In this document: positions 1-33,952 of the stretch, piece after piece
Layout of the letters: each line of letters begins with the position of its first letter
Position numbering within the stretch: the stretch's first letter is position 1
Source of the DNA: Candidatus Peribacteria bacterium
Lineage (GTDB): Bacteria > Patescibacteriota > Gracilibacteria > Peribacterales > Peribacteraceae
Assembly: GCA_943350395.1 (NCBI GenBank)
Contig: CALRAD010000001.1
Location: 99,860-133,811, forward strand
DNA length: 33,952 nucleotides
Direction: 5' to 3'
Made by a program: the position numbers and the translations under genes
Notes under the pieces: generated by a model
Seen by the model: only the letters and a program-made list of their open reading frames with translations
Database searches by the model: none
What the model was told of the DNA's origin: nothing

Positions 1-798
1 GGCAAGAATAATTGCATCCTGACTGGCTTTCACGGTGACAATCTCCGCATCAATTGCATTTTTCTTTTTCGTAAAATCAGACGTAGAAAATACTCGTAGC
101 GACGCTGCATCCTTCAAAATTTTCAAAATGTCCTCAAGCTTTTTATCTTCAAAAGATGCCTTGCCGCCATTAAGAGCTGCTTCCAAAGAATTCTGCAGAC
201 CTGGCTCCTGTAAGTAATCGCTCAACATGTCCAAAAGCTTTTCAAGTACTACTTCCTGACTGATCTTGTCTGACTTTGCTGCAATGACAATGCGCGCTGC
301 AGATAAGAACAAACTGCGCTTATCCGAGAATTCCTTCCTGAAATCATCCTGATGCTCAAGGCTATTGGCTTTTGCAGGAAGATCGACATTTCCTAGACCT
401 GCATCTTCAACCGCCTTCACCAGATCATCATATGCAGTCGCAGTATCGTGAACAAAATTCTCCACACCACGATTGGCTTCACCATTTGCCTTCAAAATTT
501 TCTCATCAATGCCAAGCTTTGCCATTTGCTGCTTCTGCAAGGCATCTCTCATTTCCGGACTGATAAACTGCAAGCTTCCGTCCGATAATCGCTGTACAAG
601 TCCTACCAGGCATGTCTGCTTGTTAGGATCCTTGAGCATCGACTTCAGTTCAGGCTTACCGGCTGCAGAAGTCTCAAGAAAGCGAAGTTTTTCCTGATAC
701 TGCTTTAGATTTTCCGTGTAACGAACATCACGCTCGGGAGCATTCAGCTGAGCATAGTTCTCAACACCGCCAGACATTTGATTTTGTTTTTGCGACAT
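1..798 (-). CDS. Hypothetical helical protein, C-terminus cut by window edge
   Basis: An open frame of 266 codons runs without a stop from an ATG at 798 to the first base of the window, so the C-terminus lies outside. The protein starts MSQKQNQMSGGVENYAQLN. It is rich in Lys, Glu, Ala and Leu, has no signal peptide or membrane segment, and appears mostly alpha-helical. I recognise no family and no catalytic motif. The gene lies 47 bp downstream of the lamin-tail protein gene on the same strand but has its own strong promoter (809-837), whose predicted start site is only a few bases before the ATG. Codon use is somewhat AT-richer than in the genes after 2 kb. Function unknown; that it is a gene is well supported by the long frame and the promoter. 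Confidence 0.75.
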   Translation of the reverse strand, partial: MSQKQNQMSGGVENYAQLNAPERDVRYTENLKQYQEKLRFLETSAAGKPELKSMLKDPNKQTCLVGLVQRLSDGSLQFISPEMRDALQKQQMAKLGIDEKILKANGEANRGVENFVHDTATAYDDLVKAVEDAGLGNVDLPAKANSLEHQDDFRKEFSDKRSLFLSAARIVIAAKSDKISQEVVLEKLLDMLSDYLQEPGLQNSLEAALNGGKASFEDKKLEDILKILKDAASLRVFSTSDFTKKKNAIDAEIVTVKASQDAIILA

Positions 799-808
799 AA
801 ATCCCTCT

Positions 809-837
809 ATTATAGCAAATTTTTGGATTTTGGACAA
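809..837 (-). promoter_or_regulatory. Promoter of the 798 gene, near-leaderless
   Basis: On the minus strand TTGTCC (837-832) and TATAAT (814-809) are separated by 17 bp, with an extended -10 (TGCTATAAT). The next bases are AGAGGG, then ATTT and the ATG. A start on the A seven bases after the -10 would give a 4-nt leader. Confidence 0.75.
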
Positions 838-845
838 TACGTTAT

Positions 846-3437
846 CTACAAGCGAATTCTTTCCCCCACTACAAAATTCCTCACTCTGTGTATTTTTAAT
901 GCGGCAAATAATCCTATTAAGCCCAACATAAAGCCAAAAAGCACGGATAATGCGATAGGAATACCCTGAGTCTTCTCAGGAGAAAGTACAATCGGATTCG
1001 AGCCATCTCCTACTGTGGCCTTGTAACTTGCAGCATAGGTGTCGTATCTGCTCTTTTTTACCGTCGTCTTTGCAACTGATTTCTTGCGTGCTGTACTAGT
1101 AGAAGAAGTACAGGAACCTGCAGCACCAGGACTCGCACTTTTGCTCATGCAATAGGCTTCTCTGGTCTTATCAAACAAATAAGATTCTCCGATTTTTGTC
1201 TTCGGATAGGCGAGAGAAATTTGATACACGGAATCAGGTGAAATGAGTATTATTTCATCACCATCATTCTTTAGCTTCAGCCCTGTCTGATGCACAAGAA
1301 AGACACTATACCTCCCAGCTTCGATTATGCTGGAGGGACCAAAGGTAATTGTCTTCTTTCCAACAGTGATCTTCCAGTCTTGAAGGGAAAGACTCTCTTG
1401 TCCGGGGTTATAGAACTCGATCCACTCATCACCAAGAATAGAGCCGGATTGCTCTTTTGAAGACGGTGAAGGATAGACTTCTGTGATAAGAATCATCCCC
1501 GAATTGCTATAGAGATCTTGTGAAGGAAAATAGAGAGAAGACACTACATTATTGGCTTTATTCAGGGCTCTATCTATATTTTTTAAATTTGATGCCTGAA
1601 GAATAGACCATATTCCTGTCTGAGATTTCTGTGATTTTTTCTGAGCTTCTATGTACTGCTCTCTGCTCGCATAATTATATCGTATATTTGCTACAGTTAG
1701 CCCTGAAAGAAGCATCTCATTCTGCAGTATTCTTCCGTCATCGAGGCGTACATACGCAAGCAAATTTCCGTCACTTTCCCATACTTGTGTATCAAAAAAT
1801 AGTTCTACTTTTTTGTTTTCAATCAGGGCTCTCATAAATTCTAATGAGTGTAATTTATATTCGATAAAGTCACTGTTCTGCGTCGGACCGAAGTCGTCTA
1901 CCCCAATCAACCTGACAGTTGCCTGCGGAAGACCGATCATGCGTGAGGAAGGACCATCAAAATTGATGACGAAGGTTACGTTATCGATGACAGGGTAGAC
2001 CGTCCCTTGGAGACTCTGATCCTTGAAGCTTTCGGAAAGATACACTCTTCCCTCCTCCGCTTTCTCCCAAGAAACCGAAGAGGCGACAATCCCCTGGGGA
2101 CTTAGAAGCTCCACGGTGTCTGCGGCATTGCCGAAGGTCATGCCTGTTTCGCTTTGATACAGACGAACAGTTTCGTGGGGTCCAAGTCCGGATACGGTAT
2201 CGATAACGTACCGACGAATCGTTTTCTTCCCAATCGCCAAATGCCAACCGGCAAGAGAGACGAAACGATCTTCGAGATTCCGGAGTTCAATCCACTCTTT
2301 ATCAGCATCCTTCGAATCGGGATTCGGCAGGACGCCCGAGATCACGATTCGACTGTCCTGAAAGACCTGAGGCATCCCCGATCCTGTCGTCACCGAGGCA
2401 GAGGACTTTGGATCCGGATGAACCGTCACTGTTTGAGTCTGTAACAGCGTATTACCACATTGGTTTATCACTACCAGATTCAAATTAAAGACACCTGGCT
2501 GTGTATAAGAATGAACGCCTGGATTGCAACTACTGCTCGTAAAACCATCGCCGAAATCGAACCGACAGGTGGCTCCGTTCATCGTTCCTTGGGTCGCTTC
2601 TGCCTCCACATTAAGCGTGACTTTCCCGACCCCTGTAAAATCACCGGATTGCAGTGAAAGAACGACTGCAAGATCGCTCATGCAAGAAGAACTTTGAGAA
2701 GACTCGGATGATGAAGATACAATATCTGAGGAAGAGGAAGAAGAATCTGAAGAAGCAGATGGGAACGAAGAAGATGCACTCGAAGAAAGCGAGCTGACGG
2801 AAGATGAAGCAAAAGAGAGAGGTGGAGAGGATGATCCATTTGCGTACCCCGGTGTTCCAAGCATGTTCGCACCCGCATCGAAACCAAGACTCGTCACTGC
2901 TGTCCTCCAGTTCTCTTTGACGATTCCTGAAGCCACAGGATCGATCCGTTCCATACTTGCCTTGGGACTCGGAGCCGAAGGATTCAAGCCGGCAAAAGGA
3001 ACTCCGACTCCATCGTCGACCTCATCGATCACGGTGCCGTTTGGATCCTTCATGCGTAAGCGTAATCCGCTATTTCCGAGTGTGAGAGAAGCACTGATAA
3101 AGGAAGGCTCCGACAGAAGACGCGAGCTGCTCTCGTGATTATTGCCGATGACCAGATACTGATCGGGCTGAATTATGAAATCTGCCGGAAACGTAAACAT
3201 GAGGGTCTCAATGCCCGTGCTCTTTAGATACGTGATGGAGTATCCGGCAAGATTTTGGGGCTGACAGTCTGGAAGCATTGCATCACAGGCGGGCAGGTAA
3301 AGCTCGAACCACTCGTCGGAACTACTCAGGTCACTCCCCGCCCACATCACTTCGCTAATGACGGGGTGAGCGCACACAGAAGGCACAGCGATCACTAGTA
3401 AAGCCACAATGACGAACGAGAGCAGAAAGAAGCGCAT
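846..3437 (-). CDS. Surface-anchored lamin-tail / PKD / SNase-like multidomain protein
   Basis: A predicted exported protein of 863 aa held at the cell surface. I chose the ATG at 3437 because it opens directly into a signal peptide (MRFFLLSFVIV..., cleavage after VCA, residue 23). The longer frame to a TTG at 3557 would bury that signal. Domains in order: lamin-tail domain (about 24-200, ending in GTPGYAN), Ser-rich linker (201-251), PKD domain (255-340, FDFGDG), second lamin-tail domain (363-465), staphylococcal-nuclease-like fold (476-610), third lamin-tail domain (648-760), Lys/Thr linker, a membrane helix (about 826-848) and a basic cytoplasmic tail. The nuclease-like domain keeps VRLIGVD but has DDFG where active enzymes have DTPE, and DGNLLAY where they have an Arg, so it is probably inactive. 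Likely role, inferred: adhesion or DNA/cell contact. Domain calls are fairly sure; function is not known. Confidence 0.8.
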   Translation of the reverse strand: MRFFLLSFVIVALLVIAVPSVCAHPVISEVMWAGSDLSSSDEWFELYLPACDAMLPDCQPQNLAGYSITYLKSTGIETLMFTFPADFIIQPDQYLVIGNNHESSSRLLSEPSFISASLTLGNSGLRLRMKDPNGTVIDEVDDGVGVPFAGLNPSAPSPKASMERIDPVASGIVKENWRTAVTSLGFDAGANMLGTPGYANGSSSPPLSFASSSVSSLSSSASSSFPSASSDSSSSSSDIVSSSSESSQSSSCMSDLAVVLSLQSGDFTGVGKVTLNVEAEATQGTMNGATCRFDFGDGFTSSSCNPGVHSYTQPGVFNLNLVVINQCGNTLLQTQTVTVHPDPKSSASVTTGSGMPQVFQDSRIVISGVLPNPDSKDADKEWIELRNLEDRFVSLAGWHLAIGKKTIRRYVIDTVSGLGPHETVRLYQSETGMTFGNAADTVELLSPQGIVASSVSWEKAEEGRVYLSESFKDQSLQGTVYPVIDNVTFVINFDGPSSRMIGLPQATVRLIGVDDFGPTQNSDFIEYKLHSLEFMRALIENKKVELFFDTQVWESDGNLLAYVRLDDGRILQNEMLLSGLTVANIRYNYASREQYIEAQKKSQKSQTGIWSILQASNLKNIDRALNKANNVVSSLYFPSQDLYSNSGMILITEVYPSPSSKEQSGSILGDEWIEFYNPGQESLSLQDWKITVGKKTITFGPSSIIEAGRYSVFLVHQTGLKLKNDGDEIILISPDSVYQISLAYPKTKIGESYLFDKTREAYCMSKSASPGAAGSCTSSTSTARKKSVAKTTVKKSRYDTYAASYKATVGDGSNPIVLSPEKTQGIPIALSVLFGFMLGLIGLFAALKIHRVRNFVVGERIRL

Positions 3438-3833
3438 GAACGTATCAAAGCGCGTCCCGAATTCCTGAAGGAGATGGAATGAAACCCATACATTGCAGCT
3501 GTAGACTTTTCGCTCTGAAAATAAGGCAAAAGCTTGTTCCAGAGAAGTAAAGAACAAATGAGTATTTCCCGACTATAAATACTCGTTTTACGCAACACAC
3601 ATTTTCGGCAGAAGATCTGTTGCATGGCTTAAAGAAGGGATCCGACATACCTCGCATTCTTGCGATACATACTGTATTCTGAATCCATATTCGTAGTTTG
3701 TACCGTCGAAGATCCTCCCATGTATTTCAGAGTCTCCAAGAGCGCACAGGACATTTGTAACACATCGCTTCCAAGCGAAATGATGTGTGGTGACTTGAGT
3801 CATGCATCGAGGTAAACGGTACGGACTGCGGCA
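3438..3833. other. Gene-poor intergenic stretch with hairpins
   Basis: No convincing gene. It holds a hairpin with 8-bp arms (3560-3567 with 3577-3584) followed by GTTTT, which could end plus-strand transcripts. Its minus strand carries a TATAGT (3578-3573) that may be the -10 of the lamin-tail gene. A second hairpin (3760-3766 with 3782-3788, inner stem 3767-3770 with 3773-3776) and a small palindrome TGACTTGAGTCA (3791-3802) lie just before rny. A 71-codon minus-strand frame (3803-3588) is open but has no supporting signal. Confidence 0.4.
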
Positions 3834-5417
3834 ATGCTTATCCTTTGCCCCAGTACCCTTATGGATTTCTATACCTACGCTCTGACGTTCGGAATCGGAT
3901 TACTCATCGGCCTCTCGATGGGCTGGTTCTGGTTCGCAAAAGGAAAAAAGATCAGCGCAGCACTTCAATACCAAATTGATCAGAAGGAACGTGAGTTGAA
4001 TGCGGTCAATGTAAAAATCATCGAATCGAGAAGCGCCATCAAGGCGAATGAGGCCGAAGCGAAAGCACAGGCAAAAGAAATCCTCTCGCAGGCACGCATC
4101 AATGCACAAGAGATGGAAGTAAAACTCGAAAAAGATCATGCACGCATCGAGGAGAAAGAAAAAAACCTTGATGAGAAAGTCAGTGAAATCGAAGCGCAAA
4201 GAAAACGCATTGAGAAACAGGAGAAAGACAATAAGGAGATGCAAGCGGAATTGAAGGAGTCGACGCTCAAGCACCGCGAAGCACTTGAGAAAGTCGCAGG
4301 ACTCTCGACGGAGGTTGCTAAGAAACAACTCTGGACGGAACTCGAACACGAGTACTCCTCGTTCTTCGCATCGCAAATTAAAGAAGTGAAGAAGCATCTC
4401 GAGGAAGACGTCGAAGCCGAGTCCAAAAATCTCCTCGCTGAAGCAATCCACCGCTACGCATCGGAAGTCGCCACCGAGTCGACAACGACAGTTGTGCAGC
4501 TTCCGTCCGATGACGTCAAAGGAAAGATCATCGGCAAAGAAGGGCGAAATATTGTGGCATTCGAATCCGCGACGGGCATCGACGTAATCATTGATGATAC
4601 GCCGGGTGCGGTTGTGATCTCCGGTTATGATCTCGTCCGAAGATACGTCGCAAAACTCGCACTTGAGAAACTCGTCGAAGACGGCAGAATTCAACCTGCA
4701 AGAATCGAAGAAGTCGTCAACAAAGTGAAAGAAGATGTGGCGAAGATGATGCTTGAATTTGGCAAACGCGCTGTCGAAGAACTCGGCATCACAGGCTATT
4801 CCCAAGATCTCCTAAAAATCATCGGTCGTCTTCGCTTCCGCACGAGCTACGGACAAAACATTTTGAAGCACTCGGTCGAGATGGCCCACATGGGACGCAT
4901 GATGGCAGAAGAAATCGGTGCGGACGCGTCGATCGTTGTCGAAGGATGTCTCCTGCATGACGTCGGCAAAGCGCTCGACCACGAAGTCGCCGGCACGCAC
5001 GTGCAGATCGGTGTTGAGATCGCGAAGCGATTCAAAGTTCGACCCGAAGTCGTGCACTGTATTGCCGCTCACCATCAAGATATTCCAATCGAATCCGCCG
5101 AAGCATTCATCGTTGCAGCCGCCGACGCAATCTCCGGGTCACGTCCCGGTGCAAGACGCGAATCGATGGAGGCATACATCAAACGTCTCACCGAACTCGA
5201 GAACACCGCAAAAAGCTTCGAAGGAATTTCGAAAGCGTACGCCATCTCTGCAGGCAGAGAAATTCGTGTGTTCGTCGACGCAGGAAAAGTTGACGATCTC
5301 CGTCAGCAGCAACTCGCCAAAGACATCGCAAAGAAAATCGAATCCGAGCTCACCTATCCCGGTGTCATCAAAGTAAATGTGATCCGAGAAAGAAGAGTGG
5401 AGGAGACTGCGAAGTAG
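3834..5417 (+). CDS. rny: Ribonuclease Y
   Basis: Membrane-anchored endoribonuclease that starts mRNA decay. The order is that of the family: N-terminal membrane helix (about 13-34), a long Lys/Glu coiled coil (about 45-190), a KH RNA-binding domain with GKIIGKEGRN (230-239), and an HD domain with the metal-binding LLHDVGKA (373-380) and an upstream His (346). Length (527 aa) is normal. The start is uncertain: ATG 3834 gives nine extra residues, while ATG 3861 (MDFYTYALTFG) puts the membrane helix right at the N-terminus as in most homologues. No Shine-Dalgarno sequence precedes either. The gene stands alone, with the tuf promoter directly after its stop. Identity is secure. Confidence 0.95.
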   Translation: MLILCPSTLMDFYTYALTFGIGLLIGLSMGWFWFAKGKKISAALQYQIDQKERELNAVNVKIIESRSAIKANEAEAKAQAKEILSQARINAQEMEVKLEKDHARIEEKEKNLDEKVSEIEAQRKRIEKQEKDNKEMQAELKESTLKHREALEKVAGLSTEVAKKQLWTELEHEYSSFFASQIKEVKKHLEEDVEAESKNLLAEAIHRYASEVATESTTTVVQLPSDDVKGKIIGKEGRNIVAFESATGIDVIIDDTPGAVVISGYDLVRRYVAKLALEKLVEDGRIQPARIEEVVNKVKEDVAKMMLEFGKRAVEELGITGYSQDLLKIIGRLRFRTSYGQNILKHSVEMAHMGRMMAEEIGADASIVVEGCLLHDVGKALDHEVAGTHVQIGVEIAKRFKVRPEVVHCIAAHHQDIPIESAEAFIVAAADAISGSRPGARRESMEAYIKRLTELENTAKSFEGISKAYAISAGREIRVFVDAGKVDDLRQQQLAKDIAKKIESELTYPGVIKVNVIRERRVEETAK

Positions 5418-5419
5418 TG

Positions 5420-5448
5420 TTGACGAGCCCCATCCCCTCCTCTAAACT
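5420..5448 (+). promoter_or_regulatory. Promoter of tuf
   Basis: TTGACG (5420-5425) and TAAACT (5443-5448) with a 17-bp spacer, starting just after the rny stop. A start near 5455 would leave a leader of about 77 nt. In it GACCC (about 5474) can pair with GGGTC (about 5492), and the last 20 bases before the ATG are almost all pyrimidine with no Shine-Dalgarno sequence. Confidence 0.65.
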
Positions 5449-5531
5449 TTCCCCGCTTTAGACGATATGACCCCATGGTTTAAAGAGGGTCTTAGAGTCA
5501 ATCTCTATTATTCCCCTTTTCCCCTTCTCTT

Positions 5532-6713
<1,182 letters not shown>

Positions 6714-6726
6714 GCATTCTGCCGGT

Positions 6727-6754
6727 CAGAACCCCGCTTTCGGGTGGGGTTCTG
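6727..6754 (+). terminator. GC-rich hairpin between tuf and rpsJ
   Basis: An 11-bp stem (6727-6737 with 6744-6754, CAGAACCCCGC against GGGTGGGGTTCTG) with a small TTTCGG loop. It has no T-run after it, so it may act as a partial terminator, a processing site or a 3'-end stabiliser for tuf mRNA rather than a full stop. No separate rpsJ promoter is visible downstream. Confidence 0.5.
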
Positions 6755-6794
6755 CTCCGGATTGATTTCTCTCCTGTTCTTTCCCACCACTTCC

Positions 6795-7277
6795 ATGATT
6801 CCCGCAAAGAAAGCCGTCACTGAAAAGAAAGCTGCAAAGAAAACTCCTGCTCCGAAAGCAGTGAAGGCAAAAGAATCTGTGAAGAAAGTGGAAAAGTCTG
6901 CATCAACCAAAGCTGCTCCGACGACAAAGTCGGCGGCTTCGACGACTGCAGCCCCGGCACAGGCACCGAAAATTAAAGGCATTCGTATCCGTCTCTCCGC
7001 ATTCGATCATACGGTCCTCGACGAAGCCGCTCTCAAGATCATCGATACGGCTCTCCGCACAGGTGCCATTGTCCATGGTCCGATCCCACTGCCGACAAAG
7101 CTTCGAAAATTCACCGTCAACCGCTCCACGTTCGTCCACAAAGACGCACGAGATCAGTTCGAAATGCGCATCCACAGGCGTCTCATCGATCTCTCTGAAA
7201 CAACCTTCAAGACCGTCGACGGACTGCAGAACTTAAGCCTCCCGAGCGGAGTGGATATTGAGATCAGGATGGGGTAA
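6795..7277 (+). CDS. rpsJ: Ribosomal protein uS10 with long N-terminal tail
   Basis: Small-subunit protein uS10, which also partners NusB in antitermination. The last 100 residues or so match the family ([17 protein letters not shown], the HGPIPLPTK loop, [21 protein letters not shown]). Ahead of this lies a tail of about 57 residues made almost only of Lys, Ala, Pro, Thr and Ser, so the protein is 160 aa instead of the usual 102 or so. The ATG at 6795 is chosen because the longer frame would start with a GTG inside the tuf hairpin. The normal next genes of the S10 operon (rplC, rplD) are absent; a repeat element follows. Core identity is secure, the tail is unusual. Confidence 0.95.
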
Positions 7278-7307
7278 GAAATTCTTTACGGTCCTCACTT
7301 CGGCGCT

Positions 7308-7444
7308 CGCCTCATCCCCTAGCCCCTTCTCCCACTACGTTGGGGAGAAGGGGGAGCCCCAATATTCCTTGAAACAAGCTCTTTTTCTGAATAGCAGCGC
7401 ACCCTCTCCCAAGCATCAGCGCGGGAGAGGGACGGGGTGAGGCG
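7308..7444. repeat. MITE-like element with terminal inverted repeats and two inner hairpins
   Basis: The ends are inverted copies: CGCCTCATCCCC (7308-7319) against GGGGTGAGGCG (7434-7444). Inside are two strong stems: 7323-7333 with 7343-7353 (CCCCTTCTCCC/GGGAGAAGGGG) and 7402-7410 with 7423-7431 (CCCTCTCCC/GGGAGAGGG). Similar CCCTCTCCC-type hairpin repeats are dispersed in many bacterial genomes. It encodes nothing and lies between rpsJ and the next promoter. Confidence 0.6.
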
Positions 7445-7454
7445 GAAGGTGATG

Positions 7455-7481
7455 GAAAAACCCCTGTTTTTCTGCTATACT
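7455..7481 (+). promoter_or_regulatory. Extended -10 promoter with a palindrome upstream
   Basis: TATACT (7476-7481) with a TGC extension, then GAGAGG, ATT and the ATG at 7491, which predicts a 3-nt leader. A weak -35 (TGGAAA, 7453-7458) has a 17-bp spacer. A perfect palindrome, GAAAAAC (7455-7461) and GTTTTTC (7466-7472), fills the space before the -10 and could be an operator or a terminator of upstream transcripts. Confidence 0.6.
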
Positions 7482-7490
7482 GAGAGGATT

Positions 7491-7889
7491 ATGGAGAAAA
7501 CTCACACAAAAAAATCTCTCATCGCGCTATTCGTCCGCTGGTACTACCTCGAAGCGCCTATCGGCATCTTACGCGAATATGCAGCGTACGCGCGTGCCTT
7601 TGCAGAAATTTTCCCGTTCCTCTTCCTGCTTCGGACACTCTTTTCTCCATGGAAAAACATCGTGGACAGGAGCCCGATGCATGGCATTGATCTGAAGAAA
7701 ATCACCGAGAAACTGAGCCTCGGTCTTCTTGCCTGTGCCGTTGGATGTGTCGTGCGTCTTCTGACGATGGTGATGGGGTTAACTATTGAACTGCTGCTTC
7801 TCATTGGAACAATTGCCTATCTGATGATCTGGTTTACATTCCCAATCCTGTTTGTTCTCGGCTCTCTGTACTGCATTCAATCACTATGA
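7491..7889 (+). CDS. Small polytopic membrane protein, unknown
   Basis: A 132-aa protein starting MEKTHTKKSLIALFVRWYY. After a basic N-terminus it has a hydrophobic stretch around residues 35-52, a polar loop (PWKNIVDRSPMHGIDLKKITEK), and two further strong membrane helices (about 76-98 and 103-130). I do not recognise the family. The ATG at 7491 is preferred over the longer GTG frame because a TGC-TATACT promoter lies just upstream. The stop overlaps the start of the next gene (ATGA at 7886-7889), so the two proteins are translationally coupled. The neighbour is a membrane-anchored AAA+ protein, so a joint membrane complex is a reasonable inference. No catalytic residues stand out. Confidence 0.75.
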   Translation: MEKTHTKKSLIALFVRWYYLEAPIGILREYAAYARAFAEIFPFLFLLRTLFSPWKNIVDRSPMHGIDLKKITEKLSLGLLACAVGCVVRLLTMVMGLTIELLLLIGTIAYLMIWFTFPILFVLGSLYCIQSL

Positions 7890-10297
7890 GCTCTGTCTTC
7901 GACATCCGGCAAACGAAAGCGCATGCAGCGCTGCGTATGCGCAAAGTCGTGTTCGGACTGTACGCAGGAATCTTTGTCATTCTTATTTTCGTGCCGCTTC
8001 TGAAAGAAGAAATCGTCCAAAAGAACCCCCTGCCGCTTCTGACGGCAACCCTACTACTCCTCTGGATTGCATTCGTGATCGAACTGTTCCGAAGACAAAA
8101 ACTAATAACAAACACACCTGATGAACACCATGAAAACATCGCGGATCTGCTCTCGTACCACATGGTACTGCACCTGAGCGGGAAAACGACGATCAGTGCA
8201 GAGACGCTCCTGCAGGCGGCAACTGAAAGTGACCGCGGACTCTTCGTACTGCAACATATCGGCATCGAACGCAGTGACATCCTCGCTGCACTTCTGAAGA
8301 GTCCCGAGATCCCACTCGACATCTGCCTCAACTGGTGCAGGAATTCCATGAAAGAGCTGAATACGACCCGTTTGGATTCAACCGCGACGATCTACGCATT
8401 CATCACGCAGGTGCCGATACTCACGGCACTTCTGGAAATTGCTGACCTGAGCCAAGAAGACCTCCGAAAGATTCTGCAGGCCGAAGCATTCCACTTCGAG
8501 CTGCAGGAAAAAAGAAAACACACGCTTAGTCCTGACATGCTCGTTCGCCTGCTAGGATCGATCGGGAGGTCGTGGGTCATCGGATACAACACGGATCTCG
8601 AACGACTGACTGGTAATCTCTCCGCGCATATCCTCAGTCACGAACGTGCAGTCGTCATTCATAAAAACATCATCGACAATACGGTAAAAATTCTTGAAAG
8701 CGGCGCGCAGGCAAACATTCTTCTGATCGGACCAAGCGGAACCGGGAAACGAACTCTCGTCGAGAATATTGCCTATGCAATGCGAAAGCAGGAACTGCGA
8801 AGTTCTTCTCTATTCAGTGACGTATTGCTGCTGAAAACGGCACTGCTGCTCTCGGGAAGCAACCATAGTGATCAAACCCTGTTGCATGCACTCGGTAACG
8901 CAAAAGAAGGCGGCAAGTTCATTCTCGTCATCGAGGACATCGCGATGCTCCTCAAGGCGGCCGATGCGAGACTGAAGGACATTCTCATCAACATTCTGGA
9001 AGCGAAGAATATCCGGACGCTCTGTATTGCAGATAGTAGCGATTACTCAGCTCTGATCAAAACAGATCCCGCTCTCGATCATCTCCTGCAGAAAATATTC
9101 GTCGAAGAGACGGATGTCGAAGAGACGATGGCTGTACTTCTCGAAGAGTATTTCCGGATGGCGAACAAGAGACGGGTGCGCATCACCTACCGAGCCCTGA
9201 AAACGCTCCTTGCACTCTGCAAGCGCTACATCGGCAAGGGCGGCATGCCCGGTATCGCAACAGAAATTCTTGAGGAAGCACTCCTCACTGCACGATCGAC
9301 AACGACAAAGATCGTGACGGAGGACTCGATACGCGCCATTATCAGCAACCGGACCAGAATCGACGTCAGCGTGCTGACGGACAACGGCAAAGAGAAACTG
9401 ATGCACCTGAAGGAGAGTTTGCAGAAGGATATCGTCGGTCAGGAACATGCGATCGACTGCCTCGTTGCCGCACTCAAGCGCGGAAGGCTGAACATCGGAA
9501 GCGGCAAGCGACCGATCGGGACGTTCTTGTTCCTTGGCACCACGGGTCTTGGGAAAACAGAAACGGCGAAAGCGCTCGCAAAAGAATACTTCGGCGGAAC
9601 CGAACAGATGATTCGAATCGATCTGAATGAATACTCGAATGAATCCTCGATCCCTCTTCTGATCGGCGGTCAAACCGAACGCGGATTCACCGAAGGACTC
9701 CTCACGAAGAAAATCCAAGAACAACCCGCCTCAATCGTCCTGCTCGATGAAATCGAAAAGGCACACCCCAAGATCCTGAACCTGTTCCTGCAGATTCTCG
9801 ACGAGGGAACACTGACATCCGGTGACGGAGTAAAAACCGATTTCCGGAGCACCATCATCATCGCCACGAGTAATGCAGGGAGCCGCTGGATGGCGGAACA
9901 CACCGCACTGCAAGAAGATCAAGCACGAGAAGATTTCCGCAAGGCACTGCTCGAAACCGTCATCTCCGAGCGTACGTTCTCACCGGAATTCATCAACAGA
10001 TTTGACGAAGTCATCGTTTTTACGCAACCGAGCAGCGATGAAATAAAACAGCTGGCAATCCTGATGCTGGGCGACGTAATCCAGAGGTTCATGAAGGACC
10101 GAGGCATACGTCTGACGATTGCTGCGGACGTTCTCGACCTGCTCGTAGCGAAAGGCTTCTCACCGGAATATGGCGCTCGCGAGATGCGAAGAACAATTAC
10201 GCAGACCATCGAAAATTACTTGGCTGATTATCTGCTCTCGCACACGGTCGGACGGGGTGGGGAGATAGTGATTGAGGCGAAGGATCTCCTCGTCTGA
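7886..10297 (+). CDS. Membrane-anchored ClpC/ClpB-like AAA+ protein with degenerate first ATPase domain
   Basis: An 803-aa Clp-type AAA+ protein. Two membrane helices (about 20-39 and 48-68) precede a helical region (80-260). AAA-1 has a Walker A (GPSGTGKRT, 282-290), but its Walker B is FILVIEDIA (345-353), the arginine-finger pair of ClpC is replaced (DPALDHLLQKI, 394-404), and no GAKYRG pore loop is seen. AAA-2 looks active: GTTGLGKT (551-558), IVLLDEIEKAH (617-627), arginine finger in INRFDE (703-708), sensor 2 in GAREMRR (763-769). Its pore-loop GYVG is missing; the segment reads IGGQTERGF instead. No ClpP-binding loop is evident. It is coupled to the small membrane protein upstream and ends 1 bp from rnc, tail to tail. 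It probably remodels or pulls on membrane or envelope proteins; the substrate is unknown. Confidence 0.88.
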   Translation: MSSVFDIRQTKAHAALRMRKVVFGLYAGIFVILIFVPLLKEEIVQKNPLPLLTATLLLLWIAFVIELFRRQKLITNTPDEHHENIADLLSYHMVLHLSGKTTISAETLLQAATESDRGLFVLQHIGIERSDILAALLKSPEIPLDICLNWCRNSMKELNTTRLDSTATIYAFITQVPILTALLEIADLSQEDLRKILQAEAFHFELQEKRKHTLSPDMLVRLLGSIGRSWVIGYNTDLERLTGNLSAHILSHERAVVIHKNIIDNTVKILESGAQANILLIGPSGTGKRTLVENIAYAMRKQELRSSSLFSDVLLLKTALLLSGSNHSDQTLLHALGNAKEGGKFILVIEDIAMLLKAADARLKDILINILEAKNIRTLCIADSSDYSALIKTDPALDHLLQKIFVEETDVEETMAVLLEEYFRMANKRRVRITYRALKTLLALCKRYIGKGGMPGIATEILEEALLTARSTTTKIVTEDSIRAIISNRTRIDVSVLTDNGKEKLMHLKESLQKDIVGQEHAIDCLVAALKRGRLNIGSGKRPIGTFLFLGTTGLGKTETAKALAKEYFGGTEQMIRIDLNEYSNESSIPLLIGGQTERGFTEGLLTKKIQEQPASIVLLDEIEKAHPKILNLFLQILDEGTLTSGDGVKTDFRSTIIIATSNAGSRWMAEHTALQEDQAREDFRKALLETVISERTFSPEFINRFDEVIVFTQPSSDEIKQLAILMLGDVIQRFMKDRGIRLTIAADVLDLLVAKGFSPEYGAREMRRTITQTIENYLADYLLSHTVGRGGEIVIEAKDLLV

Positions 10298-10298
10298 T

Positions 10299-10991
10299 CT
10301 ACTTCCACCCCTTCACCTTCAGCGCTGCTTTTGCGGCATCCTGCTCTGCTTTCTGCTTCGTATTGCCTTCTCCGACTGACACTTTCTCCTCGCCGATGAA
10401 GACAGCACAGACGAAAAGTTTGCTGTGGTCGGGGCCGGACTCGGAGATCATGGAATAGGTCGGCGTGATGCCAGTCTTCTCCTGCGCTTTCTCCTGAAAC
10501 ACGCTCTTCTCGTCTCGATGCTTTCCTTTGGCGATCAGTTGTTTTAAGTGCGTAAGAATAAACGTATGGATGAACTTTCTCGCTTCATCCAGACCCTGAT
10601 CGAGGAACATTGCTCCGATGAACGCTTCGACGGCGTTCGCGAGATTGGATTTTTTCGTGCGCCCACCGCTGCTGTCTTCTCCGCGACTGAGGTACAAGTA
10701 CTCGCCAAGTTTGAGTTCCAGAGCCACTTCGTAGAGATGGTCTCCCTGCACCAACGCCGAACGCCAGTTCGTCAGCTCTCCTTCCGGACGATCGCTTAAG
10801 TGATAGAGATACTCGGTCGTGATGAGCTGCAAAACGGCATCACCGAGAAACTCGAGCCTCTCGTTATGCCCGTTCTTCGCTCGCTCGTGAAGCGCCGAGC
10901 GATGCGTAAGTGCCTGATGCAGCAAATCTTTGTTCTTAAACCGCACACCAGTTATTTTTTCGAGCCCGAGAAGGGATGTGGGATTGGACAT
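10299..10991 (-). CDS. rnc: Ribonuclease III
   Basis: Double-strand-specific RNase that processes rRNA and mRNA. The signature NERLEFLGDAVL is intact with its catalytic Glu and Asp, the second acidic pair lies in ANAVEAFIGAMFLD, and the C-terminus is a double-stranded-RNA-binding domain ending in KQKAEQDAAKAALK. The length of 230 aa is normal. It is the last gene of a minus-strand group rpmF-nusB-rnc, 20 bp after nusB, and its stop faces that of the AAA+ gene with a single base between. No Shine-Dalgarno sequence is seen before the ATG. The identity is secure. Confidence 0.96.
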   Translation of the reverse strand: MSNPTSLLGLEKITGVRFKNKDLLHQALTHRSALHERAKNGHNERLEFLGDAVLQLITTEYLYHLSDRPEGELTNWRSALVQGDHLYEVALELKLGEYLYLSRGEDSSGGRTKKSNLANAVEAFIGAMFLDQGLDEARKFIHTFILTHLKQLIAKGKHRDEKSVFQEKAQEKTGITPTYSMISESGPDHSKLFVCAVFIGEEKVSVGEGNTKQKAEQDAAKAALKVKGWK

Positions 10992-11011
10992 GACGTTACG
11001 TGAATTATGTC

Positions 11012-11422
11012 TTAATTCTTTTTATGTGCCAACGCATTCAGCACTCCGTTTACAAATTTCCCACTCTCGGCTGTGCCGTACTCTTTGGCAATATCGATCG
11101 CCTCATTCATGACGACTGCCGGCGGAGCATCTTTCAAGCAAAGCAATTCGTAGGCACCGATCAGCAAAATAGAACGCGTAATTGTATCCATGCGATCCAA
11201 GGGCCACTCGGGTGCATTCTGTTCGATAGCATTGCGAATGGTATCCGATTCCTTCAGGACGCCTGCAAGCAGACTCTTCGCAAACGAAGTGTCAACGGCC
11301 GCCGCACCTCCGAGCTCCTGCATGTTCATGGAAAGAGACGAGTCTTGATCGGCCGCCCTCACCTGAATTTCGAAAACGGCCTGCATTGCGGCAACCCGAG
11401 CGAGACGACGACGAGAAGGCAT
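11012..11422 (-). CDS. nusB: Transcription antitermination factor NusB
   Basis: All-helical RNA-binding factor that pairs with uS10 in rRNA antitermination complexes. The N-terminal RRRLARVAAMQAVFE, the central DRMDTITRSILLIGAYELL and the C-terminal VVMNEAIDIAKEYGTAESGK are characteristic. The length is 136 aa. It lies between bL32 (10 bp upstream) and rnc (20 bp downstream), so it is part of a translation/RNA-processing operon. Its partner uS10 is encoded 4 kb away. The start ATG gives the expected basic N-terminus. No oddities. Confidence 0.93.
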   Translation of the reverse strand: MPSRRRLARVAAMQAVFEIQVRAADQDSSLSMNMQELGGAAAVDTSFAKSLLAGVLKESDTIRNAIEQNAPEWPLDRMDTITRSILLIGAYELLCLKDAPPAVVMNEAIDIAKEYGTAESGKFVNGVLNALAHKKN

Positions 11423-11432
11423 AGGAGCGGAG

Positions 11433-11618
11433 TTACGCTTTCACCTTCGTGATTTTCTTCAAGGCTTTGCCGCTTCGACCCTTCATCGAAGCAGGACCTG
11501 CGTACGGCGAAGCTGCAAAATTCTTGAGTCTGACTACCTCTTTTCCAATATACACAGAATGCCTGCGGCGACCGCGATCTTTACTGAGCCGTTTCTTGGG
11601 GGTGGGCTTCTTGGACAT
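11433..11618 (-). CDS. rpmF: Probable ribosomal protein bL32, zinc-free form
   Basis: A 61-aa highly basic protein, MSKKPTPKKRLSKDRGRRR at the N-terminus, resembling the PKxxxSKxRRxxRR start of bL32. The zinc-binding cysteines of many bL32 proteins are absent, and the rest (VYIGKEVVRLKNFAASPYAG) does not match closely. Position supports the call: rpmF lies upstream of rnc in many bacteria, and here the order is rpmF-nusB-rnc. A promoter with TTGCGA and TAGGAT lies just upstream, inside the end of the Bax-inhibitor-like gene. It could instead be another small basic ribosomal protein, so the gene symbol is tentative. Confidence 0.6.
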   Translation of the reverse strand: MSKKPTPKKRLSKDRGRRRHSVYIGKEVVRLKNFAASPYAGPASMKGRSGKALKKITKVKA

Positions 11619-11629
11619 AAAGCTGCGGC

Positions 11630-11658
11630 ATCCTACCTCCTATTTCCGGACATCGCAA
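11630..11658 (-). promoter_or_regulatory. Promoter of the rpmF-nusB-rnc operon
   Basis: On the minus strand TTGCGA (11658-11653) and TAGGAT (11635-11630) are separated by 17 bp and overlap the 3' end of the upstream gene. The ATG follows 11 nt after the -10, which predicts a leader of about 5 nt. Confidence 0.5.
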
Positions 11659-12334
11659 GCATGAACCGGACGACATAGAGGAAGAGATTGAAAATATCGA
11701 GATAGAGAGAAAGCGCCAGCAGAAAGGGCGATGAACCCTTTCCAGATGCCGCGAGTCTCTGCATATCGAGTGCGAGAAACAGCGAGAAGATGACGATACC
11801 GATGCCCGAGATCACCACTTCGAAAGAAGACCCTCTGAGGGACGGAATGAAGATTTGCAGTATCGCGAAGACGATGAGACCGATCAAAGACTGGAAGAGG
11901 AAACGACCCATCGTCATGCTCAGATTCATCGACGTCGTCCTTGCAAAAACTCCCGCAGCGATCGTGAGAAGTGTCGTTGCAATCGCCGCATTGAGAAGGA
12001 TCGAAGCACCGTTCACGTATCCCGCGAGGATTGAAAGAAGAAACGGCGTAATCGTGAGACCCGAAATGAACGGAAAAGCGAGAAAGAGAATGTAATTGAG
12101 GGGTGCATGCCTACTCCAAACGCCAGCGGAAAGAATAAGCGCAAACTCTGCAATAAAAAGCAGAAAAATCCATCCCGATGCCAAGATCGGCAGTGCAAAA
12201 ACGGCACCAACAAAGACGCCGACGGCAGTCATCAGAAGTGCCAGAGCAACGAGGAAATAAGCATGGCTAGATTGCGCAGCAGTGAGCGGCGAAACACGAC
12301 CGGATGCCGGTGAGAAAGAGAAGCGGGAAATCAT
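11633..12334 (-). CDS. Bax inhibitor-1 / YccA-YbhL family membrane protein
   Basis: A 233-aa integral membrane protein with about seven hydrophobic helices. The C-terminal LALSLYLDIFNLFLYVVRFM is the hallmark of the Bax inhibitor-1 family, and LDMQRL lies in the conserved penultimate region. Family members are pH-sensitive calcium leak channels or, in E. coli YccA, modulators of the FtsH protease; the role here is not known. A TAGCAT -10 element lies 6 nt before the ATG, suggesting a leaderless mRNA. The gene is divergent from the pilin-like gene at 12385 and is followed on the same strand by the rpmF-nusB-rnc operon. Confidence 0.88.
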   Translation of the reverse strand: MISRFSFSPASGRVSPLTAAQSSHAYFLVALALLMTAVGVFVGAVFALPILASGWIFLLFIAEFALILSAGVWSRHAPLNYILFLAFPFISGLTITPFLLSILAGYVNGASILLNAAIATTLLTIAAGVFARTTSMNLSMTMGRFLFQSLIGLIVFAILQIFIPSLRGSSFEVVISGIGIVIFSLFLALDMQRLAASGKGSSPFLLALSLYLDIFNLFLYVVRFMLAMSGNRR

Positions 12335-12340
12335 AAATCT

Positions 12341-12346
12341 ATGCTA
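12341..12346 (-). promoter_or_regulatory. -10 element of the Bax-inhibitor-like gene, leaderless
   Basis: TAGCAT (12346-12341 on the minus strand), then AGATTT, then the ATG at 12334. The same hexamer at the same 6-nt distance precedes the GT2 gene at 30812. No clear -35. Confidence 0.45.
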
Positions 12347-12364
12347 CCACTTCCGATGGTTTTA

Positions 12365-12373
12365 TGCTATAAT
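12365..12373 (+). promoter_or_regulatory. Extended -10 promoter of the pilin-like operon
   Basis: TGCTATAAT (12365-12373), a full extended -10, then GATTGG and ATTTT before the ATG at 12385, predicting a 5-nt leader. The bases GATTGGATTT recur after the -10 of the structured RNA at 15734. Confidence 0.7.
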
Positions 12374-12384
12374 GATTGGATTTT

Positions 12385-13185
12385 ATGCGCAGATACAAGC
12401 CGTTCCCCACCCTGGCCGCGTTCTCGATAGTGCTCCTTGCATTGCCGGAACTCTGCTTTGCCGTCAACAACGGTTCTGCCCAACTAGCCCTCTTCATCAA
12501 CAATCACATCATCGAGGAAGCGCTTCTCGCTGTCGCAGGCGTTGCCGGAGCCTTTATGTTCTACTATGCCATCCGCCTGATCGTGACTGCCTACAACGAA
12601 CAGGCATTCACCGAGGTCATCAATTCCTTCATCTACGTTCTCACCGGACTCATCGTCATCGGACTCTCGCTCGCATTTCAAAACGCGTTCGTGGGGTCGG
12701 GCACCGCACCGCTCACAACTGCTGGAATCCCGTTCAACCCGTCTGCCTTAAACCCAAGCATCACGAGCATCGCGAATTTCATCCTGAAAGCTGCGGAAGG
12801 AGCATTCACCTTGACGATTGTCGTTGTGGGACTTCGGATGATCACGGCACAAGGAGACGAAGGGGAATTCGACAAATGGCGCAAAGTACTCGTCGAAAGT
12901 TGCATCGGCGTGATGCTGATGCTCATCACACAATCGATTATTCTCGCAATCCAGACACCCGGAGACCCCGGTGCGATCGTCGCAGAAATCGCCGGCATCG
13001 GACTCTTCCTGCTGACGATCATCGGGTTCGCGTGCATCCTTGCACTCGTCATCGCGGGGATCCTGCTCATCACTTCCATTGACGAGTCGCAACGCGATCG
13101 TGCCAAGAGAGCTGTTATCGGCACGTTGATCGCGCTCCTGATCGTCATCGTTGCCTATACGATCATCGTCACCTTCGCTCTCTAA
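12385..13185 (+). CDS. Exported protein with three tandem VirB2/T4SS-pilin-like hairpins (first of pair)
   Basis: A 266-aa protein with a signal peptide (MRRYKPFPTLAAFSIVLLAL..., cleavage near CFA). The mature part has three repeats of one pattern: hydrophobic helix, short charged turn, hydrophobic helix. The turns are YNEQAFTEV (about 72-80), QGDEGEFDKWRK (about 155-166) and SIDESQRDRAKRA (about 232-244). This two-helix hairpin with a polar turn is the layout of VirB2/TrbC pilins and of the T4SS-pilin family common in CPR bacteria, here three in one chain. ATG 12385 is chosen because an extended -10 promoter lies 11 nt before it. The paralogue-like gene at 13189 follows after 3 bp. It may be a pilus subunit, an inner-membrane channel or a scaffold; which of these is not known. 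Confidence 0.75.
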   Translation: MRRYKPFPTLAAFSIVLLALPELCFAVNNGSAQLALFINNHIIEEALLAVAGVAGAFMFYYAIRLIVTAYNEQAFTEVINSFIYVLTGLIVIGLSLAFQNAFVGSGTAPLTTAGIPFNPSALNPSITSIANFILKAAEGAFTLTIVVVGLRMITAQGDEGEFDKWRKVLVESCIGVMLMLITQSIILAIQTPGDPGAIVAEIAGIGLFLLTIIGFACILALVIAGILLITSIDESQRDRAKRAVIGTLIALLIVIVAYTIIVTFAL

Positions 13186-13188
13186 ACC

Positions 13189-14007
13189 ATGCGCTCCATC
13201 CGGACACAAATCAGGCTTCTGGCATTTGGCTCACTCCTGAGCATTCCACTCCCCGCAGCGGCGGCCGGAGGAGCGGATATTTCCGTAATGATGCTGAATC
13301 TTGTCACATCGTTTGCGCCCCTCTGGGCCTTCGCTGCAACACTCGTCGTCATCACCGCAGGATTCACTCTGGTCGTCTCCGAAGAGGAAGGAGCACTCGA
13401 CAAAGCGAGGAAGACAATCATGGCAGTGATCGCGGGAGGCATTATCACAACCATCATCATCACGATCGGACCCGTGCAATTCGTGAACAACTTCTTCAAC
13501 GGTGCAACCGGACTCGGCATTCCCGGCACCGTACTGAACACCACTCCTGCAGGAAATCTCGGCATCGAAGCCGAGGGAGTCGCCGGATGGCTTACCGCCA
13601 TTGCCGCGATGATGGGACTCTTCATCATCATCATCGCCGTCATACGCGCGGTGACGAGCTTCGGAGGCGACGAAGCGGCCTACACGAATGTTCGGAATTC
13701 TCTGCTGCAGGTCGTCATCGGACTCATCATCATCGGCGCAGCATTTCTCTTGAAACAGGTGTTCTTTGTGGACCATGAACCGAGCGCACTCATCGCACTG
13801 CTCACGGAAAAAATCGAGATCGTGCTGAAGTTCATCCTCATCATCGCTGTGGGCGTTCTCATCTATGCGGGACTCAGGATGGTCACAAGCTTCGGACGGG
13901 AAGAAGATTATTCTGCTTCAAAATCACTCATTGTCAGAGTCGCCGTCGGCATTCTGGTGATTCTTCTGGCATACAGTCTCGTCGTCATCGTTGCACGAAT
14001 ATTTTGA
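13189..14007 (+). CDS. Exported protein with three tandem VirB2/T4SS-pilin-like hairpins (second of pair)
   Basis: A 272-aa protein built like its upstream neighbour. It has a signal peptide (MRSIRTQIRLLAFGSLLSI..., cleavage after AAA), then three helix-turn-helix membrane hairpins with turns SEEEGALDKARK (about 64-75), SFGGDEAAYTNVRN (about 158-171) and SFGREEDYSASKS (about 233-245). The second and third units share the pattern LRMVTSFG/IRAVTSFG before an acidic turn, so they are related copies. It lies 3 bp after the first gene and is surely co-transcribed. A strong AT-rich inverted repeat follows. Whether it forms a filament or stays in the membrane cannot be told from sequence. Confidence 0.75.
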   Translation: MRSIRTQIRLLAFGSLLSIPLPAAAAGGADISVMMLNLVTSFAPLWAFAATLVVITAGFTLVVSEEEGALDKARKTIMAVIAGGIITTIIITIGPVQFVNNFFNGATGLGIPGTVLNTTPAGNLGIEAEGVAGWLTAIAAMMGLFIIIIAVIRAVTSFGGDEAAYTNVRNSLLQVVIGLIIIGAAFLLKQVFFVDHEPSALIALLTEKIEIVLKFILIIAVGVLIYAGLRMVTSFGREEDYSASKSLIVRVAVGILVILLAYSLVVIVARIF

Positions 14008-14008
14008 A

Positions 14009-14090
14009 AATCCAAAATCCAAATATCAAATTCCAAGCAGCAAGAAAATCAATTGGAATTTGGTTTTTATTTTTTGGAATTTTTTCGGAT
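14009..14090. terminator. Bidirectional AT-rich inverted repeat between convergent genes
   Basis: CAAATTCCAA (14027-14036) and TTGGAATTTG (14053-14062) form a perfect 10-bp stem, flanked by further related AATCC/GGAATT words and T-runs on both sides. It sits between the stop of the pilin-like operon and the end of folP, overlapping the folP stop, and could end transcription from both sides. Confidence 0.55.
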
Positions 14091-14906
14091 CCTCAGCACA
14101 TCCCTCGTCTCTTTCGGGTCGTGAGTTCTGATGAACAGAGCACCGTTTTCGACCGCAAGAATCGACGCGTCCAATGTGGCGGGTAAACGCTTCGACGACG
14201 GAAGATTCTCGGGGCCTGCCAGAAATGATTTCCTCGAAGGACTTACGAGAATCGGACCAAGTCCTTGAAGCTCCGAGAGACGCTCGAGGATCTCGAACGA
14301 ATACGCAGGATCAGACGAAATAAAATGCCCGAGCCCGGGATCGAGGATCATCTGTTCTTTTGCAATACCGTTCTTCAACGCTTGTGCAATGCGCTCTTCC
14401 AAAAACATTCGCACTGTGGCGATCACGTCGTCGTACCGCATGTTCTGCTTCGTCGTTCGCTGCGTCCGATCTTTACTGTACATCATGACGTAGGGACAGC
14501 CGTGACGAGCGATGACGGCAAACATGTTTGGATCACTTCTCCCCGCCGATACATCATTAATCATCACCGCTCCTTGCGTCAGTGCCGCATCGGCAACGTC
14601 TGCCTTCACCGTATCGATTGCTACCAAAGCATCCGGAAAAGAAAGGCGAAGTGCCTTGAGGGCAGGCAGAACTCGTGCCGTCTCGACCTCCGCAGAAACA
14701 TCCTTCGAATCGGGTCCGGTCGATTCTCCTCCAATCTCCAGTATGTCTGCACCTCCTTCGAGAGCTGCTTTGGCATTGGCAAGAAGCATCGACACATCAA
14801 GATTTTTGCCGCCGTCATAGTACGAATCGGGGGTTACATTCAGGATTGCAACAATCCCCGTTCGGGATGCAAGATCAAGCATTTTGGATCCGAAGAAGAA
14901 TTTCAT
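14067..14906 (-). CDS. folP: Dihydropteroate synthase
   Basis: Joins p-aminobenzoate to the pterin diphosphate in folate synthesis. A 279-aa TIM-barrel protein with the family motifs in order: GIVAILNVTPDSYYDGG, ILEIGGESTGP, VMINDVSAG, MILDPGLGHF, SRKSFL and the C-terminal IRTHDPKETRDVL, where most homologues have HDV. The ATG lies 6 nt after a TATACT -10 box that overlaps the divergent promoter of the 55-aa membrane protein. No other folate gene is nearby. Folate genes are often missing in CPR, so its presence is informative. Identity is secure. Confidence 0.95.
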   Translation of the reverse strand: MKFFFGSKMLDLASRTGIVAILNVTPDSYYDGGKNLDVSMLLANAKAALEGGADILEIGGESTGPDSKDVSAEVETARVLPALKALRLSFPDALVAIDTVKADVADAALTQGAVMINDVSAGRSDPNMFAVIARHGCPYVMMYSKDRTQRTTKQNMRYDDVIATVRMFLEERIAQALKNGIAKEQMILDPGLGHFISSDPAYSFEILERLSELQGLGPILVSPSRKSFLAGPENLPSSKRLPATLDASILAVENGALFIRTHDPKETRDVLRIRKNSKK

Positions 14907-14912
14907 AAAGAG

Positions 14913-14920
14913 AGTATACT
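14913..14920. promoter_or_regulatory. Palindromic shared -10 of two divergent leaderless genes
   Basis: AGTATACT reads as TATACT on both strands (14915-14920 plus, 14918-14913 minus). Each start codon (ATG 14927 plus, ATG 14906 minus) lies exactly 6 nt downstream of its own -10, so the layout is mirror-symmetric about the palindrome centre. No good -35 is seen on either side. Confidence 0.6.
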
Positions 14921-14926
14921 GTGTGC

Positions 14927-15094
14927 ATGTGGCCGTTCTCCAAAAAGAAACCAGAACTCGGCAAGCCCAGAAAAATGATGCGACGAATGATCGTAGGATT
15001 CATCATCGGCGGAGCGATCAGTTCGATCGTCGGTAAGACACTTCTCAAGGAGAAGAGGAGAGAGCATCTGGGGGAAGAAGATGACGAACAGTAA
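14927..15094 (+). CDS. 55-aa single-span membrane protein
   Basis: A short gene of 56 codons: MWPFSKKKPELGKPRKMMRR, then one hydrophobic helix (about 21-40, IVGFIIGGAISSIVG), then a charged tail (KEKRREHLGEEDDEQ). The glycine-rich helix with a basic flank on the cytoplasmic side resembles small YtxH-like membrane proteins, but I do not claim a family. Support comes from the -10 box exactly 6 nt before its ATG, shared with folP, and from its stop ending one base before that of gmk, tail to tail. Function unknown. Confidence 0.65.
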   Translation: MWPFSKKKPELGKPRKMMRRMIVGFIIGGAISSIVGKTLLKEKRREHLGEEDDEQ

Positions 15095-15673
15095 TTACGC
15101 CACAATCGCTTCCTCGACTTGCCGAATCGTGTCTGCAAGCTTTCCTTCGACATTCCTGATCTGGGTGTCTGTTTCCGATCGAACAGCAAGCTCCATTCGA
15201 ACGCTGTCGATACGCCTCTGTAATTCTTCTTTTTCAATCGGTGCGCGTTTCGTGATGTGACTAATGAGTTGTTCTTCACTCTCTGGAAGAATAAAAATTG
15301 TGTTCAATGTATAATTCTTGTCTGAGCCAAAATACGGTGAGCGACGAATATTTTGAAATCCCTGCACATCGACTTCCCGAATGACGGTCTTCCCCTGCTT
15401 AATCGCAGGAATAATTTCGTTTAAGAGCGTGCCATACCGCGCACCTTTATGAACCTGCGCCCATTCGAGAAATTTATCTTCCCTGCACCACTGCGAAAAT
15501 TCAACTTCCGAAACAAAGTGATAGAGATCCTCGCCTTCACCCTCCCGACGAGCTCTCGTCGTTGCTGAGCGGGGGAAAACGTACTCGGGGTGATTCATCT
15601 TCAGCGCCTTCAAAATGACACTTTTCCCGACACCGCTGGGACCGATGAGGAGAACGAGTTTGCCTTGTTGCAT
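15095..15673 (-). CDS. gmk: Guanylate kinase-like protein
   Basis: Phosphorylates GMP to GDP. The P-loop GPSGVGKSVI is at residues 11-20 of the chosen start (MQQGKLVLLIGPSGVGKS), followed by the GMP-binding region SATTRARREGEGEDLYHFVS (the family has TTRxPRxGExxGxDYxFV), the helix FLEWAQVHKGARYGT and the GKTVIREVDVQG strand. It has 192 aa. The longer frame back to 15883 would add 70 residues unlike the family, so the ATG at 15673 is preferred. A TACCAT hexamer lies 8 nt before it. The usual GMP-contact residues are mostly recognisable but several differ from standard Gmk (EGEGEDLYHF), so a related nucleotide kinase is possible. Confidence 0.82.
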   Translation of the reverse strand: MQQGKLVLLIGPSGVGKSVILKALKMNHPEYVFPRSATTRARREGEGEDLYHFVSEVEFSQWCREDKFLEWAQVHKGARYGTLLNEIIPAIKQGKTVIREVDVQGFQNIRRSPYFGSDKNYTLNTIFILPESEEQLISHITKRAPIEKEELQRRIDSVRMELAVRSETDTQIRNVEGKLADTIRQVEEAIVA

Positions 15674-15704
15674 GTGCGTGAATGGTAGCACTTCTCTTGA
15701 GGGC

Positions 15705-15733
15705 TTGCCCAAACTCCAAAAAAGATGTATACT
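15705..15733 (+). promoter_or_regulatory. Promoter of the structured RNA
   Basis: TTGCCC (15705-15710) and TATACT (15728-15733) with a 17-bp spacer. A start seven bases after the -10 falls on A15740. There is no start codon near it and no plausible gene downstream, so this promoter appears to serve a non-coding RNA. Confidence 0.7.
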
Positions 15734-15739
15734 GATTGG

Positions 15740-16087
15740 ATTTGCTCTTTTACATCTCCCGACACCAAAAGGATCGAAAACGTAGGGAGAGAGATGGGAC
15801 ACCCTATCTCCCTCCCTGCTCTTCGATCCAAATGACCGAAGAGTTCCCTCCTCCAAAATCGAGGAGGGACCTACAAAACACAAACATACGGCAACCTGCA
15901 GGCCTCACATGCAGGAGCGATTCCCGACTCCTCGGGATACAACAAAAACACATAACGGAGCGGCTCCCGCTTAGGGTCGCAAAGAGGTGTAGGGAGCAGA
16001 GAGCGCCTGGTCGACGTTCTCTACGCTCAATATCTCCTTACCGAGATTTGAGTTCAATACGGGCACTCCTTCGGGGGTGCCCGTTTT
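15740..16087 (+). ncRNA. Unidentified structured RNA of about 345 nt
   Basis: A stretch without a credible gene, bounded by a good promoter and an intrinsic terminator, and packed with stable stems. Stems seen: 15771-15778 with 15822-15829; inside it 15782-15789 with 15812-15819 and 15791-15798 with 15802-15810; 15845-15853 with 15861-15869 (9 bp); 15895-15900 with 15910-15915; 15922-15927 with 15932-15937; 15959-15963 with 15967-15971; 15994-16005 with 16015-16028 (three blocks); 16032-16036 with 16043-16047. It lacks the AGGAAAGTCC core of RNase P RNA, the tRNA-like ends of tmRNA and the conserved tip of SRP RNA. The open frame on this strand (15736-16188) has an unlikely amino acid make-up. 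It is not a leader: the next plus-strand gene has its own promoter beyond a minus-strand gene. Confidence 0.6.
16059..16087 (+). terminator. Intrinsic terminator of the structured RNA
   Basis: An 11-bp stem (16059-16069 with 16074-16084) closed by a C(TTCG)G tetraloop and followed by TTTT. It lies just before the end of the convergent gene at 16089. Confidence 0.85.
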
Positions 16088-16088
16088 A

Positions 16089-17162
16089 TTATTCCCAATT
16101 GAAATTCTTCGGATCGAGAAGCGGAACGAACGTCGCAAACCATTTTCCTTTCACCAGAAAGGCCGCCTTCATCGCGGGCACCAGATAGGTCGGAGCAAGC
16201 TCGTCTTGAGGCATCAGCAGATAGACGATCCTCACGTCCCCGTAGGTAATGCTGTCACCTTCCGGATCTTTCGGCATGGGCAGGAGTCCGCCGCTTCGAA
16301 GCTTCTTCTCCAAAATTTCTCGGGGTAGCGTCGGATAGTCTGACGCTGCAAGAACATCGGGGGAGAGAAGCGAAATCGACGCACTGATCGCACGGTGCGA
16401 CACGCGACCAATCTGCATCGTGAGGGATGGAACCGGAGTGCCGTCCGGTCCGTACACGGGGAAAGATCCGATCGACATCGGCCAGACCACAAACGTCCTC
16501 TTTGGCTGGGTCGCTGTCTGGGGAGACTCGGTGATGTAGGGTGTTCCGAGAGGCGCCAAATCAATATTGAGACTCGCCGCAAACGTTCTTGCAAGTGCCA
16601 TTACTTCGTTGTCATCAGCCCTCTCCAAAGAAGGCGTGGTCTGTGGAATGAGTGTGCGCAGGATCGTCAGTGAGCGTGTCGGCAGTGAGAGACTCATCTT
16701 GAGTGTTCCGTCCGCGGATCGAAACGAATAGATATCGGGGAACAATTGCATTGTCACGGGATCAATCGGCGCATGCATAGAAGTAAACAATGCACCAAAC
16801 GATGGTCCGTCGAATGCGATCTCCTGATCGCGGTAGAGCGGCAGGGCTTTTGGAAATTCCGGCACAATCGCAGTGGGAAGAACGTACTCCCGTACACCCG
16901 TCATGCTACCGGTTCCGTCCAACACTCTGGAGGGAAACGACACCGAACGAACGATGTCGCCAAACGCCATAGGTCCCGAAGAAGTGGCAGAAGAAGACCA
17001 AGAAGATACGGAGGAGGACATTGCCTCTCCGGAAGAAGAAACTGCATTTCGTGTGACCAAAAGAAATGTGTTCACTGCAAAAGACAGAAGCAAAACAAAG
17101 ACCGTGGCAGGAACGACCATGCGGGACAGAAACGACGGTTGAGAAGGTGCGAAAATTCCCAT
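16089..17162 (-). CDS. Membrane-anchored exported protein, unknown
   Basis: A 357-aa protein with one N-terminal membrane helix (about 15-37) and a Ser-rich stretch (about 41-62), followed by a long extracytoplasmic part. Readable blocks include REYVLPTAIVPEFPKALPLY, FGALFTSMHAPIDPVTMQLF and, near the end, YLVPAMKAAFLVKGKWFATF. I recognise no family; the tone is that of a beta-rich envelope protein, perhaps substrate- or wall-binding. The start lies 6-8 nt after overlapping -10 hexamers that also serve the divergent SLH gene. Ser-rich spacers of the same type occur in two other envelope proteins in this window. Confidence 0.7.
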   Translation of the reverse strand: MGIFAPSQPSFLSRMVVPATVFVLLLSFAVNTFLLVTRNAVSSSGEAMSSSVSSWSSSATSSGPMAFGDIVRSVSFPSRVLDGTGSMTGVREYVLPTAIVPEFPKALPLYRDQEIAFDGPSFGALFTSMHAPIDPVTMQLFPDIYSFRSADGTLKMSLSLPTRSLTILRTLIPQTTPSLERADDNEVMALARTFAASLNIDLAPLGTPYITESPQTATQPKRTFVVWPMSIGSFPVYGPDGTPVPSLTMQIGRVSHRAISASISLLSPDVLAASDYPTLPREILEKKLRSGGLLPMPKDPEGDSITYGDVRIVYLLMPQDELAPTYLVPAMKAAFLVKGKWFATFVPLLDPKNFNWE

Positions 17163-17168
17163 GCCACG

Positions 17169-17176
17169 ATACTATA
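17169..17176. promoter_or_regulatory. Overlapping divergent -10 boxes
   Basis: ATACTATA gives TACTAT on the plus strand (17170-17175), 6 nt before ATG 17182, and TAGTAT on the minus strand (17174-17169), 6 nt before ATG 17162. Both genes would be leaderless. This repeats the layout at 14913-14920. Confidence 0.5.
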
Positions 17177-17181
17177 CAGGT

Positions 17182-19509
17182 ATGACGAGTTTGAGAACCA
17201 CCGCTCTCGTACTGACAGTGTGCATGTTCTTTGAAGTTGCTCCCTCTGTGCACGCATTGTTCATCGATGTCGCAGAGAGATCGGAACGAGAAGCAATCGA
17301 AGAACTGAAAAACCGAGGCGTGATCGAAGGCTACCGCGACGGCACGTTTCGGCCCGATGCACCGATCAATCGAGCAGAATTTCTGAAAATTTTGATCGAG
17401 AGCAGATTCCAACATCATCTCCCCGCCGATCTACGTTGCTTTCGCGATCTGGAAGTGAAAACTCCTCAATGGTACGCGCGTGCCGTCTGTTCGGCTCGGG
17501 AGCTCGGAGTCGTTGCCGGATATCCGGACGGCTTCTTTCGGCCCGATCGCACGGTGAATCTTGCGGAGGCGCTGAAAATGGCTCTAGGGTCATTCGGCAT
17601 TTTCCCCAAAGTGGAGACGAGCGAGGCATGGTATGAAGCATTGCTGACGGAAGCGAGAAACCGAAACATTCTCGTGTCACTGCTCAAAAATCCTTCACAT
17701 CTTCTGACGCGCGGAGAGATGGCGACACTCACCTACGCGCTCGTCCTCGCAGCGGAAGAACCGAATGAGGATTCCAAAGATGTCGCCGGAGTCTGCGGCA
17801 ACGGCATCGAAGAGACTCCCGAGCAATGCGATGACGGTAACGTCAAAGACAGCGACGGTTGCAGCTCGATCTGCATTCTCGTTCCCGAGCCCGTGTTTCG
17901 AGCCATCGTCCAAATCGATGCGCAAGCAACCGGTACGGTTACGACGATCGCACAAGGCCAGCGTCACGTGACGCTGCTGAAGTTCAATGCGGTCTCCGGC
18001 AGACAAGATGCACTCCTCACCTCGCTCACCTTCTCACCCTCCGTCGGCTTGCTGGTATTCGGCCAACACTACACGCTCCTGATGGACAGAGACGGCACGG
18101 GAAATTTTGCCGAGGTGGTGCAGGCAAACGGCAAAACTGACGGCACTCACCTCGTCTTCGATCAATTGAAAAACGGCGGCATTCTCATTCCCAAGGGTCT
18201 CAGTATTTCGTTCGCTCTCACCGCCGATCTCGTCTCTACACTCGGACCCGTGTCACTCGGTGTGAACTTTGCGACGGATCTCCCCGATTACGTGCAGGCA
18301 CAAGGCGCAGTTGACGGCATTCCGCTCACCGGCATCGAAACAAACAACGCCTGCATCAGCGCCGATTGCTTCATCCGAGTCAATACGCAAGCAACAACTG
18401 ACATCAACGTCGTGGAGAGAGGATCGCTCTTTGTCACGGAAGACCCGATCCCAGCCCAAAGCCATATTCTGGTCGGCGGCACACTGTCTCCCGCACTCCT
18501 TCGACTCAGGATGCATGCAGTGTCCGAAGCGATCGATCTACGGGAACTTCGGATCGACGGCGTTCCGAACAATGTCGATTCCCTGTTGCTGTATAGACTT
18601 GAGAAGGGAGCAAACCCGAATCTCATCACTCAAACTCCGTTCGCGCAGGCAAGCAACGGTCAATGTTCAAGCCAGTCCGCAAGCAGGCTCTGTGCAATCC
18701 TTGGACTGTCAACACTCGTCATCAAGGAGAATGAGGACATCGTTATCGCTGTCGCAGCACGTATGAAATCCGATCAGGTCGGCGGAGTGAGCGGACAGAA
18801 TCTGTCGCTGTCGATCGCAGGCGCAACGGATGACGCGGGACTTGCAATCCGTGCACGTGGGATTTCTTCGAATCAAGATTTGACGCAGAACAACGGAGAC
18901 AGCAGCGCAATTGGCGAAGTGATTATCGGCAGCAGTGTGCCGAAAGCAAACACTCAAATCACAGGACGCACGTTCGATTCGGCACTCGCAAGCATCGGCG
19001 CGATTGCGAATGCCGGCAGCGTAAGCAGTACGGTCATCCCGAGCGGCAATGCCGTCATCGGATCTTTTCGGATCGATGCACTCGCACACACCAATTCCAA
19101 GAGCGGTCTCAATGATGTCGTCCTGCAGACACTCACGTTCCATGTCAGCGCCCGAAATGTGCAACTTGATCCTGCCGGATACAGACTCTCCGCCTCCGAT
19201 GATGCAAGTCTTGAACATTCGTGCTCAGCTGCAGGCACCACAGGAGATATCACCGTGACGTGCGCTGGTCTCGGAAACGGTGCAATCCGCAATCGTATCG
19301 GACAGGGGCAATTCGCGATCTTTTCTCTCAAGGCAAACGTGACGAATACACAGATCACGCAGGGCAGCAGCTCACTTCAAATCGAACTTCCGACACTCGG
19401 CACGAGAGCGGAAACAAACTCTGTGATCTGGAGCGACGAAGACACTGTATTCACATGGGTCGATATTCCGGTCTCCGGAGTCTCCTCCACTCTGTACCGC
19501 ACGCAATAA
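17182..19509 (+). CDS. SLH-domain surface protein with Cys-rich repeat
   Basis: A 775-aa exported protein. I chose ATG 17182 rather than 17161 because it gives a clean signal peptide (MTSLRTTALVLTVCMFFEVA, cleavage after VHA) and lies 6 nt after a -10 box. Three S-layer-homology units follow (about 27-72, 86-135, 145-190; for example GVIEGYRDGTFRPDAPINRA and GVVAGYPDGFFRPDRTVNLA), which normally bind secondary cell-wall polymers. Next is one Cys-rich repeat (CGNGIEETPEQCDDGN, about 205-232) of the DUF4215/Myxo-disulfide type. The remaining 540 residues are beta-rich, with repeated Thr/Ser/Ala-rich strands. It is 1 bp upstream of the DUF2238-like gene. An S-layer-like or adhesin role is inferred. 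Confidence 0.85.
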   Translation: MTSLRTTALVLTVCMFFEVAPSVHALFIDVAERSEREAIEELKNRGVIEGYRDGTFRPDAPINRAEFLKILIESRFQHHLPADLRCFRDLEVKTPQWYARAVCSARELGVVAGYPDGFFRPDRTVNLAEALKMALGSFGIFPKVETSEAWYEALLTEARNRNILVSLLKNPSHLLTRGEMATLTYALVLAAEEPNEDSKDVAGVCGNGIEETPEQCDDGNVKDSDGCSSICILVPEPVFRAIVQIDAQATGTVTTIAQGQRHVTLLKFNAVSGRQDALLTSLTFSPSVGLLVFGQHYTLLMDRDGTGNFAEVVQANGKTDGTHLVFDQLKNGGILIPKGLSISFALTADLVSTLGPVSLGVNFATDLPDYVQAQGAVDGIPLTGIETNNACISADCFIRVNTQATTDINVVERGSLFVTEDPIPAQSHILVGGTLSPALLRLRMHAVSEAIDLRELRIDGVPNNVDSLLLYRLEKGANPNLITQTPFAQASNGQCSSQSASRLCAILGLSTLVIKENEDIVIAVAARMKSDQVGGVSGQNLSLSIAGATDDAGLAIRARGISSNQDLTQNNGDSSAIGEVIIGSSVPKANTQITGRTFDSALASIGAIANAGSVSSTVIPSGNAVIGSFRIDALAHTNSKSGLNDVVLQTLTFHVSARNVQLDPAGYRLSASDDASLEHSCSAAGTTGDITVTCAGLGNGAIRNRIGQGQFAIFSLKANVTNTQITQGSSSLQIELPTLGTRAETNSVIWSDEDTVFTWVDIPVSGVSSTLYRTQ

Positions 19510-19510
19510 G

Positions 19511-20230
19511 ATGCAAACTCCCTACCAACCCGACGATTACCGGAACCCTGGAACACTCTTCCTCTACTACGGGATGCGAGTCCTCGTGCTCCTTGCCTCC
19601 GGGATTTTGCTCTGGCGCGGCGACTACGAGTCGGCTCTGAGCACGGCTGTCGTCATTGTCTTGATGACGGTTCCATCCTTCCTGAAAGACCGAAAGCTCG
19701 TGCAATTGCCATTCGTGCTTGATTTTTCCATCGTGCTCTTCATCTTCCTTACGTTGTTTCTCGGAGAAATAGGACGCTTCTATGACAAAATTCCTTTCTG
19801 GGATAAGTTTCTCCACTTCCAGTCGGGGCTCCTGCTCGGCGCCAGCGGATACATTACGGTCTACCTCCTGAATGCGCACAAGAAATTCACCATCGACGTG
19901 AGTCCGAGTTTCCTCACGTTGTTCTCGATCACCTTCTCTCTCGCCATCGGGGTGCTGTGGGAAGTGCTCGAGTTTGCCGGAGACAGCATCCTCGGAAGCG
20001 CCTGGCAAAGAGACAATAACGACACGATGTGGGATCTTATCGCCAACGGCATCGGCGCTCTGATCATCTGTTTCGTCGTCTACTTCTGGATGATCCGTCA
20101 CCGTCGACTGCCCTTCTCTCCATGGCTCCTTCGGATGCTGCATAAGAGAAAAGAGCTTCTGGAGAAGCTGAAGAAGCTCCGAAAGATCAGCAAAGACGGA
20201 CATGATGGTCGTTCGATCGATCAACAATGA
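19511..20230 (+). CDS. DUF2238/YjdF-like integral membrane protein
   Basis: A 239-aa membrane protein with about six helices. The conserved family features are visible: FWDKFLHFQSGLLLG (about 96-110) with Asp and His inside a helix, GVLWEVLEFAGDS with two Glu, and the DTMWDLIANGIGALI segment (about 172-186) with two Asp. These acidic and His residues inside helices suggest a metal-binding or catalytic membrane pocket, but the family has no proven function. A basic tail (HKRKELLEKLKKLRK) ends the protein. It lies one base after the SLH gene stop, so the two are in one operon. Family call fairly sure. Confidence 0.75.
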   Translation: MQTPYQPDDYRNPGTLFLYYGMRVLVLLASGILLWRGDYESALSTAVVIVLMTVPSFLKDRKLVQLPFVLDFSIVLFIFLTLFLGEIGRFYDKIPFWDKFLHFQSGLLLGASGYITVYLLNAHKKFTIDVSPSFLTLFSITFSLAIGVLWEVLEFAGDSILGSAWQRDNNDTMWDLIANGIGALIICFVVYFWMIRHRRLPFSPWLLRMLHKRKELLEKLKKLRKISKDGHDGRSIDQQ

Positions 20231-20275
20231 TGCGCTCTGAAAGTCGGAAATATAATTAAAAATCGTTAAATTATA

Positions 20276-20428
20276 TCAAGCCTCCAATTTTTGGAAAAAC
20301 TCTAGAATATTCTGCTCAATGCCCCCAGGGCAATTGGAGACATGTGTCATCCTTCGGTCTAATTCTCCATCCCATGGGATTGTTTGGGCTTGGCCATCTT
20401 CAACAATATCACGCTTAAATGTGATTAT
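20276..20428 (-). pseudogene. Coding-like 3' gene remnant without a start
   Basis: A minus-strand frame of 50 codons ending at a TGA (20278-20276) reads like real protein (KRDIVEDGQAQTIPWDGELD, then MTHVSNCPGGIEQNILEFF), but it has no ATG near its beginning and runs into the end of the AT-rich gene in another frame. It may be the tail of a gene whose front was lost, or the product of a frameshift. The family is not recognised. Confidence 0.35.
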
Positions 20429-21276
20429 TCAATCTTTGGCAGTACACATAGCTCTTGGGTAATCCCATGCATGATAATTGTGTAGCAAGTATCACTTTGA
20501 TTTAATGTGGCACCATGTCTTTGGGCAATATCGCGATTTCTATCTCGTAGTATCTCCTCAAGTTTATCTAGCCAAATGAGGAATTTTTTTAAAGTTTCAA
20601 AGATCATTTGATCTAGATTTTCAGTTATTTTGATACCATCTTCGGAAAAGTCCCATATCGATGGACTGGCCTTTAAACCATTTAAGCCTGGATTACCGTC
20701 GATGCTAATTTTATTAGGGAAGTGGATGATTCGTTGGCGAATTCCAGTGCCTCTTTTGAAATTTAAAACCCACCATGATTCTGGATTTTCTACTTCAGAG
20801 AATAAAGTTTTTAGGTCTCCAAATTCACCTTTTCTAATTAATGTTATTAGCTTGCTAAAACTAAAATCATCAGTTTCATTTGGTCTCTCAATAGCCTCAA
20901 AGAAAAATGGAATCAGCTTGGCAATATCATCTATAAGAATATTCCAATAGGAATAAAAAGATTCCAAGGAAATACAACATAATGCACGATAATATAAGTG
21001 CGCATCTTTATTAAAATTAATTTTACCCTGAGGATTAATCGTAAATGTTTTAGAAAATAAATCACAGGATTGCTCGAAGCATACTAATGAATAAAAAATT
21101 CTTTCATTTAATATCTTTTCAAAATGATCTGAATACTGACTTACTTTTCCAAATGGTGATTTATTAGTTTGCAGATCAATGAGAGACCTATTTGAGAATA
21201 CATCGCGTATTCCAAATCTTATTTCTATGGATTTATCTATTTTTATTATTTGGCCGTGTCTTTTTACTTCGCCCAT
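20425..21276 (-). CDS. AT-rich hypothetical protein next to tRNA-Gln
   Basis: A 283-aa soluble protein, no signal peptide or membrane segment, with many aromatic residues (YYRALCCISLESFYSYW, ENPESWWVLNFKRGTG) and a helical look in the middle that loosely recalls HEPN-type proteins. I do not claim that family. Its codons are clearly AT-richer than those of all neighbours, and it lies 40 bp after the 3' end of a tRNA gene, which together suggest recent transfer. A TAGAAT hexamer lies 7 nt before the ATG, so it may have adopted the local near-leaderless promoter style. Function unknown. Confidence 0.65.
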   Translation of the reverse strand: MGEVKRHGQIIKIDKSIEIRFGIRDVFSNRSLIDLQTNKSPFGKVSQYSDHFEKILNERIFYSLVCFEQSCDLFSKTFTINPQGKINFNKDAHLYYRALCCISLESFYSYWNILIDDIAKLIPFFFEAIERPNETDDFSFSKLITLIRKGEFGDLKTLFSEVENPESWWVLNFKRGTGIRQRIIHFPNKISIDGNPGLNGLKASPSIWDFSEDGIKITENLDQMIFETLKKFLIWLDKLEEILRDRNRDIAQRHGATLNQSDTCYTIIMHGITQELCVLPKIE

Positions 21277-21316
21277 ATTGTAGATTCTACCTTAGACCAT
21301 TCTAAAATAGACTATT

Positions 21317-21391
21317 TGGCTGGGGAGGAGGGATTCGAACCCCCGAATGGTAGCTCCAGAGGCTACTGCCTTACCGCTTGGCGACTCCCCA
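21317..21391 (-). tRNA. tRNA-Gln (anticodon CTG), CCA encoded
   Basis: Reads on the minus strand as a complete cloverleaf: acceptor TGGGGAG/CTCCCCA, D arm with GCCAAGCGGTAAGGC, anticodon stem GTAGC/GCTAC around loop CTCTGGA (anticodon CTG, codon CAG), T arm with loop TTCGAAT, discriminator G and an encoded CCA. Total 75 nt. The D-arm sequence is typical of bacterial glutamine tRNAs. An AT-rich gene lies directly downstream of its 3' end. Confidence 0.95.
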
Positions 21392-21534
21392 ATAAATACA
21401 GACTGAAAGATCTGGACGATGATAGCAAGATGGAGGGCTGGCGCCTGCCCACCGTAGCTCCGCAGAGCGTAGGAGGGACTCCCCAACAGCGGGAAGATCC
21501 TACCATACAATCAGAATACTTCCAGCTTCCTCCG

Positions 21535-21768
21535 TTACTTCGTTTTCTTATACTTATCCTTCGTCATCAGCAAAAATATAATCGGAAGAATCCCGAGTGA
21601 ATTGACAACCAGAAGCGCAATGAACCAGATGTCCTTTCCCATGCGTGCCGCACGCCAGAGCGCCCAGCCTTTGAGCACGAGATCGAGAATTGCGAGAGGA
21701 GCGAGGAACCAAACGATCGGCCACATCGGGTACATGTAGCTTGTTTGATAGTGAAATGCGTTCATCAT
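21535..21768 (-). CDS. DUF5652-like small membrane protein
   Basis: A 77-aa protein with two hydrophobic helices (about 15-35 and 47-67): WPIVWFLAPLAILDLVLKGW, then ALWRAARMGKDIWFIALLVV, then LGILPIIFLL and a Lys-rich end. The pattern (proline-rich entry, LVLKGWALWRA, LxxNSLGILPIIFLL) is that of DUF5652, a family of small membrane proteins frequent in CPR bacteria and without known function. Either of two adjacent ATG codons can be the start. It lies upstream of tRNA-Gln on the same strand. Confidence 0.7.
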   Translation of the reverse strand: MMNAFHYQTSYMYPMWPIVWFLAPLAILDLVLKGWALWRAARMGKDIWFIALLVVNSLGILPIIFLLMTKDKYKKTK

Positions 21769-21838
21769 GGAAATGATTGTGGAGAGATGGGAATCGACTT
21801 ATTGTGGATATCGTAGATCGTTAGAGGAGCCTTCTATC

Positions 21839-21866
21839 TTGACAAAAAACCCCTCTGCAGTATTCT
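21839..21866 (+). promoter_or_regulatory. Strong promoter of the attenuator leader
   Basis: Consensus TTGACA (21839-21844) and TATTCT (21861-21866) with a 16-bp spacer. The predicted start is near 21873, only about 4 nt before the ATG of the leader ORF at 21877. Confidence 0.8.
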
Positions 21867-21876
21867 GTGTTCAGTC

Positions 21877-21954
21877 ATGATAATTCCATTCTCTACTTCC
21901 GGCTTCCTCCGTCGCAAACTTCGTAGTGCGCGGGAGGATTGTCGTGTGAACTAG
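21877..21954 (+). CDS. Putative 25-aa Arg-rich leader peptide
   Basis: A short frame from ATG 21877 to TAG 21952-21954, beginning about 4 nt from the predicted transcript start, in keeping with the near-leaderless genes here. The peptide is MIIPFSTSGFLRRKL followed by RSAREDCRVN, with five Arg codons in its second half. The Arg codons lie inside the two competing stems downstream, so stalling there would change folding. The signal is indirect: position, promoter and overlap with the hairpins. Confidence 0.45.
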   Translation: MIIPFSTSGFLRRKLRSAREDCRVN

Positions 21955-22002
21955 AGAACCAACGACGATCGACACTCTCCCGCACGACACGAGAGTTTTT
22001 TT
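21905..22002 (+). promoter_or_regulatory. Attenuator with three mutually exclusive stems and a terminator
   Basis: Stem A pairs 21905-21910 (TCCTCC) with 21933-21938 (GGAGGA), plus 21913-21915 with 21928-21930. Stem B pairs 21926-21929 with 21982-21985 and 21932-21937 with 21976-21981, with an inner 7-bp stem 21939-21945/21962-21968. Stem C pairs 21974-21979 (ACTCTC) with 21991-21996 (GAGAGT) and runs into T7 (21996-22002). B excludes both A and C, the arrangement of a transcription attenuator. The controlled gene would be the one at 22119. Confidence 0.55.
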
Positions 22003-22118
22003 CGTTCCTTGGAATCACATCGACCAACATGGTGGCCTGCGGAAGCGCGCTTCCATAGCCCGCCCTGCTGTGTACGCAGGACAATCGTCAGTGAAAGTAT
22101 TGTGGCAAGGAGAAAGCA

Positions 22119-22466
22119 ATGTCAGAGAATTCGGTTCCGAAAACAGTGGAGCTTCGAGACGAAAGCGTGCGCATGAAACCGTGTCGACGCTTTCCGTTGG
22201 AAGAAGAAGAATTTGAGCTGTATCGCTACAAGTTCGATGCCGAGCTCGAATCGATGATCGCAGCCGCAAGAGGCGATGCGATCGGCGCTTTTGCGCGATG
22301 GTTCGAATCGGCGAGGAAAACGATGGGGAAGACGGGGGTGAAACTCATCCCCGGACCGATCCAACAACTTTGTGGTCTGCCCGTGCGGCAGATCTACGCA
22401 GATCTCGGCAACAATGCGGCGTATCGCATTGAAGCCGACGGCCAAGTCACAGAAAAACTTCTCTGA
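22119..22466 (+). CDS. Small hypothetical protein behind an attenuator-like leader
   Basis: A 115-aa soluble protein, rich in charged residues (RRFPLEEEEFELYRYKFDAE), with no signal peptide, membrane helix or recognised motif. It has one of the few clear Shine-Dalgarno sequences in the window (AAGGAG, 22107-22112, 6 nt before the ATG), which fits translation from a long leader instead of a leaderless start. The leader also carries a perfect palindrome, GGAAGCGCGCTTCC (22041-22054), and a hairpin at 22064-22080. Tandem terminators follow the stop. Unusual for a 115-codon gene is that the upstream control region is almost as long as the gene. Function unknown. Confidence 0.65.
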   Translation: MSENSVPKTVELRDESVRMKPCRRFPLEEEEFELYRYKFDAELESMIAAARGDAIGAFARWFESARKTMGKTGVKLIPGPIQQLCGLPVRQIYADLGNNAAYRIEADGQVTEKLL

Positions 22467-22490
22467 GATTGTCTGCAGAGCAGGGTCCTA

Positions 22491-22543
22491 TCAGTTCCTT
22501 CGGAACTGAGAACTCCCAACCCCTCCGGGGTTGGGAATTTTTT
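22491..22543 (+). terminator. Tandem hairpin terminator
   Basis: First hairpin TCAGTTCC/GGAACTGA (22491-22498 with 22502-22509), with a C(TTCG)G tetraloop at its tip; second hairpin CCCAACCCC/GGGGTTGGG (22515-22523 with 22527-22535) followed by a run of six T (22538-22543). Ends the transcript of the gene at 22119. Confidence 0.85.
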
Positions 22544-22547
22544 GCAT

Positions 22548-22575
22548 AAAAAAAGGCGGAGACCAATGCTCCGCC
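22548..22575 (-). terminator. Terminator of the sigma-DUF5667 gene group
   Basis: On the minus strand GGCGGAG and CTCCGCC (22575-22569 with 22561-22555) form a 7-bp stem followed by seven T (22554-22548), just after the stop of the secreted-protein gene. Confidence 0.85.
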
Positions 22576-22597
22576 CGCAACACCGAAGAGATCGCTC

Positions 22598-23134
22598 TTA
22601 GTTCACACTAAACGCTGCATCTATCATCGCGGTCACCTGCAATTGAATGCGGGATTTTGCAGAAGCGACGCACTGACGAACGAGAGCATCCGAGTTCTCG
22701 GCTTTGCAAGCACGGTATACATGCTTTGCAGCACTGTGTAATACGCGCTTGAGAACAGTAAACAATCGTGTCTCCGTCTCAGCAACGGTCGTCTTCACCT
22801 GTTCTTTGTCATCACGGACGTTTTTCATAAAGTTCCCGTGTGTTTCGACCTCTGCTTTTACCTCGCCTTTTGCTTCCGCGCGTTCCTCGATGATGGCCTT
22901 GCAGCGAATCAGATGACTGCCGCTGAAGGACTTGCAACGACTGAAAGAACGAGAATCCGAATCGGCGGAAACAAAGACGGATCCATTGGATCCGACAGAA
23001 GAATCCTCATGACGGATCTTTGTCAGAGCATGAGCATCGGCATTGAGAGACAGCGCAAACGCGGGAGAGACACTCGAGAGTGCGAGTGCACCTGCAAGAG
23101 CCGCACCAACGACCTTGTGTGAGAATGTACGCAT
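22598..23134 (-). CDS. Small secreted protein, unknown
   Basis: A 178-aa protein with a classic signal peptide (MRTFSHKVVGAALAGALALS, cleavage after AFA). The mature part is helical and charged, with four Cys in two spaced pairs (SRCKSFSGSHLIRCK and ACKAENSDALVRQC), which could form disulfides outside the membrane. I recognise no family. It is the last gene of a minus-strand group after the ECF sigma factor and the DUF5667 protein, 81 bp downstream of the latter, and ends in a strong terminator. By context it may be a target or sensor of the sigma system; that is inference. Confidence 0.75.
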   Translation of the reverse strand: MRTFSHKVVGAALAGALALSSVSPAFALSLNADAHALTKIRHEDSSVGSNGSVFVSADSDSRSFSRCKSFSGSHLIRCKAIIEERAEAKGEVKAEVETHGNFMKNVRDDKEQVKTTVAETETRLFTVLKRVLHSAAKHVYRACKAENSDALVRQCVASAKSRIQLQVTAMIDAAFSVN

Positions 23135-23215
23135 AAAAAAGTTGGGAAAGAAATAGAAGAGCCGAAAAGCTCGGAGCAGGAGACGAGCGGCAGTGCTCGA
23201 TCTTACTGATCGCTT

Positions 23216-24394
23216 TTAGAGCCCCAAACCATCACGGACTGGTGGCAGAGGAAGGAGAAGACTGTCGGAGGATGACTGTTGGTCTTTGTATTTTTTTGAT
23301 GACTCACCGTTTCGACTTGCAGACGAGGAGAAGGACATCGAGAGAGATGATTCCGAGGAAGAAACCGATGACGAAGATATGTCGAAAGAATGCTCACTCG
23401 ATGATGACTCGCCGGATGCATCACTGTCATCACGGGATGACGACAGACTGCTCGATGCATCGGAAGAGGAACTCCTATTCTTTCGGCTCTTTGCAGAAGA
23501 AGACCGGATCATCATTCCTGATTCAAAAATCTCCGGAAGAATGTTCTTCTCAGGCTTGGAGGATGAACGAGTGGACTGCGATTGAGATGAAGAGCTCGAT
23601 GCATCATCCTCTTCACTTGATTCATTATCGGATGAAGATTCCGTATGTTCGCCGCGAATCGCACGCATCCACGATTGGATCTTCATCTCAGGCACACCTG
23701 CATTCACGAGTTCATCAAGCACTTCGCCCTCTTTCTCCGTCAGACCGTCCTCACGATCCGGAGCTGTGACCTGAAGCGTCTTCGCTGTTGCCATCACCGT
23801 CAGTGCATCCGAAGCCTCCGGAGAAGACTCGCCGCTGTTCATACGCATCATTGCAGGAACAGGTACTGTCTTTGCGTCACGCTGACGCTCTACCGTTGCT
23901 TTCGCGACGAGTGTTCGTGCCTCAGAAAGACGGCGCTCAAATCGTCGAGCGACCCACAGTGCTTTCTCCTGTGGCGTACGCTGGAAGAGTTCTATGACCG
24001 GTTCGTTGAGTGACACTTTAACCGAATACAGGACATCTCCGGGGAGTGCGCTCTCCGCTGCATACGTGAGCACTCCTCCGCTCATGAAGACGATGCAGAA
24101 CGATGCTGTGACCGTTGAAACGATGCGGGAGAAAGAAGAAAGCGAAAGAAGAGAAAGAAAACTCCCGGCAGTCCCCGACGTTTTCGCTGCATGCATTGCT
24201 TCGACTAGCTGCACGCGCGCGAACATTTTCTCATCAGCAGTCAGCGTGAATGCACTCTTTGCTGCTATCAGAGTCGCAAAGGCACGCGGAAACTGCATGC
24301 GAAACTGCAGAAGTTCACGTGCGTCATTCTTCTCCTGCTCCGTGAGCCGGAGAGAATTGGCAGAGGCCAGAAAATGTGAATGAGGCTCAGTCAT
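23216..24394 (-). CDS. DUF5667 membrane protein, probable anti-sigma partner
   Basis: A 392-aa protein with a soluble N-terminal part (1-88) predicted in the cytoplasm, one membrane helix (about 90-112), a DUF5667 domain outside (about 113-165, marked by SALPGDVLYSVKVSLNEP and the RRFERRLSEA helix), and a long Ser/Asp/Glu-rich low-complexity tail (about 250-380). DUF5667 proteins commonly lie beside ECF sigma factors. Here the start overlaps the sigma gene by 8 nt, so translational coupling and an anti-sigma role of the N-terminal part are likely. That part lacks the HxxxCxxC zinc motif of ZAS-type anti-sigma factors. The ligand sensed is unknown. Confidence 0.8.
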   Translation of the reverse strand: MTEPHSHFLASANSLRLTEQEKNDARELLQFRMQFPRAFATLIAAKSAFTLTADEKMFARVQLVEAMHAAKTSGTAGSFLSLLSLSSFSRIVSTVTASFCIVFMSGGVLTYAAESALPGDVLYSVKVSLNEPVIELFQRTPQEKALWVARRFERRLSEARTLVAKATVERQRDAKTVPVPAMMRMNSGESSPEASDALTVMATAKTLQVTAPDREDGLTEKEGEVLDELVNAGVPEMKIQSWMRAIRGEHTESSSDNESSEEDDASSSSSQSQSTRSSSKPEKNILPEIFESGMMIRSSSAKSRKNRSSSSDASSSLSSSRDDSDASGESSSSEHSFDISSSSVSSSESSLSMSFSSSASRNGESSKKYKDQQSSSDSLLLPLPPVRDGLGL

Positions 24395-24914
24395 GGGATG
24401 GATTGATAGCGTCTTCGAGTTGCTTTAAGCCTCTATGGATGCGAACGGAAATAACGTTCTGAGATTCTCCGAGAATGTCTGCGATATCGGAGGGAGGGAG
24501 ACCGTCCACGAACCGGAGCACGAGAACGCTCTTGTACGGTTCATCGAGCTTTCGCATGCATTCCATGGCGAGAGCGGCTTCGACCTGCCTTGCAGGTCCA
24601 GGTTCTTTATCAGGAAGATCGAAACCCGCTTCGTGAAGGGTTTCCAGAGAATCTTGCGTACGGAGTTTTCTGCGACGCGCAATGTCGATGATGAGGTTGT
24701 TGGCAACTTTGTACAGGAATGCTCGACAGTTCTCGACTTTCGTTCCGCGACCCACAGACTCCCACACGCGGATGAAGGTTTCCTGCATGAGTTCCTTTCC
24801 TGCCTCTCGATCCGAGAGGCGCAGTGCGCAGTGACGAAAGATCGCATCCGCGTACTTTTCGTATGCCTCCAAAAACCACTGTTCAGATGATGAGGAAGGA
24901 TCGGGTGCATTCAT
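24387..24914 (-). CDS. ECF-type RNA polymerase sigma factor
   Basis: A 175-aa sigma-70 family factor with only regions 2 and 4. Region 2 spans about 15-85, including DREAGKELMQETFIRVWE and FLYKVANNLIIDIARRRK. Region 4 spans about 115-170, with YKSVLVLRFVDGLPPSDIAD and the helix-turn-helix ILGESQNVISVRIHRGL. The ATG at 24914 is chosen because the longer frame adds 49 residues with no sigma-like character. Upstream on the minus strand lies TTTTGTAATACTT, a possible -10, leaving a leader of about 30 nt. It overlaps and leads the DUF5667 gene, its probable membrane-bound regulator. Confidence 0.9.
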   Translation of the reverse strand: MNAPDPSSSSEQWFLEAYEKYADAIFRHCALRLSDREAGKELMQETFIRVWESVGRGTKVENCRAFLYKVANNLIIDIARRRKLRTQDSLETLHEAGFDLPDKEPGPARQVEAALAMECMRKLDEPYKSVLVLRFVDGLPPSDIADILGESQNVISVRIHRGLKQLEDAINPSHD

Positions 24915-25047
24915 AGGCAGGTGACGAAGGATGAGATGAAGTATTACAAAATTTTCCCGAGTTTTACAGCAAGAGGATACAGCATGTGAAGAGCAATGCG
25001 TCTGCATACGATAAGAGAAAGGCAATTCAGTCGTCTTCAACGCCGAC

Positions 25048-25917
25048 ATGAGCACGAGCACGATGGACGATGCGTTTCGCTATGCGATTCGTGCCGTAGT
25101 CGGCAATGCCCTCCTTGGCGTGGATGCAGCCATGATTATGGACAGTCGTACCGTGGACCTAACCCTGACGTCGGGTGCAAAAGCGAACGTTCTCTATACG
25201 CTCAGCGTCAGCGATGTCATGACAACGGGCGGCGTTCGATTCAATGACAGTGAAACGTTCACATTCGGCGAGCCGACTGCGGAACTCAGCAGCATTACAC
25301 CCACCAGTGCGACCGTACTGCGTCTTACGTTCTCGACCGATTTGGATGAAGCCACCGCAGAGAGCGTGGCTCGATATCGTGTCATCGGCAACGGACGCGA
25401 TCTCGTCATCACCAGAGCCAATCTCGTGAATGCCCGTCTCGTCGATATCTCGCTCGGCGAAAGCATGGAAAGCCAGCGCATCTATACGGTGAATGCAACA
25501 GACATGAAAACCGAGGGCGGCGTTCTGTTTTCAGACAGTACTTCCCTCCTCTACGTCGGATCCGTCGAACTCCGCTTCAGTTCCACCATTATCGGAGCAA
25601 AAGAAGTGCCGTCGGTGTCGGTTGCGCTCAGTGGAACCGGAACGTTTACTCTGACAGCCGCAGGTCTCTCGTATGACTTGACGCTGCAAAACATGAGCGG
25701 TTCCATCATTACCGGAGCGCACTTCCACCGCGGAAGCACGGGCATCAATGGACCCGTACTCCAGGCCATCCCTCTTACGGGAACTCGCACGACAGGCATC
25801 TGGACCGGCCTCAGCGAACAAGATCGGAATGATCTGCAGAGCGGAGACATTTACGTGAACATTCACACGCAGACCTATCCGAACGGCGCGATCCGCGGAC
25901 AGGTGATCAAGCAATAA
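25048..25917 (+). pseudogene. 5'-truncated gene with Ig-like (SbsA/Big_5) and CHRD domains
   Basis: The frame codes for two Ig-like domains of the SbsA/Big_5 type (about 1-85 and 86-170; compare DEATAESVARYRV and MDDAFRYAI) and a C-terminal CHRD domain (about 175-289, GAKEVPSVSVALSGTGTFTL, then ITGAHFHRG and NPNGA-like PNGAIRGQV). Such proteins are secreted, yet there is no signal peptide. The first Ig strand continues in frame upstream of the ATG (NSVVFNAD, 25024-25047) until a stop at 25012, so the domain is cut off in mid-strand. The front of the gene seems to have been lost, next to the sigma-factor promoter. It could still be expressed from ATG 25048 or 25063, but would be cytoplasmic. 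A strong hairpin follows it. Confidence 0.65.
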
Positions 25918-25943
25918 TAATCGCAGGAACATGCAAATTGCAC

Positions 25944-25975
25944 TCCGGTCTCTCCTCATCAATGGAGAGGCCGGA
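25944..25975 (+). terminator. Long hairpin after the CHRD gene
   Basis: A 12-bp stem (25944-25955 with 25964-25975, TCCGGTCTCTCC against GGAGAGGCCGGA, one G-T pair) with an 8-nt loop. No T-run follows, so termination by this element alone is uncertain. Confidence 0.5.
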
Positions 25976-26009
25976 TTGATCGATCTGGCGACTTAGATGT
26001 CACGAATGA

Positions 26010-26015
26010 TACGAT
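26010..26015 (+). promoter_or_regulatory. -10 element, leaderless start of the GT-C-like gene
   Basis: TACGAT (26010-26015), then GACCGC, then ATG 26022: again 6 nt between -10 and start codon. No clear -35. Confidence 0.4.
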
Positions 26016-26021
26016 GACCGC

Positions 26022-27725
26022 ATGAAGAAGATCGCAAAACCGCTATTCCTCTGGCTTTTGATTGCCGCCGTTCTGACGGCACTTCTCAATCTTCCGAGCC
26101 TCAAACAAGCGCTTTTGAATCAGCGAACCGATACCGCGATGATTCTCTCAACGGTGAACGAAGACGAAACACGATACCTCTCGAGAGTACGTGAAGTACT
26201 TGAAGGAAGAGTGTTGATGGGAAACCCGATCCTCAAGGAACACGAAGACCGAACGGCCATCAACGGACTGATTGAATGGTTCACCGCCGGTTACGCAGTC
26301 ATTGCAAAAAGCGATCTTGCAACCACCGTCTTTCACACGGACGTGCTGTTCTCTTTTTTGAATATCTTTCTGATGCTTCTCTGGATCCAATGCATCTTCA
26401 GAAATCCACTCCTGACCCTCGCGACATTCGCAATCATCTGGATCGACCTCTTCAATTTCGGTGCTGCGCTTCTTCGGGAGTCGCACTCGAAAGACACAAT
26501 GCTCCTCGTGAATCTGTACCTGTGCTTCGTCTTTGTGCCAAAACACGACACCACGATGCTCCGCATTCTCCGGGGTCTCTTCATCGGCCTGATGCTCTAC
26601 TCGTATCCGTACCACTGGACGGTGTTTGTGCCTTTCGAAGTTCTCCTCCTGCTCACGGAATGGACAGAACACAAATCTTGGCAAAAGTCTTTGAAACATG
26701 CTGCATCGGTCTTCGTACCGTTTTTCCTGACTGTTCTTCCGTTCGCGCTCGTCAACATGCACTCGCACGCACTCGATCCGCTCGCATGGGAAGATACGGT
26801 GTTTCGCTTCGGCATGCTTCGCACGCATGCAATCGCTGCGCCTCTTCTGCAACTGCAGATCTGGACCGTCATCATCGCACTTCTTGCAGGAGTGTTCGTG
26901 GTGCGTCAGAAGAAAAATCGTTCATCAGCTCTGCTCATCCTGCTCCTCATCGCAAGTGCTACTGCCGTCGCATCGAACATCCTCACGGGACATGAATCTG
27001 AATTTCAAGGTCACTACGGTCGCTTCGTGTTGATGTTCGCGTATGCGGGCATGTGGATGCTTGCTTCGATGACATTGCCGAAAACACTCACGAGAGCATC
27101 GGTACTCCTCATCCTCGCGCTTACATGCGTGCTCCAGATCCGAGAAGTGCCGCGAACACTCACGGAAGCACGCACCAATATTGCTGCATTTGATGAAAGC
27201 GAAGAGAAAACAGCACTCGAATGGCTGAATATAAATGTCGAGAGCGGCAGTGTTATCCTCGCGCCAAATACGCTCGCGATGCTCATTCCGGCCTACACCT
27301 CTCACTCCGTGTTCATGAGCAACGCCGCACGGTTCTTCGTTGCGACGGACGAAGAGATGACGCAGCGGTACCTCGTCTTCCAGACATTCTTCCCGGAGGA
27401 AACAGACGATCCCAAAGGTGGCTCGCTCTCCGTCTTTGGTAACTACGCAGGCTCGTCGTACTCGCGAGCAAAGCGCACATATCAGCTGATGCATTTCACG
27501 CTCAGCGGATTTACCAAAACGATTCCCGATTTCATCAGGCATCAGGAACTGCGAACAAGAATCGACGAGCATCTGCAAAAACCCGATCTCAAAGAAATCA
27601 AAGATATCCTCAAGAAATTCGAACTCGACTACGTCGTGACAACCTCCCCTCTTCCTGCTGCACTGAAATATCTTTTCAGGTTTGAGGAGAAGCTCGGCAT
27701 GTTCACAGTCTGGAAAAAATATTGA
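26022..27725 (+). CDS. Polytopic GT-C-like glycosyltransferase or related membrane protein
   Basis: A 567-aa protein with about 10-11 membrane helices and a soluble C-terminal part of about 170 residues. After the first helix comes an extracytoplasmic loop with acidic residues (NEDETRYLSRVREVLEG, about 46-62), the position where GT-C transferases such as PMT and STT3 hold their catalytic Asp/Glu. No exact family motif is recognised, so this is a fold-level call. GT-C enzymes move sugars from lipid carriers to proteins or polysaccharides outside the membrane. The gene leads a group with a sugar C-methyltransferase and an oxidoreductase, which supports a glycan role. It starts 6 nt after a -10-like hexamer. 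Confidence 0.6.
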   Translation: MKKIAKPLFLWLLIAAVLTALLNLPSLKQALLNQRTDTAMILSTVNEDETRYLSRVREVLEGRVLMGNPILKEHEDRTAINGLIEWFTAGYAVIAKSDLATTVFHTDVLFSFLNIFLMLLWIQCIFRNPLLTLATFAIIWIDLFNFGAALLRESHSKDTMLLVNLYLCFVFVPKHDTTMLRILRGLFIGLMLYSYPYHWTVFVPFEVLLLLTEWTEHKSWQKSLKHAASVFVPFFLTVLPFALVNMHSHALDPLAWEDTVFRFGMLRTHAIAAPLLQLQIWTVIIALLAGVFVVRQKKNRSSALLILLLIASATAVASNILTGHESEFQGHYGRFVLMFAYAGMWMLASMTLPKTLTRASVLLILALTCVLQIREVPRTLTEARTNIAAFDESEEKTALEWLNINVESGSVILAPNTLAMLIPAYTSHSVFMSNAARFFVATDEEMTQRYLVFQTFFPEETDDPKGGSLSVFGNYAGSSYSRAKRTYQLMHFTLSGFTKTIPDFIRHQELRTRIDEHLQKPDLKEIKDILKKFELDYVVTTSPLPAALKYLFRFEEKLGMFTVWKKY

Positions 27726-27785
27726 GCAAAAAATGTATTCAATATTTCAAGATCAAAACAGCGTGCATTCGCCGAAACCTTTCTC

Positions 27786-27791
27786 TATGAT
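27786..27791 (+). promoter_or_regulatory. -10 element before the C-methyltransferase gene
   Basis: TATGAT (27786-27791) lies 7 nt before ATG 27799, matching the near-leaderless layout of other genes here and supporting that start. Confidence 0.35.
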
Positions 27792-27798
27792 CTCACCC

Positions 27799-29082
27799 AT
27801 GACGAATTTGACGTTCCCGAAACATCACTCCGTGCAGACCGGCACTCTTTCCCGCTGTCAGGTGTGCAATGCGGAAAAACTTCACATGATTTTAGATCTC
27901 GGGCACCAGCCTCTCTGTGACACACTCTTGACGAAAGAGATGCTGAATGAACCCGAGATGACCTACCCGCTTCGAATGATGTGGTGCCAAACGTGCACCT
28001 GCGTCCAACTTGATTACTGCGTCGACGGATCGGTGGTGTTTCATCCCGAGTATCCGTACCGAAGCGGCATCTCGAAGCCGCTTGCCGATTACCAGAAAAA
28101 TATCTGCCTCTCTCTCATCAAGCAGTACAAGATGACGAAGAAAGATTTGGCGGTGGATATCGGTTCCAACGACGGCACGCTCTTAAGCGGTTTCAAAGGA
28201 GAGGGCATTCGGATTCTCGGCGTCGAACCCACAAACATCGCGAAGATCGCAAATGCCGCTGGCATCGAGACCATCCAGTCCGTCTTCGACATCGCGACCT
28301 CCGAGAGAATCAAGAAGAAGTACGGCAAGGCAAAAGTGATCACGACGACCAACGTATTCGCCCACATGCAGACGATCGGCGAATTCATTATGGGAATTCA
28401 TAACCTGCTCGAGGATGACGGTGTGTTCATTTCGGAAACGCACTACCTACTCGACGTCATTCAGGGCGGTCAGTTCGACACGATCTACCACGAGCACCTT
28501 CGAACGTACTCACTCCGGTCTTTGGTCGCGCTTTTCGACCAATACGATTTTACGGTCACCGACGTTCAGAGAGGAGACAGATACGGCGGCAACATCCGCG
28601 TGCACGTCACGAAAGGAAGGGGGCGACCGGTGAGCCCGCGCGTCACAAAACTTCTCGCACTCGAGAAGAAAGCGGGACTCCATAAGCTTGCCACGTACAA
28701 AAAGTTCGCGGCGCGCGCAACGAGTGCACGCATCCAGTTCATGGACTTCCTCATGCGCGTCAAAAAGTCCGGCAAGACAATCGTCGGCAAAAGCAGCCCC
28801 GGTCGCGCCGCAACGCTCCTCAACTACTACGGTGTCGATAAAGATCTCATGCCCTACCTCGCGGAACTCCCGACATCCCTCAAGCTTGGGATGTATCTCC
28901 CCGGCAAACATATTCCCATCGTCAACGAGAAAGTTCTGCTCAAGGACAAGCCCGATTACATCGTCCTCCTCGCATGGCACTACGCCGAAGTCATCATGCC
29001 GCGCCTCAAGGCAATGGGACTCAAGTCCACCTTCGTCATCCCGCTTCCGAAACTCCAGATCGTGAAAAATTCGCAAGTCTAA
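27799..29082 (+). CDS. Sugar C-methyltransferase (NDP-hexose type)
   Basis: SAM-dependent enzyme that adds a methyl group to a carbon of a nucleotide-bound sugar, as in TylC3 or TcaB9. The three parts of the family are in order: an N-terminal zinc-binding domain (CQVC at 20-23, CQTC at 63-66), a Rossmann methyltransferase core (VDIGSNDGTLL, 119-129), a YHEH motif with the likely catalytic His/Glu, and a C-terminal domain with GKSSPGRAATLLNYYG. 427 aa from ATG 27799, the usual family length. ATG 27733 is an alternative start that adds 22 residues. Its stop overlaps the next start (TAATG). The product sugar is unknown. Confidence 0.85.
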   Translation: MTNLTFPKHHSVQTGTLSRCQVCNAEKLHMILDLGHQPLCDTLLTKEMLNEPEMTYPLRMMWCQTCTCVQLDYCVDGSVVFHPEYPYRSGISKPLADYQKNICLSLIKQYKMTKKDLAVDIGSNDGTLLSGFKGEGIRILGVEPTNIAKIANAAGIETIQSVFDIATSERIKKKYGKAKVITTTNVFAHMQTIGEFIMGIHNLLEDDGVFISETHYLLDVIQGGQFDTIYHEHLRTYSLRSLVALFDQYDFTVTDVQRGDRYGGNIRVHVTKGRGRPVSPRVTKLLALEKKAGLHKLATYKKFAARATSARIQFMDFLMRVKKSGKTIVGKSSPGRAATLLNYYGVDKDLMPYLAELPTSLKLGMYLPGKHIPIVNEKVLLKDKPDYIVLLAWHYAEVIMPRLKAMGLKSTFVIPLPKLQIVKNSQV

Positions 29083-30095
29083 TGCTCCGCATAGGCATCA
29101 TCGGATCCGGCTTCGGTTCGTACGGTTTGATGCCGGCTTTTCGCACAGTGAAGGGATGCACCGTCGTGGCGCTCTGCGGGAGTAAGAGAGAGCAGATGAT
29201 GCGCTACTTCAAGAGCATCGGTTTCACAAATCTCTATGCCGATTGGCGTGCGATGCTAGAGCGCGAGAAGCTGGATGCGATTGCGATCGCAGTCACTCCC
29301 GATGCTCAGTACGAAATCACCAAAGCGGCGATTGCAAAAGGACTGCATGTGTTTGCCGAGAAACCTCTTGCGGCAACTCTTGCACAAGCGAAAGAACTCG
29401 TGTCTCTCGCCGAAAAGAAGAAAATCGTCCACGGCATCGATTTCCTGTTTCCGGAGATTGCCGAATGGAGAGCGGTGAAAAACATGATCGATGACGGAAC
29501 ATTCGGCAAACTCCGACACCTGTCGGTGCACTGGGATTTCCTCAGCTACGACATTAAAAATAAACAGTCGTCATGGAAAACCTCAGCCAAGGAAGGAGGT
29601 GGCGCACTCGCGTTCTACTTCTCACACGGACTGCATTACCTCGAACATTTTGCAGGCAACATCAAGAACATGAAGTGTCTCTTCAGTCACAATGAAGAAA
29701 GCCCGAACGGTGCAGATGTCGGAGCGGATTTGCTCCTGTCCTTTGAAAACGGCATCACTGGAACCGCTCACGTCTGCTGCAACAGTCACGGGCTCACGAG
29801 ACATCAGCTGATTTTTTACTGCGAAAAATCCGTCATTGTTCTTGAAAACGGCGAAGGGATCGTCGACGGTTTTACGGTCGTCGTCCATACGACCGATGGC
29901 ATGCGAAAGATTTCTGTGAAGAAAGACAAAGACAGAAAAGGCGAAGGCGAGCGTGTGAAGATCGTACGAAAACTTGCTGAGCGTTTCGTCGAGGCATGCA
30001 GCACAAAGAAGCAGATGACACCGTCCTTCCGCGAAGGACTACGAGTGCAGGAATTAATCGAGACGTGCCACAGGAGTCCCCTTCCCGCTGAATAA
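29082..30095 (+). CDS. Gfo/Idh/MocA-family sugar oxidoreductase
   Basis: NAD(P)-dependent dehydrogenase of 337 aa. The N-terminal Rossmann motif is GIIGSGFGSYG (5-15), the signature AEKPLA lies at about 90-95, and the C-terminal alpha/beta domain begins near HGIDFLFPEIAEW. Members oxidise or reduce sugar ring positions, often on nucleotide sugars. The ATG overlaps the stop of the C-methyltransferase gene by one base, so the two probably act on the same sugar. The 3' end overlaps the convergent GT2 gene by 42 bp, an unusually long tail-to-tail overlap. Substrate not known. Confidence 0.88.
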   Translation: MLRIGIIGSGFGSYGLMPAFRTVKGCTVVALCGSKREQMMRYFKSIGFTNLYADWRAMLEREKLDAIAIAVTPDAQYEITKAAIAKGLHVFAEKPLAATLAQAKELVSLAEKKKIVHGIDFLFPEIAEWRAVKNMIDDGTFGKLRHLSVHWDFLSYDIKNKQSSWKTSAKEGGGALAFYFSHGLHYLEHFAGNIKNMKCLFSHNEESPNGADVGADLLLSFENGITGTAHVCCNSHGLTRHQLIFYCEKSVIVLENGEGIVDGFTVVVHTTDGMRKISVKKDKDRKGEGERVKIVRKLAERFVEACSTKKQMTPSFREGLRVQELIETCHRSPLPAE

Positions 30096-30812
30096 GGGAA
30101 CAGTGAATCCGAGCTTCGCGAGCACGTACAGAAAAAGCACGCCGATCATCTGGAAGGCGTACTGAATGGATTTCGGGATGCTAATGGACGTGTGCTCATT
30201 GAAGTAATAGCATCGATTCGGCACTTCACCGATCCGTAAGTTTGCATACCTCGCCTGCGCGATAATCTCGAAACCGAACAGGAAATCATTGGAACTTGTC
30301 TCGAGGTTCACCGTCTCAAGCAGTCGGCGCGTGTAGACACGGAAACCATTGTGGAATTCTGTAAGTTTTGCACGCATCACTACGCGTGCAATGAAACTAA
30401 GACCGATATTGGCAAAATACCTCGCAAAGGACATGTGATCGCGAAGCGGCTGCCGATAGTCCATAAACCTCGAACCCATCACGAGATCGTAGCCCTGCTT
30501 GGCTTTGTCGACGGCAGGACGCGATGCCGCGAGGTCGTACTGCCCGTCTCCATGAATCTCGACCATATAGTCTGCACCCATCTCCATCGCTTTCGTGCAG
30601 CCGTACTTGATGTTACCACCGTACCCAAGACGCGGGTGTGAGAAGCACGGAATACCGAGACGCTCCGCAATCACTTCGATGCCGTCTCCACTGTGATCGT
30701 CGGCGATGATGATCGCATCGAAGACGCCGGGCGGAATGCTTTTATAGAGTGCTTCCAAAAATGCCGCATGTTTGTACGTCAGGATCACCCCGATGATTTT
30801 CTGATCAGCCAC
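30054..30812 (-). CDS. GT2 family glycosyltransferase (dolichyl-phosphate-mannose-synthase-like)
   Basis: A 252-aa GT-A enzyme that probably transfers a sugar from a nucleotide sugar to a lipid phosphate carrier. Motifs: VILTYKHAAFLEALYKSI at the N-terminus, AIIIADDHSGDG, GYGGNIKYGCTKAME, the metal-binding EIHGDGQYD and the acceptor region GSRFMDYRQPLRD. A hydrophobic segment (FQMIGVLFLYVLAKLGFTV) near the C-terminus may tether it to the membrane. The start is a GTG at 30812, supported by a TAGCAT -10 exactly 6 nt upstream and a TTGCTC -35 with 17-bp spacing. Such a lipid-linked sugar would suit the GT-C-like protein encoded nearby. Confidence 0.85.
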   Translation of the reverse strand: MADQKIIGVILTYKHAAFLEALYKSIPPGVFDAIIIADDHSGDGIEVIAERLGIPCFSHPRLGYGGNIKYGCTKAMEMGADYMVEIHGDGQYDLAASRPAVDKAKQGYDLVMGSRFMDYRQPLRDHMSFARYFANIGLSFIARVVMRAKLTEFHNGFRVYTRRLLETVNLETSSNDFLFGFEIIAQARYANLRIGEVPNRCYYFNEHTSISIPKSIQYAFQMIGVLFLYVLAKLGFTVPLFSGKGTPVARLD

Positions 30813-30818
30813 AGGCTG

Positions 30819-30847
30819 ATGCTAATGGAAGCCAAGGAACTGAGCAA
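30819..30847 (-). promoter_or_regulatory. Promoter of the GT2 gene, leaderless GTG start
   Basis: On the minus strand TTGCTC (30847-30842) and TAGCAT (30824-30819) with a 17-bp spacer. CAGCCT then separates the -10 from the GTG start codon at 30812. Confidence 0.55.
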
Positions 30848-30865
30848 ACGGTTTTCATTCGGGTG

Positions 30866-30894
30866 TTGACAGCAAGGACGCGCACGGATATTCT
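30866..30894 (+). promoter_or_regulatory. Promoter of the trp operon
   Basis: TTGACA (30866-30871) and TATTCT (30889-30894) with a 17-bp spacer, the best match to sigma-70 consensus in the window. The predicted start near 30901 leaves about 15 nt before ATG 30916, with no Shine-Dalgarno sequence. Confidence 0.85.
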
Positions 30895-30911
30895 GGTGTA
30901 CCGTTACACCA
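30894..30911. promoter_or_regulatory. Palindromic operator at the trp start site
   Basis: TGGTGTA (30894-30900) and TACACCA (30905-30911) are perfect inverted copies around CCGT. The site overlaps the last base of the -10 and the predicted transcription start, where a repressor would block the polymerase. The start falls in the centre, so the RNA would carry only one arm: this points to a DNA operator, not an RNA hairpin. It does not match the known E. coli TrpR operator. Confidence 0.65.
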
Positions 30912-30915
30912 GTAC

Positions 30916-32310
30916 ATGACCTCCCTCTTCACCTCCACGGTTCTCAGCCCAAAACACTGCGACCCGATGTTCCTACTTCGGGAACTCGGAAAGGACCGCG
31001 AATATTCTGCACTCCTCGAATCCCTCGACCGCAATCACGCAAAGAATGATTTCTCGTTTCTCGCACTCGGCAAGAGAGACTGCATCACAGTGACAGATGG
31101 AAGAGTGAGCGGATCAACACTCATGCCGGACGGTAAGGTTCGTGACCCTTTGGAACCATTCGAGAAGCTGATTGGCAAGGGTGAGGAAGGCTCGTTTCTC
31201 TCGATGGGATACATTGGTTTTTTAAGCTTCGAAGCGATGCGCATGTTCGATGCCATCGAACTCACGCCGGACAAAGAAATTCCCGATGCGTGTTTCGTGC
31301 TTCCTGAAATTCTTCTAAAAATCGATCATGAGAAGAAAATCGTAACGATCATCACGCATGCCGACACCAAAGAAGATCTTGCTATCATCGAAGCAATCGT
31401 CCTCAGGTCTCCATTTCACGATGACACGAAGAATAGGGACACGCTGAAGAAACAACTACCGATGCCAAATGAAGCTCTCATCCAGTCACTGCGGCAAACG
31501 CCACACAAACAGTACTGTGACAATGTAAAGCTTGCGCAGGAAGAAATCCTCAAGGGTGAGGCGTTTCAGATCGTGCTCAGCCAAGAATTTCGACTGGCAG
31601 ACACAGTCTCTCCGATTGATGTGTACCAAGAACTTCGACGCATCAACCCGTCTCCATACATGTATTTCTTTCAAACGCCGGAGAGAACAATCGTCGGTGC
31701 ATCGCCGGAAACACTGATCCGTGTCGACGGCAGAACAATGCTCTATCGACCGATTGCAGGAACCAGAAAACGCACGGGGGATGCACTGGTCGACGAACAG
31801 ATGAAGCGTGAACTCCTCGCGGATCCCAAAGAACGATGCGAGCACCAGATGCTCGTGGATCTCGGACGCAATGATCTGGGGCGCATTGCATCGATCGGAT
31901 CGGTCGCCGTACAGAATCCCTTCCATCTCGAAGAGTATGCACACGTCATCCACATCGTGTCGGATATCACCGCGGAGCTTCGGGGAGACTTTTCATCACT
32001 CGATGCGCTCCGCTCGGTCTTCCCCGCAGGCACGCTCACGGGTGCTCCGAAGCTCCGGGCCATCGAAATCATCAGGAAACTGGAAGGTTCCCCGCGTGGC
32101 ATTTATGGCGGTGCATTCGGTTACATCGATCTCTGCGGCAATCTCGACTTCGCGATCACCATCAGAACCATGCTCTTCGATCGACGGGGCATTTCGCTTC
32201 GAACAGGTGCCGGCATCGTGAAAGACAGCATCCCGGAGCGCGAAGATGAAGAATGCATGCACAAAGCCAAGAGTTGTCTCGCCGCCGTTTTCGCCGCCAC
32301 TGAATCATGA
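30916..32310 (+). CDS. trpE: Anthranilate synthase component I
   Basis: Converts chorismate to anthranilate with ammonia supplied by TrpG, the first step of tryptophan synthesis. A 464-aa protein with the family core: NPSPYMYFFQ, GASPETLIRV, PIAGTRKRTG, MLVDLGRNDLGRI, FPAGTLTGAPKLRAIEII, GAFGYI and GAGIVKDSIPEREDEEC. The N-terminal LLES motif (33-36), part of the tryptophan feedback site, favours TrpE over the related PabB. It heads a four-gene run and overlaps trpG by ATGA. Upstream is a near-consensus promoter with a palindromic operator. Identity secure. Confidence 0.93.
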   Translation: MTSLFTSTVLSPKHCDPMFLLRELGKDREYSALLESLDRNHAKNDFSFLALGKRDCITVTDGRVSGSTLMPDGKVRDPLEPFEKLIGKGEEGSFLSMGYIGFLSFEAMRMFDAIELTPDKEIPDACFVLPEILLKIDHEKKIVTIITHADTKEDLAIIEAIVLRSPFHDDTKNRDTLKKQLPMPNEALIQSLRQTPHKQYCDNVKLAQEEILKGEAFQIVLSQEFRLADTVSPIDVYQELRRINPSPYMYFFQTPERTIVGASPETLIRVDGRTMLYRPIAGTRKRTGDALVDEQMKRELLADPKERCEHQMLVDLGRNDLGRIASIGSVAVQNPFHLEEYAHVIHIVSDITAELRGDFSSLDALRSVFPAGTLTGAPKLRAIEIIRKLEGSPRGIYGGAFGYIDLCGNLDFAITIRTMLFDRRGISLRTGAGIVKDSIPEREDEECMHKAKSCLAAVFAATES

Positions 32311-32888
32311 ACACCCTCCTCCTCGACAACTACGATTCATTCACGTTCAATCTCTACCAAGAGATTGGTGTCCTCGGTGGCAATCCGCACGTCCATAGGA
32401 ATAACAAAATCATGATCAACGAAGTCGAAGCGGAAAAATTCACGCACATTGTTCTCGGACCGGGACCGGGAAATCCCTCCGTCGCCCGCGACATCGGCAT
32501 CAGCAGAGAACTACTTGCGTATGCTCAGGAAAAGAAGATTCCACTCCTCGGCGTCTGTCTCGGACATCAGATTCTTGGAGCCACTTTCGGCATGGATGTG
32601 ATCAGAGCACCGGAAGTATGTCACGGCAAATCCTCGACTGTGCATTTTCTGTCACCTCGAAGCAGACTGTTTCAGGGGTTGCCCGATACGATCGAAGCGA
32701 TGCGGTATCATTCTCTCTGTGTGCGGAATGTAAAGAGACCGCTCACGGTCACGGCGCTGACCGACGCGGGGATCGTGATGGCGATGGAACACGAATCGCT
32801 TCCGCTCTTCGGCGTGCAGTTTCATCCGGAGTCGATCGGAACACCGTCGGGAAGAATGATTCTCAAAAATTTTCTCTCGATCCAATGA
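32307..32888 (+). CDS. trpG: Anthranilate synthase component II (glutamine amidotransferase)
   Basis: Class I glutamine amidotransferase that releases ammonia for TrpE. The 193-aa chain has NYDSFTFNLYQ, the oxyanion loop GPGPGNP, the nucleophile in LGVCLGHQILG and the His-Glu pair in FGVQFHPESIGTPSG. The start overlaps the stop of trpE (ATGA), and its own stop overlaps the start of trpD (ATGA), so the products are made in step. In some bacteria this subunit also serves PabB; with folP present here, shared use in folate synthesis is possible. No oddities. Confidence 0.93.
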   Translation: MNTLLLDNYDSFTFNLYQEIGVLGGNPHVHRNNKIMINEVEAEKFTHIVLGPGPGNPSVARDIGISRELLAYAQEKKIPLLGVCLGHQILGATFGMDVIRAPEVCHGKSSTVHFLSPRSRLFQGLPDTIEAMRYHSLCVRNVKRPLTVTALTDAGIVMAMEHESLPLFGVQFHPESIGTPSGRMILKNFLSIQ

Positions 32889-33859
32889 AGACCATAGCGG
32901 TCACCCCTTCGGCAGACATCACTGCGATGCTGAGCGGCACGATGCCTGAGGCTGCAGTCATGAGATTTTTTGAGGAAAACGAGAAAAATAAAATAACACC
33001 GGAAGAACTTGCAGGAGCCGTAAAAGCTGTACAAAATATTTGTACAAAAATAGATCTTCCGACGAATGTCATCGATACCTGCGGCACCGGAGGTAGCGGA
33101 ATGAAGACGATCAATACCTCAACTCTCACTGCATTCATCGTCGCGGCTGCCGGAGGGCAAGTCGCAAAGCACGGGAACAGGTCCGCGAGCGGTAACTGCG
33201 GCTCATTCGATCTGCTTGAAAGGCTCGGTGCAAAGATTGACCTGACAGTAGACGAAGAGCAACGCATCTTCGATCGGCTTGGCATCGTCCTCCTCTTTGC
33301 CCGCACACACCATCCCGCGATGAGACACGTCGCTGCAGCGAGGAAAAGCTTCGGCAAACCAACGATCTTCAATCTCATCGGACCTCTCGCAAATCCCGCA
33401 GGCGTACGACATCAGATGATCGGAACGCCAACCGCAGAGAAAGCGATGCTCATCGCAAAAACACTGACACTTCTTGGCAAGGAATCTTCGCTCGTCGTCA
33501 GAGGAAAAGACGGACTCGACGAAGTGACCGTATGCGACACCACTGAAATCTTCGCGGTTCCCACGGGAACGCACAGTCTTTTCTCTCCCACAGAGATCGA
33601 CATTGCGCTTGAAGCGCCGCAAGCAATCGTTGGAGGAACGACAGAAGAGAATACCAAGATCTTTAGGGCACTTGCGTCCGGAGAAGGGACGACTGCACAT
33701 CAATCCCTCGTCCTCCTCAATGCGGCATTCGCACTGACACTCACGCCACTCGCGAAAACTGTTGCCGAAGGCTTTGCACTCGCTCGGGAAACGCTCGCAT
33801 CAGGCAAAGTAAAAACATTGATCGAAGACTATATTCGTCTCACTCACGAACCGTCATGA
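32885..33859 (+). CDS. trpD: Anthranilate phosphoribosyltransferase
   Basis: Adds phosphoribose from PRPP to anthranilate, step two of the pathway. 324 aa with the diagnostic PRPP loop DTCGTGGSGMKTINTST, KHGNRSASGNCGSFDLLERLG (the family usually has SxxSGSADxLExLG) and GPLANPAGVRHQ. The helical N-terminal domain is complete. The ATG at 32885 overlaps the trpG stop. The longer frame would run back inside trpG and is rejected. Its stop overlaps the trpC start. Confidence 0.94.
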   Translation: MKTIAVTPSADITAMLSGTMPEAAVMRFFEENEKNKITPEELAGAVKAVQNICTKIDLPTNVIDTCGTGGSGMKTINTSTLTAFIVAAAGGQVAKHGNRSASGNCGSFDLLERLGAKIDLTVDEEQRIFDRLGIVLLFARTHHPAMRHVAAARKSFGKPTIFNLIGPLANPAGVRHQMIGTPTAEKAMLIAKTLTLLGKESSLVVRGKDGLDEVTVCDTTEIFAVPTGTHSLFSPTEIDIALEAPQAIVGGTTEENTKIFRALASGEGTTAHQSLVLLNAAFALTLTPLAKTVAEGFALARETLASGKVKTLIEDYIRLTHEPS

Positions 33860-33952
33860 GTTTCCTCGACTCCATCATCGAACGAAAGAAGAGAGAGGCA
33901 GAAGACCTACCTGAGCTCTCGGAGCTTGTGCCTGCAGAGAAGTCACTGCATC
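33856..33952 (+). CDS. trpC: Indole-3-glycerol-phosphate synthase, N-terminal fragment
   Basis: The last 97 bases open a frame starting with an ATG that overlaps the trpD stop. The 32 visible residues (MSFLDSIIERKKREAEDLPE...) match the N-terminal helix of TrpC, where LDxIxxxKxxEv is typical. The rest lies beyond the window. Position after trpD is the usual operon order. Confidence 0.75.
   Translation, partial: MSFLDSIIERKKREAEDLPELSELVPAEKSLH

Follow-up and report, generated by a model that had tools for sequence, protein, structure and literature searches.

The RNA locus

The window, a stretch of 33,952 nucleotides from a member of Candidatus Peribacteria, carries on its top strand the predicted gene of a structured non-coding RNA (Table 1). 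It lies between the divergent guanylate kinase gene gmk on its 5′ side and a gene on its 3′ side that is convergent to it and encodes a 357-aa protein without a Pfam match. This arrangement agrees with the statement of an earlier note that the RNA is not a leader: with the gene on one side convergent and gmk on the other divergent, neither a leader nor a riboswitch fits, and both were rejected. The long open reading frame that spans the RNA gene (15736-16188) continues past the terminator. A Pfam search of the open reading frames across the interval 15705-16088 gave no match and, when the closest relatives were compared, no single frame was open throughout the RNA region. A protein gene at the locus was rejected on these grounds, and the note was right to see no credible gene in the interval.

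The predicted transcript folds with -153.5 kcal/mol compared with -99 ± 4.7 kcal/mol for dinucleotide shuffles (z = -11.7). The strength of the fold bears out the stable stems described previously; that earlier fold was nevertheless incomplete, as neither a kissing loop nor the pseudoknot in P7 was part of it, and the boxA-like element had been overlooked. The promoter with 17-bp spacing and the 11-bp, UUCG-capped terminator hairpin (16059-16084) are both present as described.

Table 1. Predicted RNA gene, its elements and its divergent neighbour (positions in the window)
Feature	Position	Strand	Remarks
gmk (guanylate kinase), divergent neighbour	15098..15673	-	Pfam PF00625, E 7e-28
Sigma-70-type promoter (putative), -35 TTGCCC, 17-bp spacer, -10 TATACT	15705..15733	+	-10 at equal distance from boxA in 43/48 family homologues
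Structured non-coding RNA gene (predicted)	15740..16086	+	about 345-347 nt; start and end as predicted
boxA-like element UGCUCUUUUACA, 5′ end of RNA	15743..15754	+	11/12 match to UGCUCUUUAACA; fixed position after -10 in homologues
P1, 5′ strand CUCCCGACACC, closing helix	15756..15766	+	pairs with 15986-15996; supported in the window's clade and the Peribacter clade
P2, 5′ strand GUAGGGAGAGAGAU	15782..15795	+	fold; long covarying helix in the Peribacter clade
P2, 3′ strand AUCUCCCUCCCUGC	15806..15819	+	covariation; model-free alignment
P3 hairpin, loop with GACC 15834-15837 (half of predicted kissing interaction)	15819..15843	+	covariation; loop tests
P4 hairpin	15845..15869	+	covariation
A/C-rich unpaired linker 1, ACAAAACACAAACAUA	15873..15888	+	conserved
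P5 hairpin	15895..15915	+	6/6 pairs doubly changed; recovered without model
P6 hairpin (AUUCCCGA..UCGGGAU)	15920..15938	+	covariation; model-free alignment
A/C-rich unpaired linker 2, ACAACAAAAACACAUAA	15939..15955	+	conserved
P7, H-type pseudoknot	15956..15980	+	pseudoknot scoring; covariation
P1, 3′ strand GGUGUAGGGAG	15986..15996	+	covariation; model-free alignment
P8 hairpin, loop CCUGGUCGA 16006-16014	15999..16021	+	7/7 pairs doubly changed; loop tests
P9 hairpin, clade-specific	16026..16052	+	fold
Intrinsic terminator, 11-bp stem, UUCG loop, U tract	16059..16086	+	helix also recovered in the Peribacter clade

Promoter, boxA-like element and terminator

Scored by consensus alone, neither signal stands out from chance: one promoter was found in 2.2 kb against 1.5 expected, and three terminators against 2.3 expected. 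Both signals are supported by conservation, as homologues repeat the combination of a -10 box and, at a fixed distance behind it, a boxA-like element. The distance from the -10 box to the start of this element is 8-9 nt in 43 of the 48 family homologues and in 8 of 24 homologues from outer families, where a clear boxA is rarer; these counts are somewhat generous, as the degenerate boxA consensus was widened after the sequences had been inspected. Shuffled controls gave the same spacing in 1.9 of 72 cases.

The boxA consensus of bacterial rRNA is UGCUCUUUAACA. As an independent check we looked at 16S rRNA leaders of the family, which carry boxA-like elements of the same type (AGCUCCUUCACA, UGCUCAUUCACA and AGCUCUUUCACA). 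In these leaders (L170 and others) a conserved GCATCGTG comes after the boxA-like element and may be an extension specific to the lineage. BoxA has also been reported upstream of CRISPR arrays, and GTTCTTTAAAA is quoted as the boxA of a CRISPR leader (PMC7862264). BoxA recruits NusB-NusE and keeps Rho from terminating long untranslated transcripts (PMC4807359), and antitermination is its known role in long non-coding transcripts (PMC4807359, PMC7862264). As the 5′ boxA-like element of the RNA follows the -10 box and the family's rRNA leaders have similar elements, transcription of the RNA most likely proceeds as for rRNA, with boxA-mediated antitermination. The idea that the 5′ leader pairs with the ACAAA linkers, suggested by the sequence, was rejected because such a pairing is not conserved.

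Secondary structure and covariation

From the 5′ end, the core consists of P1, P2, P3 (GACC loop), P4, an A/C-rich linker (ACAAACACA), P5, P6, a second linker and P7; these are followed by the 3′ strand of P1, P8 (loop ..UGGUC..), the clade-specific P9 and the terminator. In P7, CGG 15956-15958 is predicted to pair with CCG 15967-15969, and GCGGCUC 15960-15966 with GGGUCGC 15974-15980. GGUC 16009-16012 in the loop of P8 would pair with the loop of P3.

When 24 sequences were aligned to the covariance model R1, 35 of the 48 pairs were changed on both sides, in an alignment that leans towards the model structure, as do some other alignments that were likewise fitted to a model. The doubly changed cells numbered 200, compared with 55 in shuffles and 20-66 with slid partners. 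An alignment free of the model, made with MAFFT from six RNAs of the Peribacter clade, none of them used for R1, recovered P1, P2 (about 20 pairs), P5, P6, one stem of P7, P8 and the terminator. Judged by these comparisons, the RNA is a structured non-coding RNA with helices that covary beyond the controls.

The interaction between the P3 and P8 loops was examined separately. An earlier test with automatic loop detection gave a modest signal only and was replaced by a test anchored on GUC/GAC and by one on homologues from outside the class. In the anchored test, loops paired with their own partners formed on average 4.58 pairs against 3.77 ± 0.14 with permuted partners, and none of 2000 permutations reached as high a value. 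Loop pairs within the class include UGGUCA/UGACCA, UAGUCG/CGACUA, CGGUCGG/CCGACCG and GAGUCGA/UCGACUC. Outside the class, seven homologues belonging to three families can each form 6-9 perfect pairs between the two loops (mean 7.1 pairs, against at most 5.4 in 500 shuffles), with unrelated loop sequences: GGUUAGA/UCUAACC, GACUAGA/UCUAGUC, GAUUGGAA/UUCCAAUC and CGACUUAAU/AUUAAGUCG. The predicted P3-P8 kissing interaction is kept across the phylum with unrelated sequences. For P7, shuffles of the same stretch served as the control: the H-type pseudoknot reached p ≤ 0.05 in 73% of the 67 homologues scored, and its stems have many different sequences; the score is that of the best of many possible pairings, and its loop limits miss some members.

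Homologues and gene neighbourhood

Searching with plain DNA brought up relatives from the same genus and from three further genera. With covariance models, whose E-values are rough, the range was wider. The core model R1 matched in 48 of 353 genomes of the class and R2, which includes the closing helix, in 83 of 353, essentially as a single copy. In the Peribacteraceae-like family of the window R2 matched in 58 of 74 genomes; in the other 16 an incomplete assembly and a divergent copy are indistinguishable. For a third model, R3, 380 genomes were sampled evenly across the phylum, and 35 of them matched. Weak second matches in five genomes (G004, G012, G082, G084 and G085) may be false or may stem from paralogous fragments.

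Scanning 84,980 named species genomes for a pattern gave matches in 18 contigs, which are labelled Peribacteria, Peribacteraceae, Peribacter or Peregrinibacteria, with one labelled only Patescibacteria. A search with the exact motif GCGCCTGGTCGACG also matched two coding regions (L008 and L016), which were rejected as homologues by their context. The statistics exclude five doubtful loci (L061, L147, L148, L150 and L151), and some of them also exclude L149.

Other classes of Patescibacteria have weaker but convincing homologues, in at least three families. Their homology is indicated by E-values of 5e-6 to 2e-3 together with shared motifs and the kissing loops. Read by eye, they share the A-rich CAAAAACAAAAA linkers and a ACCAUAAGAACAGUG-like segment, and the strands of their P1 are wholly different in sequence yet complementary. 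The weak phylum matches L203, L209 and L217-L221 are without the shared motifs and were not counted.

The suggestion that homologues should be sought next to gmk proved fruitful. Of 81 class loci, 71 have gmk in the fetched flanks, mostly 70-420 bp away and nearly always divergent and on the 5′ side. For weak matches in other families of the class it was found in the flanks of 18 of 20 loci, the remaining two being at contig ends; these homologues are independently validated, because the adjacency of gmk had not been used in finding them. In two genera gmk is located on the 3′ side and on the same strand (about 136 bp away in L057 and about 83 bp in L086), and in four loci (L084, L122, L126 and L158) it lies 0.7-2.1 kb from the RNA. 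It was not found within the fetched flanks of homologues from other classes. Within the class the RNA is inherited vertically beside gmk. Further from the RNA, the window encodes a type IV secretion pilin (13189-14007), dihydropteroate synthase (14067-14906) and a 782-aa protein with S-layer homology domains (17161-19509).

Comparison with known RNA families

The 4227 models of Rfam 15, the check proposed in the earlier note, gave nothing at gathering level over the RNA when the window was searched, and nothing credible at E-values up to 10. This includes the raiA motif, OLE, ROOL and GOLLD as well as all the other models. The same search of 20 class loci and eight loci of other classes detected no family other than neighbouring tRNAs. 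The note had also found the RNA to be without the signatures of RNase P RNA, tmRNA and SRP RNA, in line with the lack of an Rfam match at the locus and with the presence of the first two elsewhere in the genome: RNase P RNA (RF00010) at G000:C16:18425-18778 with 158.9 bits and tmRNA (RF00023) at G000:C1:193809-194204 with 99 bits, both above their cut-offs. The only match to 6S RNA (RF00013) is likewise elsewhere, at G000:C4:16633-16787 (L088), with 40 bits compared with a cut-off of 46.4.

SRP RNA (RF00169) was not found in any of the 74 family genomes by a search that detected it in 12 of 14 controls. The M domain of Ffh (PF02978) was similarly undetected in 74 of 74 family genomes and detected in 14 of 14 controls. 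As neither was found in the family, the RNA cannot be an SRP RNA that works with its usual partner, and the idea that it replaces SRP RNA through Ffh was dropped. From these searches the whole family seems to lack a signal recognition particle.

A literature search, which covered papers available without subscription, found no description of the RNA, and one may exist elsewhere. On the evidence of the models, the RNA belongs to no described family and is a new one; if large bacterial non-coding RNAs of unknown role are regarded as one category, it adds a new family to that category. The proposal of an undescribed structured RNA has therefore stood, with no Rfam match, strongly covarying stems (the doubly changed pairs reported above answer the covariation check that had been suggested) and homologues beside gmk.

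Discussion

The comparisons establish, as features predicted from sequence, a promoter region, a terminator, the P1-P8 core, the P7 pseudoknot, the P3-P8 kissing interaction and two A/C-rich linkers. The locus is probably the gene of a previously undescribed, independently transcribed structured RNA of the CPR (Patescibacteria) that acts in trans. Most likely this is a stable housekeeping RNA transcribed like rRNA. That it is single-copy, deeply conserved and equipped with an rRNA-type leader suits the view of it as a major housekeeping or regulatory RNA. The boxA-like element at the 5′ end would recruit NusB-S10 (NusE), RNA polymerase would then transcribe the RNA in an antiterminated and folding-assisted manner, as for rRNA, and the finished RNA would be stable and abundant. 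It may act in trans as a ribonucleoprotein scaffold or as a regulator, with the A/C-rich linkers as likely contact sites for its partner.

The adjacency of gmk could count against this explanation, as a hint of a local role in cis. An RNA that regulates the divergent gmk (GMP to GDP), for instance through overlapping divergent promoters or an effect of transcription, would be consistent with gmk adjoining in most of the 81 loci, from about 12 families, and with its remaining adjacent even where it is flipped to the 3′ side (L057 and L086). However, the fold is far too elaborate and conserved for promoter interference, gmk is distant in four loci and was not found in the flanks outside the class, and slow change of gene order suffices to explain the adjacency because other syntenic genes are conserved too. 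We consider a local regulator unlikely. An improbable role of the same order is that of a decoy or sensor which binds NusB-S10 or RNA polymerase and adjusts rRNA synthesis, comparable to 6S RNA. It would account for a boxA that lies within the first nucleotides of the RNA, is among the most conserved parts in the family and resembles the boxA of rRNA leaders. Against it, boxA is weaker in the outer families though the core persists, and antitermination of the RNA's own transcription is the simpler reading (PMC4807359, PMC7862264).

In its compactness the RNA, with an H-type pseudoknot, kissing loops and invariant segments in the core, is reminiscent of catalytic RNAs, and the pseudoknotted core might catalyse RNA cleavage or another reaction. 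A ribozyme is nevertheless quite unlikely, given that there is no recognisable catalytic core or match to a ribozyme in Rfam and that conservation is spread across helices and A-rich linkers and not confined to a small invariant active site. That the locus is a translated gene, or a known housekeeping RNA (RNase P, tmRNA, SRP or 6S) in divergent form, is very improbable. The size and single copy would suit a housekeeping RNA, and SRP RNA is otherwise missing in the family; but RNase P RNA, tmRNA and a 6S-like RNA are all encoded elsewhere in the genome, the undetected Ffh M domain in all 74 genomes speaks against SRP, and no reading frame is open across relatives or has a Pfam match.

A trans-acting housekeeping RNA can be compared with several known systems. 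Like 6S RNA it would be a single-copy stable bacterial RNA; 6S RNA is a long rod with a central bulge, whereas the CPR RNA has a multi-helix core. The closest functional comparison would be ModT, the raiA-motif RNA of Bacillota and Actinomycetota, which is also large and conserved, has its own transcript and an elaborate fold, and likely acts in trans as an abundant RNA (PMC11706538). The abundance and stability of ModT in exponential growth rival those of rRNA (PMC11706538). It differs from the CPR RNA in host phylum, neighbouring gene, motifs and layout, a boxA leader having been noted in the CPR RNA. Structurally closest are OLE, ROOL and GOLLD (PMC12286853), other large non-ribosomal RNAs with many helices and kissing loops; compared with these the CPR RNA is shorter, vertically inherited and essentially single-copy. 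No relation in sequence or by model was found between it and any of these four RNAs. With the boxA-containing leaders of rRNA operons, which bind NusB-S10 (PMC4807359), it shares a sigma-70-type promoter, a boxA and a long structured non-coding transcript. It differs from them in the position of boxA, at the extreme 5′ end, and in its product, which is not rRNA; dependence on Nus factors is presumed.

A more tentative and on balance doubtful extension is that this is a CPR-wide housekeeping RNA, which uses the rRNA antitermination machinery and serves a core task such as ribosome assembly or translation in reduced genomes. It would so far have gone unrecognised because it diverges too fast for sequence search, and some of those reduced genomes seem to be without the whole SRP pathway. 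The CPR make up a large share of bacterial diversity, are mostly uncultivated and have few known non-coding RNAs beyond the universal ones. A pseudoknotted RNA conserved in a class, with an rRNA-type boxA leader and relatives in other classes, points to an unknown RNA machine or regulator. The alignments and covariance models allow its immediate annotation by others and checks of existing metatranscriptomes.

Within the RNA, CUCCCUGC (15812-15819) has two complementary partners, the GUAGGGAG of P2 and the GUAGGGAG of P1 (15989-15996). Alternative pairing with the two GUAGGGAG segments is possibly a two-state switch, or a by-product.
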